Positions 1 through 57,714 of a stretch of DNA of 57,714 nucleotides are shown piece after piece; the first letter of the stretch is position 1, and the number at the start of each line of letters is the position of its first letter. The notes beneath the pieces are model-generated. The model did not search any database. It had not been told where the DNA came from and worked only from the letters and a program-made list of their open reading frames with translations. Made by a program: the position numbers and the translations under genes. This DNA is from an uncultured Rubrobacteraceae bacterium (GTDB lineage Bacteria > Actinomycetota > Rubrobacteria > Rubrobacterales > Rubrobacteraceae): the NCBI GenBank assembly GCA_902806095.1, contig CADCVF010000084.1, positions 1 to 57,714 of the forward strand. Reading direction: 5' to 3'.

Positions 1-1
1 T

Positions 2-260
2 GACTTCTGCCAGTCCCAACGATCCGAACACCGACCCCCCGGCCCCGAGGCCTTCCTCTCCGCGCATGAGGTCATCACCCTCGCACACTTCGCCCGATGG
101 TCTCGATTTGCCAGCGAGCGAGACTTCTACCGTTACGCCGAGGCCATCTGCGAGGGGCGTTTCCCACCTTGCCCGACCGCTCCCAGTTCAACCGGCTCGT
201 GCGCTTCCATGCTGAGGCCATCGAGGGGATAGCCTTGTATCCGGCGCAGACCATAGAGCA
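2..260 (+). pseudogene. Transposase N-terminal remnant (IS982-like), frameshifted
   Basis: Two reading frames join into one protein-like stretch: a first frame from base 2 reading AHEVITLAHFARWSRFASER and onward, then, after a frame change near 160-170, FPTLPDRSQFNRLVRFHAEA. The order resembles the N-terminal region of IS982-type transposases (a 'sEVLTLaLlaqW.rF.SERdF' block followed by 'FP.L..qSqFNRrvR'). The catalytic domain is absent and the copy runs off the left edge of the window, so it cannot be functional as seen. The family name rests on recognition of the motif alone. Confidence 0.5.
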
Positions 261-313
261 GGGCAGCCAATGTCCCTATCAGGCCCGGGACGCCTCAGCG
301 ATGCCCGTCCGGA

Positions 314-1078
314 TTACTGCTTTTCAGCGGTCTTGAAGGCTGCTTTCTCGGGGATTCCGGCCAGGGCGGCTCCGGCGATGCCGGCATCGTTGTGCATCTC
401 GGCCGCCACCACCTTCGTGCGTGCCGTGAGGTGGGGGAAGAACTTCTCGGACTTCTTGCTAATGCCGCCGCCGATGACGATGAGGTCCGGCCAGAGGAGG
501 AACTCGACCCTGTGGAGGTACTCGTCGAGGCGCTCAGCGTACTCTTTCCAGCTCAGATCGTCCCGCTTGCGGGCGCTGTCTGCGGCGCGGTGCTCGGCGT
601 CCTGGCCCCTGACCTCGATGTGGCCGAACTCGGTGTTCGGCACCAGCCGGCCGCCGACGAAGAGGGAGGTGCCGATGCCGGTACCCAGCGTGAGCATCAG
701 GACGACGCCGTCCTGCTCCCTGCCTGCGCCCCAGCGCATCTCGGCGAGACCGGCCGCGTCCGCGTCGTTGACGACGCTCACGGCGGCGTCGAGCTCTCTT
801 AGGAGCGCCGAGCGCAGGTCGAAACCGATCGCCGACTTGTCGATGTTCGCCGCCGTCTGCACTACGCCGTCCTTGACTACGGCAGGAAATCCGCAGCCGA
901 CGGGGCCCTGCCACCCGGCCTCGCGGACCACCTCGACCGCCGTCCCGACGATTGCCTCGGGCGTGGCCGGTTTGGGAGTCTTGATCCTTACCCTTTCCTC
1001 GAGCAGCTCACCCGACTGCGTGTCCACGGGCGCGCCCTTGATCCCCGACCCTCCAACATCTATCCCGAACACGTTCAT
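314..1078 (-). CDS. ppgK: Polyphosphate-dependent glucokinase (ROK family)
   Basis: Phosphorylates glucose to glucose-6-phosphate with polyphosphate (and often ATP) as donor, in the cytoplasm at the entry of glycolysis. The 254-residue product starts MNVFGIDVGGSGIKGAPVDT, the ROK phosphate-binding motif; it also has VVNDADAAGLAEMRWGAG (catalytic Asp region), LTLGTGIGTSLFVGG, and a C-terminal LIVIGGGISKK motif typical of actinobacterial PpgK. An open frame extends further upstream, but the ATG at 1078 is chosen because a strong AGGAGGG site lies just before it and because the family begins at this methionine. It stands alone, transcribed away from the sugar transporter downstream; sugar brought in by such a transporter may feed it, which is inference. 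Confidence 0.93.
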   Translation of the reverse strand: MNVFGIDVGGSGIKGAPVDTQSGELLEERVRIKTPKPATPEAIVGTAVEVVREAGWQGPVGCGFPAVVKDGVVQTAANIDKSAIGFDLRSALLRELDAAVSVVNDADAAGLAEMRWGAGREQDGVVLMLTLGTGIGTSLFVGGRLVPNTEFGHIEVRGQDAEHRAADSARKRDDLSWKEYAERLDEYLHRVEFLLWPDLIVIGGGISKKSEKFFPHLTARTKVVAAEMHNDAGIAGAALAGIPEKAAFKTAEKQ

Positions 1079-1144
1079 GAGCCCTCCTGGGACGGATATC
1101 GCCCTCATTCTATACGATCCGGTTCTAGCCTTTGCACTAGGGGG

Positions 1145-1445
1145 GAAGAGGGCTACGGAGGCCTCATCATCCAGAAGCTCGGGGGCAAGTGGCGTGTGCT
1201 CGCCTCCTGCGTGACGACGAGCCGGTGGAGCTCCGCGACAAGTATCTGATGTACACGCTCGAGATGGCATTCGACGGCTACCTCAACGCCCCGCACCCGG
1301 CTAACATACCGCATCCGATGGTCGTGTCATCACCTTCAACGGAGACCAGTACTACCTCGACCTGCTCGGCTACGGCACGCACGGCGACTTTATCGTGATG
1401 GAGGCGGCGCAGATCATGCGGGGTTACGAGTTCCCGCCCCGGTAG
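1145..1445 (+). pseudogene. Frameshifted remnant of an unrecognised gene
   Basis: Three short open segments in changing frames read like one protein: GLIIQKLGGKWRVLAS, then LRDDEPVELRDKYLMYTLEM, then GRVITFNGDQYYLDLLGYGT, ending at a TAG at 1443-1445. At least two frameshifts separate them, and no start with a ribosome site is visible. I do not recognise the family. It fills the gap between ppgK and the ABC transporter. Confidence 0.4.
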
Positions 1446-1595
1446 CGGCCCGTGAGCGGGGGCAGCGTTTGATGTAGGATGTTGTCAGAGGTAGGAGCAG
1501 GTTCCCGGAGCGGGCGCTCGCGAAGAGCATCCGCTCCAGAGAGAATAGGATCGGCGGTCGAGGGTGAATGGGTGCCCTTAGACGGGAGGTGCAGA

Positions 1596-2651
1596 GTGGC
1601 GAAGTCAATCAAGGTGCACATTGTGCTGCTGGCGGCGCTGGTGGTGTTGGCGGCGTGCTCGCCTCCGGGCGCGAAGACGGAGGGCCAGGGTTCTGGGGGT
1701 GGGGGCAAGAAGGCCCAGCAGGACATAGCGCAGGCCACTGGGGATGTGTGCAAGGTCAAGCCACCGGACCTCAAACTGCAGGACGCCGTCGTCGGATTCT
1801 CGCAGTCGGAGAAAGAGGTCAACCCGTTCCGCATCGCCGAGACTGAGTCCATAAGGAGCGAGGCAAAGAAGCGGAACATCGAGAAGCTCGTGTATACCAA
1901 CGCCAATTCGCAGGCCTCAAAGCAGATCTCCGACATAAGGGACATGATCGCCCAGGACGTGGACGCCATTATCGTCGCGCCGCTGCTGGAGGAGGGCATG
2001 GATCCTGCGCTAAACGCCGCGAATGAGGCCGGGATACCGGTCTTTTTGATCGACCGCGAGACGGCGGGGAAGCCCTGCGAGGACTACATAACCTTCATGG
2101 GCTCGAATTTCTACAAGCAGGGAAAGCAGGCCGCCGACCTCCTGGCCGACTTCACGAACGAGAACGCTCAGGTTGCCGTTCTCGAAGGAACACCTGGCGC
2201 ATCGGTCACGATCGACCGCACCGAGGGCTTCGAGCAGCAGCTCGAGGAGTACCCGGACATGGAGATCGTCGCCTCCCAGACCGGGGAATTCCTCAGGACC
2301 AAGGGCCAGACGGTCATGGAACAGCTCATACAGTCCAACCCCGACATTGACGCGGTCTACGCGGAGAACGACGAGATGGCTCTCGGGGCCATCCAGGCCC
2401 TCAAGGACGCCGGCAAGGATCCCGGGCAGGACGTCAAGGTGGTCTCCATCGACGGTACCGAGCAGGCCGTCCAGGCGATAATCACGGGTGATATCAACGC
2501 GGTGATCGAGACCAACCCCCGCTTCGGTCCGCTGGCTTTCGATACCATCGAGGATTACCTGGCCGGAAAGCCCATCCCGCAGAAGATCATCGTCCAGGAC
2601 GACATCTACACCAAGAAGAACGCTCAGGAGAAGCTGGACGAGACCTACTAG
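1596..2651 (+). CDS. Sugar ABC transporter substrate-binding lipoprotein (YtfQ type)
   Basis: Extracytoplasmic sugar receptor of a CUT2-type importer. The 351-residue product has an N-terminal lipoprotein signal (hydrophobic VHIVLLAALVVLAAC, with the lipobox LAAC), a Gly-rich linker, then a periplasmic-binding-protein type 1 fold. VGFSQSEKEVNPFRIAETES, QDVDAIIVAPLLEEG, PVFLIDRE, VLEGTPGASVTIDR and VYAENDEMALGAIQALKDAG match E. coli YtfQ (galactofuranose receptor) motif by motif. GTG at 1596 is chosen because GGGAGGT precedes it and the signal peptide starts there; the frame is open further upstream. First gene of a four-gene operon with ATPase and two permeases. The exact sugar cannot be read from sequence; galactofuranose or a pentose is most likely. 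Confidence 0.9.
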   Translation: MAKSIKVHIVLLAALVVLAACSPPGAKTEGQGSGGGGKKAQQDIAQATGDVCKVKPPDLKLQDAVVGFSQSEKEVNPFRIAETESIRSEAKKRNIEKLVYTNANSQASKQISDIRDMIAQDVDAIIVAPLLEEGMDPALNAANEAGIPVFLIDRETAGKPCEDYITFMGSNFYKQGKQAADLLADFTNENAQVAVLEGTPGASVTIDRTEGFEQQLEEYPDMEIVASQTGEFLRTKGQTVMEQLIQSNPDIDAVYAENDEMALGAIQALKDAGKDPGQDVKVVSIDGTEQAVQAIITGDINAVIETNPRFGPLAFDTIEDYLAGKPIPQKIIVQDDIYTKKNAQEKLDETY

Positions 2652-2668
2652 GGGGAGGGGCCAGTACG

Positions 2669-4231
2669 ATGGAGCAAGACTCCCCTATCCTTGAGGTGCG
2701 CCGAGTGACGAAACGGTTCCCCGGCGTACTGGCCCTCGACGGCGTCTCCTTCGACCTACGGCCAGGAGAGGTGCACGCCCTGGTCGGGGAGAACGGTGCC
2801 GGGAAATCGACCCTTATCAAGGTCGTCACCGGGGTGTACAGACCCGACGAGGGCCAGATCCTCTTCAACGGCGAAGAGGTCACTTTCGCCGAGCCGCGCG
2901 AGTCGCAAGCGGCGGGTATCAGCACCATATATCAGGAGATCAACCTGATCCCGCTCCTCAGCGTGGCCCAGAACGTGTTCCTCGGGCGCGAGCCCCGCAA
3001 CTCGCTGGGCATGATAGATAAGGCCCGCATGAACAGGGACGCGGCCGAGATCCTGGAACGCTACGGCATTCGCGCGGATGTCACCGCTCCCTTGCGCTCC
3101 CTCGGCCTCGGTGTGCAGCAGATGGTCGCCATCGCGCGGGCCATCTCGGTGGACGCGAGAGCCGTCATCATGGACGAGCCTACCTCGTCGCTGGAGGCGC
3201 GGGAGGTGGAGACGCTCTTCGGCGTGATCGGGCAGCTGCGCGAGGAGGGGGTCGGCGTGATCTACGTCAGCCATCGCCTCGAGGAGCTTTACGAGATCTG
3301 TGACCGTGTGACGGTCCTACGCGATGGTCGAGTGGCGCACACTGGAGACCTCGCCGAGCTCTCCCGCCTGCAACTCATCGCCCACATGCTCGGCAGGGAA
3401 CTCTCCGAGGTTCAGGAGGAGGGTGCCACTGGCTTCGGTGGGGAGCACGAAACCGCGAGGGAACCCGTTCTCGTGGCGCAGAGCCTCAGCCAACGCCCAC
3501 GCCTACACGAGGTTTCCTTCGACGTCCATCCGGGCGAAGTTGTGGGTCTCGCCGGCCTCCTCGGTGCCGGCAGAACCGAAACAGCCAAGGCGATCTTCGG
3601 CGCCGAACCGATCGATTCCGGGTCCGTCAGGGTAGAGGGGAAAGACATCAAGACGGGCTCTCCCGGCGCGGCTATAAGGGCCGGGATCGCCTTCTTGCCC
3701 GAGGATCGCAAATTGGAAGGCATTATTCCGGATCTCTCGGTAAGGGAGAACATTGTCGCTGCGGCTCTGCCGAAGTTGGCACGGGCAGGGCTGGTTTCGG
3801 AGAAGGCGCAGGACGATTTGGTCGAGGAATTCATGCAGAGCCTCGGTATCAAGGCTTCCAGTCCAAACCAGCCGGTCAGGGAGCTCTCTGGCGGCAACCA
3901 GCAGAAGGTTCTTTTGGCCCGCTGGATGTGCATGAACCCCAAAGTGCTCATACTAGACGAGCCTACCCGCGGTATCGACATCGGAGCGAAAGTGGAGATA
4001 CAAAAACTCGTGGACGATCTCGCGGCGAAAGGACTAGGCATCATCCTCATCTCCTCGGAGGTGGATGAGATCACGGAGGGTAGCGATCGCGTGGTCGCGT
4101 TGAGGGACGGTACCGTGGTCGGCTTGCTCTCGGAGGATGAGATCACCGAAAGTAACCTGATGGCCCTGCTCGCGCACGGCGAAGATTCAGGCCACGGGGG
4201 CCAGGAGACCAGAGAGGACGCAGATGGATAG
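2669..4231 (+). CDS. Sugar ABC transporter ATP-binding protein (two fused ATPase domains)
   Basis: Energises the importer; 520 residues, the usual length for RbsA/MglA/YtfR proteins, with two tandem ABC domains. Domain 1 has Walker A GENGAGKST (residues 40-48) and Walker B with MDEPTSSL; its signature is weakened (SLGLGVQQ). Domain 2 lacks a proper Walker A (GLAGLLGAGRTETAK) but has the canonical signature LSGGNQQK and Walker B LILDEPTRGID. One good and one degenerate site is normal for CUT2 transporters. The ATG follows the receptor gene by 17 bases behind GGGGGAGGGG, and the gene overlaps the next by 8 bases, so translation is probably coupled. Confidence 0.93.
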   Translation: MEQDSPILEVRRVTKRFPGVLALDGVSFDLRPGEVHALVGENGAGKSTLIKVVTGVYRPDEGQILFNGEEVTFAEPRESQAAGISTIYQEINLIPLLSVAQNVFLGREPRNSLGMIDKARMNRDAAEILERYGIRADVTAPLRSLGLGVQQMVAIARAISVDARAVIMDEPTSSLEAREVETLFGVIGQLREEGVGVIYVSHRLEELYEICDRVTVLRDGRVAHTGDLAELSRLQLIAHMLGRELSEVQEEGATGFGGEHETAREPVLVAQSLSQRPRLHEVSFDVHPGEVVGLAGLLGAGRTETAKAIFGAEPIDSGSVRVEGKDIKTGSPGAAIRAGIAFLPEDRKLEGIIPDLSVRENIVAAALPKLARAGLVSEKAQDDLVEEFMQSLGIKASSPNQPVRELSGGNQQKVLLARWMCMNPKVLILDEPTRGIDIGAKVEIQKLVDDLAAKGLGIILISSEVDEITEGSDRVVALRDGTVVGLLSEDEITESNLMALLAHGEDSGHGGQETREDADG

Positions 4232-5189
4232 TGGTGCGAGGCCGAACAAGTCTCTTGACGCCTCCACGGTAACCTCTTGGGTTCGCGGCCGCGGGGTGTA
4301 CGTAGCGTTCGTGGTGCTGGTGATCTTCAACCTCATCGTCACCCCCAACTTCGCCTCGGTGGTGACGCTCTCTACCCTGCTGATCACGGTCTCGCCCATA
4401 GTCCTGGTCTCTTTGGGCGTGGCGCTGACGATAGGGACGGAAGGCATAGACCTCTCCGTCGGGTCAGTTATGGCCCTCGCCTCGGCATTTCTCCCGCTGT
4501 ACCTCGGGTACGGTTGGCCAGTCGGATTGTCGGTCGCCCTCCTCGTTGGTGTCCTGGCCGGGCTGGTGAACGGCAGCCTTGTGGCCTTCGTCGGGGTGCA
4601 ACCTATCATCGCCACGCTAGCCATGCTCGTGGGTGGTAGGGGACTGGCCCAAATCTTCGCCGGGGGCCAGTCGTTGCCGGTCACCGATCCGGTGATCCTG
4701 TGGCTCGGACAGGGACGTCTCTTCGGCCTACCGGCGCCGGTCATTGTGGCAGCAGTTGCGGTCCTCGTAGTGGGTTTCCTGGTAAGGCGCACCACGTTCG
4801 GCAGGTACGTGGTGGCCATCGGGGGCAACCGCTCGGCGAGCTATTTGTCGGGGCATCCGGTGCGAAGGACGCTCCTCGCGGTGTACGTTATCAGCGGTCT
4901 ATTGGCTGCCCTGGCCGGGGTCGTAGCCACGGCGCGCCTGGGGGCCAGCGATCCTTCCAACATAGGCCTCCTGATCGAGCTCTCCGCCATCACCGCCGTG
5001 GTGGTGGGAGGGACGCCCTTGAGCGGCGGCAGAGTGAAGGTTGTAGGAACGGTGATGGGCGCGCTCTTGATACAGCTGATTAGCAACACCTTTATAGCGA
5101 ACGATTTGCCCTTTACCTGGGCCCAGGTGCTCACCGCCGCGATCATCCTGGTGGCTGTCTATCTGCAGAAGGGGAGGGGGGTAGTCTAG
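4224..5189 (+). CDS. Sugar ABC transporter permease 1 (YtfT/RbsC type)
   Basis: Integral membrane subunit of the importer; 321 residues with about 8-10 hydrophobic segments. The family signature TEGIDLSVGSVMALASAFLP is present, as are MLVGGRGLAQIFAGGQS and the C-terminal cytoplasmic loop IGGNRSASYLSGHPVRRTLL that contacts the ATPase. Its ATG overlaps the end of the ATPase gene. It forms a heterodimer with the permease encoded immediately downstream, as YtfT and YjfF do in E. coli. Confidence 0.92.
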   Translation: MDSGARPNKSLDASTVTSWVRGRGVYVAFVVLVIFNLIVTPNFASVVTLSTLLITVSPIVLVSLGVALTIGTEGIDLSVGSVMALASAFLPLYLGYGWPVGLSVALLVGVLAGLVNGSLVAFVGVQPIIATLAMLVGGRGLAQIFAGGQSLPVTDPVILWLGQGRLFGLPAPVIVAAVAVLVVGFLVRRTTFGRYVVAIGGNRSASYLSGHPVRRTLLAVYVISGLLAALAGVVATARLGASDPSNIGLLIELSAITAVVVGGTPLSGGRVKVVGTVMGALLIQLISNTFIANDLPFTWAQVLTAAIILVAVYLQKGRGVV

Positions 5190-6179
5190 ATGAGCACTGG
5201 TTCTGCCGACACCGAGGGTCTCGGAGGGAGCCCCGCTTGGCGCGAGCGTCTGTTCACGACGCTCCAGCGGCGCGGGGCTATCGTCGTTCTGATACTGGTC
5301 GTCGCCGTCTCCGCCGTCGTGTTCGACAATTTCCTCACGGAACAGAACCTCGAGAACATCGTGCTCCAGGGGGCCTTCCTCGGCCTGATAGTGGTCGGGA
5401 TGACCTTCGTGATCATAAGCGGCGGTATCGACCTGTCGGTCGGATCGATGGTGGGCCTGGGCGGCATACTCGCCGCCCTCACCGTGCAGGTCTCCTGGCC
5501 GCTGGCCCTGATCTTACCTCCCCTGGTCTGCGGACTCATCGGTTTCGGCAATGGGCTCCTGATCGCCAGGGCCAAGATGGCGCCGTTTATCGTAACCCTG
5601 GCGGGGTTGCTCGGCATCCGGGGACTGGCGCTGGCGCTTGCCAACGAGAAGCCCATCGGGATAGGCGGGAGCTCGCCTTTCGACTGGTTCGGACAGGGCC
5701 AAATTCTCGGCATCTCCGTGCCCGTGTTTTTCGTGATCATCGCTTTCGCGGTAGGCGGTCTGGTCCTTGCGCGGACCAGCTACGGACGGATCATCTTCGC
5801 CATCGGCGGAAGCGAGGAGTCGGCGCGTCTGATGGGGTTGCCCGTGGACCGGACAAAGGTGATCGCCTACACCACGAGCGGAGCGTTAGCGGGCTTCGCG
5901 GGTGCCCTCCTCGCCGCCAGGCTCTCGGCCGGCGATCCCAACGCGGGCCTGGCCTGGGAGTTGGATGCCATCTCGGCGGTGGTCGTAGGAGGCACGTTGC
6001 TGACCGGCGGTGCTGGCACCATGAGCGGGTCGCTTGCGGGGGTCTTGCTGCTCAGCATATTGCAGAACCTGATCAACCAGTTGGGGACCCTGGGCTCTTA
6101 CGCACAGCAGGTGGTAAGCGGTTTCTTTCTCATTATCGTGGTAGTGGTGCAAGCGTACTTGAGTCGTAAGGAGCGGTAG
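5190..6179 (+). CDS. Sugar ABC transporter permease 2 (YjfF type)
   Basis: Second membrane subunit, 329 residues. The ATG directly abuts the stop codon of permease 1 (TAGATG), a sign of tight coupling. Contains ISGGIDLSVGSMVGLGGILA, PFIVTLAGLLGIRGLALALA and the coupling loop IGGSEESARLMGLPVDRTKV, all typical of the family. Last clear gene of the transporter operon; the dehydrogenase operon begins about 350 bases later in the same direction and may be co-transcribed. Confidence 0.92.
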   Translation: MSTGSADTEGLGGSPAWRERLFTTLQRRGAIVVLILVVAVSAVVFDNFLTEQNLENIVLQGAFLGLIVVGMTFVIISGGIDLSVGSMVGLGGILAALTVQVSWPLALILPPLVCGLIGFGNGLLIARAKMAPFIVTLAGLLGIRGLALALANEKPIGIGGSSPFDWFGQGQILGISVPVFFVIIAFAVGGLVLARTSYGRIIFAIGGSEESARLMGLPVDRTKVIAYTTSGALAGFAGALLAARLSAGDPNAGLAWELDAISAVVVGGTLLTGGAGTMSGSLAGVLLLSILQNLINQLGTLGSYAQQVVSGFFLIIVVVVQAYLSRKER

Positions 6180-6206
6180 TGACGTTCGTTATCTGCGGAG
6201 GCTGAG

Positions 6207-6519
6207 ATGACACTACCGCCGAACGTGTACATGAGGCTGATACATCCCTTTGGGGATATTTATCGAGAGAAGCCCTCCGTGGGCCAGGTATGGGGACCGA
6301 ACGCGATCCCTCCAGTGGTGCTGGGAGGGTGCACTTCTCGACGAGGTTGGCCGTTCTGATGCTCGAGTCGCTCGTCAGGGCGCTCCCCTTCCACACTGGC
6401 ACTGCGTGATCGGCCAGGGTGACACCATGACTTCGCACCCTCGTCAGGTGCTCGCGGACATGTTCCCGATCGTTGTGGCCGAACTGCAAACCCATCTGGA
6501 GCGCAAGCGCGCCAACTGA
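6207..6519 (+). pseudogene. Unrecognised remnant between transporter and dehydrogenase genes
   Basis: From an ATG at 6207 (behind GCGGAGG) a frame reads MTLPPNVYMRLIHPFGDIYR and stops after 51 residues. In a second frame the text continues as LLDEVGRSDARVARQGAPLP and ends ADMFPIVVAELQTHLERKRA, stopping at 6517-6519, nine bases before the dehydrogenase start. The two halves look like one gene broken by a frameshift and perhaps a deletion. I do not recognise the family; its place suggests it once belonged to the same catabolic operon. Confidence 0.35.
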
Positions 6520-6527
6520 AAGGACAT

Positions 6528-8021
6528 ATGATGGACGTCGTTAACGTTTTGGGCCGGGAGCCCGCTATGTACATCGGCGGCTCCTGGGTGGCGACAGACG
6601 AAGCCCGGCCCGTGATCAACCCGGCGAACGAGTCGATCATCGCCGCCGTGCCCGAGGCCTCCGAGGAACACGCCGACCGGGCGCTCGAGATCGCACGGCG
6701 TGCTCAGTCGGAGTGGAGCCGTAGGAGCGGCCCCGAACGCGGGGCGGTGCTGAAGGCTATTGCTCAAGGCATTCGGGCTCAGCAGGAAGAACTCGCCCGC
6801 CTCGTGGTGGCTGAGCAAGGCAAGACGATCACCGAGGCCCGCGGCGAGGTCGGCGACGCGGCTGCCGGTTTTTTCGACTACTATGCCACCTTTGAGCGTG
6901 CCCAAGTGGGAAGCATGTTCGCCCCGGATGAGACGAACGAGCAGCTCTTCGTCAGGTCGGTTCCCTACGGCGTGGTGATCGGCATTATCCCCTGGAATTA
7001 TCCCGCTGCGCTCTTCGCCCGGAAAGTAGCACCGGCCATAATGGCGGGCAACACCATCGTGCTCAAGCCCCACGAGGACACACCTCTGGCGGCCCTCGCG
7101 CTCGCCAGGATCGTTGAGGAGGCCGGGGCGCCCCCTGGTGTCGTCAACGTCGTCACCGGCGCCGGCAGGGTCGTCGGTGATGCGTTGGTGCGGCACCCAA
7201 TCACCCAGATGGTGAGCGTGACCGGCTCGGTGCGCGGCGGACGTGAGATCCTGGCCGCGGCGGCGGAGAACATCACCCCGGTCTCGCTCGAGCTGGGTGG
7301 GAAGGCGCCGTTCATAGTGCTCGAGGACGCCGACCTGGGCGCCGCGGTCGAGAACGCAGTGGACGCACGCTTCTGGAACTGCGGGCAGGTCTGTACCTGC
7401 AACGAGCGCACCTACGTACAGAGCGGCGTCTACGACGAGTTCGTCGAGCGCTTCGTCGAAGCGGCATCCTCCCTGCGCTTGGGCGACCCCACGCGCGAGG
7501 ACGTGCAGATGGGGCCCAAGGTCAACGAACCCGAGCTGACAAAGGTCGAGGCTCTGGTACGAGAGGCCGTAGAGCAGGGGGCCAACGTACGACTCGGCGG
7601 GGCTCGTCCGGAAGGAAAAGAGTTCGAGAAGGGGTACTGGTTCGAGCCGACGGTGCTGACCGATACAACGAACGAAATGGACATAGTTCAGCGCGAAGTC
7701 TTTGGTCCCGTGCTCCCGATCCAACCGTTCGAGGACTTCGACGAGGTAGTGGGTCTAGCCAACGACTCTCCATACGGTCTAACCGCCTACGTCTTTACGT
7801 CCGATCTGCACAAGGCGATGCGGGCTATCGACGACATCGACTTCGGTGAGATCTACGTAAACAAGATAGGACCCGAGCAAATCCAGGGTTTCCACACCGG
7901 CTACCGTCTATCCGGCATGGGCGGCGACGACGGGCCGTACGGGTACGAGCGCTACCTTCGCAAGAAGACGGTGTATCTACATTACGATGGCTTCGGCACA
8001 CCTGCAGAGCTCCATCCCTAG
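6528..8021 (+). CDS. NAD(P)-dependent aldehyde dehydrogenase, AldA (lactaldehyde/glycolaldehyde) type
   Basis: Oxidises an aldehyde to the carboxylic acid in the cytoplasm; 497 residues, full length. The catalytic set is complete: PWNYP (Asn157), TIVLKPHEDTP (Lys180), LELGGKAPF (Glu255) and FWNCGQVCTCNERTYV (nucleophile Cys289). The NCGQVCTCNER stretch and the C-terminal GPEQIQGFHTGYRLSGMGGD match E. coli AldA more closely than generic ALDHs. Two ATGs (6528 and 6531) follow GAAAGGA; either could start. It precedes the GMC flavoprotein and LarA-like gene on the same strand, suggesting a pathway from a sugar alcohol or aldose through an aldehyde to a hydroxy acid. Confidence 0.9.
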   Translation: MMDVVNVLGREPAMYIGGSWVATDEARPVINPANESIIAAVPEASEEHADRALEIARRAQSEWSRRSGPERGAVLKAIAQGIRAQQEELARLVVAEQGKTITEARGEVGDAAAGFFDYYATFERAQVGSMFAPDETNEQLFVRSVPYGVVIGIIPWNYPAALFARKVAPAIMAGNTIVLKPHEDTPLAALALARIVEEAGAPPGVVNVVTGAGRVVGDALVRHPITQMVSVTGSVRGGREILAAAAENITPVSLELGGKAPFIVLEDADLGAAVENAVDARFWNCGQVCTCNERTYVQSGVYDEFVERFVEAASSLRLGDPTREDVQMGPKVNEPELTKVEALVREAVEQGANVRLGGARPEGKEFEKGYWFEPTVLTDTTNEMDIVQREVFGPVLPIQPFEDFDEVVGLANDSPYGLTAYVFTSDLHKAMRAIDDIDFGEIYVNKIGPEQIQGFHTGYRLSGMGGDDGPYGYERYLRKKTVYLHYDGFGTPAELHP

Positions 8022-8046
8022 CCGAGCTGACGGCCCGGAGAAGTAG

Positions 8047-10314
8047 ATGGAGAGACAAACTTCAGCCCTGTTGGTTTTGACCCCCTACGAGGCACGGACG
8101 GCGGCGGCGGTCTTCGAACGTCTCTTCCCGACCGATGAGAACGGTCCTGGAGCGACGGATATAGGCGTCCTCGCCTACCTCGACCGGGCGCTCGCAGGCG
8201 CATACCGGGACAAGGCCGAAACCTACCGGCTCGGCCTGGCGGCGCTGGACCTCGCCGCCCGTCGGCGCAGCGGCGTGCCCTTCGCCGACTGCTCCGAACA
8301 GATACAGCACGCCCTGGTAACCGAGTTGGAACAGTGCGTACTCCCCGACTTTCGGATCCCCCCGCAGCACGACTTCTTCGAGATGTTGCGAGCCCACCTG
8401 CAAGAGGGGCTCTTCGCCGACCCTGCCCACGGTGGCAACCGCGACAAGCTGGGCTGGAAGCTCCTGGGTCATCCGGGGATCTGGTTCGAAAACTCTGCCG
8501 AGGAGAACCTCTCCGAACAACCCGTGACCAAGGGTGGCAAGATCCAGTCGCTCGAAGACGTAGGCTACTCCATAGGACGCGCCCCAAGCGAACCCGTCGA
8601 TGTCCCCGGCTACGATCCCCAGAAAGGCGCCGAGCCCTCGAGCGGACCGGCGGATGTCGTTCTGGTAGGGATGGGGGCCATGGGTAGCGTGGTTGCCCCC
8701 ATCCTGGCTCGCGCGGGCTTGCGCGTGGTGGGCTTAGAAGCCGGTCCGTGGCGCACCAAGCACGACTTCTTGCCGGACGAGCTGGGGTCCGCCTACTATT
8801 GCAGAGGAGAGATGGGGCCCAAGTTCCTGAACGAGACGCCCCGCTGGCGGCGCAACGAAGGCGAACCGACCCGGGAGGCCACCTTCTCGTTGGGGCGCAT
8901 GATGAACGGCGTGGGTGGCTCGGTCATCCACTGGGGCGGCGCGCTCAGGCGCTTCCATACTCACCACTTCGACTACCTCACCCACGTACGCGAGAGCTTC
9001 GGCGAGGGGGCCCTACCGGACGGTCATTCATTGACCGACTGGCCCGTCTCCTACGGCGAGCTGGAACCCTACTACACGACGGTCGAGTACCTGATCGGGG
9101 TAGCGGGAAACGAAGACAACCCGTTCGTCCGGCGCAGCAAACCCTACCCCCTGCCACCCCTGAGACCCTTCCGCACGAGCGAGATATTCTCCAAAGCCAC
9201 AAAGGGGTTGGGTTTACATCCCTACCCGACGCCGGTCGCCGTGAACAGCGAGCCATACAACGGGTATCCGGCGACCACCTACTGCGCCTGGAGCGGAGGT
9301 TTTGGTCCTTTCAACGACGAGCGGTGGCACCCCGGCCTGACTTCGGTCCCCGAGGCCCTTGCGACTGGCAACCTCGACTTGCGAACCCACTGCAGGGTCG
9401 TCCGCGTCCTTACCGACTCGAGCGGGCACGCCAGCGGCGTCGAGTACGTTGACGTCAACGGGAGCCTTCAAGTGCAGCAGGCACGTACGATAATCCTATG
9501 TGGCTACACCTTCGAGAACGTACGGCTCTTGTTGCTCTCGGGGGACCAGCAGCATCCAGGTGGCCTGGGCAACAACGCGGGTCAGGTCGGCAAGCACTTC
9601 ATGACCAAGATGTGGGCTGATGTCTACGGCTTCTTCCCAGATGTGGTCTTCAATAAGCACACTGGCCCGGCGGCGCAGATGTGGAGCCTGGATGACTTTA
9701 TAGCCGCCGACTTCGACTCGGCGGCTCACGGGTTCGTCGGCGGGGCCACCCCCAACATCGAAAATCAGCAGCTGCCGATACAGATAAGCCGTGAAGGTTT
9801 ACCGCCTGACGTCCCGTCCTGGGGCAAGGGGTACAAGGATCATCTTAGAGACTGGCAGCACATCTGTGCGATACGGCTCCAGCCCGAGTCGTTGTCCTAT
9901 GAGACCGACTTCCTCGACCTGGACCCTCGATATCGTGACCGCAGCGGGCTCGGGCTCCCTCTTGTGCGCATCACTTGCGATCTGCGAGAGAACGAGAGAC
10001 GCCTTGCCGACTGGATAGAAAAGGAGGCCGAAAACATCCTTTACGCGATGGGTGCGGACAAAACGTGGCGTGGTCCACGCTTTCGTGGCGTCTGCAGCAG
10101 CCACGACCTCGGCGGATGCCGCATGGGTGAAGACCCCGCCTCCTCTGTGGTGGACCCCGATCTGCGCGTCCACGACACGCCAGGGCTGTATGTCTTCGGC
10201 GGCGCTGTCTTGCCAACCTGCCCCGGGGTCAATCCAACGCTGACGATGTGGGCTCTCTGCTACCGGGCCGCCGAGCACCTCGTGAGTCGCCTTCGACGTG
10301 GTGACGAACAGTGA
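8047..10314 (+). CDS. Fused gluconate 2-dehydrogenase subunit 3 domain / GMC flavoprotein dehydrogenase
   Basis: A 755-residue oxidoreductase. Residues ~10-150 match the gluconate 2-dehydrogenase subunit 3 family: LTPYEARTAAAVFERLFP, ATDIGVLAYLDRALAG, then FADPAHGGNRDKLGWKLLGH. Residues ~205-750 are a GMC oxidoreductase: VVLVGMGAMGSVVAPILARA is the FAD-binding beta-alpha-beta unit, MMNGVGGSVIHWGGALRRF the conserved substrate-side motif, and SSHDLGGCRMGEDP plus PGVNPTLTMWAL hold the catalytic His and Asn. In classical membrane gluconate dehydrogenases these are separate subunits with a third cytochrome c subunit; here two are one chain and no cytochrome gene or Tat signal is seen. The natural electron acceptor is therefore unknown. 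The ATG follows CGGAGAAG. Confidence 0.88.
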   Translation: MERQTSALLVLTPYEARTAAAVFERLFPTDENGPGATDIGVLAYLDRALAGAYRDKAETYRLGLAALDLAARRRSGVPFADCSEQIQHALVTELEQCVLPDFRIPPQHDFFEMLRAHLQEGLFADPAHGGNRDKLGWKLLGHPGIWFENSAEENLSEQPVTKGGKIQSLEDVGYSIGRAPSEPVDVPGYDPQKGAEPSSGPADVVLVGMGAMGSVVAPILARAGLRVVGLEAGPWRTKHDFLPDELGSAYYCRGEMGPKFLNETPRWRRNEGEPTREATFSLGRMMNGVGGSVIHWGGALRRFHTHHFDYLTHVRESFGEGALPDGHSLTDWPVSYGELEPYYTTVEYLIGVAGNEDNPFVRRSKPYPLPPLRPFRTSEIFSKATKGLGLHPYPTPVAVNSEPYNGYPATTYCAWSGGFGPFNDERWHPGLTSVPEALATGNLDLRTHCRVVRVLTDSSGHASGVEYVDVNGSLQVQQARTIILCGYTFENVRLLLLSGDQQHPGGLGNNAGQVGKHFMTKMWADVYGFFPDVVFNKHTGPAAQMWSLDDFIAADFDSAAHGFVGGATPNIENQQLPIQISREGLPPDVPSWGKGYKDHLRDWQHICAIRLQPESLSYETDFLDLDPRYRDRSGLGLPLVRITCDLRENERRLADWIEKEAENILYAMGADKTWRGPRFRGVCSSHDLGGCRMGEDPASSVVDPDLRVHDTPGLYVFGGAVLPTCPGVNPTLTMWALCYRAAEHLVSRLRRGDEQ

Positions 10315-10439
10315 TCAGGTTGATTGTGATTCTGGGAGTTTGGTTTGCTTGCCCAGGGGTACAGATCCCACGCGTAACATGTAAGGTTCTGAGGTACTTC
10401 GCAGGCCCCGCTTAGGGAGCGCAAAAGGAGGCTGAAACG

Positions 10440-11720
10440 GTGCGCACCGAATTGCAGTACGGCAGGGGTGACCTGACTGTGGAGATCCCCTCGTCGGATG
10501 TGACCGTGCTGAGGACGAAGCACGAGAAGAGGTTGTCAGACGAGGCGGCCGCCTTCCGCGAGGCGGTGCGCCATCCCATCGGCTCAGCGCCGCTCAAGGA
10601 ACTCGTAGATGCCAAGGACCGGGTCGCCGTTGTGATCCCGGACATCACCCGCCCATTACCCTCTGATCGCCTGCTGCCCTGGCTCTTCGAGGAACTCTCG
10701 CATGTGCCAACGGAGAACGTCACCATCGTCAATGGAACGGGCTCCCACCGGCCCAACACCGAAGAGGAACTCGTCGCTATGGTCGGACGAGAGGTGGCCT
10801 CTAACTACCGGGTGGTAAACCACAACGCCCACGACCCGAACACGCTAGCGTTCGCCGGCAGATCTCTAGAGGGCCGCGACGTTTACATGAATCGTGAGTA
10901 TGTCGAGGCGGACAGGCGCATCGTGCTCGGCTTTATCGAGCCGCACTTCATGGCTGGATTCTCGGGCGGGTACAAGGGCGTCTTCCCCGCCGTGGCGGAC
11001 GTAGATTCGATCATGCACTACCACCGGGCATCGGTGATAGGACACGCGCGCAGCACGTGGGGGGTTCTTGAAGACAATCCGACGCAGAGCCAAATCCGCG
11101 AAAACGGCTCCCTCTTGCCTGTGGACTTCCTCGTGAACGTCACGATAAACCGCAACAGGGAGATCACGGGCTACTTCTGCGGCGATGTCCTGGCCGCTCA
11201 CGAGAGGGGCTGCGAGGCCAACAAAGCATCGGTGATGGTAGCGTGCGAAAGGGAGTACCCTATAGTCGTCACCACCAACGGCGGCTACCCCCTGGACCAG
11301 AACCTCTACCAGGCCGTGAAGGGCATGTCGGCGGCCTACCAGATCGTGTCCGAGGGTGGTCTTATCGTCGCCGCCTCTCGCTGCAACGATGGCTTCCCGA
11401 ACCACGGCAACTTTCGGACGATGCTTCTCGAGCACTCTTCGCCGCAAGAGATGCTCGAAACTATCTACTCACCCGGGTTCTCGATGTTCGACCAGTGGCA
11501 GGTTCAGCTCTTCGCCCTGATCTTGCAGAGGGCGAGGGTCGGGCTCTATAGCGAAATACCCGCCGACGACGTCCGTAGCGTGCACCTCCAGTCGACCGCG
11601 GATATAGCGGTCGCGATCTCCGAGGAACTGGAGAGGATCGGCGAAGATGCCCCCGTAGCGGTCCTCCCGGAGGGACCCATGACGGTGCCCTACCTGGAGC
11701 ACGCCCCGATTCGTGCCTAG
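10440..11720 (+). CDS. LarA-type nickel-pincer racemase/epimerase (DUF2088)
   Basis: 426-residue homologue of lactate racemase LarA. The key residues align with fixed offset to L. plantarum LarA: His103 in GTGSHRPN, His169 in FIEPHFMAGF, Lys179 in SGGYKGVFPA (the residue that carries the cofactor thioamide) and His195 in MHYHRASV, so the protein is probably catalytic and cofactor dependent. No larB, larC or larE maturation genes occur in this window. LarA homologues act on many 2-hydroxy acids besides lactate; linkage to aldehyde and GMC dehydrogenases suggests a sugar acid here (inference). GTG start behind AAAGGAGG. Confidence 0.87.
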   Translation: MRTELQYGRGDLTVEIPSSDVTVLRTKHEKRLSDEAAAFREAVRHPIGSAPLKELVDAKDRVAVVIPDITRPLPSDRLLPWLFEELSHVPTENVTIVNGTGSHRPNTEEELVAMVGREVASNYRVVNHNAHDPNTLAFAGRSLEGRDVYMNREYVEADRRIVLGFIEPHFMAGFSGGYKGVFPAVADVDSIMHYHRASVIGHARSTWGVLEDNPTQSQIRENGSLLPVDFLVNVTINRNREITGYFCGDVLAAHERGCEANKASVMVACEREYPIVVTTNGGYPLDQNLYQAVKGMSAAYQIVSEGGLIVAASRCNDGFPNHGNFRTMLLEHSSPQEMLETIYSPGFSMFDQWQVQLFALILQRARVGLYSEIPADDVRSVHLQSTADIAVAISEELERIGEDAPVAVLPEGPMTVPYLEHAPIRA

Positions 11721-11922
11721 ACAAACCCGAAAGACACAGCCACGGGTAACCTCACAATATTAGGGGCCATCTTCATTAGCAGGCGATGCCCTATCGAATT
11801 GGCGGCCTCTGCCGTGCGGGAGCAGTAAGATAGTTTGCTCGTCGTTTCTGGTGCTTGCGAAACGCCTGCCAATGAGCATTCTTGCGAGGAAACCTTTCTC
11901 CAATTTTCAGGAGATTTGCTTG
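11721..11922. other. Intergenic stretch with no gene recognised
   Basis: Between the racemase gene and the tRNA-Val region, only short frames without ribosome sites are seen. Base composition drops in GC compared with the flanks (for example ACCTCACAATATTAGGGG), as expected for DNA next to an integration target. Confidence 0.4.
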
Positions 11923-12002
11923 GGTTGCTGCACGGTTGCCGCACAAAGACCTTGGACCCTGTCCGGAATCGTCTCGCACCTTCTGCGTTTCGCCTGCAAA
12001 AC
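11923..12002 (-). repeat. tRNA-adjacent integration-like element (Val copy)
   Basis: Read on the minus strand, 16 bases downstream of tRNA-Val comes TTTTGCAGGCGAAACG (12002-11986), then about 40 bases later the tandem GTGCGGCAACCGTGCAGCAA (around 11945-11926). The same two-part arrangement follows tRNA-Ile and tRNA-Ala in this window. Here no duplicated tRNA end was found, so this may be an empty or one-sided site. Function (integrase core plus arm sites) is inferred. Confidence 0.5.
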
Positions 12003-12017
12003 GAGAATTTTCACGAG

Positions 12018-12089
12018 TGGGCGATGCTGGGTTCGAACCAGCGACCTCTGCCGTGTGAAGGCAGCGCTCTCCCGCTGAGCTAATCGCCC
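12018..12089 (-). tRNA. tRNA-Val (anticodon CAC)
   Basis: Cloverleaf read by eye: acceptor GGGCGAT pairs with ATCGCCC, D-arm TAGCTCAGCGGGAGAGC, anticodon stem CTGCC/GGCAG enclosing TTCACAC (anticodon CAC), T-arm with GGTTCGAACCC, discriminator A. No CCA is encoded. It lies alone, opposite in strand to the roadblock gene. Confidence 0.93.
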
Positions 12090-12202
12090 CTGGAGGGGTG
12101 AATATACCATTGCCGGAGGCTTCTGTTAAGCTCTTTCGGAGACGATAGTAGCCTTCGGATATAATGCCCGCTTCGGCGGGAAACAGGGGACGGGAGATGC
12201 TT

Positions 12203-12601
12203 ATGGCGGAACGAAGTGGGGCCGGAACGGCGGAGGATCTCGACGGTGTGATCGCCGACCTCAGGGCGCTCTCGGAGGACATCGAGTCGTGCGCCGTTCT
12301 CTCTGGCGATGGGGATCTCCTCTCCTCCTCGCACGCACCGGGGGTGGAGAGAGAGCGGGTCGGCGCGATCCTGGCCGCGCTCGTCGACCTCTCCGAGAGG
12401 CTGGCGCGCGAGAGCGGGAAGGGCCAATTCTCCCAACTGAGGATAGACGCTGGTGGGGGACACCTGCTGGTCGTGCGGCTCGATGGCGGCGTCCTGGCTG
12501 CCACGACGGGCCAGGAAGCAAGGGTCGGCCTCGTACTCTACGACATGCGAAACACCCGCGGTGAGGTCGAGAAGGTACTGGCGGAGGGGGACGACCAATG
12601 A
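12203..12601 (+). CDS. Roadblock/LC7 domain protein
   Basis: 132 residues with the alpha-beta roadblock/LC7 fold found in bacterial small-GTPase regulators and MglB-like proteins: an N-terminal helix (LDGVIADLRALSEDIESCAV), LSGDGDLLSSSHAPG, then GQFSQLRIDAGGGHLLVVRL and VLAATTGQEARVGLVLYDMR. The ATG at 12203 is preferred over one six bases earlier because GGGAG ends six bases before it. The next small membrane-protein gene overlaps its end by four bases (ATGA). No partner GTPase gene is seen nearby, so the pathway is open. Confidence 0.8.
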   Translation: MAERSGAGTAEDLDGVIADLRALSEDIESCAVLSGDGDLLSSSHAPGVERERVGAILAALVDLSERLARESGKGQFSQLRIDAGGGHLLVVRLDGGVLAATTGQEARVGLVLYDMRNTRGEVEKVLAEGDDQ

Positions 12602-12807
12602 AGAAGCTGCTGCGGCGACTTTTCGTGCTCGGGGCGCTCGCCGGCGCAGGATACGCTGCGTGGAGCTACCTGCAGGGACAATCGCCGGGGAAGGAGAACG
12701 TCCAGATCGTCTTCGACGACGGGTCTGTGCGCGCGCTGGCCTCGAACACCACAGAGGGACAGGAGTTCACCGACATAGCCCGCAAGCTCATCGAGACCGG
12801 TCTCTAA
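12598..12807 (+). CDS. Small single-pass membrane protein
   Basis: 69 residues: MKKLLRRLFVLGALAGAGYA forms a positively charged start and one membrane helix, then a 45-residue hydrophilic tail (VQIVFDDGSVRALASNT, FTDIARKLIE). It overlaps the roadblock gene by ATGA and is presumably co-translated with it. Function unknown; a membrane tether for the roadblock protein is only a possibility. Confidence 0.7.
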   Translation: MKKLLRRLFVLGALAGAGYAAWSYLQGQSPGKENVQIVFDDGSVRALASNTTEGQEFTDIARKLIETGL

Positions 12808-12824
12808 GTTCAGCGAAAACAAGA

Positions 12825-12881
12825 AGCTGAAATGCTGAAGTGCTGACAAGCGAAGACGAAGCCTGAGCGTGCTGAAATGCT
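12825..12881 (+). repeat. Dispersed GCTGAAATGCTGACAAGCGA repeat, copy 1
   Basis: AGCTGAAATGCTGAAGTGCT, GACAAGCGAAGACGAAGCCT, GAGCGTGCTGAAATGCTA: a head motif, a weak internal hairpin and a closing AGCGTGCTGA. Its end overlaps the ispH stop codon. It sits between two convergent genes, where a terminator would be expected. Confidence 0.65.
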
Positions 12882-14121
12882 AATCCAGTGCTATCTGTGG
12901 CGCCAGCCCCCGAGCCTCGAGGATGCGTCCGATGGCCAGCCCTATCTGGGAGTTGGGGGTCGAGGCGCCGGCCGTGAGCCCTATGCGCACGGGACCGTCG
13001 GGGAGCCAGCCGCTTTCTTCTATCTCTTCCCCGCTGTTTAGTGGCGTGCCTGCCGGTTTGTGGCGGATGGTGTCACCCTCTATGCAGTCGCCGCTCGCTA
13101 TGTGGTAGCTGCGCGGGACCCTCTCGTCAGCGATGATCGCCAGATTGTTCGTATTCGAGGAGTTATACCCCCCGATAACGACCATCAGGTCCAGCGTATT
13201 CTCCAGCAACCCGAAGAGGGCGTCCTGCCTATCCTGGGTCGCCGAGCAGATGGTGTCGAAAAGCTCGAAGTGCTCCTCGATGTTCTCGGCCCCGTAGCGC
13301 TCGGCCATCGCCTTCCTGAGCTCTTCGCCCACTGCCATCGTCTCGCTCATCAGCATCGTGGTCTGGTTGGCCACACCAACGCGCTGCAGGTCTTCCTCGG
13401 GATCGAAGCCAGGAGACATGCCGTGCGCGAGCCTCTCCGTGAGTTCCTCGACCCCCATCCTGCCGAGGATGAAGTCCGTGACGTAGCCAGTCTCCTTGAG
13501 GTTGCGCACGATCAGGTACTTCCCGTTGCCGCCATCCCTCAAGGTCTGGGAGGCGGTGGCCTTGGTCTCCTCGTGGTAGTACTTGCCGTGGATGATGCTG
13601 GTGAAACCGCGCCCTGCGTAGCGCGTGACGCGCTTCCATACCGAGAGTACCGAGCCGCAGGTCGTGTCGACCACCACACAGTCCTTCTGCCTTAGCTTCT
13701 CGACCCAATCTATGGGTGCGCCAAAGGCGGGCAGGAGCACGACGTCCTCGGGGGAGAGATCTTCGAAAGCCTCCTCGGGGGGACCTTCGAAGCCGGTGGA
13801 GAGGAACTCTATCCCCATCTCGCGCAGACGGTCGTTCATGGAGGCGTTGTGGATCATGTCCCCGGTGATAAAGATGCGCCTGCCGGGGAACTTCTCCCTG
13901 GTCTGGAAGGCGTAGTCAACAGCCCTGTCTACCCCGTAGCAGAACCCGAACTCATCGGCGAGGCGAATCGTAAGCCCGTCGGCCTCGAAGACGTTGCCGT
14001 TCTCACGCACCCTGTCGACGACCTCAGAGCGATAGTCCCGGTCCAGAAGATGCTGGACGTTCTCCCGCATCTTGAAGCCTTTACGGAAGTATTTCTGCTC
14101 CGTCACGCTCACCTCTCGCAC
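12880..14121 (-). CDS. ispH: 4-hydroxy-3-methylbut-2-enyl diphosphate reductase, long form
   Basis: Last step of the MEP isoprenoid pathway: an iron-sulfur enzyme that converts HMBPP to IPP and DMAPP. 413 residues, the long form otherwise seen in cyanobacteria and plants rather than the ~310-residue enterobacterial form. The three cluster cysteines are visible: Cys61 in FGFCYGVDRA, Cys155 in VDTTCGSV and Cys292 in DTICSATQ; histidines at TSIIHGKYYHEE and the substrate motif STPNSQIGLAIGRI are also conserved. The GTG at 14121 has no strong ribosome site; a GTG five codons later, behind GAGAGG, is an alternative start. Single gene, divergent from the response regulator. Confidence 0.93.
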   Translation of the reverse strand: MREVSVTEQKYFRKGFKMRENVQHLLDRDYRSEVVDRVRENGNVFEADGLTIRLADEFGFCYGVDRAVDYAFQTREKFPGRRIFITGDMIHNASMNDRLREMGIEFLSTGFEGPPEEAFEDLSPEDVVLLPAFGAPIDWVEKLRQKDCVVVDTTCGSVLSVWKRVTRYAGRGFTSIIHGKYYHEETKATASQTLRDGGNGKYLIVRNLKETGYVTDFILGRMGVEELTERLAHGMSPGFDPEEDLQRVGVANQTTMLMSETMAVGEELRKAMAERYGAENIEEHFELFDTICSATQDRQDALFGLLENTLDLMVVIGGYNSSNTNNLAIIADERVPRSYHIASGDCIEGDTIRHKPAGTPLNSGEEIEESGWLPDGPVRIGLTAGASTPNSQIGLAIGRILEARGLAPQIALD

Positions 14122-14240
14122 CCGACGTTCGTGTCCTTTACTCGAAGTTGAGTGTAGCGCATCTACCCCGCCGCGTCGGAGAGAGCTGTGGCATCCATCA
14201 CGGTCGCTATAAATGTGAAACGGGTGTAAAATCTAGCGCC

Positions 14241-14630
14241 GTGGACCGCAGAGCTACTATTATGGTCGCAGATGACGACGCAGAAGCGCTGGGACGCTCC
14301 GCCAGAGCCCTGGACAAGGCAGGCTTCCGCGTGGTCTCGGCAACGGACGGCCGCACCGCCCTCCAGGAGGCCCTCACCCGCAGGGTCGACCTCATAATCA
14401 TGGACGTTTCGATCCCCCAACTGAGCGGCGTCGAGACGTGTCACTGCCTCAAGGCGATGCCGAAGACCCAGAAGATCCCTGTAGTCCTTACCGCAGCAAA
14501 GAAAGACCCGGCCGCAAAAGCGCTCGCCGAACGTACGCAAGGCTCGGTGCGGGTCCTGAGAAAACCCTTTACCGACGAAGATCTCGTCTCCGTCGTCAAA
14601 CAACTCGTCCGCCCCAAATCCCTTATCTAG
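14241..14630 (+). CDS. Single-domain response regulator receiver protein
   Basis: 129 residues, a CheY-like receiver only: acidic pocket in IMVADDDAEA, phospho-acceptor Asp in LIIMDVSIPQLSG, Thr in VVLTAAKK and the conserved Lys in RVLRKPFTDE. No output domain, so it must act by protein contact. The frame is open to 14148, but the GTG at 14241 begins where receiver domains begin; a -10 like TAAAAT ends nine bases before it and no ribosome site is visible, so the mRNA may be leaderless. No histidine kinase is adjacent. Confidence 0.85.
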   Translation: MDRRATIMVADDDAEALGRSARALDKAGFRVVSATDGRTALQEALTRRVDLIIMDVSIPQLSGVETCHCLKAMPKTQKIPVVLTAAKKDPAAKALAERTQGSVRVLRKPFTDEDLVSVVKQLVRPKSLI

Positions 14631-14729
14631 CATTTCAGCTGGTCAGCACTTCAGCACGCTCAGGCATTTAGCCTTCGCTTGTCAGCCATGGCCTGCGGAT
14701 GCGGAAGCTGACAAGCTGAAATGCTGCGG
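14628..14729 (-). repeat. Dispersed GCTGAAATGCTGACAAGCGA repeat, copy 2
   Basis: On the minus strand: GGCTGACAAGCGAAGGCTAA, ATGCCTGAGCGTGCTGAAGT, GCTGACCAGCTGAAATGCTA; followed at 14705-14729 by a partial unit in the opposite orientation (AAGCTGACAAGCTGAAATGC). It starts on the stop codon of the response regulator gene. Confidence 0.65.
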
Positions 14730-14791
14730 AGCGACGCGATGGTAAGATCGCTCCTCGCAAAAGCCGTTACCTGAAAGAGGAGCACCGTTTC

Positions 14792-16312
14792 TTGGGACTG
14801 AGCAGGCGTCGCAAGGCGCTCATAACGTTCGCCACGCTCATCGGGACCTTTCTGGCCGCGCTCGACGCAACGGTCGTTGGGACGGCGATGCCGACGGTAA
14901 TCGGGGAGCTCGGCGGCCTCGAACTCTATCCGTGGGCCTTCGCCTCTTACCTGCTCGCGGCGACCGTGACAGGCCCGGTCTTCGGCAAACTCTCCGACAC
15001 CTACGGCAGGAAACCCGTCTACCTCGCCGGGATCTTCCTCTTCCTGCTCGGCAGCGTGCTGGCTGGCACTTCGCAGAGCATGGCGGCCCTGATCTTCTTC
15101 AGGACGATCCAGGGCCTCGGGGCCGGGGCCGTGCAGCCCGTTGCCATAACCATTGTCGGGGACATCTTCGAGTTAGAGACGCGGGCGCGCATCCAGGGTC
15201 TCTTCGGGGCTGTCTGGGGTATTTCGGCCGTCATTGGCCCCGCTGCCGGCGGCTTCATAACGGACCTTGTCTCCTGGCGTTGGGTCTTCTACGTGAACGT
15301 GCCCTTCGGCATAATCGCCGCCGTCCTCCTCGCGGCGACCCTGACCGAGTCCTTCGAGCGTCGTGAGCGCAACGCGGACTACCTCGGCACAGCCCTTCTT
15401 ACAGGCGGCCTCGTCGGGGTCTTGCTCGCGCTGCTAGGAGGCGGTGCCATGGAGCTCTCGGTGGCAACATTGGCCCTCTTCTTCGGCGGGATGGCCATGC
15501 TCGCGCTCTTCGTGCTCGTCGAGCGGCGGGCCGCTGACCCAGTGGTCCCACTCGACCTGTTCTCGGAGCGGATCATCGCGGTCTCGGCCGTCGGGAACCT
15601 GGCGATGGGCGGCGTCTTGCTCGGCGTCTCGGTCTACGTGCCGCTCTTCGTGCAGGGCGCCCTTGGCGGCACAGCGTTAACGGCCGGAGCAGCGGTGGCC
15701 TCGCTCTCCATAGGGTGGCCCGTGGGATCTTTCGTCGGCGGAAGACTTCTCCTGCTCACGGGATACCGTACGACGCTCCTCCTCGGCTCCGCCCTGATCG
15801 CCCTCGGCTCGGCCCTCTGCGTGCCCATGGGTAGCGAGACCTCCCTCTCCTACGTCGTACTGGCCGTCGTAGTGATCGGGCTTGGGCTAGGCTTCTCGAG
15901 TACCAGCTACCTAGTCAGCGTGCAGAACGCCGTGCCCTGGAGTCGGCGCGGCGTGGCTACTTCATCAGTCGTCTTCTTCCGTACCGTCGGAGGCTTGATC
16001 GGGGTCGCCGTGATGGGCGCTCTCCTGAACGCCTCCCTCGGAGAGCGTTACAGGGCCGCTGTCGACAGGGCAGCAGGGGGTGACGCTGACCTCGGGCGCC
16101 TGCTCTCCGACCCCAACGCCCTTCTGCAGCCCGCAGTGCGCAGCCGCATCCCCGAGGTCGCGTACTCGGAGGTGGCCGGCGCCCTGGCCGCCTCGCTCAG
16201 CCCGGCGTTCTGGGTCCTGCTCTTCTTCGGTCTCGCGTCCCTCGCCGTGGCTACGCTCTTCCCGCGCGGTACGGCCAAAGACCTTGTAAGCCGGGGGGAG
16301 GATAGTGGGTGA
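14792..16312 (+). CDS. DHA2-family (EmrB/QacA-like) 14-TM drug exporter
   Basis: 506-residue MFS permease with about 14 membrane segments. LIGTFLAALDATVVGTAMPT is the DHA2 motif in TM1, GPVFGKLSDTYGRKPVYLAG is motif A between TM2 and TM3, and the TM5 antiporter motif region GPAAGGFITDLVSWRWVFYV is present. Proton-driven efflux of drugs or lipophilic compounds is the family role; substrate unknown. TTG start behind GAGGAG, consistent with MGLSRRRKALI being the cytoplasmic N-terminus. The next gene overlaps its end by eight bases. Confidence 0.9.
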   Translation: MGLSRRRKALITFATLIGTFLAALDATVVGTAMPTVIGELGGLELYPWAFASYLLAATVTGPVFGKLSDTYGRKPVYLAGIFLFLLGSVLAGTSQSMAALIFFRTIQGLGAGAVQPVAITIVGDIFELETRARIQGLFGAVWGISAVIGPAAGGFITDLVSWRWVFYVNVPFGIIAAVLLAATLTESFERRERNADYLGTALLTGGLVGVLLALLGGGAMELSVATLALFFGGMAMLALFVLVERRAADPVVPLDLFSERIIAVSAVGNLAMGGVLLGVSVYVPLFVQGALGGTALTAGAAVASLSIGWPVGSFVGGRLLLLTGYRTTLLLGSALIALGSALCVPMGSETSLSYVVLAVVVIGLGLGFSSTSYLVSVQNAVPWSRRGVATSSVVFFRTVGGLIGVAVMGALLNASLGERYRAAVDRAAGGDADLGRLLSDPNALLQPAVRSRIPEVAYSEVAGALAASLSPAFWVLLFFGLASLAVATLFPRGTAKDLVSRGEDSG

Positions 16313-16958
16313 GACAGGACGCGAGCTGACCCTGGACGATCTCCCACGTCTGCCGCTCTTCAAGCTGGTCGACCCCGATGGAAGGGACGTCTTCCAGGAG
16401 ACCGAAGTCGGCGGCGAGAGGGCCGAAGTCGGTGCCCTATTCTCGGACAGGGAGCTCGCGGGAGAATTCTCCGCTGGTGCGGCCGCGCACGGGATGGAGG
16501 ACCTCTCTGGCCTCGATCCAAGGGAGCTCTCGGACTGGGGCGCGGTGGAGGTCTACGCGCTCTCCGGGGCGGACTTCGTGCTTGTCGTCTCGGAGGGAGG
16601 CGCCGGACTGTTCCACGCCGGGGACGTGGCCCAGAAGGCGGAGGAGATGTCCGGCGAGATCCCCTTCCCGCTGTACATGTTCTCCGACGAGCGGGGAGAG
16701 GCGCCCCTGGTCTCCGTCGAGGTCGACGACGGAGAGGTGCTGGTAGCAGCGCTCTTCAGCTCACCCGAGAAAGCCAGCGACTTCCGCGAACTGGCCACAC
16801 ATCTCGACCTGCCCGGCAGCCTCGGTACCATAGAAGACAGAGACGGCCTCAGACGCCACGCCCTTATAGCCCGCGAGGCTGGGGCGACCTACGCCGTAGT
16901 AGACCCCGCTTCAGGCCTCACCGAAGCGATCCCCATCGAAGAGTTGTTGGAAGCATGA
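16305..16958 (+). CDS. Conserved hypothetical acidic protein
   Basis: 217 residues, strongly acidic, soluble, no signal peptide. It appears to contain two related halves with a beta-rich pattern (VEVYALSGADFVLVVSEGGA, then VSVEVDDGEVLVAALFSSPE), loosely like SseB-type domains; this similarity is tentative. GTG start overlaps the end of the exporter gene by eight bases, and it overlaps the HAD gene by four, so all three form one operon. Function unknown. Confidence 0.7.
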   Translation: MGETGRELTLDDLPRLPLFKLVDPDGRDVFQETEVGGERAEVGALFSDRELAGEFSAGAAAHGMEDLSGLDPRELSDWGAVEVYALSGADFVLVVSEGGAGLFHAGDVAQKAEEMSGEIPFPLYMFSDERGEAPLVSVEVDDGEVLVAALFSSPEKASDFRELATHLDLPGSLGTIEDRDGLRRHALIAREAGATYAVVDPASGLTEAIPIEELLEA

Positions 16959-17594
16959 AACCACTACTCTGCCTCGATGTGGATTCCACGGTCTGGAACA
17001 CGGGCACCTGGGTCTGTGAGGCGGTGCTCGAGGTTACGGGCAAGACTGTGGATACAGACAGAATCACCACCTGGACCCACATCCTCGATACGTATGGAGA
17101 GGAGGCGACGACCGCCATCTTCGACCGCGTCTTCGACCCTGCGCGCATCCCCGACCGGGAACCGTATCCTGGTGCCTCGGAGGTCCTTTGCGCATTGCAA
17201 GAGAGCCCCGGCATAGAGCTTCACTTCGTAACCCACAACGATCCCGAGATCATGCCCCCCTCGAACCGTGGCTGAAAGCGCATTTCGGCCCCGGTGTCGG
17301 GCTTACAGTCACGAGGGGGATAAGCTCATCATCCTGGAGGAACTGGGCGCCTTCGGCATCATAGACGACAGGCCCGACACCATAGGGCGGGTCGCTGACG
17401 CTAGCCTGTGGGCTGCGACAAAGATACAGCCCTGGAACCGTGCCCTAGTCGCCAGAAGGAACGACATACACGGCTTCTCCGACTGGCGAGAGGTCCCCGA
17501 TCTCCTCCCCACAGTACAGGACCGGCATCCACTAGAGACGATATGCCCAAGCATCGACCAACCACAAACGAAATCTGAAAAGCTGAAATGCTGA
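16955..17594 (+). pseudogene. HAD-superfamily phosphatase gene with two frameshifts
   Basis: MKPLLCLDVDSTVWNTGTW carries the HAD nucleophile motif DxD (Asp8, Asp10) and LHFVTHND the second motif. The frame then breaks inside a run of six C (17255-17260); the continuation LEPWLKAHFGPGVGLTVT is one frame over, and a second break in a run of five G (17315-17319) leads to KLIILEELGAFGIIDDRPDT, the region of the third acidic motif, ending with DWREVPDLL. The encoded pieces would form one ~200-residue 5'-nucleotidase-like protein. Both breaks lie in homopolymers, so sequencing error is possible as well as real decay. The tail runs into the repeat that follows. Confidence 0.75.
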
Positions 17595-17690
17595 CAAGCG
17601 GAGGCCTGAAAGGCCGAAGCGTGCTGACAAGCGAAGCCCGAAGGGCGTAGCGTGCTGAAACGCTGACAAGCCGCCGCAGGCGGCGTGCTG
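17581..17690 (+). repeat. Dispersed repeat, copy 3, about three tandem units
   Basis: AGCTGAAATGCTGACAAGCG, GAGGCCTGAAAGGCCGAAGC, then GTGCTGACAAGCGAAGCCCG, AAGGGCGTAGCGTGCTGAAA, then CGCTGACAAGCCGCCGCAGG, CGGCGTGCTG. Each unit holds its own short hairpin (GGCCTGAAAGGCC, GCCCGAAGGGC, GCCGCCGCAGGCGGC), while the flanking GCTGACAAGC and GCGTGCTG are constant. This is the clearest view of the family architecture. Confidence 0.75.
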
Positions 17691-17736
17691 TACTGTACCC
17701 TTCCGTGTGTTGGATGTGGGACGAGAAGGAGGCGCT

Positions 17737-17976
17737 TTGGAAGATGATAGTGCTGAGACCAAGGAGATCCTGCGGGAAGACGCGCCGCGAATCGAGGATT
17801 TCCTCGGCCGTGGGAGCATGGTCACGGTCTCGGCAAGGACCGGAGTCGACCTCGCTGGCTACGTCTGCGACCAGAACGAGAGTGGCCTGCTACTCGACGC
17901 CAGGGACCCGAGCGGGGACTCGACCGGCTACGAGTTCCTCCCCTGGTCGAGCATCGAGCGGGTGAGTGCCGGGTAG
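17737..17976 (+). CDS. Small hypothetical protein
   Basis: 79 residues, acidic, soluble: RIEDFLGRGSMVTVSARTGV, DLAGYVCDQNESGLLLDARD and a closing FLPWSSIERVSAG give an Sm-like or SH3-like short beta-barrel pattern, which is a guess from the strand spacing. A TTG at 17737 follows AAGGAGG by four bases and is preferred over a GTG ten codons upstream that has no such site. Not recognised. Confidence 0.6.
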   Translation: MEDDSAETKEILREDAPRIEDFLGRGSMVTVSARTGVDLAGYVCDQNESGLLLDARDPSGDSTGYEFLPWSSIERVSAG

Positions 17977-18033
17977 AGTGTAAAGGCTTCGAGTGAGTCG
18001 TCCGTGTGCCTGAGCCAGACCACCAGTGCTCCG

Positions 18034-18209
18034 GGCTGATACGGAATCCGCATAAACACTGCCTGAGTGAGTACAACCAGGAAGGGTGCAACTCATACAT
18101 CGCCCTTTGCTCCAGGCGCTACCGTCATTCCCGCGAAAGCGCGAATCCAGACCGCTACAGGTGCTCGCGGCCTCAATCGAGAAGCCTTCAACCGGATTGC
18201 GTATGAGCC
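18034..18209. mobile_element. 176-bp MITE-like insertion with 17-bp terminal inverted repeats
   Basis: The ends GGCTGATACGGAATCCG (18034-18050) and, on the other strand, GGCTCATACGCAATCCG (18209-18193) match at 15 of 17 positions. The interior contains the palindromic ATTCCCGCGAAAGCGCGAAT at 18128-18147, a sequence type seen in abundant repeats of many bacteria. It is too short to code for a transposase. It interrupts the padR frame just after the codons for RRYYRL, and no clear target duplication was identified. Confidence 0.6.
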
Positions 18210-18504
18210 GGTAGTAGCGGCGCCTCTCGGCATCGTAGCGGCGCGGGGCTCCCTCAGGTTCCTCCTCGGAGAGACTCTCTGACTCCACGACTTCCTCGAC
18301 CAGCCCACCGGCGACCATGCGCTTGAGGGAGCCATACAGCGTGCCAGGCCCAAGGCGCATCTTCCCCCCGGTCCGCTCCCTCACCTCGAGGCCGATGCCG
18401 TAACCGTGGCGTTCCTCGTCGGCAAGGGCAAGCAGGATATTGAGCGTCACCGGGGTCAAGGGCAAGAGCCGCTCCGGATCGCCTCCTGTGCGTTGTGGAC
18501 CCAA
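18210..18504 (-). pseudogene. PadR-family regulator, truncated by a MITE-like insertion
   Basis: The first ~98 residues are a normal PadR winged helix: LPLTPVTLNILLALADEERH, GYGIGLEVRERTGGKMRLGP, GTLYGSLKRMVAGGLVEEVV and RRYYRL. Directly after RRYYRL the frame enters the inserted element and reads SGLDSRFRGNDGSAW, a known read-through of the internal palindrome, continuing open to 17890. The native C-terminal dimerisation helix is lost. A TTG start behind GGAGGA is clear. PadR proteins repress stress or phenolic-acid genes; this copy may still bind DNA, but that cannot be judged from sequence. Confidence 0.75.
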
Positions 18505-18555
18505 TTCGTCCTCCGATGAGCTTGAGCTGATCTCGCATACGATACGCCCGCGAGC

Positions 18556-18672
18556 TTATCCGAGCCCACCGTGCCCACGAGCGTGGCCGCCCACGCCTGC
18601 CAGGGCTGTAGCCATAAGTAGTAGCGCGAGGGACACCATAAACCCTGATCGCCGTATCCTTGTCGTCATCAC
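18556..18672 (-). CDS. 38-residue putative secreted peptide
   Basis: A GTG (followed at once by ATG) lies eight bases behind a perfect AGGAGG. The product is MMTTRIRRSGFMVSLALLLM followed by ATALAGVGGHARGHGGLG: a signal-peptide-like start (basic n-region, hydrophobic core, ALA-GVG cleavage-like site), leaving a short Gly/His tail. The stop is 50 bases before the PadR gene, on the same strand. Could be a real exported peptide or the truncated start of a longer lost protein. Confidence 0.5.
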   Translation of the reverse strand: MMTTRIRRSGFMVSLALLLMATALAGVGGHARGHGGLG

Positions 18673-18768
18673 TCTTGTTTCCTCCTCGCTAGCCTTCTTC
18701 CTTTGCCCCCGTTGTGCGGACTACGCGAGTGTTTCGTTCAGCCGCGCTACCCCCCAGCAGCAACGTCC

Positions 18769-18963
18769 TCATGCTCTCTCTTCCTTGACCCAGTCCCCCA
18801 TCTTGAACGCCCGCCCCACCACGTCAACCGGGTACTCGTTGACCTGACTCCACAGCCTGTCGTCTACGGCGCTCTTTGCGGCCTCTCGGGAAGAGTGGAC
18901 ACTTTGTACGGTGCTCTCGCCCGGCGCACGAGGATCGAAGACTTCGACTATCCAGACCTTCAC
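18769..18963 (-). CDS. Small hypothetical protein (64 residues)
   Basis: MKVWIVEVFDPRAPGESTVQ, SVHSSREAAKSAVDDRLWSQ and AFKMGDWVKEERA: compact, charged, soluble. GTG start with GGAGGA just before it. The pattern of an initial beta strand, a helix and a closing strand suggests a small folded domain. Not recognised. Confidence 0.6.
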   Translation of the reverse strand: MKVWIVEVFDPRAPGESTVQSVHSSREAAKSAVDDRLWSQVNEYPVDVVGRAFKMGDWVKEERA

Positions 18964-19054
18964 GTCTCCTCCAGCCTCCTTCTCGCCGCTCCGCTAGCCC
19001 CTCTCATTGTCTTTACGTTGTGCGTGAGGCGATCTATCAATGACTGTTTTGCTT

Positions 19055-19100
19055 GGGCTGAAATGCTGACAAGCGAGGCCGAAGGCCTGAGCGTGCTAAC
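19055..19100 (+). repeat. Dispersed repeat, copy 4
   Basis: GGGCTGAAATGCTGACAAGC, GAGGCCGAAGGCCTGAGCGT, GCTAAC: one unit with the hairpin AGGCCGAAGGCCT. It lies just after the stop codon of the leucine dehydrogenase gene, so it may serve as its terminator. Confidence 0.65.
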
Positions 19101-19105
19101 TTGCT

Positions 19106-20212
19106 CTATATCGTCTCTCTACGGCGGCTCAACTGCCCGTAGGGATGCCCCGTGTGGAGACGTTCCATGGAGCTAATGGTGGCTATCCGCTCCAGCGCCA
19201 GTGTGTCTGCTGCGACGTTTGTAGAGACGCCGTCGCGTTTGGAGATGGCGATGATGCGGCGTATCCGGTCCTCTATCCGCATGACGCGCGCGGTCGCGCG
19301 GCGCTCGTTGTAGCCTTCCAGTTCGTCAGCGACGTTGATAAGGCCGCCGGCATTTATGACGTAGTCAGGGGCGTAGAGTATGCTGCGTTCGGAGAGATCT
19401 TGGCCGTGGCCCGACTCGGCGAGCACGTTGTTGGCGCTCCCGGCGACGATGCGGCAGCGCAGCTCCGGTATGGTCACATCGTCGAGAACGGCGCCGAGGG
19501 CGCAAGGTGCGAAGATGTCGCAGGGGATGGTCAGGATCTCATTGGGCTCGACTGCCTTGGCGCCGAATTCCTTGACCACGCGCCCTAAGGCCGCCTCGTG
19601 CACGTCTGTGACGATCAGGTTAGTACCCTCCTGGTGCAGCAAGCGACACAGATAGTAGCCGACGTGACCGGCACCCTGCACAGCGACGACCCGGCCTTCC
19701 AGGGAGGACGTGCCGAAGACCTCCTCGACGCAGGCCCGCATCCCCTGCAACACCCCGAGGGCCGTGAGTGGCGAGGGATCGCCCGAGCCGCCACGGGTGA
19801 CGTCGACCCCGACGACGTGTGAGGTCTCGACCCTGATAAAGTTCGCATCCTCCGTCGAGGTGCCCACGTCCTCGGCCACGATGTAGCGTCCGCCGAGGGT
19901 CTCGATGTAACGTCCGAACGAGCGGAAGAGCGCCTCGGACTTGTCTGTGTGCGGGTCCCCGATAATGACGGACTTCCCACCCCCGAGGTTGAGGCCGCTC
20001 GCGGCGGCCTTGTAGGTCATCCCCCTCGCCAGGCGCAGTACGTCCACTATGGCTTCGTCCTCGCTGGCGTATGGATACATCCTGCATCCGCCTAGAGCCG
20101 GACCTAGTGTGGTGTCGTGGATGGCGACGATGGCCTGCAACCCCGTCGCCTTGTCGTGGCAGAACACGAGTTGTTCGTAGCGGTACTCAGCCAACTTCTC
20201 GAATACTCGCAA
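19106..20212 (-). CDS. Leucine (Leu/Phe/Val) dehydrogenase
   Basis: Reversible oxidative deamination of branched-chain amino acids with NAD+, in the cytoplasm; 368 residues, the usual size of Bacillus Ldh. The substrate-binding GPALGGCRMYPY, the catalytic lysine in LGGGKSVIIGDP, the AEDVGTSTEDANFI segment, the dinucleotide-binding VAVQGAGHVGYYLCRLL and the IVAGSANNVLAES motif are all present. It could precede branched-chain keto acid use feeding the acyl-CoA carboxylase encoded nearby (inference). TTG start behind AAAGGAG. Single-gene unit. Confidence 0.92.
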   Translation of the reverse strand: MRVFEKLAEYRYEQLVFCHDKATGLQAIVAIHDTTLGPALGGCRMYPYASEDEAIVDVLRLARGMTYKAAASGLNLGGGKSVIIGDPHTDKSEALFRSFGRYIETLGGRYIVAEDVGTSTEDANFIRVETSHVVGVDVTRGGSGDPSPLTALGVLQGMRACVEEVFGTSSLEGRVVAVQGAGHVGYYLCRLLHQEGTNLIVTDVHEAALGRVVKEFGAKAVEPNEILTIPCDIFAPCALGAVLDDVTIPELRCRIVAGSANNVLAESGHGQDLSERSILYAPDYVINAGGLINVADELEGYNERRATARVMRIEDRIRRIIAISKRDGVSTNVAADTLALERIATISSMERLHTGHPYGQLSRRRETI

Positions 20213-20340
20213 GCCCTGTCTCCTTTCCCGAGCCAGAGGTTCCTTAGGACATAATTCTACTATCCCTCGGGTTCTCGAAGCGGTGCGCGAAAGGCTTGGA
20301 CCTTCCGCTCACCGCGGCTACAGGCAATAGGTTTCAGGCA

Positions 20341-21261
20341 TCAGGATTCTGTCGCAGCGGGTCTCGGACTCTTGTTCCGGCGTCTCCACCAAAGAAGTAT
20401 CCCGACGAGTACTGGTGCGAGCCACCAGCCGAAGACGAGGGCCGAGATAATGGCCGTCGCCATGACCTGGAGGACGCTGAGGGAGGCATCCCATGCCCGG
20501 GCCACAATGTCTCCGGGATCCCACGAAGGCTGGGGCGGTGGCGGGCTCGTTACGGGTTGGATGTGCAGGGTGATCTGGGAGTAGGCGCTGCGCTGATCCA
20601 GGTACTTTATCCTGCCTTGAACGAGTTCGATCTCCCCCCGAACGGTCGTCAACTCGCGCTGGATCGAGAGCGCCTCCTCGACGTTCCCGGCCCTGTCGTA
20701 GAGCCTCAGCAGGCTCTCTTCGGTGGCCCTGAGGTTACGCTCGCGGGACTGCAAGTCTACGTATTCCTCGGTGACATCCTGGCCGCTGATAGAGTCGGTC
20801 GTAACCTTCTGGCCCAGACCTCTCAACTCGTCGAGCACCCTCTCGAACTCCTCGGAGGGGACCGAGAGTACGAGATCCGCCGTAACGGAGTCGCCGCTCC
20901 TGTTGACCTGCGAGCTGAGGACGGTGCCGCCGGCGGTCGTGGCAGCCTGCTGCGCCAGCGCGGCGCTCTTGCGGACATCCTCGGAGCGGAGGCCGAGATC
21001 TGCGGTCTTGACAATCTTGCGGCCAAAATCCCCGAGCGCGGCAGGGTCTTCGGTTACGCTGACCGCACCCTCGGAGGACTGCGCAAGATCCTCTCCAGAC
21101 CCGGTCGGTGAGGCCACACCTGCCGGCTCCCGCCCTACGGACACACCGCCATCGACCGATTTCATCTCGCTGGTCCCGCACGACGCGAGGGCCAGAACGA
21201 GGAGCACGAGCACGCTCGCCCCCAGGGACTTCACCACGATCGCACCACGCACAGCCTCCAT
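20341..21261 (-). CDS. DUF4349 lipoprotein
   Basis: 306 residues. N-terminal lipoprotein signal ASVLVLLVLALASC (lipid cysteine 28), a disordered segment, then the DUF4349 domain: RKIVKTADLGLRSEDVRKSA, VPSEEFERVLDELRGLGQKV, ISGQDVTEEYVDLQSRERNL and a coiled coil (LLRLYDRAGNVEEALSIQRE), and a C-terminal membrane helix (VFGWWLAPVLVGILLWW). So both ends are anchored in the membrane and the coiled coil lies outside. Function of the family is unknown. The ATG at 21261 is chosen over a GTG three codons earlier because AGAGG is spaced correctly before it. Confidence 0.88.
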   Translation of the reverse strand: MEAVRGAIVVKSLGASVLVLLVLALASCGTSEMKSVDGGVSVGREPAGVASPTGSGEDLAQSSEGAVSVTEDPAALGDFGRKIVKTADLGLRSEDVRKSAALAQQAATTAGGTVLSSQVNRSGDSVTADLVLSVPSEEFERVLDELRGLGQKVTTDSISGQDVTEEYVDLQSRERNLRATEESLLRLYDRAGNVEEALSIQRELTTVRGEIELVQGRIKYLDQRSAYSQITLHIQPVTSPPPPQPSWDPGDIVARAWDASLSVLQVMATAIISALVFGWWLAPVLVGILLWWRRRNKSPRPAATES

Positions 21262-21376
21262 GCCATCCACCTCTCTCCAACGTGTACCTCTTGCGGAGCA
21301 CCTTCCCGCTCTAACAGGTCCTTCTTCTGACCAACCTACTCCCTGTACGCAGCCTGGCGTGGATCGGTTCCCTGAG

Positions 21377-21418
21377 TTTCAGCATTTCAGCCAGTCAGCA
21401 CTTCAGCGTGTCAGCTCT
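21377..21418 (-). repeat. Dispersed repeat, partial copy 5
   Basis: On the minus strand: GAGCTGACACGCTGAAGTGC, TGACTGGCTGAAATGCTGAA. It keeps the GCTGA units and head motif without the central hairpin. Lies between the DUF4349 gene and the gene upstream of it. Confidence 0.5.
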
Positions 21419-21435
21419 TTGTTTCCTGACGGTTG

Positions 21436-22251
21436 TTAGCGTACTGATTCGGCGATGCGGATCGCCTGCTCCTTCTGCACATTCGCCTCGAGCCGGAGCG
21501 CCACGCCTCTTTGCTCCCAGAACAGAACGTTGCCGAGGAGAGGCCGATCTAGTTGGGAGAGATGGTGTTCGGCAGGGCTCCAGTATCCTGGATCTCCGTC
21601 AACGCTCACCCTCTTGAGTCCCGACCCGACACCGCCCTCGCCTGCTAGGTAAGCCGGCTCGACATCCCCTGGCATCTCGGTCAGGATGAGGCTGATCCCG
21701 GTATCACCGAGTGGTGGCAACCCGGCCGTGTAGACGAGCACTACGCCGTCTTTGGGGGAGGCGTAGATCTTGTCGGGCTTCCCGAGCTTCGGCGTCCTGG
21801 GCAGGAGGAGATCGCCCGCCATTCTGGCCCGCGCTTCTCGCAGGCTGATCCGCTCCCCCGAGAACTGTGGAGTCAGCGCCGGGGACGTAACTGCCTCGCC
21901 ACTCTTGGAGTCGCCAGAGGCGGGTACGTTTGCCTCCGACTCTCTCACGGCCGAGCCTCCATCGACGGCGGGCCCACCGGCCATCTGTGTATCCCCGTCC
22001 ACGAACCAGTCGCTGACGGTGGCACGCAGGGTGGGGGAGAGGGCCGGGACGGCGACGATGAGCACGAACGCTGTCGCCACCGCCGCCCACCGTAGGGTCG
22101 GGAAGGCCACCCGGAACCTTCGGGGCAGCTCTTCCTCTTCTTCGTCGAGCACTCTGCGCGCGGCGTGCGCGGCGTCCGGCGTCGGCGGGTAATCGATGAG
22201 GGACCCGAGCTCTCTCAGGTCGCTCTCGAGTTCGCGCTCTCTATCCGGCAT
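21436..22251 (-). CDS. Membrane-anchored partner of the ECF sigma factor (DUF4367-like)
   Basis: 271 residues: a cytoplasmic N-terminus (RELESDLRELGSLIDYPPTP), one membrane helix (WAAVATAFVLIVAVPAL), and an external domain with QFSGERISLREARARMAG, DGVVLVYTAGLPPL and LFWEQRGVALRLEANV, the pattern of DUF4367/zinc-less anti-sigma partners. The ATG at 22251 overlaps the end of the sigma gene by 11 bases, so the two are co-translated and stoichiometric, as sigma/anti-sigma pairs are. No HxxxCxxC zinc motif is seen. An anti-sigma role is inferred from topology and context. Confidence 0.8.
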   Translation of the reverse strand: MPDRERELESDLRELGSLIDYPPTPDAAHAARRVLDEEEEELPRRFRVAFPTLRWAAVATAFVLIVAVPALSPTLRATVSDWFVDGDTQMAGGPAVDGGSAVRESEANVPASGDSKSGEAVTSPALTPQFSGERISLREARARMAGDLLLPRTPKLGKPDKIYASPKDGVVLVYTAGLPPLGDTGISLILTEMPGDVEPAYLAGEGGVGSGLKRVSVDGDPGYWSPAEHHLSQLDRPLLGNVLFWEQRGVALRLEANVQKEQAIRIAESVR

Positions 22252-22729
22252 CTCCCTCCTTCGCAATCTCGGTGCGCAGGCTCCTGAGTGCCCGCGAGAG
22301 CCGCGATTTGACGGTTCCTCGCGCGCAACCCAGGATCGCGGCTGTCTCCTCTTCGGAGAGCCCCAGGAAGTAGCGGCATGCGATGGTCCACCGCGCCTCC
22401 TCACGCAGGCCACCCAGTGCCTCGAGCAACTCTTCTCGTCGCTCCGCCGCCAGGATCGCCGATTCGGGAGGAGACGGGCTATTCTCCGCCGCGCATTCCC
22501 GCGCCGCCCGCAGGAAGAGACCGGCGCGACGCCCGGCAGCCCTGCGCTGGTTTCTGGCCTCGTTGGCGACTATCGCGAGCAGCCACGGCCTGAATGGGGC
22601 GCCTGACCGGAAGCGACCGAGGGCGCGGTAAGCCTTCACGAAGGCCTCCTGGGTCGCGTCCTCGGCCTCCGAGGCGTCGCCCGTGATGAGGTAGGCGGTG
22701 CGGAAGGCCACCTCCTGGTAGCCGCGCAC
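22241..22729 (-). CDS. ECF sigma-70 family RNA polymerase sigma factor (start unusual)
   Basis: Region 2 (GDASEAEDATQEAFVKAYRA, LGRFRSGAPFRPWLLAIVAN) and region 4 (CRYFLGLSEEETAAILGCAR, GTVKSRLSRALRSLR) are clear. The annotated GTG at 22729 gives 162 residues but cuts off the first helix of region 2. In the same frame the homologous text continues upstream for 23 codons (TSDDAKLAERAKSGDTAAYE) to a GTC at 22798-22796, preceded by AGGAGGAGG; no ATG, GTG or TTG lies between that site and an in-frame stop. The true start may be this GTC, or the original start was mutated. Confidence 0.85.
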   Translation of the reverse strand: MRGYQEVAFRTAYLITGDASEAEDATQEAFVKAYRALGRFRSGAPFRPWLLAIVANEARNQRRAAGRRAGLFLRAARECAAENSPSPPESAILAAERREELLEALGGLREEARWTIACRYFLGLSEEETAAILGCARGTVKSRLSRALRSLRTEIAKEGDAG

Positions 22730-22953
22730 CAGCCTCTCATACGCCGCAGTGTCTCCACTTTTCGCCCGCTCTGCGAGCTTCGCGTCATCCGAGGTGACGG
22801 CCCTCCTCCTCGACGTCGCTCTCTACAATCATCTACAACACCGGGCGCGAAAAGGTTCCCCGGCATGAAGGCTAATGATGACGCCTCAGGCGAGCCTCTG
22901 CGAGCGTCCAGCCCGTGAAACCCCCATTTCCTTGCGTGCTAGAATTCCTGCCC

Positions 22954-24528
22954 ATGCAGGATGAACGACTCGGGGAAAACACCACGGCGGGCAAGATAGA
23001 GGGGCTCGGGCACCTGCGTGAGGCGGCGGCCCACCCTGCTCCCGAGCAGGCCGTCGAGAGGCAGCGCGAACGCGGCAAGCTGACGGCCGGCGAGCGCATC
23101 GGGCTCTTGCTCGACCCTGGCACGTTCGTCGAGCTGGACCGCTACAGGGTGCACCGCTCTTACAACTTCGGCCTGGAGGAGAACAGGCCCCTTGGCGACG
23201 GGGTCATCACGGGCTACGGCGAGGTCTCTGGTCGCAAAGTCTGCGTCTTTTCCCAGGACTTCACCGTGTTCGGGGGTTCTCTGGGCGAAGTATACGCACA
23301 GAAGATCTGCAAGGTCATGGACCTCGCCATCTCGACGGGATGTCCCATTATCGGGATCAACGACTCTGGAGGTGCGCGCATCCAGGAGGGTGTCGTCTCC
23401 CTGGCAGGCTACGCCGATATCTTCCACCGCAACGTGCTCGCCTCAGGTGTGGTGCCCCAGATCTCCGTCGTCGTCGGACCCTGCGCTGGTGGTGCTGTGT
23501 ACTCGCCGGCGATCACGGACTTCGTGTTTATGGTCGAGGAGACGAGCCACATGTTCATCACTGGCCCTGACGTCATAAAGAGCGTCACGGGCGAAGACGT
23601 CTCTTTCGAAGATCTCGGCGGCGCGGCCACCCACAACTCCAGGTCAGGCGTCGCCCACTTCTCAGCCCCCGATGAGGAGACCTGCTTCGACGACGTGCGC
23701 TATCTGCTCTCCTTCCTCCCCGAGAACAACCTGGAGAGCGCCCCTTACTTCCCCCCGACCGACGACCCTGGGCGGATGGACGAGGATCTGGCGCGACTGA
23801 TCCCCGACTCCCCCCAGCGCCCTTACGACATCCGCGGTGCGATCGGAGGCGTGGTGGACGACGGGGAGTTCTTCGAGGTTCAGGAGGGCTGGGCCCAGAA
23901 CCTCGTCGTCGGCTTCGCCAGGCTCGACGGGCGGGCGATAGGCGTCGTCGGGAACCAGCCTTCTGTGCTCGCGGGGACGCTCGACATAAACGCGAGCGTG
24001 AAGGGCGCGCGGTTCGTCCGCTTCTGCGATGCCTTCAATATCCCACTTCTTACGTTCGTCGACGTACCTGGCTTCCTACCTGGCACGGACCAGGAGTGGG
24101 GGGGGATAATCCGGCACGGGGCCAAGCTGCTCTATGCGTTCTCGGAGGCGACGGTGCCCAAGATGACGGTCATCACAAGGAAGGCCTACGGCGGGGCCTA
24201 CGACGTCATGTGCTCCAAACACATCGGGGCCGACGTCAACGTCTCGTGGCCGACAGGTGAGATCGCGGTCATGGGCGCCTCCGCCGCCGTCGGCATCATC
24301 TTCAGGCGTCAGATCTCGGAGGCCGAAGACCCCGATACGAAACGCGAGGAGCTCATCCAGGACTACGAGGAGCAGTTCAACAACCCCATGATCGCAGCCG
24401 GGATGGGCTTTATTGACGACGTAATAGACCCCCGGGAGACGCGCCCATACCTGATCCAGGCCCTCCAGATGATCCACACCAAGCGCCCCGACAGGCCGCC
24501 CCGCAAGCACGGAAACATCCCACTTTGA
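22954..24528 (+). CDS. Acyl-CoA (propionyl/acetyl-CoA) carboxylase beta subunit
   Basis: Carboxyltransferase subunit, 524 residues. [59 protein letters not shown] (acyl-CoA oxyanion hole) and [40 protein letters not shown] (biotin side) mark both halves of the crotonase fold. The ATG at 22954 is preferred: TAGAAT (22940-22945) lies nine bases before it with no ribosome site, suggesting a leaderless mRNA; a GTG 13 codons upstream lacks support. First gene of a beta-epsilon-alpha operon. Substrate (acetyl- or propionyl-CoA) cannot be fixed by eye. Confidence 0.93.
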
Positions 24529-24725
24529 AGTTCGAACCTTTGCCAACCGAAGAGGAGGCCGCGGCGATCGTGGCCGCGCTGGAGAGCCTCTCCGAAGAAG
24601 GGCAACAGGATGCGGGCTCCTTGAAGCGTGGCCGGTGGCGACTCGCCGGCCTTCTCGGACAAGCGGTAGAGCCCGGGATAGAGCTGGATACCTCACTGTG
24701 GTCCTACTCCAGGTGGGAGGGATAG
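24525..24725 (+). CDS. Acyl-CoA carboxylase epsilon-like small subunit
   Basis: 66 residues placed between the beta and alpha subunit genes, overlapping the beta stop by four bases (TTGA). [16 protein letters not shown] resembles the 'PT.EElAAv.AvL' helix of actinobacterial epsilon subunits, followed by a basic segment and an aromatic end ([13 protein letters not shown]). Epsilon subunits activate the beta core; the assignment rests mainly on size, helix pattern and position. Confidence 0.7.
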
Positions 24726-24730
24726 TCCGG

Positions 24731-26473
24731 GTGTTCGGGAAGGTTCTGATCGCCAACCGCGGTGAGATCTCCGTCCGCATCGTCCGTGCGCTCCGCGAGA
24801 TGGGAGTAACGAGCGTCGCAGTCTACTCGGATCCTGACAGGGAAGCCCTGCCCGCCAGGATCGCGGACGAGGCATACAACATCGGCCCGGCGCCGGCAGC
24901 CCAGAGCTACCTCGACGTGGAGCGGCTGATCGAGGTCGCTAAAAGGAGCGGGGCCGAGGCCGTACACCCAGGATACGGCTTCCTGGCCGAGAGCGCCCCT
25001 TTCGCGCGGGCGGTACAGGAGGCCGGGATCGTCTGGATCGGTCCCCACCCTAGCGCGATAGAGGCGATGGGGAGCAAGGTGGAGAGCCGAAGGCTTGTGG
25101 CGCGGGCCGGTGTCCCTATGGTACCAGGTACGCAAGACTCCATCGGCTCCGCGAAGCAGGTCAGCCTCTTCGGCGAGGAGCACGGTTTCCCCGTGGCCGT
25201 GAAGGCCTCGGCTGGGGGCGGAGGCAAGGGCTTCGCCGTGGCCGGCGACGCATCCGAGGCCGCGGGCGCGTTCGAGCGGGCGAGCAGGGAGGGCGAAGCT
25301 TACTTCGGGGACGGTTCGGTCTACGTGGAGAAGTACCTGCCTGCTCCCCGTCACGTGGAGATACAGGTCGTGCGGGACAGGCTCGGGAACGCCGTCCACC
25401 TCGGTGAGAGGGACTGCTCGATCCAACGCCGCCACCAGAAGCTCGTCGAAGAGTGTCCCTCTCCGGCCATAGACCCGACTATGCGCGAGGCGATGGGCGA
25501 GGCCGCCCTCGCCGCCGCCGAGGCCGTCGCCTACGACAACGTCGGCACCGTCGAGTTCCTGCTCGAAAGCGGCGAAGCCACAAACGAGTTCTACTTTCTA
25601 GAGATGAACACCCGCGTCCAGGTCGAGCACCCGGTAACCGAAGAAGTGACGGGGATAGACATAGTCAAGACGGGTATCAGGATCGCCGCCGGCGAAGAAC
25701 TCCCCTTCTCGCAGAGTGACATCTCCTGGCGCGGCCACGCCATCGAGGTGCGACTGAACGCCGAGGACCCTACGCGCGACTTCGCCCCGAGCCCTGGCGT
25801 CGTCACAGCCTACGAGGAGCCAGGCGGTCCAGGAGTAAGGGTAGACTCCTCGCTGCTCGGTCCTGGCGTTGTGGCTGAGTCCTACGACCCGCTGTTCGCC
25901 AAGCTCATCGTCCGCGGCACCGACAGAGAGGAGGCCTTAGCAAGGCTCGGGCGGGCGCTTGCCGAGTTCAGGGTGGAGGGGATCTCGACGACGTTACCTT
26001 TCTACCGCGCGATCCTCGACGACGAGACCTTCGTCTCAGGCACCTACACGACGGGCTTTGTAGACGAGCGGATGCAGAGCCTCAAGATACAGTCCGCTAC
26101 CACCGGCGAAACAGGTGAGATCTCCGAGAAGAAGCGCGCCCGTGAGGTCGAGGTCGAGGTGAACGGGAAGATCTTCAAGGTGAAGGTATTCGGGAACGAC
26201 GACGTGTCCGGCGGGCCTCCGCGGCGCAGGCGGGGCGAGACGCGCCGGGCTTCGAGGAGCGAGGGTGCGGTACAGGCGCCGATGCAGGGCACCATCGTCA
26301 AGGTGCTCGTGGAGGAGGGCCAGGAGGTCGCCGCCGATGAGCCTTTGTGCATCCTCGAGGCGATGAAGATGGAGAGCGAGGTCCGCTCCCAGAAGGCAGG
26401 CACAGTCTCCGAGATCCGCGTCCGGGCCGGGCAGACCGTGAGGTCGGGGGACACCCTGATCTCCGTGGAGTAA
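24731..26473 (+). CDS. Acyl-CoA carboxylase alpha chain (biotin carboxylase + BCCP)
   Basis: 580 residues. Residues 1-450 are biotin carboxylase: KVLIANRGEISVRIVRALRE, AEAVHPGYGFLAESAPFAR, KASAGGGGKGFAVA (ATP grasp loop), ERDCSIQRRHQKLVEECPSP and MNTRVQVEHPVTEEVTG. The C-terminal ~75 residues are the biotinyl carrier, with biotin-lysine in CILEAMKMESEVRSQ. The GTG at 24731 is chosen because the family starts at FGKVLIANRGE and GGGAGGG lies eight bases before it; the frame is open upstream inside the epsilon gene. It completes the carboxylase with the two preceding genes. Confidence 0.94.
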   Translation: MFGKVLIANRGEISVRIVRALREMGVTSVAVYSDPDREALPARIADEAYNIGPAPAAQSYLDVERLIEVAKRSGAEAVHPGYGFLAESAPFARAVQEAGIVWIGPHPSAIEAMGSKVESRRLVARAGVPMVPGTQDSIGSAKQVSLFGEEHGFPVAVKASAGGGGKGFAVAGDASEAAGAFERASREGEAYFGDGSVYVEKYLPAPRHVEIQVVRDRLGNAVHLGERDCSIQRRHQKLVEECPSPAIDPTMREAMGEAALAAAEAVAYDNVGTVEFLLESGEATNEFYFLEMNTRVQVEHPVTEEVTGIDIVKTGIRIAAGEELPFSQSDISWRGHAIEVRLNAEDPTRDFAPSPGVVTAYEEPGGPGVRVDSSLLGPGVVAESYDPLFAKLIVRGTDREEALARLGRALAEFRVEGISTTLPFYRAILDDETFVSGTYTTGFVDERMQSLKIQSATTGETGEISEKKRAREVEVEVNGKIFKVKVFGNDDVSGGPPRRRRGETRRASRSEGAVQAPMQGTIVKVLVEEGQEVAADEPLCILEAMKMESEVRSQKAGTVSEIRVRAGQTVRSGDTLISVE

Positions 26474-26481
26474 GGCTTCCT

Positions 26482-27555
26482 TTGGCCGAACACGCTGCTG
26501 AGTACGAATGGCGCGGCGAGGGCCACGAGGCCGAGATCGTCCTCTACGCCCCCGACGACTCGGCCTTCGAGCGCGCCCTGCCCGCCGCCAGTCTCCCCGG
26601 CGTGGAGAGTCCCGTCTACGCCGTGGCCTCGCAGAGGGATTTCGGATGGGCAACGGCCTCGGCCACGCATGTCGCCCCCGACCTCCTCTCCGCTCCATTC
26701 CGTGGCCTGCTCCTCGTCGCCGGTACGAGGTCAGAGAACCTTGGCGTGCCGCCACAGGAGCTAACACACAAGGCCCTGCGGGAACTCCCTGAGGCCGGCT
26801 CACGGCTCCCTTCTATAAACGAGTCGGGAGTGGGCAGACTCTGCGAGTCGGGGGCGCACGGCGCGGCGGAGGATGGCCTCGTCGAAGAAGAAGATCTGCC
26901 GTTCCTGGGCGTGCGCCCTGGGGACGCCGACGCCGTTGGCCGCCGGGCGCTAGCCGCCGGCCCGCGCGAATGGGAGGGGGGAGTAGAACCAGATCTCAGG
27001 CTTGTTACAGAGATACTCGACACCGAGGGCGCGGAGAGCTTGGGGTTGGAGGAGGGTGCCTTCGCCCTCATCGTCAGGGTCGACGCAGGAGACCTCGGCC
27101 GGCTCACGCTCGCGGCCCACAGGGAGCGCCTGCTGAGCCGGTCCGGGGATTTCGGCGCGGCGCCCGAACTCCCTGCGGCCCCGGCCGAAGGCGGTGAGGC
27201 CGAGGACCTCCTCGCGGCGCTTTATGCCGCGGCCAACTTCGCCGATGCCCGCGCTGCCAGAGCCCTGTGGATGCTGAGGCGGGTGCTTGGTAGTGCGGCA
27301 GGAGGACTGGACATCCGCTCCGCCTGGAGGACAGGCGGGATCGAGGAGCGGGATGGGCGGCTGATACATCGAAAGGGTCTCGCCTGGGCCGAGGATAGGC
27401 ACGTGCTCGTCTGCGGAAGTTACGTGGCGGCCGGAACGGGTAATATGTGGGCGAGTGCACCGCCCTTCGGGGTTCCTGAGGAGGCGCGTCGGTGGCCGTG
27501 GGAAGAGGCTGGGCTGTTGGAGCGTCTTGCGACGTTGGATCCCCCGGAGGGCTGA
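26482..27555 (+). CDS. Degenerate RtcB-like protein, catalytic residues missing
   Basis: 357 residues, TTG start nine bases after the carboxylase stop. Segments follow the order of RNA ligase RtcB: LPAASLPGVESPVYAVASQR (where RtcB has LPgv...MPD.H.GYG), an AALYAAANFADARAARALWM helix (RtcB AM.AAANFA.ANR), RLIHRKGLAWA (RtcB HRKGATRA) and a final GSYVAAGTGNM. But the metal and nucleophile motifs, the Cys of DINCG, the His of GNHF and HSGSRG, are absent (for example PFRGLLLVAG, LIVRVDAGDLG). It is thus probably not a ligase. Its role may be binding or structural. The family link is by eye and should be tested by profile search. Confidence 0.6.
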   Translation: MAEHAAEYEWRGEGHEAEIVLYAPDDSAFERALPAASLPGVESPVYAVASQRDFGWATASATHVAPDLLSAPFRGLLLVAGTRSENLGVPPQELTHKALRELPEAGSRLPSINESGVGRLCESGAHGAAEDGLVEEEDLPFLGVRPGDADAVGRRALAAGPREWEGGVEPDLRLVTEILDTEGAESLGLEEGAFALIVRVDAGDLGRLTLAAHRERLLSRSGDFGAAPELPAAPAEGGEAEDLLAALYAAANFADARAARALWMLRRVLGSAAGGLDIRSAWRTGGIEERDGRLIHRKGLAWAEDRHVLVCGSYVAAGTGNMWASAPPFGVPEEARRWPWEEAGLLERLATLDPPEG

Positions 27556-27557
27556 GG

Positions 27558-27854
27558 TTGGACCTGTTGATGGTAAGGGACCGGAGCACGGGCCGGTTCG
27601 TCTATACCGAGCGGCTGGAGCGAAGATCCGGCGAGACCTCCTGGGAGTACGTCCGGCGTAGCGTCAGAAGGGAGGCCCGTATCCGGACGCGCTTCGACGG
27701 GGACGCGACCGAGGTTATCGTCGGGTGGGACGTCGACTCGGTCGAGGAGTTCCTTCGCGCGAACCCCGAGTACCGCACGGACGGAGACTCCGACGGGGCG
27801 TCGGGGATGCGAGAACACGAAGGACGACTGGAAGGAGACGCCGTTGACCAGTGA
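27558..27854 (+). CDS. Small hypothetical protein downstream of the RtcB-like gene
   Basis: 98 residues: LDLLMVRDRSTGRFVYTERL, RRSGETSWEYVRRSVRREAR, FDGDATEVIVGWDVDSVEEF and an acidic C-terminus. Soluble, beta-rich at the start. TTG at 27558 follows GGAGGG by six bases; a closer ATG four codons in is an alternative. It overlaps the following membrane-protein gene by 11 bases, so the RtcB-like gene and these two form an operon. Not recognised. Confidence 0.6.
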   Translation: MDLLMVRDRSTGRFVYTERLERRSGETSWEYVRRSVRREARIRTRFDGDATEVIVGWDVDSVEEFLRANPEYRTDGDSDGASGMREHEGRLEGDAVDQ

Positions 27855-28104
27855 CGTTCTGGACAAGTTCTCCGAGCTGATAACGACCGCCCTCGGGCTC
27901 GTGGCCGCCCTGGCCTGGAACACGGCCATCCAGAACCTGTTCGACACCCTCTTCGGCGATGCCGGTAGCAAGCTCGCCGGACAGTTCGTCTACGCCACCC
28001 TGATAACCATCGTCGTCGTCTTCGCGGCCATTGCGGTGAGCCGCGCCGCAGCGAGGGCGAAGAATGCCGAGGAGGACCGAAGGGTAGGGGCAGATCAGCG
28101 GTAG
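27844..28104 (+). CDS. Small two-TM membrane protein (DUF5654-like)
   Basis: 86 residues with two hydrophobic helices (LITTALGLVAALAWNTAIQN and FVYATLITIVVVFAAIAV) around a hydrophilic LFDTLFGDAGSKLAG loop, as in DUF5654 proteins. TTG start behind GGAAGGAGA and overlapping the previous gene. Last gene before a convergent hairpin. Function unknown. Confidence 0.7.
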   Translation: MTSDVLDKFSELITTALGLVAALAWNTAIQNLFDTLFGDAGSKLAGQFVYATLITIVVVFAAIAVSRAAARAKNAEEDRRVGADQR

Positions 28105-28146
28105 GAGACGTTCGCGAACGACCCCTGGTGCCTGAAGCCTGAAACC

Positions 28147-28163
28147 GCGGCCCGAAGGGCCGC
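28147..28163. terminator. Perfect hairpin between convergent genes
   Basis: GCGGCCC-GAA-GGGCCGC, a seven-base-pair GC stem with a three-base loop, lies between the stop codons of the two convergent genes and touches the stop of the nuclease gene. There is no T-run, so it would be a factor-assisted or bidirectional terminator. It resembles the internal hairpin of the dispersed repeat units. Confidence 0.5.
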
Positions 28164-28663
28164 TACTTGAAATCCTCGGGGGAGACCCGGTTCATCCAGT
28201 CCTTGAACTTGTCCACGACCTCTTCTTCCGGGGCGTCCTCCATCGCCTCCTCGAAGACGACGCCGGCCTCCTCTATCACCTCGTCGGAGGCGAAGATCTC
28301 TGCCCCCGAGCGGATCGCGAGGGCGATCGCATCAGACGGCCTGGAGTCGACCTCCACCGTCTTGCCCTCTATCTCGAGCCTTATGGTGGCGAAGAAGGTC
28401 GAGTCCCTGAGCTCGGTGACCGTGATCCTCTCCATCGAGCCGCCGAGCTCGTTGACGAGGCTTAGGGCGAGGTCGTGGGTCAGGGGCCGCACGAACTCCT
28501 GGTTCTGAAGCTTGAACAAGATAGAGCGGGCCTCAGCCTGGCCGATCCAGATCGGCAAATACCGGTTCTCGTCTTCGACCTTGAGGATCACTATCGGACT
28601 GGAGGAAAAGAGGTCCATGTTCATCCCGTAGATGGACATCTTGGTGAAGCCGTTGGCGCTCAC
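28163..28663 (-). CDS. Bifunctional nuclease family protein (DUF151)
   Basis: 166 residues. SSPIVILKVEDENRYLPIWI, GQAEARSILFKLQNQEFVRP, LTHDLALSLVNELGGSMERI, DSTFFATIRLEIEGKTVEVD and SRPSDAIALAIRSGAEIFAS are the full DUF151/BFN core, followed by an acidic C-terminal tail (FEEAMEDAPEEEVVDKFKDW). Thermotoga and plant members have RNase/DNase activity. GTG start, single gene. Confidence 0.9.
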   Translation of the reverse strand: MSANGFTKMSIYGMNMDLFSSSPIVILKVEDENRYLPIWIGQAEARSILFKLQNQEFVRPLTHDLALSLVNELGGSMERITVTELRDSTFFATIRLEIEGKTVEVDSRPSDAIALAIRSGAEIFASDEVIEEAGVVFEEAMEDAPEEEVVDKFKDWMNRVSPEDFK

Positions 28664-28816
28664 TGGCTATGTGCTCCTCTCACTCCGCGAGGTCGCGGGA
28701 TTCTATTATACGGGCCGATTTTACTGCCAGCCTCTCCGGTGTTCAATCAGGTTGTCAGTAGCCTGCCCGTGTTGTACATTATTCCGGCGGCGCAGATCCG
28801 TTACGCCGATCACTTA

Positions 28817-28890
<74 letters not shown>

Positions 28891-28906
28891 CCCGGAAAAC
28901 CCCGCG

Positions 28907-28974
28907 TTTTGCAGGTAAAACCTATCGTGTCAAAAGAGACCCCGGATGCACTCCGGGGCCTCTGTGCAGCAACC
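28907..28974 (+). repeat. tRNA-adjacent integration-like element (Ile copy)
   Basis: TTTTGCAGGTAAAAC (28907-28921), 16 bases after the tRNA, followed by a GC-rich hairpin (CCCCGGATGCACTCCGGGG at 28940-28958) and TGTGCAGCAAC at 28963-28973. This matches the elements after tRNA-Val and tRNA-Ala. Probably the left attachment junction of the island. Confidence 0.6.
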
Positions 28975-28987
28975 CTGAAGCCTGCAA

Positions 28988-29467
28988 CTAGCTGTTCAGC
29001 TTCCAAAGCGCGAACGTCCATATTAGGTCATAAAGCACCCATACCCAGTAGACGGCGACCAGTGCCGCCGAGAACCGTTCGTGGCCGCGAAGTACCACGA
29101 CTAGCGCCGTGACGGGAACCAAAAACGCGGCTGCGCCCAGGAACCCAACGAGCGTACTTTCCAGACCGAAGAACCCGAAATTCCAAAGCTCGTTGAGGAA
29201 CAACACGATAATGGTCAGCACCAGCGAGGTAGCTCTTCCTCTGCGGTCGTCAACGTGAACAAGGATGCGGTAGAGGACGGTGGCGAAGAGTACGTAGTAG
29301 ATGGCTCCGACGATGCCGAACGCCCACAGAGGTATCAGGAACCAGGGCTTGTCCAACGCGCCGTACCAATCACCAAGAGATTCACCAATAAGGGCAGTGC
29401 CGAAGAGCGCGAACAACACGCATACTGCTACGGCCACCAACAACGGACCTATCCTCAGCGAACGCAC
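28988..29467 (-). CDS. TspO/MBR family membrane protein
   Basis: 159 residues, five membrane helices. WYGALDKPWFLIPLWAFGIV is the conserved loop between TM1 and TM2, LNELWNFGFFGL the TM3 signature (usually WN..FFg), and VYWVWVLYDLIWTFALW the TM5 cholesterol-site region. TspO proteins bind tetrapyrroles and respond to light or oxidative stress. Start behind GGGAGG. First gene inside the tRNA-Ile island. Confidence 0.9.
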   Translation of the reverse strand: MRSLRIGPLLVAVAVCVLFALFGTALIGESLGDWYGALDKPWFLIPLWAFGIVGAIYYVLFATVLYRILVHVDDRRGRATSLVLTIIVLFLNELWNFGFFGLESTLVGFLGAAAFLVPVTALVVVLRGHERFSAALVAVYWVWVLYDLIWTFALWKLNS

Positions 29468-29596
29468 GTACGACCTCCCACGTCCTGCTTAAACACCATC
29501 GTACTTCCCGGCGTGGTGTGCAAGTGGCACTGCTGGGAGGGAGCAGGTCTTTCGCGTCCGTCCTTTTATCATCCCTTTCTCCTTTGGTGGTGTTTG

Positions 29597-30160
29597 TTAG
29601 CCGTCACTACTGCGTTGCGATGGGCGGGGTATCTCGATGCCGTGGGCGGCCGCGACCTCCATGACCGTCCGAGCGTCAGGCTGGTCATCGAAGGCGGGCG
29701 GCCCGCCATCGTGACCGTCCACCTCCTCGCCCACCTCCTCGAAGAAGCGCTCGTACAGGCCCCCCGGCGTCTGGGTTGCCAGCAGACGGCCCACGCCCTC
29801 GCCCACGTTCTTGTGGGCGTGCAGGGCGCCCCTAGGGACGCAGAGGAGGGATCCCGCGCCCACCCGAATGATTCCCTCGCCGCTAAAGAACTCGTACTTC
29901 CCCTCGAGCACGTAGAAGCACTCGTCTTCGCGGTGGTGGACGTGGGGCGGCGGCCCTTCCCCGGGCTGCGTGGTGACCTCGAAGAGCGAGTACGCCCCCC
30001 CGGTCCGATCGCTGTTTACCTTGCACGTCACTAGCTCACCGAAAACCCGTAGGGATCGTCTGCCTTCGGCCGGGCGCACATGGACGATACCCTTCTTTGA
30101 CGTTTCCCCTTCCGTCCCGCGGGTCTTGTGACCGCGCGCGCCGCCTACGCTATGGCTCAT
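29597..30160 (-). CDS. Cupin domain protein
   Basis: 187 residues with a single cupin barrel: FEVTTQPGEGPPPHVHHRED, ECFYVLEGKYEFFSGE gives motif 1 (G-X5-HXH-X4-E-X6-G), and GSLLCVPRGALHAHKNVGEG motif 2. His/His/Glu ligands are complete, so it should bind a metal; quercetin dioxygenase-like proteins share this layout. Substrate unknown. ATG behind GGGAGG. Confidence 0.85.
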   Translation of the reverse strand: MSHSVGGARGHKTRGTEGETSKKGIVHVRPAEGRRSLRVFGELVTCKVNSDRTGGAYSLFEVTTQPGEGPPPHVHHREDECFYVLEGKYEFFSGEGIIRVGAGSLLCVPRGALHAHKNVGEGVGRLLATQTPGGLYERFFEEVGEEVDGHDGGPPAFDDQPDARTVMEVAAAHGIEIPRPSQRSSDG

Positions 30161-30221
30161 GCGGAGCCTCCCTTCTCAGCTGGTGGTATTGGATCGCCCT
30201 GCGCAGGTACCCGCGCGGCGA

Positions 30222-30885
30222 TCAAGGGGTTGGTTGTAGCGCCCTCACCTGGCCCGCTCCGCCCCGTTCGGTCGCGGCGCCCCGCTCGGGCTCATAGGCG
30301 AGACGGCCCCTGCTGAGGGCTGCGACGGCCACCGCGGCCAGAGCGACCACCCCTATGGGGATCAGCGTCGCGGCAGGTCCCGAGGTCAGTTCGCCGGTGA
30401 ACCTGTGATCCCCGGTGCCCCACGCCGAGTTGTAGGCGCTGTGGAAGAGGGCCACGACGAGAACGCTGTGCCCGCTGCGGTTGTAGAGCCACGTCACGAC
30501 GACCCGGAAGAACACCGCCACTACCACCAGCGCGCCGACCACGATCAGGGAGGCCAACCCGATGCCCGCGTCCATGAGCAGGATGGGCAGGTGTTGCAGG
30601 ACGAAGGCGGGGGCCACAAGGACGCTTGCCACCAGGGGCCCGCGCCGCTCCTGGAGCGTGTGCTGCATGAAGGCCGTCCAGCCGACCTCCTCAAAGATCT
30701 GGATAAACAAGAACGGGAACAAAACCTCCGGCAGGAACAGCGTGAAGAGGAGCGACCATCTCTCTGTGAGCACCTCCAGCGGTGCCGGATCTGAGAAAGC
30801 GCTCCCGAGGAGCACCATGGATGCCAGCAGCCCGAAGAGTGCGGCGAGGTACCAGACGATACCGACACGCCACCCGCCTTGACCT
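30222..30885 (-). pseudogene. CPBP-family intramembrane protease, N-terminus lost
   Basis: The frame reads IVWYLAALFGLLASMVLLGS, then FEEVGWTAFMQHTLQERRGP (motif 1, EExxW..F), VLQHLPILLMDAG (motif 2) and LFHSAYNSAWG (motif 3), so the C-terminal catalytic half of an Abi/CPBP protease is complete. Upstream it joins out of frame to a flavoprotein fragment at about 30885, without its own start codon or ribosome site. This is a deletion junction that fused two unrelated genes. Confidence 0.7.
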
Positions 30886-31354
30886 CGGCGTTCATCTCCA
30901 GGCGGAAGTTCGGGTAGCGCTTCGCCTCGGCCATAACGAAGTCGAGGAAGTCCCACTGGGGCATGAACGCGACGTAGGGGAAGCGCGTCTTGAGGCGGCG
31001 GAAGTCGGCCACGGTAACGGTCGCCTGGGGCGTTCGGAACCGCAATCGTGGCGCCTTGGTGTGCTTGACGCGGAGCAGCTTCTCCGCCAGGCTGAGTTCG
31101 TCCATGATTTCCATCGTCGAGGGGTGGATGGTGTCCCCCCGGAAGTCCCTCAGGAAGTCGCCGTGCTTCTCCAGCACGAGCACGTCGACCCCCTTGCGGG
31201 CCAGCAGCAGCCCCAGCATCGCCCCCGCCGGACCGCCGCCGACGATGCAGCAGGCTGCGTGTTGAACGTTGCGGGCCTTTCCGGCGAGCTCCTGCGCCCG
31301 GGTACCTTGCCGGGCGGCCTCTTGCGCGTCCGGTTTCACGTCTATGTTGGTCAT
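30886..31354 (-). pseudogene. FAD-dependent oxidoreductase, N-terminal fragment
   Basis: ATG at 31354 behind GGGAGA. The first ~155 residues are a p-hydroxybenzoate-hydroxylase-type FAD domain: CCIVGGGPAGAMLGLLLARK (dinucleotide fold), VLVLEKHGDFLRDFRGDTIH and FPYVAFMPQWDFLDFVMAEA. The text stops matching after EMNAEVKAGG and runs into the protease remnant; more than half of the protein, including the GD.AH motif, is missing. Confidence 0.75.
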
Positions 31355-31788
31355 GTTCAGGTCTCCCTTCGTCCGTTCGGCTTCCGGTCGCCACAAACAC
31401 CGTGGATCGTCCAAGGCTCCGGGGGATCGCTCGTCGACCTTCGACGCGTTCATCCCTGAGCCTCCTCCTGCCTCGTTGCCTGCACGTCTTTCTAGCGACC
31501 CCATGATCTCGCCCAACCGCGCGTCTTGTGCCGGCAAGGGAGGTGCGTCGCCGGCCCCGGAGCGGAAGGCGGAATACCCACGTCCGGAACCACCGCGTGC
31601 CGTGGAGCCCACGGGCGCCGAGCGCGAACGAGACCCAGCTTCGCGGCCCTCAAGGGTAGGGGCGACCGGTTCCTGGACAGAACGACCCGTATCTCTCTGC
31701 GGATAGTTCCCGCAAGCGCTTCTTCCTGTCTGCCGTTCTCCGTCACGATGCCTCCTTCCTCGATTACTTCCCCGACAACAGGCCGGCG
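31355..31788 (-). other. Degraded stretch with coding-like text, no intact gene
   Basis: Minus-strand frames contain ARLGEIMGSLERRAGNEA, then GMNASKVDERSPG, which resembles the first residues of the epimerase remnant at 35.26 kb ([10 protein letters not shown]), and a start-like MTENGRQEEALAGTIRREIR at 31746. None forms a complete recognisable protein. Taken as leftovers of rearranged genes. Confidence 0.35.
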
Positions 31789-32364
31789 TTAGGTCCGTGA
31801 CCTCCTGGGCAGGGTCGTCGCCCCGGCGTCATTGGACCGTCCCCCGTCCCCGACCGCGTCCTCGCGTCGCAGGGAGCGACGCCTCAGGAAGCGCATCGCG
31901 AGAAGTATCGCCGCGTCGGTAACGGCCAGGGTGAACAGCGAGGGCACCAGCGAGGCCCAGCCGGCGGCTCCCCCGAACGCGACGCTCCAGACCACCTTGA
32001 GCAGCGTGCCCGCGTTAATCACCGCGAGACCCCACAGCCAGCTGCGCCTCCAGAACGCCGCCGCCAGCGCGACGAAGAACGCGATCACGAGCAGCGCCAG
32101 CGCGGCCCGGGCGGCGACGCTGCCCTCGGTCAGGAACTGGACCTCCCACGCGAGGTAGCGCTCGACGCGCGGGCTGGGGTTCTCGGGCGCCGGGAACCAG
32201 AACAGGCTGGTCGGGAAGATAAGCAAGGTTATGAGGATGCCCGGGAGGCTGCGCCTGTAGGCGAAGAAGCAAAACGGCAGCAAGAACAGGGGCCTGACGT
32301 ACCAGCTCAGCTCGTTGTGGTGCCTCGCCCACACCCAAGAGAGAAAGTCGTTGAGGAGTTCCAT
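31789..32364 (-). CDS. Multi-pass membrane protein, unknown family
   Basis: 191 residues, about five hydrophobic helices (LFLLPFCFFAYRRSLPGILI, LALLVIAFFVALAAAFW, VPSLFTLAVTDAAILLAM) and a basic, disordered C-terminal tail of ~30 residues. It begins MELLNDFLSWVWARHHNELS. Start behind AAAGGAAGGG. Not recognised; lies among flavoproteins but shows no link to them. Confidence 0.7.
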   Translation of the reverse strand: MELLNDFLSWVWARHHNELSWYVRPLFLLPFCFFAYRRSLPGILITLLIFPTSLFWFPAPENPSPRVERYLAWEVQFLTEGSVAARAALALLVIAFFVALAAAFWRRSWLWGLAVINAGTLLKVVWSVAFGGAAGWASLVPSLFTLAVTDAAILLAMRFLRRRSLRREDAVGDGGRSNDAGATTLPRRSRT

Positions 32365-32456
32365 GAATTTCCCTTCCTTTCCGAGTAGTTGGTCAACACT
32401 TCCACGTGCCGGTCACTAGAGAGCCAAGTCGTGGGCAACTGGGGCACACCGTTCTC

Positions 32457-34391
32457 TTATGACTCGTTGCCTCCGTTCGCGTCTCCACCCTCGAGGCGCC
32501 TTCCCTGCACCGAAGCCTGCCGGCCCCCGCGGGCGTCGACCATGCACACCGCACGCACGCTGCCTGACCACTTCGAGCTTGCCGGTTCGGCGGATCCTCC
32601 CGCTTGACCGCGAAGCGTGCCCGGGTGTTCGCGTTTTTCCCCGATTCCTTCTCGATGCCGGGTGTCTTCGCCGCCCGAAGCACCTGCGTACTTGCTCCGG
32701 AGGTACTCGATCAACGGCTCCACCTCGGCGGGCCGGCCGCGAAAGCCGACGTAGCCGTCCGGCCTGACGAGGTAGAGCGACTCCGCGCTGGCGCCGTACA
32801 GTTCGTGCAGCGAACCCGACCCGTCGAGCAACACCGAGCCCTCCCGATCCAGTCCCTCCGGCGCGCTGTCGGCGCCGACGATGAGGTGAGTCTTGATCGG
32901 GTTGCCCGGAAGTCCTTCCACCCGTCGCGCTACCTCCAACAGGTTGGCGTAGCCCGTTTCGGTGTGGTCCATCCCGTCGAACAGCAGCAAGCTGAAGCCC
33001 GGTACACGGAACTCCCGGAAGAGGCTGGTCTTCTCCCGGGAGGCCGCCCGAATGCTCGGGCCGTCGGGCGCCCTGTCTCCGGCGCGCGGCCCACCACGGA
33101 AGCGGAGCAGGTCCTTGAGACCGGCCGTCCCGCTTGCTCGTGCCCACGGTATCGGCATACTCATCGACTTAGCGATGCGCGTACCGCCATGCGATGGCGA
33201 GAGCGAGGAGGAGCGGTAGTTGATGAAAAGTTGCGAGGAGCGCCGGGCGGCGTAGGCCTGAACGCGGTCCAGGGTCAGGACGCGCTCGCGCAGGAACCGC
33301 ATAACGGGGTTGTCGGAGAGCAAAACCCTCGTGTTCGTGTCCGTCTGGGCGAGCACCCGTCTGGCGACCGGCAGCCGTTCCTCTTCGTAGGTGTCGAGGA
33401 GGCGTTCGGACGCTTCCCCCTGTACGACGAGCGCAAGCTTCCACCCCAGGTTGCAGGCGTCCTGGATGCCGGTGTTCATCCCCTGGGCCCCGAAAGGGCT
33501 GTGGACGTGGGCCGCGTCGCCGGCCAGGAACGCGCGCTCGACGCGGTACCGGTCCACCATGCGACGGTTGATCGTGAAATCGGACATCCAGGTCGGGTTG
33601 GAGAGGGGGGTCTCGACGTCCCCGGTGCGCTCGCTGAGGAGTCTCTGGAAGAGCTCCAGCGAGAGCGGCGGCACAGTTTCGTCTTCCAAGACGGCGAAGA
33701 TGCGCCATTGCGAGGTGCCCGGCAGGGGGAAGACGGTGAACATCCCGTCGGGTGGGAACCAAGTATGGGTCCGGTCGCGTTCCCGGCTCCAGTCCACGTC
33801 CGCGTCGGCCAGCAGGAATCTCTCCTCGTAGGTGTCGCCCTCGAACGCGACCCCGAGGGCCTTTCGCACCCGGCTGCGTGCCCCGTCGCAGCCGACGAGC
33901 CAACCGGCGAGGATCTCTTCCGTCTCGTAGGAATCGCCGTGTTTGACCGTGGCGATCACGCTCGAGTCCGTTTGGCGGAAGCCCTCGAGCTCCCGGGAAC
34001 GTTCGACCGTACCGCCCAGCTCGAGCAGGCGTTCGATGAGGGGGCGTTCGACGCTGGCCTGGGGCGTGATCCAGAGCCGGGGATAGGGCGTGTCGAGGTT
34101 CCGGAGCCCCGCCGCGCTGAGCGTGAGGAGCAGCCGGTCTCCGGCGTAGAGGTTCGCGTCGGTCACCGCCCCCCCCGTAGCGAGCACCCGGTCTACGACG
34201 CCCATGGCGTCGAAGAGCTCCAGGGTGCGCGGCTGGAGCCCCAAGGCGCGGGAGGTGGTCGCAGGCGACGCGGCCTTGTCGACGATGCGGCAACCCACGC
34301 CGCGCCTGAGCAACTCGCAGGCCAGCGTCAGCCCTGTCGGACCCGCGCCGACGATCAGGACGTCCGTCTCGTGCTTTGCTGTGGGTCTCAT
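32457..34391 (-). CDS. FAD-dependent aromatic monooxygenase (PheA/TfdB type)
   Basis: Hydroxylates an aromatic or polyketide-like substrate with NAD(P)H and O2. ATG at 34391 behind AGGAGGA. FAD fold TDVLIVGAGPTGLTLACELL, DG motif AGWLVGCDGARSRVRKAL, and GD motif RAFLAGDAAHVHSPFGAQGM are intact, followed by a thioredoxin-like C-terminal domain ending near LYLVRPDGYVGFRGRPAEVE and LIEYLRSKYAG. Native family length is about 560-570; the frame runs another ~75 residues through repeat A before stopping, so the C-terminus has probably been replaced by rearrangement. It overlaps the preceding small membrane-protein gene by four bases. Confidence 0.85.
   Translation of the reverse strand: MRPTAKHETDVLIVGAGPTGLTLACELLRRGVGCRIVDKAASPATTSRALGLQPRTLELFDAMGVVDRVLATGGAVTDANLYAGDRLLLTLSAAGLRNLDTPYPRLWITPQASVERPLIERLLELGGTVERSRELEGFRQTDSSVIATVKHGDSYETEEILAGWLVGCDGARSRVRKALGVAFEGDTYEERFLLADADVDWSRERDRTHTWFPPDGMFTVFPLPGTSQWRIFAVLEDETVPPLSLELFQRLLSERTGDVETPLSNPTWMSDFTINRRMVDRYRVERAFLAGDAAHVHSPFGAQGMNTGIQDACNLGWKLALVVQGEASERLLDTYEEERLPVARRVLAQTDTNTRVLLSDNPVMRFLRERVLTLDRVQAYAARRSSQLFINYRSSSLSPSHGGTRIAKSMSMPIPWARASGTAGLKDLLRFRGGPRAGDRAPDGPSIRAASREKTSLFREFRVPGFSLLLFDGMDHTETGYANLLEVARRVEGLPGNPIKTHLIVGADSAPEGLDREGSVLLDGSGSLHELYGASAESLYLVRPDGYVGFRGRPAEVEPLIEYLRSKYAGASGGEDTRHREGIGEKREHPGTLRGQAGGSAEPASSKWSGSVRAVCMVDARGGRQASVQGRRLEGGDANGGNES
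32471..32587. repeat. 117-bp imperfect direct repeat, copy A
   Basis: About 80% identical by eye to 35411-35527. Shared segments include ACCATGCACACCGCACGCAC and CTTCGAG.TGCCGGTT. It overlaps the 3' extension of the FAD monooxygenase frame and lies upstream of the membrane-protein gene. On the plus strand both copies can be read as [15 protein letters not shown]. Confidence 0.6.
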
Positions 34392-34879
34392 AACGTTGTT
34401 CCTCCTTTGTGCTTGGGTCTCTCTGCGGGCCTGACCCCGATGTATGCGACGCCCAATGTGATAAGGACCAACAGGGCCCCCGGGAGCAGCACCAGGAAAC
34501 CCAGGGAACCCAACTGGAGCACGTTGTGAAATAGAGAAAAGTGGTGAGTCTGGGCGGCGTGGAAGACGAAGTGCGGTATCGCGAAGACGAGATAGGTGAG
34601 AAGCGCGACCCGCGAGAGACGTCTTTCGGGCGAGATCGCGGCCGACACCGGTAGCACGCCCAGGGCCAGGTTCATCGCGCCGTAGTCCCTGACAAGGTGC
34701 TCGTTGTAGGGGTCCAAGGTGGAGATCCAATCCCAGCCCGGAAAAGGGATGTCACCGTAAAAGGAGCGGGGAAACAGCAGCGCCCAGAGACCGGCCCCCA
34801 GCGTCGTCGCCGCTACTAGCAGAAGCCCGCTCCGGAGCCAAGCGTCACGCATCATCTTCTGGCCCGGCTCGCTGCTCAT
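34388..34879 (-). CDS. Small four-TM membrane protein
   Basis: 163 residues with four hydrophobic helices (SGLLLVAATTLGAGLWALLF, YGAMNLALGVLPVSAAI, VALLTYLVFAIPHFVFHAAQ, FLVLLPGALLVLITLGVAYI) and the periplasm-side YNEHLVRDYGAMN and HFVFHAAQTHH. Resembles DoxX/DUF4345-like small membrane proteins, not firmly assigned. It overlaps the monooxygenase gene by four bases (ATGA) and the epimerase remnant by four, so the three were one operon. Confidence 0.7.
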   Translation of the reverse strand: MSSEPGQKMMRDAWLRSGLLLVAATTLGAGLWALLFPRSFYGDIPFPGWDWISTLDPYNEHLVRDYGAMNLALGVLPVSAAISPERRLSRVALLTYLVFAIPHFVFHAAQTHHFSLFHNVLQLGSLGFLVLLPGALLVLITLGVAYIGVRPAERPKHKGGTTL

Positions 34880-35263
34880 GCCAGCTTTTCCCTTCCTGTG
34901 CCGCGAAACCTAAATCGAAGGGTTCCATCCAGGAACTCCTCCCACTGAATTTCGCCGTGTGCCCTGCCCGGCGCCAGCAGCGCCCCTTCGCGCAGAGCTC
35001 TGGCCGTCTTGCCGGGCACCGGGACCTCAACCACCCTCCGTCGCCGCCCGGTCGCCTTCAGGTAGGAGCGCGCGAGATCCGGGAGGGCCCTGACCTCCGG
35101 GCCGCCGATGTCCGGGACGTGTCCGGCTGGCTCCGAGAGTGCGAGCTCGACCATGCGGTCGGCAACCTCCCCGATATCCATCGGCCGGATCCCGCAGGCG
35201 GTCCACCACCCGGCGCCCGAGCGAGCCCGTGCCACCCGTAACCAGAACCTCAGACGCGTTCAC
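34876..35263 (-). pseudogene. NmrA-like NAD(P)-binding epimerase with internal deletion
   Basis: The start is intact: GTG at 35263, then [20 protein letters not shown] (Rossmann fold). After RLRDPA the frame is lost; a second frame gives [40 protein letters not shown] and [20 protein letters not shown], the C-terminal third of the same family. Roughly 130-150 residues between are missing and the join is out of frame, so the gene is dead. Confidence 0.75.
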
Positions 35264-35410
35264 TCCCTCATCCTCCCTCGTATTCGCTGCCCTCGCGTCT
35301 CTCCATCTGCCCCAGGGTCTCGGCCCGATCGTGCGGGTCACCATCCCGCCGAACACCTTGGGCGGGCATCCCTCGCCTGGCTCGGGCCTGGCGGTGTTCT
35401 GGTGTGCCGC

Positions 35411-35527
35411 TCCCATTCGCGCCTCCTCCCTCGAAGCACCTTCTTTGCACGGAAGTCTGCCGCCCCCAGCGAGTGGCCACCATGCACACCGCACGCACAT
35501 TGCCTGAACATTTCGAGCGTGCCGGTT
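35411..35527. repeat. 117-bp imperfect direct repeat, copy B
   Basis: Partner of 32471-32587. It sits between the epimerase remnant and the divergent STAND-ATPase regulator gene, a position where both promoters would lie; similarity continues weakly for ~35 bases towards the regulator start. Confidence 0.6.
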
Positions 35528-35578
35528 GGCGGCGAACCCCCGCTGGTCCGCGACGGGCGCCGCTGGTATGCTGGGGGC

Positions 35579-37960
35579 GTGGCTGGAAGCGGGTCCCACG
35601 AGGCGACGCCGGGGCACGGCGCTCACTTCGGCGCGCGCTTGCGGCGGCTGCGGGAGGGTGCAGGCCTCACACAGGAGGAGCTCGCCTCGAGGGCCGGCCT
35701 GAGCACGCGCGCGATCAGCAGCCTGGAGCGCGGCGAGAGGAAGCACCCCCATCCCCACACCGTGCGCTCGCTCGCCGACGCGCTGGGGTTGGCGGACGAC
35801 GGGCGCGCCTCGCTGTTCGCGGCGGTGCCCGGACGAGGCGGCGCTGCCCAGGCCCCCGCAACCGTACCCCCGGAGTCCGACCTTCCTATCCCCTCGACGC
35901 CCCTTTTGGGTCGAGAGAGGGAGCTTCGGGAGGTAAGGGATTTACTTGGGGAGGTCCGGTTGCTCACGCTCACGGGCACCGGCGGGGTGGGCAAGACGCG
36001 CCTCGCGCTGGAGGCGGCCCGAGCCTCGCTCGCCGAGGGGCTCTTCTTACCCGCCGACGTCGCCTTCGTCGCCCTGGCCCCGCTCGAAGATCCGGCCCTC
36101 GTAATTCCTCATGTAGCCCGGTTGCTGGGCGTGAGGGAGGCGAAGGACCAGACCCTGGAAGAGGTTCTGCGTGCTCGTCTGCGGGGCAAGCGAACGTTGC
36201 TCGTGCTCGACAACTTCGAGCACGTGTTGGACGCCTCGCCCGAGGTCGCGAGCCTGGTGGGGTCCTGCCCGGATGCGACGATTCTCGCTACCAGCCGCAC
36301 ACCGTTGCGCGTCAGGGGCGAGCAGGAGTACCCGGTCGGGCCTTTGGCGTTGCCCGCCTCCACCCTCTCGCCGGACGTCCGGAGCGTGCTCGGTTCTCCC
36401 GCGGGGGAGCTGTTCGTGGAACGCGCGAAGGCCGCCTCGCCCTCCTTCGAAGTCACCAGAGATAACGCCGCAGACGTGGCGGCGATCTGCTGGCGGCTCG
36501 CAGGGCTTCCGCTCGCGCTGGAGCTGGTGGCGGCGCGCGTGCGGTTCCTGGAGCCCGCGGCGCTCCTCTCGCGATTGGATTGGGCAGCGCTATCAGCGAG
36601 TTGGGCCCGGGACCTCCCCGACCGGCAAAGGACCATGCGGGCGACGCTCGACTGGAGTCACGATCTGTTGGACGAGCCCGAGAGGGTACTGTTTCGGCGC
36701 TTGTCCGTGTTCGCTGGTGGCTTCTCCCTAACGGCGGCGGAGGCCGTCGGCGCAGCGGGGGAAGAAGGTCCAAAGGAGGTGCCCGAACTCCTCGGGCGGC
36801 TGGTGGAGCAGTCTCTGGTGGCCGCGGAAGTGATCGGCAATGAGGAGGCTCGCTACGGGATGCTGGAGCCCGTCCGCCAGTATGCGCTCGAGAAGCTGGA
36901 GGAGGCCCAGGAGGCCGAGGCTATCAGGCGCTCTCATGCCGCGTTCTTCCTTGCGCTCGCCGAGCGAGCTCATTCGGAGTTGCAAACGGCTCGGCAGGTG
37001 GAGTGGCACGGGCGGCTCGACCGGGACTACGGTAACCTGCGGTCGGCGGTATCGTGGGCGTTATCGGAGGGCGAGGCGGAGATCGCCGCTCGGTTGGGAT
37101 GGGCGCTGTGGTTGTACTGGTCGGTCCGCGACCGCCACGAGGAGGGGCGCAGATGGATGGAGGCTGCGCTCGAGCACGAGCTGCCGCCGGGCCTACGGGC
37201 GAGGGCCGCCAACGTCGCGGCGGCCATGGCGTATTCGCAGGGTGACTACCAAGCGTGCGAGAGGCACCATCGGGTATCTATGGAGGCGTCGCTGCGGGCG
37301 GGGGACGTGCTCCTTGAGGGTTACTCTTGGATAGCGCAGGGACTCGTGGCGTTGAGCCGCGGGGATCCCGCAGAGGCGGCGCCCGCCATGCAGAGGGCCA
37401 TAACGCTGTTAGATCGGGCCGACGACCAGGGGATGGCCGCGATGGCGCGTGTCTGGCTCGGGACGACGCTTCTGATTCAAGCCGATGGTGATCGCGCAGC
37501 CTCGATGTTCGAGGAGGGGCTTGCGATATCCCGCCGTACCGGCGACAGGCTCAGCGCCAATATCGCGCTCTACAACCTGGCGCAGGTGGCGCTCTCCTGC
37601 GGCGACTACGCCGGCGCCGCGGCGCTCTTCGAGGAAGGGATAACCCTGTCCGACGAGACCAGGGACGTAGCGAATCTCGCGTACTTCTCCGAGGGGCTGG
37701 CCGTCGCGACCGGGAAGCGGGGGGAAGCACATCGATCTGCGCGCCTGTTCGGGGTGGCGGAGGGGCTGCTGAAGGAGGTTGGAGCCACCGTCTACAATTA
37801 CTATCTCCCGGACCGTACCCTCTACGACCATACCAGGGCGGCGGTGCGTTCTGTCCTGGACGAGGAGCCATTCGAGACGGCACGCAACGAGGGCAGGGAG
37901 ATGGCCTTCGACGACGCGGTAGCTTACGCGCTCGGAGGCGACGCGGCGTCCCGAGTTTGA
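35579..37960 (+). CDS. XRE-type HTH / STAND (NB-ARC-like) ATPase / TPR transcriptional regulator
   Basis: 793 residues. Residues ~15-75 are an XRE helix-turn-helix ([39 protein letters not shown]). Residues ~105-400 are a STAND ATPase: [20 protein letters not shown] (Walker A) and [20 protein letters not shown] (Walker B), with [15 protein letters not shown] as in AfsR/MalT-like regulators. The C-terminal half is TPR helices ([40 protein letters not shown]). The GTG at 35579 follows a TATGCT seven bases before it and no ribosome site, so it may be leaderless. Likely senses a ligand through the TPR part; target genes unknown. Confidence 0.88.
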
Positions 37961-38517
37961 CGATCTACCATGCGTTAGACGACCTATCGGGTGCCGGACT
38001 GGCTCTGACGGTGCTGGGAGAGGTCACCTTTGCCGAGGGCAATCCCGTCCGCGCCGAGCAACTCTTTGATGAAAGCGAGGAGGTTCTGCGAGCAGCCGGG
38101 TCACGGTCTAACCTGGCCGTTAACCTCAGCATTCGCGCGGTAAACACGGCGATGTGTGGCGATCACGCGCAGTCGATCGCCTCATTGCGGGAGAGCTTGG
38201 CGCTCGCGCTCCGCATGCATGACACCCAGATCGGCACCTACAGCCTGGAAGGGCTGGCCGGCGCTTCAGCGATGTTGGGGGAGGGGCAACGCGCCGCTCG
38301 GCTCTTCGGCGCAGCGGAAGCGTTGCGCGAGCGGTCCGGATCCGTGATCGGGCTCGCCATCTTGCGCGAGCTGCGCGAGCGTTACCTAGCGGCGCTGCCG
38401 GCTCGGTTCGACGCGGACGATCTGGAGGCCGAGTGGTCGGTGGGCCTGGCGATGACCTTCGAGCAGGTCGCCGAGTACGCCCTTGGGGACGACAAAGCGT
38501 CGTCCTCATCGGCGTGA
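37957..38517 (+). CDS. Orphan TPR C-terminal part of a second STAND regulator
   Basis: 186 residues that match the last third of the preceding regulator in arrangement: [57 protein letters not shown] and a closing [11 protein letters not shown] (the upstream protein ends [10 protein letters not shown]). It lacks HTH and ATPase domains. Its TTG overlaps the upstream stop by four bases, so it could still be translated. Best seen as the tail of a former tandem copy whose first ~600 residues were deleted. Confidence 0.65.
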
Positions 38518-38738
38518 TGGGCTCACGAATAAACGTCCTGTAAAGGCTCGCGGAGGGCTGCCAGGTGCCTCTTGCAGACCTCAGGATCTTCTTGATGTGA
38601 GGGGGTAGGTCAAGGTTATAGAGATGAGCCGTCCCTTGAAGGCCCTGAACCCACCGCACAACAATAGGCTAAGCTAAAAACTCGGGCGGAGAGAGGCGCA
38701 GGCAGGGAGGAAACTTATCCTCTCGGAAGGAGGTTCAG

Positions 38739-39851
38739 GTGGCACAAGCAGGCGACTCTTCGAGTGCCGAAACGCTCGAAGGGCTCATCCGGGGGAAGGT
38801 GGAAACGGCCAGTGTACCAGGGCTTTCGGTGGTGGTGGTGAAGGGAGACCGCGTCGTCTGGGCTAAGGGGTTCGGATTCGCCGACCTCGCGATCTCGACC
38901 CCAGCCACCCCCGCGACGAGCTACCTGTGGTTCTCGATGACCAAGATCGTCACCGCCACGGCCGTGATGCGCCTGGCCGAGGGCGGCAAGCTCGACCTTG
39001 ATGCCCCGGCCGACGAGTACTTCCGCGGCTTGAAGCTCGTCTCGCAGCCTACCCCCGTGACCGTCCGGCACCTCCTGAGCCACAGCTCCGGGCTCACCAA
39101 CCCCCTGCCGATCAGGTGGGTCCGGCCCGCCGACACTGCGGCCTCCGACCATAGTACCTTCGTCGGCCGCCTGCTCGCCAAGCATCGTAGGCTCAAGTTC
39201 AACCCTGGCGAAAGCGCCGGCTACTCCAACCTCGGCTACCTGGTCTTGGGGGAGGTGATCTCCGAGATCTCCGGCGCGAGGTACGAGGAGTACGTGCGCG
39301 CGGAGATCCTCTCCCCACTAGGTATGGACCGCACCGGCTTTTCCTACCCGGAGCAGCCCACAGGGAATGTCGCCGCCACCGGCTACCAGCCTCTGTGGGA
39401 ACCTCTCACCCCGTTATTTAGGGCCGCCTTGCCTAAGGGCGTGGTAGGTCGTCGTCAGGGTAGGTACGTCTCCTTCAACCCCTTCTACGTCAAAGGACCT
39501 GCCTACGGCGGGATGGTCGGAGGAGTCGATGAGGCCGCCCGGTTCGTTCAGCTGCACCTCAACGGCGGCGAAGTGGACGGCGTGCGGCTACTGTCGCCGG
39601 AGTCGGTCACCGAGATGCAAGAGATCATACCCAAAGGAGGCAGGCGGGATTTCGGGTTGGGCTGGTTCCGCTCGCGCGAGGCCAGGGAGCGGCGTCCCAA
39701 CTTCGCCGAGCACTTGGGCGGCGGGGCCGGCTTCTGGAACGTGATGCGGATCTACCCCGAGGAGTCGCTAGGGGTTGTTATGATGGGCAACACCACGAGC
39801 TACGACCACGAGTCAATCCTCGACGCCATAGTAAGTACCGAATGGGCGTGA
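38739..39851 (+). CDS. Serine hydrolase, class C beta-lactamase fold
   Basis: 370 residues, esterase/DD-peptidase/beta-lactamase superfamily. Active-site SMTK (Ser66, Lys69), the Tyr motif GYSNLGYLVLG, and HLGGGAG in place of the KTG triad. LLSHSSGLTNPLP is the typical family loop. No signal peptide, so a cytoplasmic esterase is more likely than a wall enzyme. GTG start behind AAGGAGG. Confidence 0.88.
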   Translation: MAQAGDSSSAETLEGLIRGKVETASVPGLSVVVVKGDRVVWAKGFGFADLAISTPATPATSYLWFSMTKIVTATAVMRLAEGGKLDLDAPADEYFRGLKLVSQPTPVTVRHLLSHSSGLTNPLPIRWVRPADTAASDHSTFVGRLLAKHRRLKFNPGESAGYSNLGYLVLGEVISEISGARYEEYVRAEILSPLGMDRTGFSYPEQPTGNVAATGYQPLWEPLTPLFRAALPKGVVGRRQGRYVSFNPFYVKGPAYGGMVGGVDEAARFVQLHLNGGEVDGVRLLSPESVTEMQEIIPKGGRRDFGLGWFRSREARERRPNFAEHLGGGAGFWNVMRIYPEESLGVVMMGNTTSYDHESILDAIVSTEWA

Positions 39852-39929
39852 ACCTCTCCCAATAGACACGCTGTCGGTGTCGGAAGCCCGATGACCCGAT
39901 GAACGGCATACCATAACCGAAGGTCCGCC

Positions 39930-40180
39930 CGATCATCCTGGCCCTCGACGACGAACGGAAGAACCTCAAGCTGGTCGAGCGCGAGCTCCGCAAGCGCTAC
40001 GAGGCGGCCTACCACGTCGCGTGCGAGGGCTCGGTCGCCGGGAGTACCCGATCGAGCGGTTCCTCCGGGTCGTGACCGATCTCCTGAAAGTGTGGATCAG
40101 CCCCTACCACTCCGAGGCTAATGTCCTGGTTCGGGTGGTGGGCGAAGGACGGTTGCGACGATCTCACGAAACAAGGGGAA
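39930..40180 (+). pseudogene. Remnant of a fused response regulator / thioredoxin-reductase-like gene
   Basis: RPIILALDDERKNLKLVERE, then LRKRYEAAYHVA, match the start of the receiver domain of the actinobacterial fusion protein; after a frame change YPIERFLRVVTDLLKVWISP, SEANVLVRVVG and RSHETRG match its linker (usual form '.YP.vdDLL..W...... vrvvG.rwS.rSHElRdFL'). The reductase part is gone. Recognition is by motif memory only. Confidence 0.5.
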
Positions 40181-40181
40181 T

Positions 40182-40760
40182 TCAGCGTCGTTGGTCTCGC
40201 AAACCCGCCGCGAAGGCCTCCAAGAGTCTGACGAAGCTCTCCTCCGGATCCAAGGCTATGCCGAAACCGCCCGCCACCTCCAGCGTGGCGAAGCCGTGGG
40301 CTACGCTTCTTAGGCCCCGCGCGGCATGCACGGCCTCCTGGCCGAAGAGCCCGTAGGAGGCGAGAACCGCCAGCACCGGTTCGAACGCCTGTCCCTCGGC
40401 TTGGGCGAGTTCGGGATCGTCGGGGTGCGAGAGCCGGTAGGACCTGACGGTGGCCGCGTATAGTCCGGGGCGCTCCTTGACGAAGCCGCGGTAGGCCCGC
40501 GCCAGGCCGAAGATCCCCTCGTCGGCCGCCTTGCCCGCCGCAGCCCGGGAGAGCCTATGCCCGAGCTCGCGGACGCCCATGAGAGCAAGTTCTCGCCTCA
40601 GGCCCCCAAGCCCGGCGACGTGGTTGTAGAGCGAAGGGGTGCGTATCCCGAGCTCGGACGCGAGGCCGGAGAGCGTGACGGCCTCCAGGCCCTTCTCGTC
40701 GGCCAGGGAGGCGGCGGCCTCGACCACCGCCTCTCTGCCCAAACCTGCCCTTGGCGACAC
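40182..40760 (-). CDS. TetR-family regulator (WHG-type C-terminal domain)
   Basis: 192 residues. N-terminal HTH: GREAVVEAAASLADEKGLEA, VTLSGLASELGIRTPSLYNH; C-terminal RPGLYAATVRSYRLSHPDDP and ARGLRSVAHGFATLEVAGGF, GIALDPEESFVRLLEAFAAG are typical of the TetR_C/WHG subgroup. GTG start, 11 bases after the upstream DUF4260 gene stop, so the two share an operon. It probably binds the palindrome inside the operon promoter. Confidence 0.88.
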   Translation of the reverse strand: MSPRAGLGREAVVEAAASLADEKGLEAVTLSGLASELGIRTPSLYNHVAGLGGLRRELALMGVRELGHRLSRAAAGKAADEGIFGLARAYRGFVKERPGLYAATVRSYRLSHPDDPELAQAEGQAFEPVLAVLASYGLFGQEAVHAARGLRSVAHGFATLEVAGGFGIALDPEESFVRLLEAFAAGLRDQRR

Positions 40761-40771
40761 CGGAGGCGCCC

Positions 40772-41185
40772 CTATCGCACGCGCTCGAGGTGCGTGTCCT
40801 TGAAAGCGGACGGGTACTTGAGTCCGTAGCCCACGGTCCGGTCCATACCTATGTGCGCGAACCAGATCAGCGCCACGGCCACCACCAACGGGCTCGCGAA
40901 GATTATCCCCAAAGCGCCTACCACCGCGGGCATGGCGTAGGTGTGGAACGCGTTGTAGATGGCGGCGCCGACCTGTGACCCGGCAAGATAACCGAGCATA
41001 GAGAGGTCGGGCGCGAGCAGTAGTACTCCGAACATCAACCAGCCACTCCCGTTTACCCGGTAGAGCAGCACGCTCAAGACGAGCAAGGCGACGCCCTCAA
41101 CCCGCAGCAGCGCGGCGGGTCGCAAAAAGCGCGCCACCGGTGGCTCTCTCGTCTCGTCCTGCCCGACGTAAGCCTTTGCTTCCAT
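40772..41185 (-). CDS. DUF4260 membrane protein
   Basis: 137 residues, four hydrophobic helices. GSGWLMFGVLLLAPDLSMLG, YLAGSQVGAAIYNAFHTYAM and ALIWFAHIGMDRTVGYGLKY are the family core. The ATG at 41185 is preferred over the GTG directly before it because AAGGAG is then at a better distance. First gene of the DUF4260-tetR operon and the probable effector controlled by the regulator; function unknown. Confidence 0.88.
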   Translation of the reverse strand: MEAKAYVGQDETREPPVARFLRPAALLRVEGVALLVLSVLLYRVNGSGWLMFGVLLLAPDLSMLGYLAGSQVGAAIYNAFHTYAMPAVVGALGIIFASPLVVAVALIWFAHIGMDRTVGYGLKYPSAFKDTHLERVR

Positions 41186-41235
41186 CACTTGCTCCTTCCC
41201 GCGGGGCGATCCGCATCGTTTGCTAATAGGATTAG

Positions 41236-41265
41236 ACTATAAACTAATTATATTAGTACTGTCAA
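41236..41265 (-). promoter_or_regulatory. Promoter with embedded palindromic operator for DUF4260-tetR
   Basis: On the minus strand TTGACA (41265-41260) and TATAGT (41241-41236) are 18 bases apart. Between them lies ACTAAT-ATA-ATTAGT (41257-41243), a 6+3+6 inverted repeat. A repressor bound there would block polymerase, so autorepression by the TetR protein is likely. The region is AT-rich compared with its surroundings. Confidence 0.65.
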
Positions 41266-41617
41266 GCCGCATCGCCGGCGTCCCGCAATGCTCCACGTTC
41301 GCTTGGGGCCAGGGGAGGGGTAGCAGGAGTTTCGACTTCCGGTCTGCTACCAGAGGTCCGGCTAGCCCAACCAAGGGTTGCGCAGAACCGTTTCGAGGAC
41401 CTGTATCACCCCGTTGGGTCACAGGTCGTCGGGTGTCTGCCTGGAAAACCGCCGACGCTCGTGTGTGGTCTTATCCCTACGTTTGTGCAGCAACTGTGCA
41501 GCAACCCGACCAGGACGGAGCCGAACGGGGCCAAAAAGTGAGTGCCCCAAGTAGGCGATAAACGGCTTACCTAAGCGACACACGCGGATGGAACAGAACG
41601 GATCCGAGCGTCCCGAA
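41266..41617. repeat. Right flank of island: integrase arm-like repeats at 41485-41505, otherwise no gene
   Basis: GTGCAGCAACTGTGCAGCAAC is a tandem of one 10-base unit, matching the element after tRNA-Ile (TGTGCAGCAAC) and tRNA-Val. It lies ~110 bases left of the duplicated tRNA end, where the attP arm of an integrated element would be expected. No integrase frame is left; the rest of the stretch has no convincing gene. Confidence 0.5.
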
Positions 41618-41665
<48 letters not shown>

Positions 41666-42016
41666 TCTTCGTTCTCCCATTCCTATGGGCAATACCCGAC
41701 GACGGTTGGGACCGAGAGGGTTTCCCAGGCTTGCCCATCTCCCCCTGCTCCTCGCCCTCTTGACGGCCACCGCGCACGGGACCCCGTGGTCGCTTTCCTC
41801 GAAGGGGTGGGAGGTCTCGTTCTTCAGCGCGCGGTCTAAATGGGCGCGGAGCTTGAGGAGGGCTTTCGCGTTGTCGGTGATGGCTACGTCCTCGCCCAGC
41901 AGCAGGCCCTTCCCCGACGTGGAGGTGGGGCGTTCTCACCGGCCCCGTCTCAGCCTCGGAGCGGCACGGTGCTCAAGGTGCCTTATCGTCCATCCTCGGC
42001 TTCGATCGCTAGAGAC
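41666..42016 (-). other. Coding-like remnant, unassigned
   Basis: On the minus strand one frame reads GLLLGEDVAITDNAKALLKL, RAHLDRALKNETSHPFEE without a start codon or ribosome site, between the attR and the next gene. It may be the end of a truncated gene. I cannot name it. Confidence 0.3.
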
Positions 42017-42502
42017 TCAGTCGTTGCCCAATACCCAGCGCGTCGCGGTGTTCGGGAAGCCACTCCCGCTCCAAGCGAAGACGACGCGTGGACGCACGGC
42101 GTAGGATCCCTCGATATCGTGGGAGCCCATACCGTATTTAGAGGTGGAGGCAGCGTAGACTCGTTCGGCGAGCGCCGGGCCGGGGTCGGTGATCGTCTCG
42201 GCCACGCCTTCCAGGATCACCACGTCCTCGCCCTCCGGGTGCACGGCGACGTGCGGGTTCTCGGAGAGGTTGCGGACCTTGCGGGTCTGTGGGCCGCTAC
42301 CGAAGTAGAACACCCCGTCCATCCACACTCCCCACACCGGAGTTAGGTGCGGCCTACCCTCGGGACGGACGGTCGCGACCCAGTAGTTCTGGGCAGCGAT
42401 CATGCGCTCTTCGACGTAGTCCCAGGAGAGCATGCCGCGACGGTTCGTCGGTATGCCGTAGCCTGGCGCGTATGGACGGCCGCGCTCTACGGGTTCAGTC
42501 AA
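42017..42502 (-). CDS. Pyridoxamine 5'-phosphate oxidase-like / F420-like FMN-binding protein
   Basis: 161 residues. MLSWDYVEERMIAAQNYWVA, TVRPEGRPHLTPVWGVWMDG, VFYFGSGPQTRKVRNLSENP and HVAVHPEGEDVVILEGVAET form the split-barrel of PNPOx-like proteins; the C-terminus ends YAVRPRVVFAWSGSGFPNTA. In actinobacteria such proteins often use F420 or FMN. The TTG at 42502 is chosen because AGGAGGA precedes it, giving a start LTEPVERGRPY. Cargo of the second tRNA-Ile-linked segment. Confidence 0.8.
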   Translation of the reverse strand: MTEPVERGRPYAPGYGIPTNRRGMLSWDYVEERMIAAQNYWVATVRPEGRPHLTPVWGVWMDGVFYFGSGPQTRKVRNLSENPHVAVHPEGEDVVILEGVAETITDPGPALAERVYAASTSKYGMGSHDIEGSYAVRPRVVFAWSGSGFPNTATRWVLGND

Positions 42503-42509
42503 GACGTTC

Positions 42510-42829
42510 CTCCTCTTCGCACCGCTTATTAGCCCGCCGCACCTTAGCAGCTTCACGGGTAAAGGAAGAGACTCCCTCCGCCTCGATTTTATGGAGGGAG
42601 AGTACGACTTCCAAATCGATGATGTCGATCCAGCCGAAGTTCCGGAGCAACGCGATGCCGATGGACGGTAGAGTCCAGTAGTGCACCCCGCTCTGTAGGC
42701 AGCGGATCAGGAGCATCTCGTTCTTGCTCTGCTTTTCACGATATCGCCACGGGTCCACACATTGTTGGTAGGCTCGTAGCAAACCGACGTTCTCTACGCC
42801 CGATGGTGCTGTAAAGTGCTTCGCTAGAT
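42510..42829 (-). other. Intergenic stretch with an unsupported minus-strand frame
   Basis: A frame from about 42900 down to 42495 reads CVDPWRYREKQSKNEMLLIR, CLQSGVHYWTLPSIGIALLR, NFGWIDIIDLEVVLSLHK, which looks protein-like, but it lacks a ribosome site and overlaps the ends of both neighbouring genes. Lower GC than the flanks. Could be a remnant of a foreign gene. Confidence 0.3.
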
Positions 42830-43879
42830 ATGGACGGACGCGAGCGACGACCTTACGGGCACGTACGCCGGGCAGGGCAGCGAACGACTCCTGGCACTTA
42901 TGCAGGGAGGCGAAGTAGGCGAAGGCGACCGCCGCGACGCGGTCTCTGGGTGCCGCTGATCCTAATGCTCCTCTGCTGCCTGGTCGTGGCAGCGATCTTC
43001 CTGTGGTACCGCGAGCGACCGGTCGAGACTGCGACGCTGACGGCCTTGGACAGGCCGGCCTCGGCGGAGCCGCCTGAACCTCCAGTGGCCCCAGCACGAG
43101 TTCGCGCCGTCAAAGAGCTCGACGAAGAGATCCGAGCCATCTCCGAAGCGCACACGGGTACTCACGGGGTGGCGATCTTTGACTCCTACTCTGGAGAGAG
43201 TGCCTTGCTCAACGCTGACCGACACTTCGTAGCCGCCAGCCTCAGCAAACTGTACGCCCTACTTACGCTCTACAAGGCTGCCTCCCGAGGCGAGTTGCGT
43301 CTGGACGACAAGATAACCATGCGCGCCTCGGATGTCTGGGCGGAGGGTACTGGCGTGCTCTACCGTTACCCCGCGGGCCATACCATGACCCTGCGCGAGT
43401 GCGCGAGGTTCCTGATCAAAGAGAGCGACAATACCGCAGAGGTCATGCTCAACCGCTATCTAGGAGAGGAGAAGATAGAGGCCGAGCTTGACCGTATCGG
43501 CGCGCGCTCGACGAGCTACTGGATGCCTAACATCACTACCCCGAACGACGTCCTGCTAGTGCTAAAGGCTATAGGCGACCCGTCCTACACAAGCCCCGAA
43601 CTCTCCGCCGAGATGCTCGACGTTATGACAGGCACTGCCTTCGAGGACCGCCTGCCACGGCCGCTGCCCAAAGGTGCTCGCGTAGCCCACAAGATCGGCT
43701 CTTACGAGAGCACCTTCTCGGACGCCGGGATAGTCCTTTCTGCCAAGCGTGGTGGGGTCGGTCAGGAGTACTACGTAGTCGTCTTCTCCGAAGGTGCTAC
43801 GGAGGGGGAGGCTAGACAAGCGATCCAGGAGATCTCGCTCGCGGCTTACCAGGCTTTGCCTGCTCCCGAAGCTCGATGA
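42830..43879 (+). CDS. Membrane-anchored serine hydrolase, class A beta-lactamase fold
   Basis: 349 residues: an Arg-rich cytoplasmic N-terminus, one membrane helix (LWVPLILMLLCCLVVAAIFL), a Pro-rich linker, then a class A beta-lactamase/PBP-like domain outside. SLSK (Ser137-Lys140), SDN (199-201) and KIG (288-290, replacing KTG) are in the right order, but the class A glutamate loop is not obvious, so it may be a transpeptidase-like or esterase relative rather than a true beta-lactamase. A TAGATA-like -10 touches the ATG; leaderless start possible. Confidence 0.8.
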   Translation: MDGRERRPYGHVRRAGQRTTPGTYAGRRSRRRRPPRRGLWVPLILMLLCCLVVAAIFLWYRERPVETATLTALDRPASAEPPEPPVAPARVRAVKELDEEIRAISEAHTGTHGVAIFDSYSGESALLNADRHFVAASLSKLYALLTLYKAASRGELRLDDKITMRASDVWAEGTGVLYRYPAGHTMTLRECARFLIKESDNTAEVMLNRYLGEEKIEAELDRIGARSTSYWMPNITTPNDVLLVLKAIGDPSYTSPELSAEMLDVMTGTAFEDRLPRPLPKGARVAHKIGSYESTFSDAGIVLSAKRGGVGQEYYVVVFSEGATEGEARQAIQEISLAAYQALPAPEAR

Positions 43880-44090
43880 GCCGCCGTCGACAGAGCATAA
43901 AGCACTTGTAGAGGCGGTAGTAGGCCATGCCCGGCAGCGACAGCAACAACGCCGCTAGTATCCCCATGGACAGGGTGTAGCGGGCGTGGCCCCGCCAGCG
44001 GGGAGCGCCACAGCGAGAACAGGGCGCCCGGGAAGGCGAGAACGAAGATCACAACGGCTACGTCGTGGATCAGGCCGTGCAGTCTACGGG
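43880..44090 (-). pseudogene. DUF998-like membrane protein remnant, frameshifted
   Basis: One frame reads LHGLIHDVAVVIFVLAFPGA, the next reads HARYTLSMGILAALLLSLPG, MAYYRLYKCFML. Together they resemble the last two helices of DUF998 proteins. The N-terminal part is missing and a frameshift lies near 43990-44000. Confidence 0.45.
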
Positions 44091-44129
44091 GCCCGATCTT
44101 CCGTATCGGGTCGGTCTCGACGACACCGG

Positions 44130-44648
44130 GGTAGCGAAGATGGCGGCGACGAAAGCGGGGGCGGCGAGCGCGGAAACGCTGCGGGAGAGGCAGATGCCGG
44201 TGCCGCGCTCTACCCTCACGGCGAGGTCAGTATCGAACATACGCAGCACCACCCGCAGCCCTGGGGCCCGCGCCTGGGCCAGCAGCGCGCACTGGAGGTT
44301 CGCCATATCGTCTTTGATCACCGCCAACAGCGTCCGCCCCGTTCCCAATCGAAGACCGTCGAGCGTCGTCCCGGCCGACATGTCGCCGATGATTACTGGG
44401 AGACGCAACCGCTTGACGAACGCAGCATCGAGGGCGTCCTCGTCGCGCTCGACGGCGACGCAGCGGACTCCCGCCTCCGACAGAGCCTCGATAATAGTGG
44501 AGCCTGTGGTACCGACGCCGCAGACAACGACATGGTCGCGTTTGGGCACAGGGTACTGGCCCAGCGCCCGGCCGAGTCTGGCTCCGACGATGGCCTCTGT
44601 GACCAGACCGAGCATAAGCGCGCCGAACATGATCATGACGATCCCGAA
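44130..44648 (-). pseudogene. Potassium-channel TrkA-N domain fragment
   Basis: FGALMLGLVTEAIVGARLGR, DHVVVCGVGTTGSTIIEALS, VAVERDEDALDAAFVKRLRL, PVIIGDMSAGTTLDGLRL and LLAVIKDDMANLQCALLAQA form an RCK/TrkA-N Rossmann domain after a last membrane helix. The pore region upstream and the C-terminal part are missing: the text joins a flavoprotein fragment at one end and unrelated sequence (PVSSRPTRYGRSG) at the other. Confidence 0.7.
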
Positions 44649-44649
44649 T

Positions 44650-45110
44650 ACCTTGCGGGCGCGACGACCATGTTCATCCTGCCCACAAACTGGGGCGGCA
44701 GCCAGGCCCGGCTCTGCTCGGTCAGCGGCAACTTGAGGGCCACGCTGACCGCTTCTATCTCGTATCGTCTTGCCTGTGGCAGATACTGTCGGCGCACCCC
44801 GGAACCGGCACCGTCCGCGCCAACCAGTACATCGCCATTGGCCGATGTGCCGTCCGCGAAGAAAGCCTTGACCCCTCCGTCAGGCATCCGCTCGTAGCGC
44901 TCGAACTTTTTGTCGAAATGCACCACGTCGTCCAGACCAGCCAGTAGAAGCCGTCGCAGTGTTATCCGGTCGACGGCATGCGAGCCCTCGGTCGGATCGG
45001 TCGTCCCACCGTGGCTGGCCTCCTCTTCGATGACCACGCGCTCATTCAGCTTTTCGGTGAGAAAGCCGAGGTCCCGAAGAATGCGCGTGCCAGCAGGCCG
45101 TTACCTCCAC
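44650..45110 (-). pseudogene. FAD-dependent monooxygenase internal fragment
   Basis: TLRRLLLAGLDDVVHFDKKF, ERYERMPDGGVKAFFADGTS and ANGDVLVGADGAGSGVRRQY hold the DG motif of FAD monooxygenases. The dinucleotide-binding start and the C-terminal third are absent. It abuts the channel fragment directly, giving a string of three truncated genes between 43.9 and 45.1 kb. Confidence 0.7.
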
Positions 45111-45253
45111 GGCGAGTTCAAGCTCGTCAGCGATCCGATTTGACGCCAACCCGGCCGATATTTCGCGGCACCCGGTGAACCGAAGATCCGTGGGTGAGAC
45201 GCGAAATCGGCGTCAATAAGTGAGTTTCCGGCATCCGGCGCCACGGGACAAGA

Positions 45254-45342
45254 GCATGCCGATCTCCCTGACAAGGAAGTGGTACCTGGTTTGAGCCTAG
45301 GCGGGCCAACTGGAAGAATTCGATAGTTTGCAGGTAAAACGT
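45254..45342 (+). repeat. Decayed tRNA-Ile 3' end plus TTTGCAGGTAAAACGT
   Basis: ATCTCCCTGACAAGGAAGTG, GTACCTGGTTTGAGCCTAGG, CGGGCCAAC aligns with the tRNA-Ile 3' half with about ten substitutions. Twenty-odd bases on, TTTGCAGGTAAAACGT (45327-45342) equals the element next to the intact tRNA. It probably marks the original right border of an older insertion at the same tRNA. Confidence 0.65.
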
Positions 45343-45385
45343 AGAGCCGAAGAAGGGGAGTCGGGGAAGATATACACTCCTGTCC

Positions 45386-46066
45386 ATGAGCGAGAGTACC
45401 GAGCTTGAAGTTCCCCTGGCCCTGATGGTCCAAACGCCCGACGAGCCCGGCGCGTTGCACGCCCTTACCAGGGTGCTCCTCGAGCATGAGGCGAACATAA
45501 CCCACATCGACATCGCCGAGCGGCGGGGAGGGCTCTCGACAGTCTACTTCGAGCTCGAGGACGTCGCCGGCGAAGCCGCTGACGTGCTCATCAGTGACCT
45601 CGAAGCGCTGCCCATCGTGAGGGTGGCCGAGCGGGCGCCCTCGTTCCAGAAGGTGTACGGCAAGCGGATCATCGTGGTCGGCGGCGGAGCGCAGGTGGGC
45701 CAGGTGGTGGTTGGCGCGGTCGCCGAGGCCGACAGGCACAACATCCGCGGAGAGAAGATCTCCGTCGACACCATCCCCCTGGTCGGCGAGGAAGAGCTCG
45801 CCGCTGCGACGCGCGCCGTGGCCCGCCTGCCGCGGGCAGTGGCGCTGGTCCTGGCCGGTGCGCTGATGGGTGGGGAGGTCGCCCGGGCAGTCTACGAGAT
45901 CCGCGAGAAAGGGATCATAGTGCTCTCGCTCAACATGCCAGGCAGCGTGCCTGACGCCGCCGACCTGGTGGTGAGCGACCCGGTCCAGTGTGGCGTGATG
46001 GCCGTTATGGCAGTCTCCGATTCTGCCCTCTTCGATATCTCTCGCCAGCGGGGTCGGCGCTATTAG
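45386..46066 (+). CDS. ACT domain / DUF5612 regulatory protein
   Basis: 226 residues. Residues ~10-80 are an ACT fold (LALMVQTPDEPGALHALTRV, LLEHEANITHIDIAERRGGL), the small-molecule (amino-acid) binding module; the rest (IIVVGGGAQVGQVVVGAVAE, KISVDTIPLVGEEELAAATR, ALVLAGALMGGEVARAVYEI) matches the DUF5612 domain best known from archaea. No catalytic residues evident. TATACA lies ~10 bases before the ATG with no ribosome site, suggesting a leaderless mRNA. Lies just outside the island border. Confidence 0.8.
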   Translation: MSESTELEVPLALMVQTPDEPGALHALTRVLLEHEANITHIDIAERRGGLSTVYFELEDVAGEAADVLISDLEALPIVRVAERAPSFQKVYGKRIIVVGGGAQVGQVVVGAVAEADRHNIRGEKISVDTIPLVGEEELAAATRAVARLPRAVALVLAGALMGGEVARAVYEIREKGIIVLSLNMPGSVPDAADLVVSDPVQCGVMAVMAVSDSALFDISRQRGRRY

Positions 46067-46234
46067 CCCACGCCAGAGATGCATGGCCTGGTCGGTGATG
46101 GCCCCGACTCAGGCCCGCATGGCACGTTGACACTTCTCTGAGACCAAACAGGGACATCTACGGGAGAGGAGTGATCTAGACTCCGCACCGCCCGTATCGT
46201 ACAGTAATGTATAGGCGGGAAAGGGGTTGCGCCA

Positions 46235-47977
46235 TTGGAGACCATCTCAGATAGCTTCGTGCGGGCCGCCCGGTTGGACGAGGTGCGAGCCGCCGGTCGC
46301 ATCCCGGTCCGTGTCGCCGACCACTCGCTCGCGCTCTTCTTCCATAAAGGTAGCGTGCACGCCCTGGACAATCGCTGTCCCCACATGGGTTTCCCCTTGC
46401 ACCGGGGCACACTTCAGAACGGCATCTTGACGTGCCACTGGCATCACGCCCGCTTTGATCTCGAGAGTGGTGGAACCTTCGACCAGTTTGCTGACGAGGC
46501 GCGCGTCTTTCCGGTGGAGATTAGAGGCGGCGAGGTGTGGGTAGACCTCTCGCCGCGGGAGGACCGTCAGGCTTACCTGCGCCAGCGCCTGTGGGATGGG
46601 TTGGAGCGCAACATCTCGCTGGTTGTGTCCAAGTCGGCCATCGGGTTGCTTGGCAGCGGTGAAGACCCCGCAGAACCTTTCCGCACCGGGCTGGAGTTCG
46701 GCACCCGATTCCGGCGGGCGGGATGGGGGCAAGGACTGACCATGCACACCTGCATGATGAACCTCTTGCCTCACCTGGCCCCCGAGGATCGACCACGCGC
46801 CCTCTACCACGGGCTCTCCGCCGTCTCACGTGACTCCGCCGGAGAACCGCCACGTTTCTCCCTACGTCCGCTGCCGGCCGAGACGGTGGACCTGGCCACG
46901 CTCAAGGGTTGGTTCCGTCGGTTCGTCGAGGTGCGCGACTCAGAAGGGGCCGAGCGCTGCATCGTCTCCGCGGTGCGCGCCGGGGCGGATCACGCCCAGA
47001 TGGCGGATGTGCTGCTCTCCGCGGCAACTGACCACCGCTATCTCGATAGCGGGCACGTCCTCGACTTCACCAACAAGGCCTTCGAGGCACTCGACATAGC
47101 AGGATGGTCGCATGCTGAAGTGACCCTCTCTAGCCTGGCAGAAGGATACGTGGGTGCGAGGCGCATGGAGGAGTCGAACTCCTGGCGCAACCCTGTGGAT
47201 CTGGTACAGATACTCGAGGCCGCCTTCGAGCGGTTGCCGGACGCGCTGGAGAGAGGTAGGGATCGGCGCGGAAGGTGGGAGGCCAAGGAGGAACTCGCCA
47301 CCGTGCTGCTGGGAGAGGAAGGAGAAGCCATCGCTGAGGCGCTCCTCGAAGCGCTGCGGGAAGGCGCCACTGAAGGGGAACTGGCCGGGGCGGTGGCTTA
47401 CGCAGCGGCACTGCGCATAGCGCGCTTCCCAACAACGAACGAGTTCGGCGACTGGGACACCTCCCTGCACACCTTCACCTTCTCGAACGCCGTCCAACAG
47501 GGTCTGCGGCGAACCACCACTTCGGAGCTACTGCGAGGGGTCTTCGACGCCGCGATGAGCGTTCACCTCGACCGCTTCCTCAACGTCCCTCCCACGCGCC
47601 TGCCCGAATCTGGCACCGGGGAAGAGACGCCGGAGCAGTCGCTGACGGAACTTCAAACTTTGCTGGACGAGCGGCAGAAGGTAGACGCAGCGGGAGAACT
47701 GGTCGCCGGCTACCTCTACAGCGGAGGGGAGGCCGACCGGCTCCTAGCCGTGATGGGCGGCCTGCTTCTCAGGGAGGACCGCAACTTCCATACGATACAG
47801 GCCGTCGAAGCCGCCTTCAGGCAGTATGAGCACTTGCGTGACACCACAGCAGGCGCACACCTGCTGATTGCCGCTGCGCGTTACCTGGCGGCCCACTCTC
47901 CCACGATGCGTTCTCAGGGACAGACCTACGATATCGCCCGTCGCCTCTCCCGGGGTGAGATCCTCTACGAAGAATGA
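46235..47977 (+). CDS. Rieske [2Fe-2S] protein with large helical C-terminal domain
   Basis: 580 residues. Residues ~8-105 are a Rieske ferredoxin domain: NRCPHMGFPLHRG (Cys48, His50) and LTCHWHHARFDLESG (Cys67, His70) hold the cluster. The remaining ~470 residues are mainly alpha-helical with many charged repeats of hydrophobic heptads (for example LLPHLAPEDRPRALYHGLSA, AGELVAGYLYSGGEADRLLA) and conserved His-rich spots (MHTCMMNLLPHL, DWDTSLHTFTFSNAVQQ), suggesting a second active or metal site. No oxygenase mononuclear-iron motif (D/E-X3-D-X2-H-X4-H) was seen. TTG start behind AAAGGGG. Single gene; function unknown. Confidence 0.8.
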   Translation: METISDSFVRAARLDEVRAAGRIPVRVADHSLALFFHKGSVHALDNRCPHMGFPLHRGTLQNGILTCHWHHARFDLESGGTFDQFADEARVFPVEIRGGEVWVDLSPREDRQAYLRQRLWDGLERNISLVVSKSAIGLLGSGEDPAEPFRTGLEFGTRFRRAGWGQGLTMHTCMMNLLPHLAPEDRPRALYHGLSAVSRDSAGEPPRFSLRPLPAETVDLATLKGWFRRFVEVRDSEGAERCIVSAVRAGADHAQMADVLLSAATDHRYLDSGHVLDFTNKAFEALDIAGWSHAEVTLSSLAEGYVGARRMEESNSWRNPVDLVQILEAAFERLPDALERGRDRRGRWEAKEELATVLLGEEGEAIAEALLEALREGATEGELAGAVAYAAALRIARFPTTNEFGDWDTSLHTFTFSNAVQQGLRRTTTSELLRGVFDAAMSVHLDRFLNVPPTRLPESGTGEETPEQSLTELQTLLDERQKVDAAGELVAGYLYSGGEADRLLAVMGGLLLREDRNFHTIQAVEAAFRQYEHLRDTTAGAHLLIAAARYLAAHSPTMRSQGQTYDIARRLSRGEILYEE

Positions 47978-48015
47978 GCAACACCTTTGGAGCGACCGGC
48001 TCTCTCCTGGCACTC

Positions 48016-48483
48016 TTAATCTTGCCCACCGAAGAGCCTGCGCCAGGACCCCTTGTTTCGTTCATCTCGCAGCATGTTCGCTTCTGCGTGTAGCCGATCA
48101 GCGCGTTCGCGTTCCTGACGGTGTCCCTCTCGCTCCTGCGCCAGCTCGGCTAGCAGGAGCTCCCTCTCTTCTATCTCGGCTCTCCGGGCGCGATCCAGGC
48201 GGCTCCTCAGATGTCCTACCTGCCTGTGTAGGTCACCCAACTCGTCTACGAGTTCCCGGAGCATCTCGGCGGACTCTCCTTGGGACTTTTCTGAGGCGTC
48301 CTCGGAAGAGGATTCTGCGGATACCCGCTCGTCTGCGGCGTGCTTCGGGATCTTCCACCGACCGCTCTGCGGGTCTCGTTCTCCTTCTATCTCTCCGGCA
48401 TCGAGCCTCTCCAGGAGACTCCGCTGGGAAACATCGAGGATCTGCGCCGCCTCTGGGAGCGTATAAAAGTCCCTTGCTGGCAT
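48016..48483 (-). CDS. MerR-like HTH (excisionase fold) with coiled coil
   Basis: 155 residues: FYTLPEAAQILDVSQRSLLE, RLDAGEIEGERDPQSGRWKI form a helix-turn-helix_17/excisionase-type DNA-binding start; residues ~65-150 are a long charged coiled coil (LRELVDELGDLHRQVGHLRS and on). The pattern resembles small plasmid-partition or DNA-organising proteins, but no partner is nearby. ATG behind AGCAGGA. Function unknown. Confidence 0.75.
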   Translation of the reverse strand: MPARDFYTLPEAAQILDVSQRSLLERLDAGEIEGERDPQSGRWKIPKHAADERVSAESSSEDASEKSQGESAEMLRELVDELGDLHRQVGHLRSRLDRARRAEIEERELLLAELAQEREGHRQERERADRLHAEANMLRDERNKGSWRRLFGGQD

Positions 48484-48557
48484 CGTTCCTGCTCTATTCC
48501 GCTACTGGCCCTATCCCGCGAGCACGCATACTAACAGCCCTAATCTCAGTTCGGCCG

Positions 48558-48956
48558 CTACTCGGCCCACTCTACCTTCGGCACCCCCGCCCGGTCGAAC
48601 TCTTCGATCCCCTCTCGCCCGAGTTCTTCCAGCTCTCGCAGGCAACGCTCGCTCTCGCGCACGAGCCGCGCCACGTCGATACCAAGGGTCTCGGGCTCGA
48701 ACTCTCTCAGGCGCACAGTGCCATTGCGCAAGAGTCCGGTGGCCCCGCGCCAGTTGCCGTTCTGGAGGTGGTAGAAACCCACGCCGACCTGAAGGATGCC
48801 CTGGTAGAGGAAGCGGACGCGCCGTGGCTCCTGCATCCAGGCCTCTTCGAGGTACTCGTGGCACTCGTAGAACTCGCCCCTGTTGAACTCCTCTATGCCC
48901 TTGAGGGCGAGGTCGGGCAGATCTTCGGGAGGCTCCTCTTGCGCCTCTCCTGCCAC
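48558..48956 (-). CDS. DUF309 family protein
   Basis: 132 residues. LKGIEEFNRGEFYECHEYLE, EAWMQEPRRVRFLYQGILQV and GVGFYHLQNGNWRGATGLL are the DUF309 core (an all-helical fold with the conserved ECHE..LE.aW). The GTG at 48956, behind GGAAGA, is preferred over a GTG at 49001 that would put it well inside the upstream gene. It follows the zinc ribbon gene by seven bases in the same direction. Confidence 0.85.
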   Translation of the reverse strand: MAGEAQEEPPEDLPDLALKGIEEFNRGEFYECHEYLEEAWMQEPRRVRFLYQGILQVGVGFYHLQNGNWRGATGLLRNGTVRLREFEPETLGIDVARLVRESERCLRELEELGREGIEEFDRAGVPKVEWAE

Positions 48957-48963
48957 TCTTCCG

Positions 48964-49203
48964 CTAGCCGCAGCCGCAGCCCCCGCCGCAGCAACCGCCA
49001 CCGCCGGCCATTCTGGCGTCCATAACCGGGTTCGTCGAGAGGGCCGAGGCCCCTGGCGTTATGGAGGCGAAGTTGGAGATCACACGCCGCGATTCTATCG
49101 ATCCACACTCAGGACACGCCGCTGGCTCGTCCGCGTCGCTCATCGGGCGCATGAGGTCGAAGTGATCCTCGCAGCCCGCGCACTTGTACTCGTAGAGGGC
49201 CAT
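48964..49203 (-). CDS. FmdB-family zinc ribbon protein
   Basis: 79 residues: MALYEYKCAGCEDHFDLMRP followed by ACPECGSIESRRVIS gives the CxxC...CxxC ribbon; the tail is a Gly/Cys-rich GGGGCCGGGCGCG. Regulatory or assembly roles are proposed for the family (named from formamidase operons). Start ATG behind GGTGGGA. Operon with DUF309. Confidence 0.88.
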   Translation of the reverse strand: MALYEYKCAGCEDHFDLMRPMSDADEPAACPECGSIESRRVISNFASITPGASALSTNPVMDARMAGGGGCCGGGCGCG

Positions 49204-49640
49204 CTCTATCCCACCTCTCGGTCAACTGGTCTCACAGCACGCCTATTGTACCGTCCCTCGCGCCCCGATGGGAACCTCGCCACGGGGTAGGCACCATGGG
49301 CGTCAGGAGGCTGGCGGAGCGGTTTGGGATCTTACCCGGAGTTAAGGTTCCGTTAACTCTCTCGAAAGAGCGACGGAATCGATAGACGGAGATGGTAAGC
49401 TGCGCGTACACAAAGAAGCCGGTGCCCGCCCTTCAGGGGTAATGGGGAAAGGGAAAGGAGAAGCGTGGGCACCGGTTACTCTTTTCATATCGCACATAGT
49501 CGTTCTGTCAAGGCCGGATGCCACCGACTCTCTCGAGTACCTGTCTTCCGCGAGTAGGTGATCCGGCACGACCGCCGCCCTCGTAACCCCGTTCGTCCTC
49601 TCCAGGCAACTGCGGTAAACTAGCACTACCGACCTCATTT
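49204..49640. ncRNA. Gene-free stretch with a candidate structured RNA (stem 49419-49475)
   Basis: CCGGTGCCC (49419-49427) and GGGCACCGG (49467-49475) make a perfect nine-base-pair stem enclosing a 39-base purine-rich loop (AATGGGGAAAGGGAAAGGAG), followed by TTACTCTTTTC. No convincing protein frame exists here. It could be a terminator, a small RNA or a riboswitch relative; it does not match a class I can name. Strand taken as plus from the T-rich end. Confidence 0.35.
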
Positions 49641-49713
49641 GGGGCCGTAGCTCAGTTGGGAGAGCGCCGCCTTTGCACGGCGGAGGGCGTGGGTTCGAAT
49701 CCCATCGGCTCCA
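49641..49713 (+). tRNA. tRNA-Ala (anticodon TGC)
   Basis: Acceptor GGGGCCG/CGGCTCC, D-arm GCTCAGTTGGGAGAGC, anticodon stem CCGCC/GGCGG around TTTGCAC (TGC), T-arm GTGGGTTCGAATCCCAT, discriminator A, no CCA encoded. Its 3' half is repeated at 54699-54744, so it is an integration target. Confidence 0.95.
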
Positions 49714-49728
49714 CTTTAGAAACCGGCA

Positions 49729-49803
49729 TTTTGCAGGTAAAACGTGGGGGAATAGGCAGAACCTGTCCAGCTAATCTGGGTCCTTGTACTGCAACCGTAC
49801 TGC
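49729..49803 (+). repeat. tRNA-adjacent integration-like element (Ala copy)
   Basis: TTTTGCAGGTAAAACGT at 49729-49745, 16 bases after the tRNA, then GTACTGCAACCGTACTGC at 49785-49802. It is the same plan as at tRNA-Val and tRNA-Ile, with the arm unit changed from GTGCAGCAAC to GTACTGCAACC. Confidence 0.6.
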
Positions 49804-50227
49804 GGCGCCCCCTCCAAAGCGCAGGCCACACCAGGACACATGGGGCAGTTCGTGCGGGCTTCAGCGGCACTGTGAACCTCGCCAGCACCCTTCGCCTCGC
49901 GCAAGGTTATGGTCGGAGAAGCGGAGCGTCATCGAGGTGCTCCGATCCTGAGTTGGCGCCGGGAGGCTATCCCTTCAACGGTCGGAAAACAGATGCTCGT
50001 CTCGGATGCTTCGCTGGCCCCAGCTGCGTCCCTTCCCGTATCTTTTCCTGTCTCGAAGACAACGGCTCGCGAGTGGCCCGAACGGTTGGCGTGTCAGACG
50101 CCGGGGACGTGGAGGTTGGCTACGTTCGCACCTCCAAGAAGGCGCACAACCCGAAACTGCAGCGTCCGCCCGGAACCGCTGCTACAATCCCTCGGCGGGG
50201 TTCGGTAACGGCGTAGGAGGACCGCAG
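49804..50227. other. Stretch without a recognised gene
   Basis: Open frames on both strands are long only because of GC bias and lack starts with ribosome sites. A TACAAT at 50182-50187 could be the -10 of the cyclase gene fragment that follows, with TAGGAGGA before its ATG. Confidence 0.4.
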
Positions 50228-50604
50228 ATGGCCGATTTGCCCACCGGCACCGTAACCTTCCTCTTTACGGACATAGAGGGCTCCACCGCCATGTGGGAGC
50301 GCGACGAGGCGGCCATGCGGGCGGCCCTCGCCCGCCACGACGAGATCATGCACGGGGCGGTCGCGGAACACGGCGGCTGCGTCTTCAAGACGATCGGCGA
50401 CGCCTTCTGCGCGGCCTTCGCCACCGCGCCCGACGCCGTGGAGGCCGCGCTCGCGGCCCAGCGTGCCCTCTTCTCCGAGGAGTGGACCCAGACCGGTGCG
50501 GTGCGGGTGAGGATGGCCCTGCACACGGGGGCGGCCGAGGAGCGCGGCGGGGACTACTTCGGCCCTCCTCTCAACCGGGTTGCGCGCCTGCTCTCGGCGG
50601 GGCA
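50228..50604 (+). pseudogene. Class III adenylate/guanylate cyclase, N-terminal fragment
   Basis: ATG behind TAGGAGGA. MADLPTGTVTFLFTDIEGST, FKTIGDAFCAAFATAPDAVE, MALHTGAAEERGGDYFGPPL and NRVARLLSAGHG are the first ~125 residues of a cyclase homology domain with the metal-binding Asp residues. At LLSAGHG, where family members continue GGQVLLS, the sequence switches in frame to an EamA transporter fragment. The rest of the cyclase and any C-terminal domain are lost. Confidence 0.8.
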
Positions 50605-50720
50605 CGGCGTGGTGATGTGGAGCTCGGGTTTTATAGGAGCCAAGCTTGGCACGCAAGAGGCGAGCACGCCTACGTTCGTGGCCTGGAAGTTCCTCTTCGC
50701 CGCGAGCTTGCTACTCGGAG
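50605..50720 (+). pseudogene. EamA (DMT) transporter fragment, left part
   Basis: VVMWSSGFIGAKLGTQEAST, PTFVAWKFLFAASLLLG match the first two helices of EamA-family permeases (usual LLWSSGFIGAKLGL.... TFL..RFLLA). The sequence resumes on the far side of the transposon at 54380. Removing the transposon and one target copy restores LLLGAVFLLRRRW. Confidence 0.7.
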
Positions 50721-50902
50721 GAGACCTCGCCGTAATGTGTGGGACGCATGGGCCGACCAAGCCTGACGGCAAAAGCCGCGAACCGTAGCAGGCGTCGTGG
50801 CCGGTCTTGAGCTGGCGGCTATGCGTCCGTTGTGGCATTCTTCCCCTCCCGCGGTACCCACGGGGACGCAGGCGTGCGGCGCGGCGAGGGGGAATCTAGG
50901 GA

Positions 50903-52648
50903 TGGGCGAGAACGACCGCCGGAGGCGGATCGAGCCGGCCGACGAGTGGGAGCAGATCGAGCTCTTATGCGGGTGGCCCGAGCAGAGGGACTACGAGCTC
51001 ATCCGCCCGCTCGTTCTTTTCGGTTTCTCCGCCTCTGAACGCGCCTCGGAAACGGGCGCGGCGTCGGAGCGCACCCTCCAGCGCAGGGCGAGCCGCTTCG
51101 AGGCCGAGGGCATGGAGAGCCTCTTCGGCTCCGAGCACGCGCGCCGCAAGAAGCTGCCGCCGGCGATCCGACGCCTCGTAGTGGACCTGAAGGCGGAGTA
51201 CCCGCGCCTCAACCTGAACGAGATCGCCAACGCGTGCTACGTCCGCTTCGGGCGGCGCCCGGACCACAAGACCGTCCGGCGGGTCCTCGAGGAGGAACCC
51301 ATCCCGCTGCGGTTCGTGCGCCGCTTCCCGCCCTACCACGGGATCCCCGACCGCAGGGACGGCCGGGCGGCCGTGGTCGCGCTACACGCGGACGGCTGGA
51401 GCGCGAAGGACACCGCCGGCTACCTCCGGATCGGCACCTCCACCGTCTACCGGATCTTGAGGCGGTGGGCGGAGGAAGGACCTGCGGGGCTGGAGGACAA
51501 GCCCCACGGCAGACCGCCCGGCGTGCGCAAGGTGACGCTCAGGGCGATGGAGGCGATCCGCCGCTTCCAGCAAAACCCGAACCTCGGGGAGTTCAGGATC
51601 CACGCTGCCCTCGCCCAGATCGGCATACACCTGAGTCCCCGCACCTGCGGGCGCATCCTCGCGCTCAACCGCGACCTCTACGGCCTGGAGAAGCCCAAAG
51701 GCCCGGGCAAGGAGAAGAAGGAGATGTCCTTCGCGGCGCCGGAGGCACCAATACTGGAACGCGGACGTCCGCTACGTGGACAATGACCGCGTCGGGGGCA
51801 GGGCCTACGTCGTCTCGGTCATGGACAACCACAGCCGCTGCATCCTCGCCTGCGCCCTCACCCGAACCCAGGACCTCGCCTCGTACCTCTCGGTGCTGTA
51901 CGCGGCGGTGGAGCGCTACGGTTCGCCCGAGGCGCTCGTCACCGACGGAGGGGGGGTATTCCGGGCCAGGCAGGCAAGGGCCGTCTACGAGGCGCTCGGA
52001 ATAGCCAAGCACGAGATAGAGCGCGGGAGGCCCTGGCAAAACTACGTCGAGACGACCTTCAACGTGCAACGCCGTATGGCCGACTGGCACTTCGCGAGGG
52101 CCGAAGGGTGGCCCGAGCTTGAGCTAGCGCACGAGCGGTTCGTGGAGGACTACAACGCCCAGAGCCACTTCGCCACCGCGACCGCGACGGCGGCCGCTGC
52201 TCGCCGGGGGAGGTTCTGGGCTTCGCCTCGGGGGTGCGCCATCGCGAGGAGGAGCTCTCGCGCGCGTTCTTCTCGGCGCGCTTCGTGCGGGTGCGCGACG
52301 CCCTGGGCTACGCACGCTTCATGCACTGGAGGGTGTACGGCGAGGAAGCATTGGCGGGAAGGGAGGCGGCGTTGTGGCTCGCCGCGGAGAGCCTCACGCT
52401 GGAGCACGCGGGCGAGCCGCTCTCCCGCTACGACGTGCGCCTCGCGTCGGGCACCGGGGAGTTACGCTCCCTCGCCCGACCGAGGTTGTTCGGGTCGCGT
52501 CCGCCCGCAGCCTCGGCTGTTCGCCCTGGACGCACTCGGCGAGGCCGGATGGCTGAAGGCGCTGAAGCTGGAAGGGTACTCTCCCAGGTCGCCCCGGCGC
52601 CCGCAGTCCCTCCAGCAGGGCCTGTTTCCTTACGCGGAGGCGCTCTAG
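50903..52648 (+). pseudogene. HTH/rve (DDE) transposase, several frameshifts
   Basis: ATG within AGGGATGGGCG. Two HTH segments (LVLFGFSASERASETGAASE; DGWSAKDTAGYLRIGTSTVY) precede an integrase core: HQYWNADVRYVDND (first Asp), ALVTDGGGVFRARQ (second Asp) and RPWQNYVETTFNVQRRMADW (Glu). The frame shifts +1 near 51732, again near 52200 (to GEVLGFASGVRHREEELSRA) and again near 52500 (to PQPRLFALDALGEAGWLKAL). Three shifts make it a pseudogene rather than a programmed-frameshift gene. Probably the original transposase of the 39-bp-IR element. Confidence 0.75.
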
Positions 52649-52721
52649 CGATCCCTTCGCCCGGCGGACCCAACCGCCGCCCGCAGACCTTTGCCCGCGG
52701 TCTCGTGGCGACCGTGGCCTA

Positions 52722-53785
52722 AGTACTTCAAAGATATAATCGGGCAATGCCCCCATCACGTTACATTCGACTGACCGAGGAAGAAGACATCCGACTACGA
52801 GAGATCGAGCAGGCTCCTTACTTCAAAGCCAAAGTGCGCCTGCGCGCCAGGTTTTGCGCCTCTCGAATCGAGGATCGAACATGCAAACCATCTCTGCCTA
52901 TACCGGACGCTCCAGAGCGAGCGTCGCTCGTGACCTCGATCGCTTCAAAGAGCGAGGCTTGGAGGGTCTCTTCGACGGAACGGCTCCGGGCAACTCACCG
53001 CGTATAACCGCACAGATGAGAACCTTCATGGAAGGGAAGCTCTCCGAAGAGCGTACCTGGAACGCCACCCAACTGTCCGAGGTTCTTAGAGAGAGCTATG
53101 GAGTGGAGGTCACGCCGGAGGCTGTCCGCCAACATCTCGTCTCGATGGGCTACTCCTGCAAACGCACGCGCTACGTGCCCAACAAACCGCCTGAGCAGGA
53201 GCGAAAGGCAAGGGAAGAGTTGGAAGGGCTTAAAAAGGGGCGGCTGAGGGCGAGATCGTCCTGAAATACCTTGATGAGAGCGGCTTCTATTTGTGCCTGC
53301 CTCCCACGCACACCTGGACGCTAAAGGGTCAGCCTCACCAGCATCGGGTGAGGAACCGCTGGGGATCTGGGGGACGGATCAACCTCATCGGCACGCTCTG
53401 TCTGGAAGGGGAGGGCAAACGGTTGGAGTACTCTGTGATCGAGGGTTCGTGCCGCAGTGGGGAGGTCAAGGACTACCTGGATGCTCTGGCTGAGCAGGCG
53501 CAGCCAGAGGGCAAGCCTTGCGTGGTGGTTTTGGATAACGCGTCGTTTCACACCGCCGGGATGATTCGGGAGCGCGAGGGGGAGTGGGAGGCGAGGGGAT
53601 TGAGGTTGTACCGGCTGCCGGCCTACTGTCCGCACTTGAACCCCATTGAGGGAGTGTGGCGTAGGCTCAAGGGTTTTCTGATGCCCCGGCGCTTCTACGA
53701 TTCTGTAGCCGAGTTGAAGGCGGCTGTCCTGCACGCTCTGTGCCTACTGGGAGCCGTGGAGGTTCCATGTTCTCTTGGAGATACG
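52722..53785 (+). mobile_element. IS630-family element nested at the GNAT stop codon
   Basis: 1064 bp. Ends AGTACTTCAAAGA and, on the other strand, CGTATCTCCAAGA match at 9 of 13; TA is present at both borders (52720-52721 and 53786-53787), the IS630 target rule. Excising it with one TA restores the acetyltransferase end as FRKALNTY followed by TAG. Confidence 0.75.
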
Positions 53786-53788
53786 TAG
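52747..53788 (+). pseudogene. IS630-type transposase, two frame breaks
   Basis: First frame YIRLTEEEDIRLREIEQAPY; after a -1 shift at AGGTTTTG (~52850) the HTH continues VLRLSNRGSNMQTISAYTGR, SRASVARDLDRFKERGLEGL; after a second -1 shift at TTAAAAAGGGG (53228-53238) the DDE domain reads VLKYLDESGFYLCLP (Asp), CVVVLDNASFHTAGM (Asp) and HLNPIEGVWRRLKGF (Glu). The A5G4 site is of the kind used for programmed -1 frameshifting in some IS630 elements; the first break is less typical. Either a disabled copy or one with a split frame. Confidence 0.7.
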
Positions 53789-54258
53789 TACGTGTTCAAG
53801 GCCTTGCGGAACACGACCAGGTCGTCGCCCGCCGCCCAGTAGTCGCGGATGCGCGCCTCCTCCTCGTAGCCGCACTTGACGTAGAACGCGCGCGTGCGGT
53901 CGTATTGCGGCAACGCAGAGGTCTCGACCAGCAACAACCGCTGGCCGCGCGCCCGCAGGTCCTCCTCGACGCGCCGGAGCATCGCCGCCCCGCGCCCCTG
54001 TCCTTGCTGGGCGGGCCGCACGGCGATCATCGTGAGGTCCCAGACCCGATCGGTGGCGGGCTTGGGTTGGTAGTACGCGACCCCGAGCGGACCGCCCTCG
54101 TCGTCGATCACGCAGACGTGGCCGTCGTCCTCGTTGGCGTCGAAGTAGTCGGCCATCATGCCCTCCACGAACCAAGCGTCGTCGGCGGAGAACATCTCGG
54201 CCGCGACGACCAGGTCGACCACCGCAGCCGAATCCTCGGGTGTCGCCGGTCGGATCAA
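53788..54258 (-). CDS. GNAT-family N-acetyltransferase (passenger gene)
   Basis: About 156 native residues: MIRPATPEDSAAVVDLVVAA, WDLTMIAVRPAQQGQGRGAA (acetyl-CoA loop Q/RxxGxG/A), LLLVETSALPQYDRTRAFYV and KCGYEEEARIRDYWAAGDDL, VVFRKAL. The IS630 insertion removed the stop codon, so the frame now runs on to 53695 with 30 foreign residues; the catalytic domain is unaffected. Substrate unknown. Its place within the 39-bp inverted repeats makes it cargo of the transposon. Confidence 0.85.
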
Positions 54259-54379
54259 GGGGACCTCCAGTGGTGTCCGTTTACGAGGTTGATGTGCGTC
54301 TCCGCCGCCTAACCTGCTAGCTTACCAGCGCCGTCACCGCTGGTCGGCCCATGCGTCCCACACATTACGGCGAGGTTTC

Positions 54380-54526
54380 CTCGGAGCGGTTTTTCTGTTG
54401 CGGCGCAGATGGCCTGATCCGGGCGAGGTGGTCGTGCAGGGCGCCATCGGGTTCCTCTCCCAGGGCATCTACCTTAGCGGAGTCGTCGGGGCGGTCGAGT
54501 TCGGTGTCGGCGCCGGCACCACAGCA
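54380..54526 (+). pseudogene. EamA transporter fragment, right part
   Basis: LGAVFLLRRRWPDPGEVVVQ, GAIGFLSQGIYLSGVVGAVE, FGVGAGTTA continue the permease interrupted at 50720. After GTTA the match ends and arm-type integrase repeats begin, so the gene was already truncated at its 3' side by the island boundary. Confidence 0.7.
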
Positions 54527-54560
54527 AGAACAAAATGCTTGGCCACACCGCGGAGCCGCT

Positions 54561-54772
54561 TTACTGCAACCGTACTGCAACCGGACCAGTACGGACCGGG
54601 ACGTATCGGACCGACTAAGCTCAAGAGTAGTGCAAAACACCTGCAAACAAGCCCAAGTTCCGGACACACTGGAACGGGTTAGGATGTACTTCTTGGCTTT
54701 TGCACGGCGGAGGGCGTGGGTTCGAATCCCCTCGGCTCCACTTTTGAAATGTGCAGATTTGCAGGCTTAACG
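54561..54772 (+). repeat. Right attachment region of the tRNA-Ala island
   Basis: In order: TTACTGCAACCGTACTGCAA (tandem arm-type units), then the duplicated tRNA-Ala 3' end (54699-54744, one mismatch in the T-stem), then ATTTGCAGGCTTAACGT (54757-54773), a variant of the shared element. The tRNA fragment lacks its 5' half and is not a gene. Confidence 0.75.
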
Positions 54773-55345
54773 TGGAGAGAGCCTGAAGATCATTACTCGC
54801 AAGTGAAGCTGTTGGCAGCAGTACGGCAGCAGTAGAAGCCGAGAGAAACACAACGCGTATCCTTCGCACTTCTGCGGTCTGATAGCTCGCCTCATCGAAC
54901 CTGCCTCACAGAGATTTTCCTACAGCGTCTTGTAGCAGCATTGAACTATAGGACACCCTCGCCTTGCGGGATATACGGTTCCTGGCACGCTCCTAGGCAT
55001 CGCGATTATTCTAGAGCTGCCTAGTGAGCGCGACCGCGGGGTGCGGCGCGGGCCACAGGGCTCGAGCCACGGCGTGGCGTGCTGGTGATCGCTACGCTAC
55101 TGGGTAGCTTGCAGGGCTCGGCGTGGCGTCCTGAATGGCGTGTCGTGGTCGCAAAGGTTGGAGGCAGTGACCAGCGCGACCGTGAACTGTTCCGGATTGC
55201 TCTGCCCCTGACTATTACAACACGATTTCTGCGAAATTGAACTCCCGCTTTACGGAGTTCTCGGAACTTCGGGCATAAGAGTCCCCTAGGGGAAACCTGG
55301 CAGTAGGTGAAGATAGCCTACCCGCCCGTGCTGTAAGCTTGCGCC
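54773..55345. other. Gene-free stretch right of the tRNA-Ala island
   Basis: Only a tandem GGCAGCAGTACGGCAGCAGT (54814-54833), related to the arm repeats, and a short hairpin GAACTCC...GGAGTTC (55239-55260) are notable. No start with a ribosome site and no protein family is recognised. Just before the next gene, TAAGCT at 55333 is a possible -10. Confidence 0.45.
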
Positions 55346-56584
55346 ATGAACGAGGACGAGAACCCACAGAGGGACTCCCAGGCGAAACCGCAGGCACAAG
55401 CACAAGCGCACCCCGAAACGACACCCACGGACCCCGACGCGCCCACGCCAAGCAAGGATGCCGGGTGGGCGGGCGCCTCGCCAACCCAAGTGATGCGCAC
55501 GGTGGCCGTAGCCCTCTTGAGCGCGGCCGTGGTGCTTGGCGCGCTCTTCTTGCTCTGGCAGGTCAGGACCTTCGTCGGATGGTTCCTCATCGCCCTCTTC
55601 CTGGCTGCGGTGCTCAACCCGGCCGTAAACTGGCTCCAGCGCCGCCACAGGCTCATCAAGCGCCCCCTCGCCATAGGGCTCACCTACCTGGCTCTATTGG
55701 TTGCGCTGCTGTTGGTGGTGGGGATCTTCGTGCCCGTGCTGGTCGACCAGATAAACGGCTTCGTCAAGTTCGTCACCACCGCGGCCAACGCCCCCGAGGG
55801 TCCGACCCAATACGTCAAGGGACTCGCCAAGGATACCGGCCTTGGTGGGCTCTTCCAGAGGTTCAGCGACCAACTCGACGAGCTCAGGAAGCACCTGGGA
55901 GGGCTGCTCCAGAACCTCTTGTCCTCCAGCGGGCAGATAGCGGTTAGCGTCGCCGGGATGATCGCCGCGCTGGCTACCGTGCTGACGCTCACCTTCTTCC
56001 TGCTCCTCGGCAGCGAGCGGTATGTGAACGCGGGGGTTGGGCTCTTCCCCGAAAGACACCAGCCCCTCGTAAGGCGCCTCTTCTCCCGGTCGGCGGGGGC
56101 GGTCAGTGGCTACATCACGGGCAACCTCGCCATCAGCGTGATCTGCGGAGTGACCACCTTCGTCGTGCTGCTGCTACTCGGCATGCCCTACGCCGCCCCG
56201 CTGGCACTCCTGGTCGCCGTTCTGGACCTCATACCGCTGGTCGGCGCGACGCTTGGGGGGGCGCTGCTCGTCGTAGTGGGGCTGTTCGTGGAGCCGTGGA
56301 AGGCGGTGGTGCTGCTCGTCTACATCGTAGTCTACCAGCAGGCCGAAGGCAGCGTGCTGCAGCCGATCGTCTACAGCAAAGCCGTCCAGCTCAACGGGCT
56401 GGTGATCCTGATAGCGCTGCTTGTGGGAGGGCAACTGCTGGGCATCCCGGGCGCGTTGCTGGCCATCCCGGTGGCCGAGATCATCCGCATCGTGATAACC
56501 GAGCTACTTGCTTACAGGCGCACGGCACGAGAGGCGAACGAGCCCGCGGTTGCTACCTCGGCGCCGCCCACTAAGGCTGAGTGA
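55346..56584 (+). CDS. AI-2E family transporter (PerM-like permease)
   Basis: 412 residues: an N-terminal Gln/Pro-rich cytoplasmic stretch of ~45, then 7-8 membrane helices with the family's central hydrophilic loop (DTGLGGLFQRFSDQLDELRK) and LDLIPLVGATLGGALLVVVG, QQAEGSVLQPIVYSKAVQLN, the conserved P-x-x-G and N/Q motifs near the C-terminus. Members export AI-2 or act as Na+/H+ antiporters; substrate not deducible. ATG nearly touches TAAGCT with no ribosome site, again leaderless-like. Confidence 0.88.
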   Translation: MNEDENPQRDSQAKPQAQAQAHPETTPTDPDAPTPSKDAGWAGASPTQVMRTVAVALLSAAVVLGALFLLWQVRTFVGWFLIALFLAAVLNPAVNWLQRRHRLIKRPLAIGLTYLALLVALLLVVGIFVPVLVDQINGFVKFVTTAANAPEGPTQYVKGLAKDTGLGGLFQRFSDQLDELRKHLGGLLQNLLSSSGQIAVSVAGMIAALATVLTLTFFLLLGSERYVNAGVGLFPERHQPLVRRLFSRSAGAVSGYITGNLAISVICGVTTFVVLLLLGMPYAAPLALLVAVLDLIPLVGATLGGALLVVVGLFVEPWKAVVLLVYIVVYQQAEGSVLQPIVYSKAVQLNGLVILIALLVGGQLLGIPGALLAIPVAEIIRIVITELLAYRRTAREANEPAVATSAPPTKAE

Positions 56585-56669
56585 GACCGCTCTTCTGACC
56601 CCGGCTATTCAGCGAAGTGCGTGGAAAGGGGGTTCTCGGAAGTTCGGTGTGTCAGATCTCGGTCGTAAG

Positions 56670-57305
56670 CTACGCAGTTCCGGCGACGCCGGCTGTGCAG
56701 CGCACCATGCCCACCATGAGCTCTATCGCCTGCTCGTCGCTCAGGCCCTGCGTGCGCGTCATCGCGCGCCAGGTCTGGAAGTCGAGGGCGAGGCCTATGG
56801 CGCCAAGCCGCAACCGAGGGTGGGCTTCGGCAGATCCCCAGCCGGCGGCGAGGGTCTCCCCCATCCGTTCCCAGTGCGCGAAGATCGGCCCCATTATCTC
56901 GGCGTCCGTCTCCCGTGCCTCCGGGTCGCCGGCGTCGAGCGTCATCTCCTGATCGCGCAGTATGTTGGCCCACAACCCTTCCCTGCGGCGGAAGTAGGTG
57001 TAGAGCTCGCCCAAGGCCGCCCTCATGCGCTCCTCGGGGTCTGCGATCTCCTCCCACCGCCCCGGATCCGGCAGCGGGTTGTCGCTAAGCTCGAGCGAGG
57101 AGCAGGCCTTGCCCAGGGAGAGCTCGTCGGGGAAGTGGCTGTAGACGGTCGGCCGCGTCACGCCGGCCCTCTCGGCTATGGCGCTCCGGGTCGTCAGTGC
57201 GGGCCCGAGGATCTCGTGCAACTCCAGAGTCGCCCGGGCGATGCGTAGCCGGGTCTCCTCCTGGCGCTCGGCGCGCTTCTTGAGGTTGTACTTCCCGCGT
57301 TTCAT
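56670..57305 (-). CDS. TetR-family transcriptional regulator
   Basis: 211 residues. Basic N-terminus (MKRGKYNLKKRAERQEETRL), HTH LTTRSAIAERAGVTRPTVYS, HFPDELSLGKACSSL, and a helical ligand domain with YTYFRRREGLWANILRDQEM. It is divergent from the cupin gene; the 30-base palindrome between them is its likely operator, so it probably represses the cupin gene and itself. Confidence 0.88.
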   Translation of the reverse strand: MKRGKYNLKKRAERQEETRLRIARATLELHEILGPALTTRSAIAERAGVTRPTVYSHFPDELSLGKACSSLELSDNPLPDPGRWEEIADPEERMRAALGELYTYFRRREGLWANILRDQEMTLDAGDPEARETDAEIMGPIFAHWERMGETLAAGWGSAEAHPRLRLGAIGLALDFQTWRAMTRTQGLSDEQAIELMVGMVRCTAGVAGTA

Positions 57306-57382
57306 GGCCCGATTCTAAGGCTTTCCGGCAACAACTGTGGGTTCCCCCTTGACATCCGTCCCAACGAGGTGCATCATGCTGC

Positions 57383-57412
57383 CAATCATTTTACGTAATC
57401 GTAAAGTGATTG
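57383..57412. promoter_or_regulatory. 30-bp palindromic operator between tetR and the cupin gene
   Basis: CAATCATTTTACG-TAAT-CGTAAAGTGATTG: 13-base arms with one mismatch around a four-base centre. It lies about 30 bases before the cupin ribosome site AAAGGAGG and ~80 bases before the tetR start; TTGACA at 57350 may be a -35 with the operator covering the -10 to start region. Confidence 0.65.
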
Positions 57413-57442
57413 ATGGGGGTCGAGGGAAAGGAGGAAGGCGCG

Positions 57443-57714
57443 ATGTCGTCGAGAGAGGACCAGGCCCAGAAGGGGTCCACGGTCAACGGGGCAGCGGAAG
57501 AGGCCGAGAGCAGGATCTTCGCGCTCGACCCGGGAGAAGGCGAGGCGTGGTGGTGGATGGACGGGTTAGCCACCGTCAAGGCCACGGCCGAGCAGACCGG
57601 CGGGCGCTACACCTTGGTAGAGATACTCGTCCCGGAGTTCCCCATGGAAGAGAGTCTGCTGCACGTCCACCACTTCGAGGACGAGGGCTTCTACGTCCTC
57701 GAGGGGGAGATGAC
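57443..57714 (+). CDS. Cupin protein, partial (runs off the right edge)
   Basis: Ninety codons are visible from an ATG behind AAAGGAGG. After a polar start come RIFALDPGEGEAWWWMDGLA, TGGRYTLVEILVPEFPMEES and LLHVHHFEDEGFYVLEGEM, which is cupin motif 1 with its HxH and Glu ligands. Motif 2 is beyond the window. Similar in layout to the cupin at 29.6 kb. Probably controlled by the divergent TetR protein. Confidence 0.8.
   Translation, partial: MSSREDQAQKGSTVNGAAEEAESRIFALDPGEGEAWWWMDGLATVKATAEQTGGRYTLVEILVPEFPMEESLLHVHHFEDEGFYVLEGEM

Follow-up and report, generated by a model that had tools for sequence, protein, structure and literature searches.

A fused GADH3-GMC flavoprotein without iron-sulfur cysteines beside a LarA-type racemase and a sugar importer in a soil Rubrobacteraceae bacterium

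Gene content of the locus

The window, that is, the whole 57,714-nucleotide stretch of DNA analyzed here, is contig C84 of the genome of a soil Rubrobacteraceae bacterium (3.83 Mb, 98.6% complete), a family assignment with which its closest relatives agree. A minus-strand gene for a ROK-family polyphosphate-glucose phosphotransferase (positions 314 to 1270; NF045942, 335.9 bits against a cutoff of 250) is divergent from the four plus-strand genes of a sugar ABC importer, which code for a sugar-binding protein (1479 to 2651; Peripla_BP_4), a YtfR-like ATPase with two ABC domains (2669 to 4231; NF041861, 598 bits), a YtfT-like permease (4224 to 5189; PF02653, 135 bits, with NF041862 as the best match), and a second permease resembling AraH, RbsC, and YjfF (5190 to 6179; PF02653, 143 bits). 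They are followed on the same strand by the genes of an AldA-type aldehyde dehydrogenase (ALDH) (6528 to 8021; Aldedh, 547 bits), a GADH3 domain fused to a GMC FAD oxidoreductase (8047 to 10314; PF13618, PF00732, and PF05199), and LarA, a nickel-pincer-nucleotide (NPN) 2-hydroxyacid racemase (10440 to 11720; Lar_N and LarA_C), three open reading frames that an earlier note on this DNA had delimited in the same way. The ALDH and GMC genes are 25 bp apart, and the GMC-LarA and importer-ALDH gaps measure 125 and 348 bp, respectively. Promoter- and terminator-like matches in the cluster did not exceed shuffle expectation, and the two longer gaps do not establish a single transcript.

The closest profile to the binding protein was that of YtfQ (NF041827, 251.5 bits, below the equivalog cutoff of 510), and its best solved-structure matches were also YtfQ-type. 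Thus, the label "YtfQ-type" given to the importer by the earlier note holds as a family resemblance, not as an established YtfQ equivalog. The ALDH, for its part, passed the curated cutoff for AldA-type enzymes (PRK10090, 544.8 bits versus 500), in agreement with its first assignment, and its substrate is a prediction from that family. Its closest solved structure was 6j75 (527.7 bits), which we take to be an anhydro-galactose dehydrogenase, followed by 3k2w; the Escherichia coli AldA structures 2opx and 2hg2 scored 447.2 and 444.6 bits.

That the importer, ALDH, and GMC genes belong together, as had been proposed, is borne out by a genome of the same genus (G141, locus L042), in which binding protein, ATPase, two permeases, ALDH, and GMC follow each other in the order found in the window. 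The row in L042 ends with a protein of the MR/enolase family at the position that LarA occupies in the window. The ROK kinase is tied to the cluster by association alone (a 90% identical copy adjoins a second GMC gene of the same genome, on contig C71, locus L038) and may not belong to the system.

A clade of fused GMC proteins without iron-sulfur cysteines

The 755-amino-acid frame of the flavoprotein contains a Gluconate_2-dh3 domain at residues 14 to 144 (94.6 bits), followed by GMC_oxred_N and GMC_oxred_C, both over their cutoffs. The same single-frame architecture was found in 16 aligned homologues and one plasmid homologue; in Rubrobacteraceae, Chloroflexota, and Gemmatimonadota, it occurs in homologues of 55 to 75% identity. 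Because the single frame recurs in homologues, we consider the fusion real and not a frameshift or an assembly artifact, which confirms that the small subunit is an N-terminal domain of the GMC dehydrogenase.

Among solved proteins, the large subunits of fructose dehydrogenase (140 bits) and FAD-glucose dehydrogenase (117 bits) were the closest. FAD-glucose dehydrogenase has a 3Fe-4S cluster, held by cysteines 212, 218, and 222, that relays electrons to its cytochrome subunit; a twin-arginine signal is found on its small subunit (PMC6719666). This cysteine motif was absent from all 17 aligned fused GADH3-GMC proteins, and at most one of the four Fe-S cysteines was left in any cysteine-less GMC protein; all four were kept in the aligned relatives whose two domains are not one frame (7/7). 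Two plasmid proteins were also compared. The Arthrobacter GMC has no cysteine motif, and that of Lichenicola is fused yet retains it, which rules out a simple equation of fusion with Fe-S loss. In a tree of the GMC domain, the 18 cysteine-less fused proteins, from Rubrobacteraceae, Chloroflexota, Gemmatimonadota, and Arthrobacter, formed one clade with a support of 100/100; overall, the motif was missing from 18/18 proteins inside the clade and present in 8/8 of the outside relatives examined. The loss of the cysteines thus looks like one old event. The flavin-region histidine and the active-site histidine and asparagine are kept (H686, N729, and H295 are invariant in 17 sequences).

The Arthrobacter protein, encoded on plasmid AP024645.1 (L094:8953-11205), is 49% identical, is annotated as hypothetical, and has a different gene context. 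The Chloroflexota and Gemmatimonadota GMC proteins (L010, L014, L016, L017, L069, and L070), with 71 to 75% identity to that of the window, nest among those of Rubrobacteraceae, a pattern that suggests transfer between phyla.

The GADH3 part, here an N-terminal domain and not a separate subunit, has no twin-arginine (RR) motif at its start, and no open reading frame with a cytochrome c-like CxxCH motif was found within 5 kb of the GMC gene. The missing cytochrome partner pointed out by the earlier note is therefore real at this distance, but it is of little value as a distinguishing mark, since most cysteine-bearing GMC relatives have no CxxCH gene nearby either. From the combination of no Fe-S ligands, no export signal, and no CxxCH gene within 5 kb, we infer that the cysteine-less clade probably uses a different electron acceptor, which might be oxygen, a quinone, or a soluble carrier. 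An AlphaFold2 model of the fusion, built from the 17-sequence alignment, had a mean pLDDT of 51, too low for a fold comparison.

Substrate class of LarA and supply of its cofactor

LarA exceeded the cutoff of the lactate racemase profile (NF033504, 476.7 bits versus 460). When it was mapped onto LarA of Isosphaera pallida (PMC11851776), all catalytic, NPN-binding, and carboxylate-binding positions were conserved (R71, H103, H169, K179, H195, Y290, Q291, and K294), so that the key residues already noticed are indeed in place. Four pocket positions are used to predict the substrate of NPN enzymes: lactate racemases (LARs) usually have F, F, W, and E/Q, and gluconate epimerases (GntE) have E, V, A, and H (PMC11770544). 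In the window protein, these positions are F170, M171, W353, and Q354. Three of the four are as in LARs, the methionine is as in the broad short-chain Isosphaera LarA, and none is shared with the GntE set. The LAR and short-chain enzymes racemize lactate and glycerate (PMC11770544), and we infer that the LarA of the window is a racemase of lactate, glycerate, or a similar small 2-hydroxyacid.

This assignment bears directly on the route first proposed, in which the GMC protein would turn the imported sugar by oxidation into an aldonic or hydroxy acid whose C2 LarA would then epimerize. Some NPN enzymes do epimerize aldonates, GntE among them (PMC11770544), and both in the window and in Gemmatimonadota (see below), LarA adjoins sugar-oxidizing genes. 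However, besides the mismatched pocket, the hexonate epimerase profile NF052594 gave LarA only 22.5 bits, compared with the 476.7 bits of the lactate racemase profile, and contig C80 of the same genome holds a protein of the LarAH14/15/16 family (G000:C80:45809-46375; L007:5705-7279) with 834 bits, over the cutoff. This family includes the characterized gluconate epimerase LarAH15, which would make the C80 protein a better candidate than the LarA of the window if the genome epimerizes an aldonate at all. Pocket residues and profile scores thus place LarA with the lactate and short-chain hydroxyacid racemases; aldonate epimerization by this protein was rejected on these grounds, and we regard the route built on it as quite improbable.

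No larB, larC, or larE lies near the cluster, as the earlier note had remarked, but all three were found dispersed in the genome with scores above curated cutoffs: larC on C40 (390.9 bits), larB on C24 (232.4 bits), and larE on C75 (333.2 bits). A genome without Ni-pincer biosynthesis genes, which the earlier note would have taken as a refutation of its proposal, is thus not what was found. LarA could be active with these genes, but they do not link it to the cluster, since four NPN-family proteins of the genome can draw on them: the LarA of the window, the C80 protein, and two group-22 isomerases on C24. One of the group-22 genes (G000:C24:69875-70243 region; L008:7165-11908) is near a LutA/LutB-like L-lactate oxidation set, and the other (L009:4653-8911) is near a threonate kinase-like gene and a cyclase-like open reading frame.

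Neighborhoods in Rubrobacteraceae and Gemmatimonadota

The second GADH3-GMC copy of the genome (74% identical; G000:C71:4507-6759, L038:4504-6759) lies beside an enolase-family dehydratase and the ROK copy. The family scores of this enolase-family protein were to sugar-acid dehydratases, all below the equivalog cutoffs. Besides this locus, MR/enolase-family sugar-acid dehydratases adjoin the GMC gene in L013, L015, L017, L018, L042, and L044, and near some GMC homologues, there are GH51 and GH127 arabinofuranosidases, a GH2-like protein, a DeoR-type regulator, and GalT, GalE, and GalK. The dehydratases, Gal genes, and arabinofuranosidases support the theme of sugar oxidation that had been read from the window. 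Conserved downstream of the GMC gene in several Rubrobacteraceae is a gene for a large GH2-like protein that includes a laminin-G-type domain (L015:14673-17450 and L011:6401-9163).

These neighbors also matter for a reading in which the cluster degrades an anhydro-sugar, with the ALDH and a dehydratase acting like 3,6-anhydro-L-galactose dehydrogenase and its cycloisomerase. Such a role would agree with the ALDH having 6j75 as its closest structure and with the L015 homologue of the enolase-family protein, whose closest solved proteins were a putative racemase and the 3,6-anhydro-L-galactonate cycloisomerase 5xd7 (280.8 bits), although similarity this remote is not enough to assign a substrate. 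None of the loci had a recognizable agarase or neoagarobiose hydrolase nearby; the neighbors are instead arabinofuranosidase and galactose genes, and we hold a role in anhydro-sugar degradation to be very unlikely.

Within Rubrobacteraceae, LarA is linked to ALDH-GMC only in the window. Seven related genomes have a LarA orthologue (77 to 80% identity), and in each it lies away from ALDH-GMC, in most of them by a peroxiredoxin and/or a PRC-type gene. A relocation of LarA in the genome of the window found no support: the PRC neighbor of the relatives is represented here only by paralogues of 39 to 54% identity, and none of the three PRC-paralogue loci examined gave a peroxiredoxin match. The association of LarA with ALDH and GMC recurs in a second phylum, as three Gemmatimonadota genomes carry GalE-GalK-dehydratase-SDR-ALDH-LarA-FAH-GMC on one strand. 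Among 298 Gemmatimonadota genomes sampled, LarA was present in 3/3 with the GMC gene versus 4/295 without it, but the three are related and represent one lineage, that is, about one event and not three independent cases. In two Gemmatimonadota, LarA outside this cluster adjoins a gene resembling FAD D-2-hydroxyacid dehydrogenases.

One of the ten best structure matches of the Gemmatimonadota SDR was the L-KDF dehydrogenase 8y11, and the FAH protein matched the diketo-deoxyrhamnonate hydrolase 8gsr. In the nonphosphorylating L-fucose/L-rhamnose route, a dehydratase, an SDR 4-dehydrogenase, and a hydrolase convert fuconate or rhamnonate to pyruvate and L-lactate (PMC11199699). A LarA acting on a lactate or glycerate product would fit the Gemmatimonadota row. 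In the genome of the window, an FAH homologue (43%) is found on C70 beside a GlcD-like gene, and a LutB/LldF gene is found on C24 near a group-22 NPN protein, so that putative sinks for both D- and L-hydroxyacids exist.

LarA may, on the other hand, be an independent neighbor, i.e., a general lactate racemase that follows an importer-ALDH-GMC operon by chance and takes no part in its pathway. Its separate location in the seven relatives, the dehydratase in its place in L042, the 125-bp gap, and the four NPN-family proteins of the genome all point that way, against which stand the ALDH-LarA-FAH-GMC row of Gemmatimonadota and the uneven distribution of LarA there, with its weight of about one event. 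We consider an independent LarA somewhat doubtful, although a serious contender.

Proposed pathway

The reading that we prefer, tentatively and at slightly less than even odds (a probability of roughly 0.45), is a nonphosphorylating oxidation of sugar in the cytoplasm in which LarA racemizes a small-acid end product. It is built on gene content, protein families, residues, the GMC clade, and the recurrence in a second phylum, and substrate, order of steps, electron acceptor, and coexpression are extrapolated from these. The YtfQ-type importer would bring in an arabinose- or galactose-configured sugar, to judge by the neighbors and the binding-protein family, and the GADH3-GMC protein would use FAD to oxidize this sugar or one of its derivatives in the cytoplasm, passing electrons to an acceptor other than the usual chain of Fe-S cluster and cytochrome. 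A sugar-acid dehydratase from the second locus on C71 could then form a 2-keto-3-deoxy acid, to be cleaved by the FAH-type hydrolase on C70 or by an aldolase into pyruvate and a small acid or aldehyde. An aldehyde released in this way would be the substrate of the AldA-type ALDH, unless this enzyme acts earlier, on a sugar aldehyde. LarA, loaded with the nickel-pincer cofactor by the products of the dispersed larB, larC, and larE, would racemize the resulting lactate or glycerate and thereby make it available to stereospecific dehydrogenases, for which the genome has GlcD-type and LutB-type genes.

Several points speak against this pathway. If the sugar were L-arabinose, the two-carbon product would be achiral, leaving no role for LarA, and D-galactose would yield D-glycerate directly. 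The window cluster is without dehydratase, SDR, and FAH genes, and given the separate location of LarA in the seven relatives, its adjacency in the window could be due to chance. Of the uptake, oxidation, and epimerization route originally suggested, the importer/ALDH/GMC unit and the sugar oxidation theme stand, and the C2 epimerization of an aldonic acid by LarA does not.

A search of open-license papers found no description of the GADH3-GMC fusion, of the cysteine-less clade, or of the pairing with LarA, nor any report of LarA in Rubrobacter, which is not proof of absence. The enzymes belong to known families, and the GMC protein is the most unusual of them. A farther-reaching view, which we think unlikely, is that the clade represents a new kind of sugar flavoenzyme acting in the cytoplasm, which would have arisen from the cytochrome-linked GMC dehydrogenases by taking the small subunit into its own chain and giving up the Fe-S relay. 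It would now work as an oxidase or with a new acceptor and be paired with LarA in an undescribed nonphosphorylating sugar pathway spread by gene transfer among phyla. FAD-glucose dehydrogenase-type enzymes are used in glucose sensors, and the cysteine-less clade would, on sequence grounds, be a natural single-chain form of this group, with an electron acceptor that is directly testable. To our knowledge, what nickel-pincer racemases do in the metabolism of aerobic soil bacteria is established in only a few cases, and a recurring link between LarA and sugar oxidation would suggest one such role, together with a testable substrate.

Comparison with known systems

The nearest described systems are the FAD glucose, fructose, and gluconate dehydrogenase complexes, which consist of a GMC large subunit, a GADH3 small subunit, and a multiheme cytochrome. 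The window protein shares their GADH3 domain and a GMC catalytic domain with the flavin-region histidine and the active-site His/Asn, but it has GADH3 in cis, lacks the 3Fe-4S cysteines and the twin-arginine motif, and has no cytochrome gene in the 5 kb around its own. Bacterial GMC oxidases (pyranose oxidases and glycoside 3-oxidases) resemble it in FAD-dependent sugar oxidation without an Fe-S cluster, which for the window protein is predicted, although their sequence similarity to it is much weaker, and we know of no GADH3 domain among them. With E. coli AldA lactaldehyde dehydrogenase, the ALDH has in common the AldA-type profile and the GQVC catalytic context, while scoring higher to 6j75. 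LarA retains all the functional residues of lactate racemases, including that of I. pallida, as well as the W and Q of the pocket, and differs in having F at the Leu174 position; the known setting of LarA is with larBCE, whereas here it lies beside ALDH-GMC. Finally, the nonphosphorylating L-fucose/L-rhamnose pathway has the same three enzyme families as the Gemmatimonadota cluster, but its dehydratase, SDR, and FAH genes are absent from the window cluster, and the pathway as described includes neither a GMC flavoprotein nor LarA.
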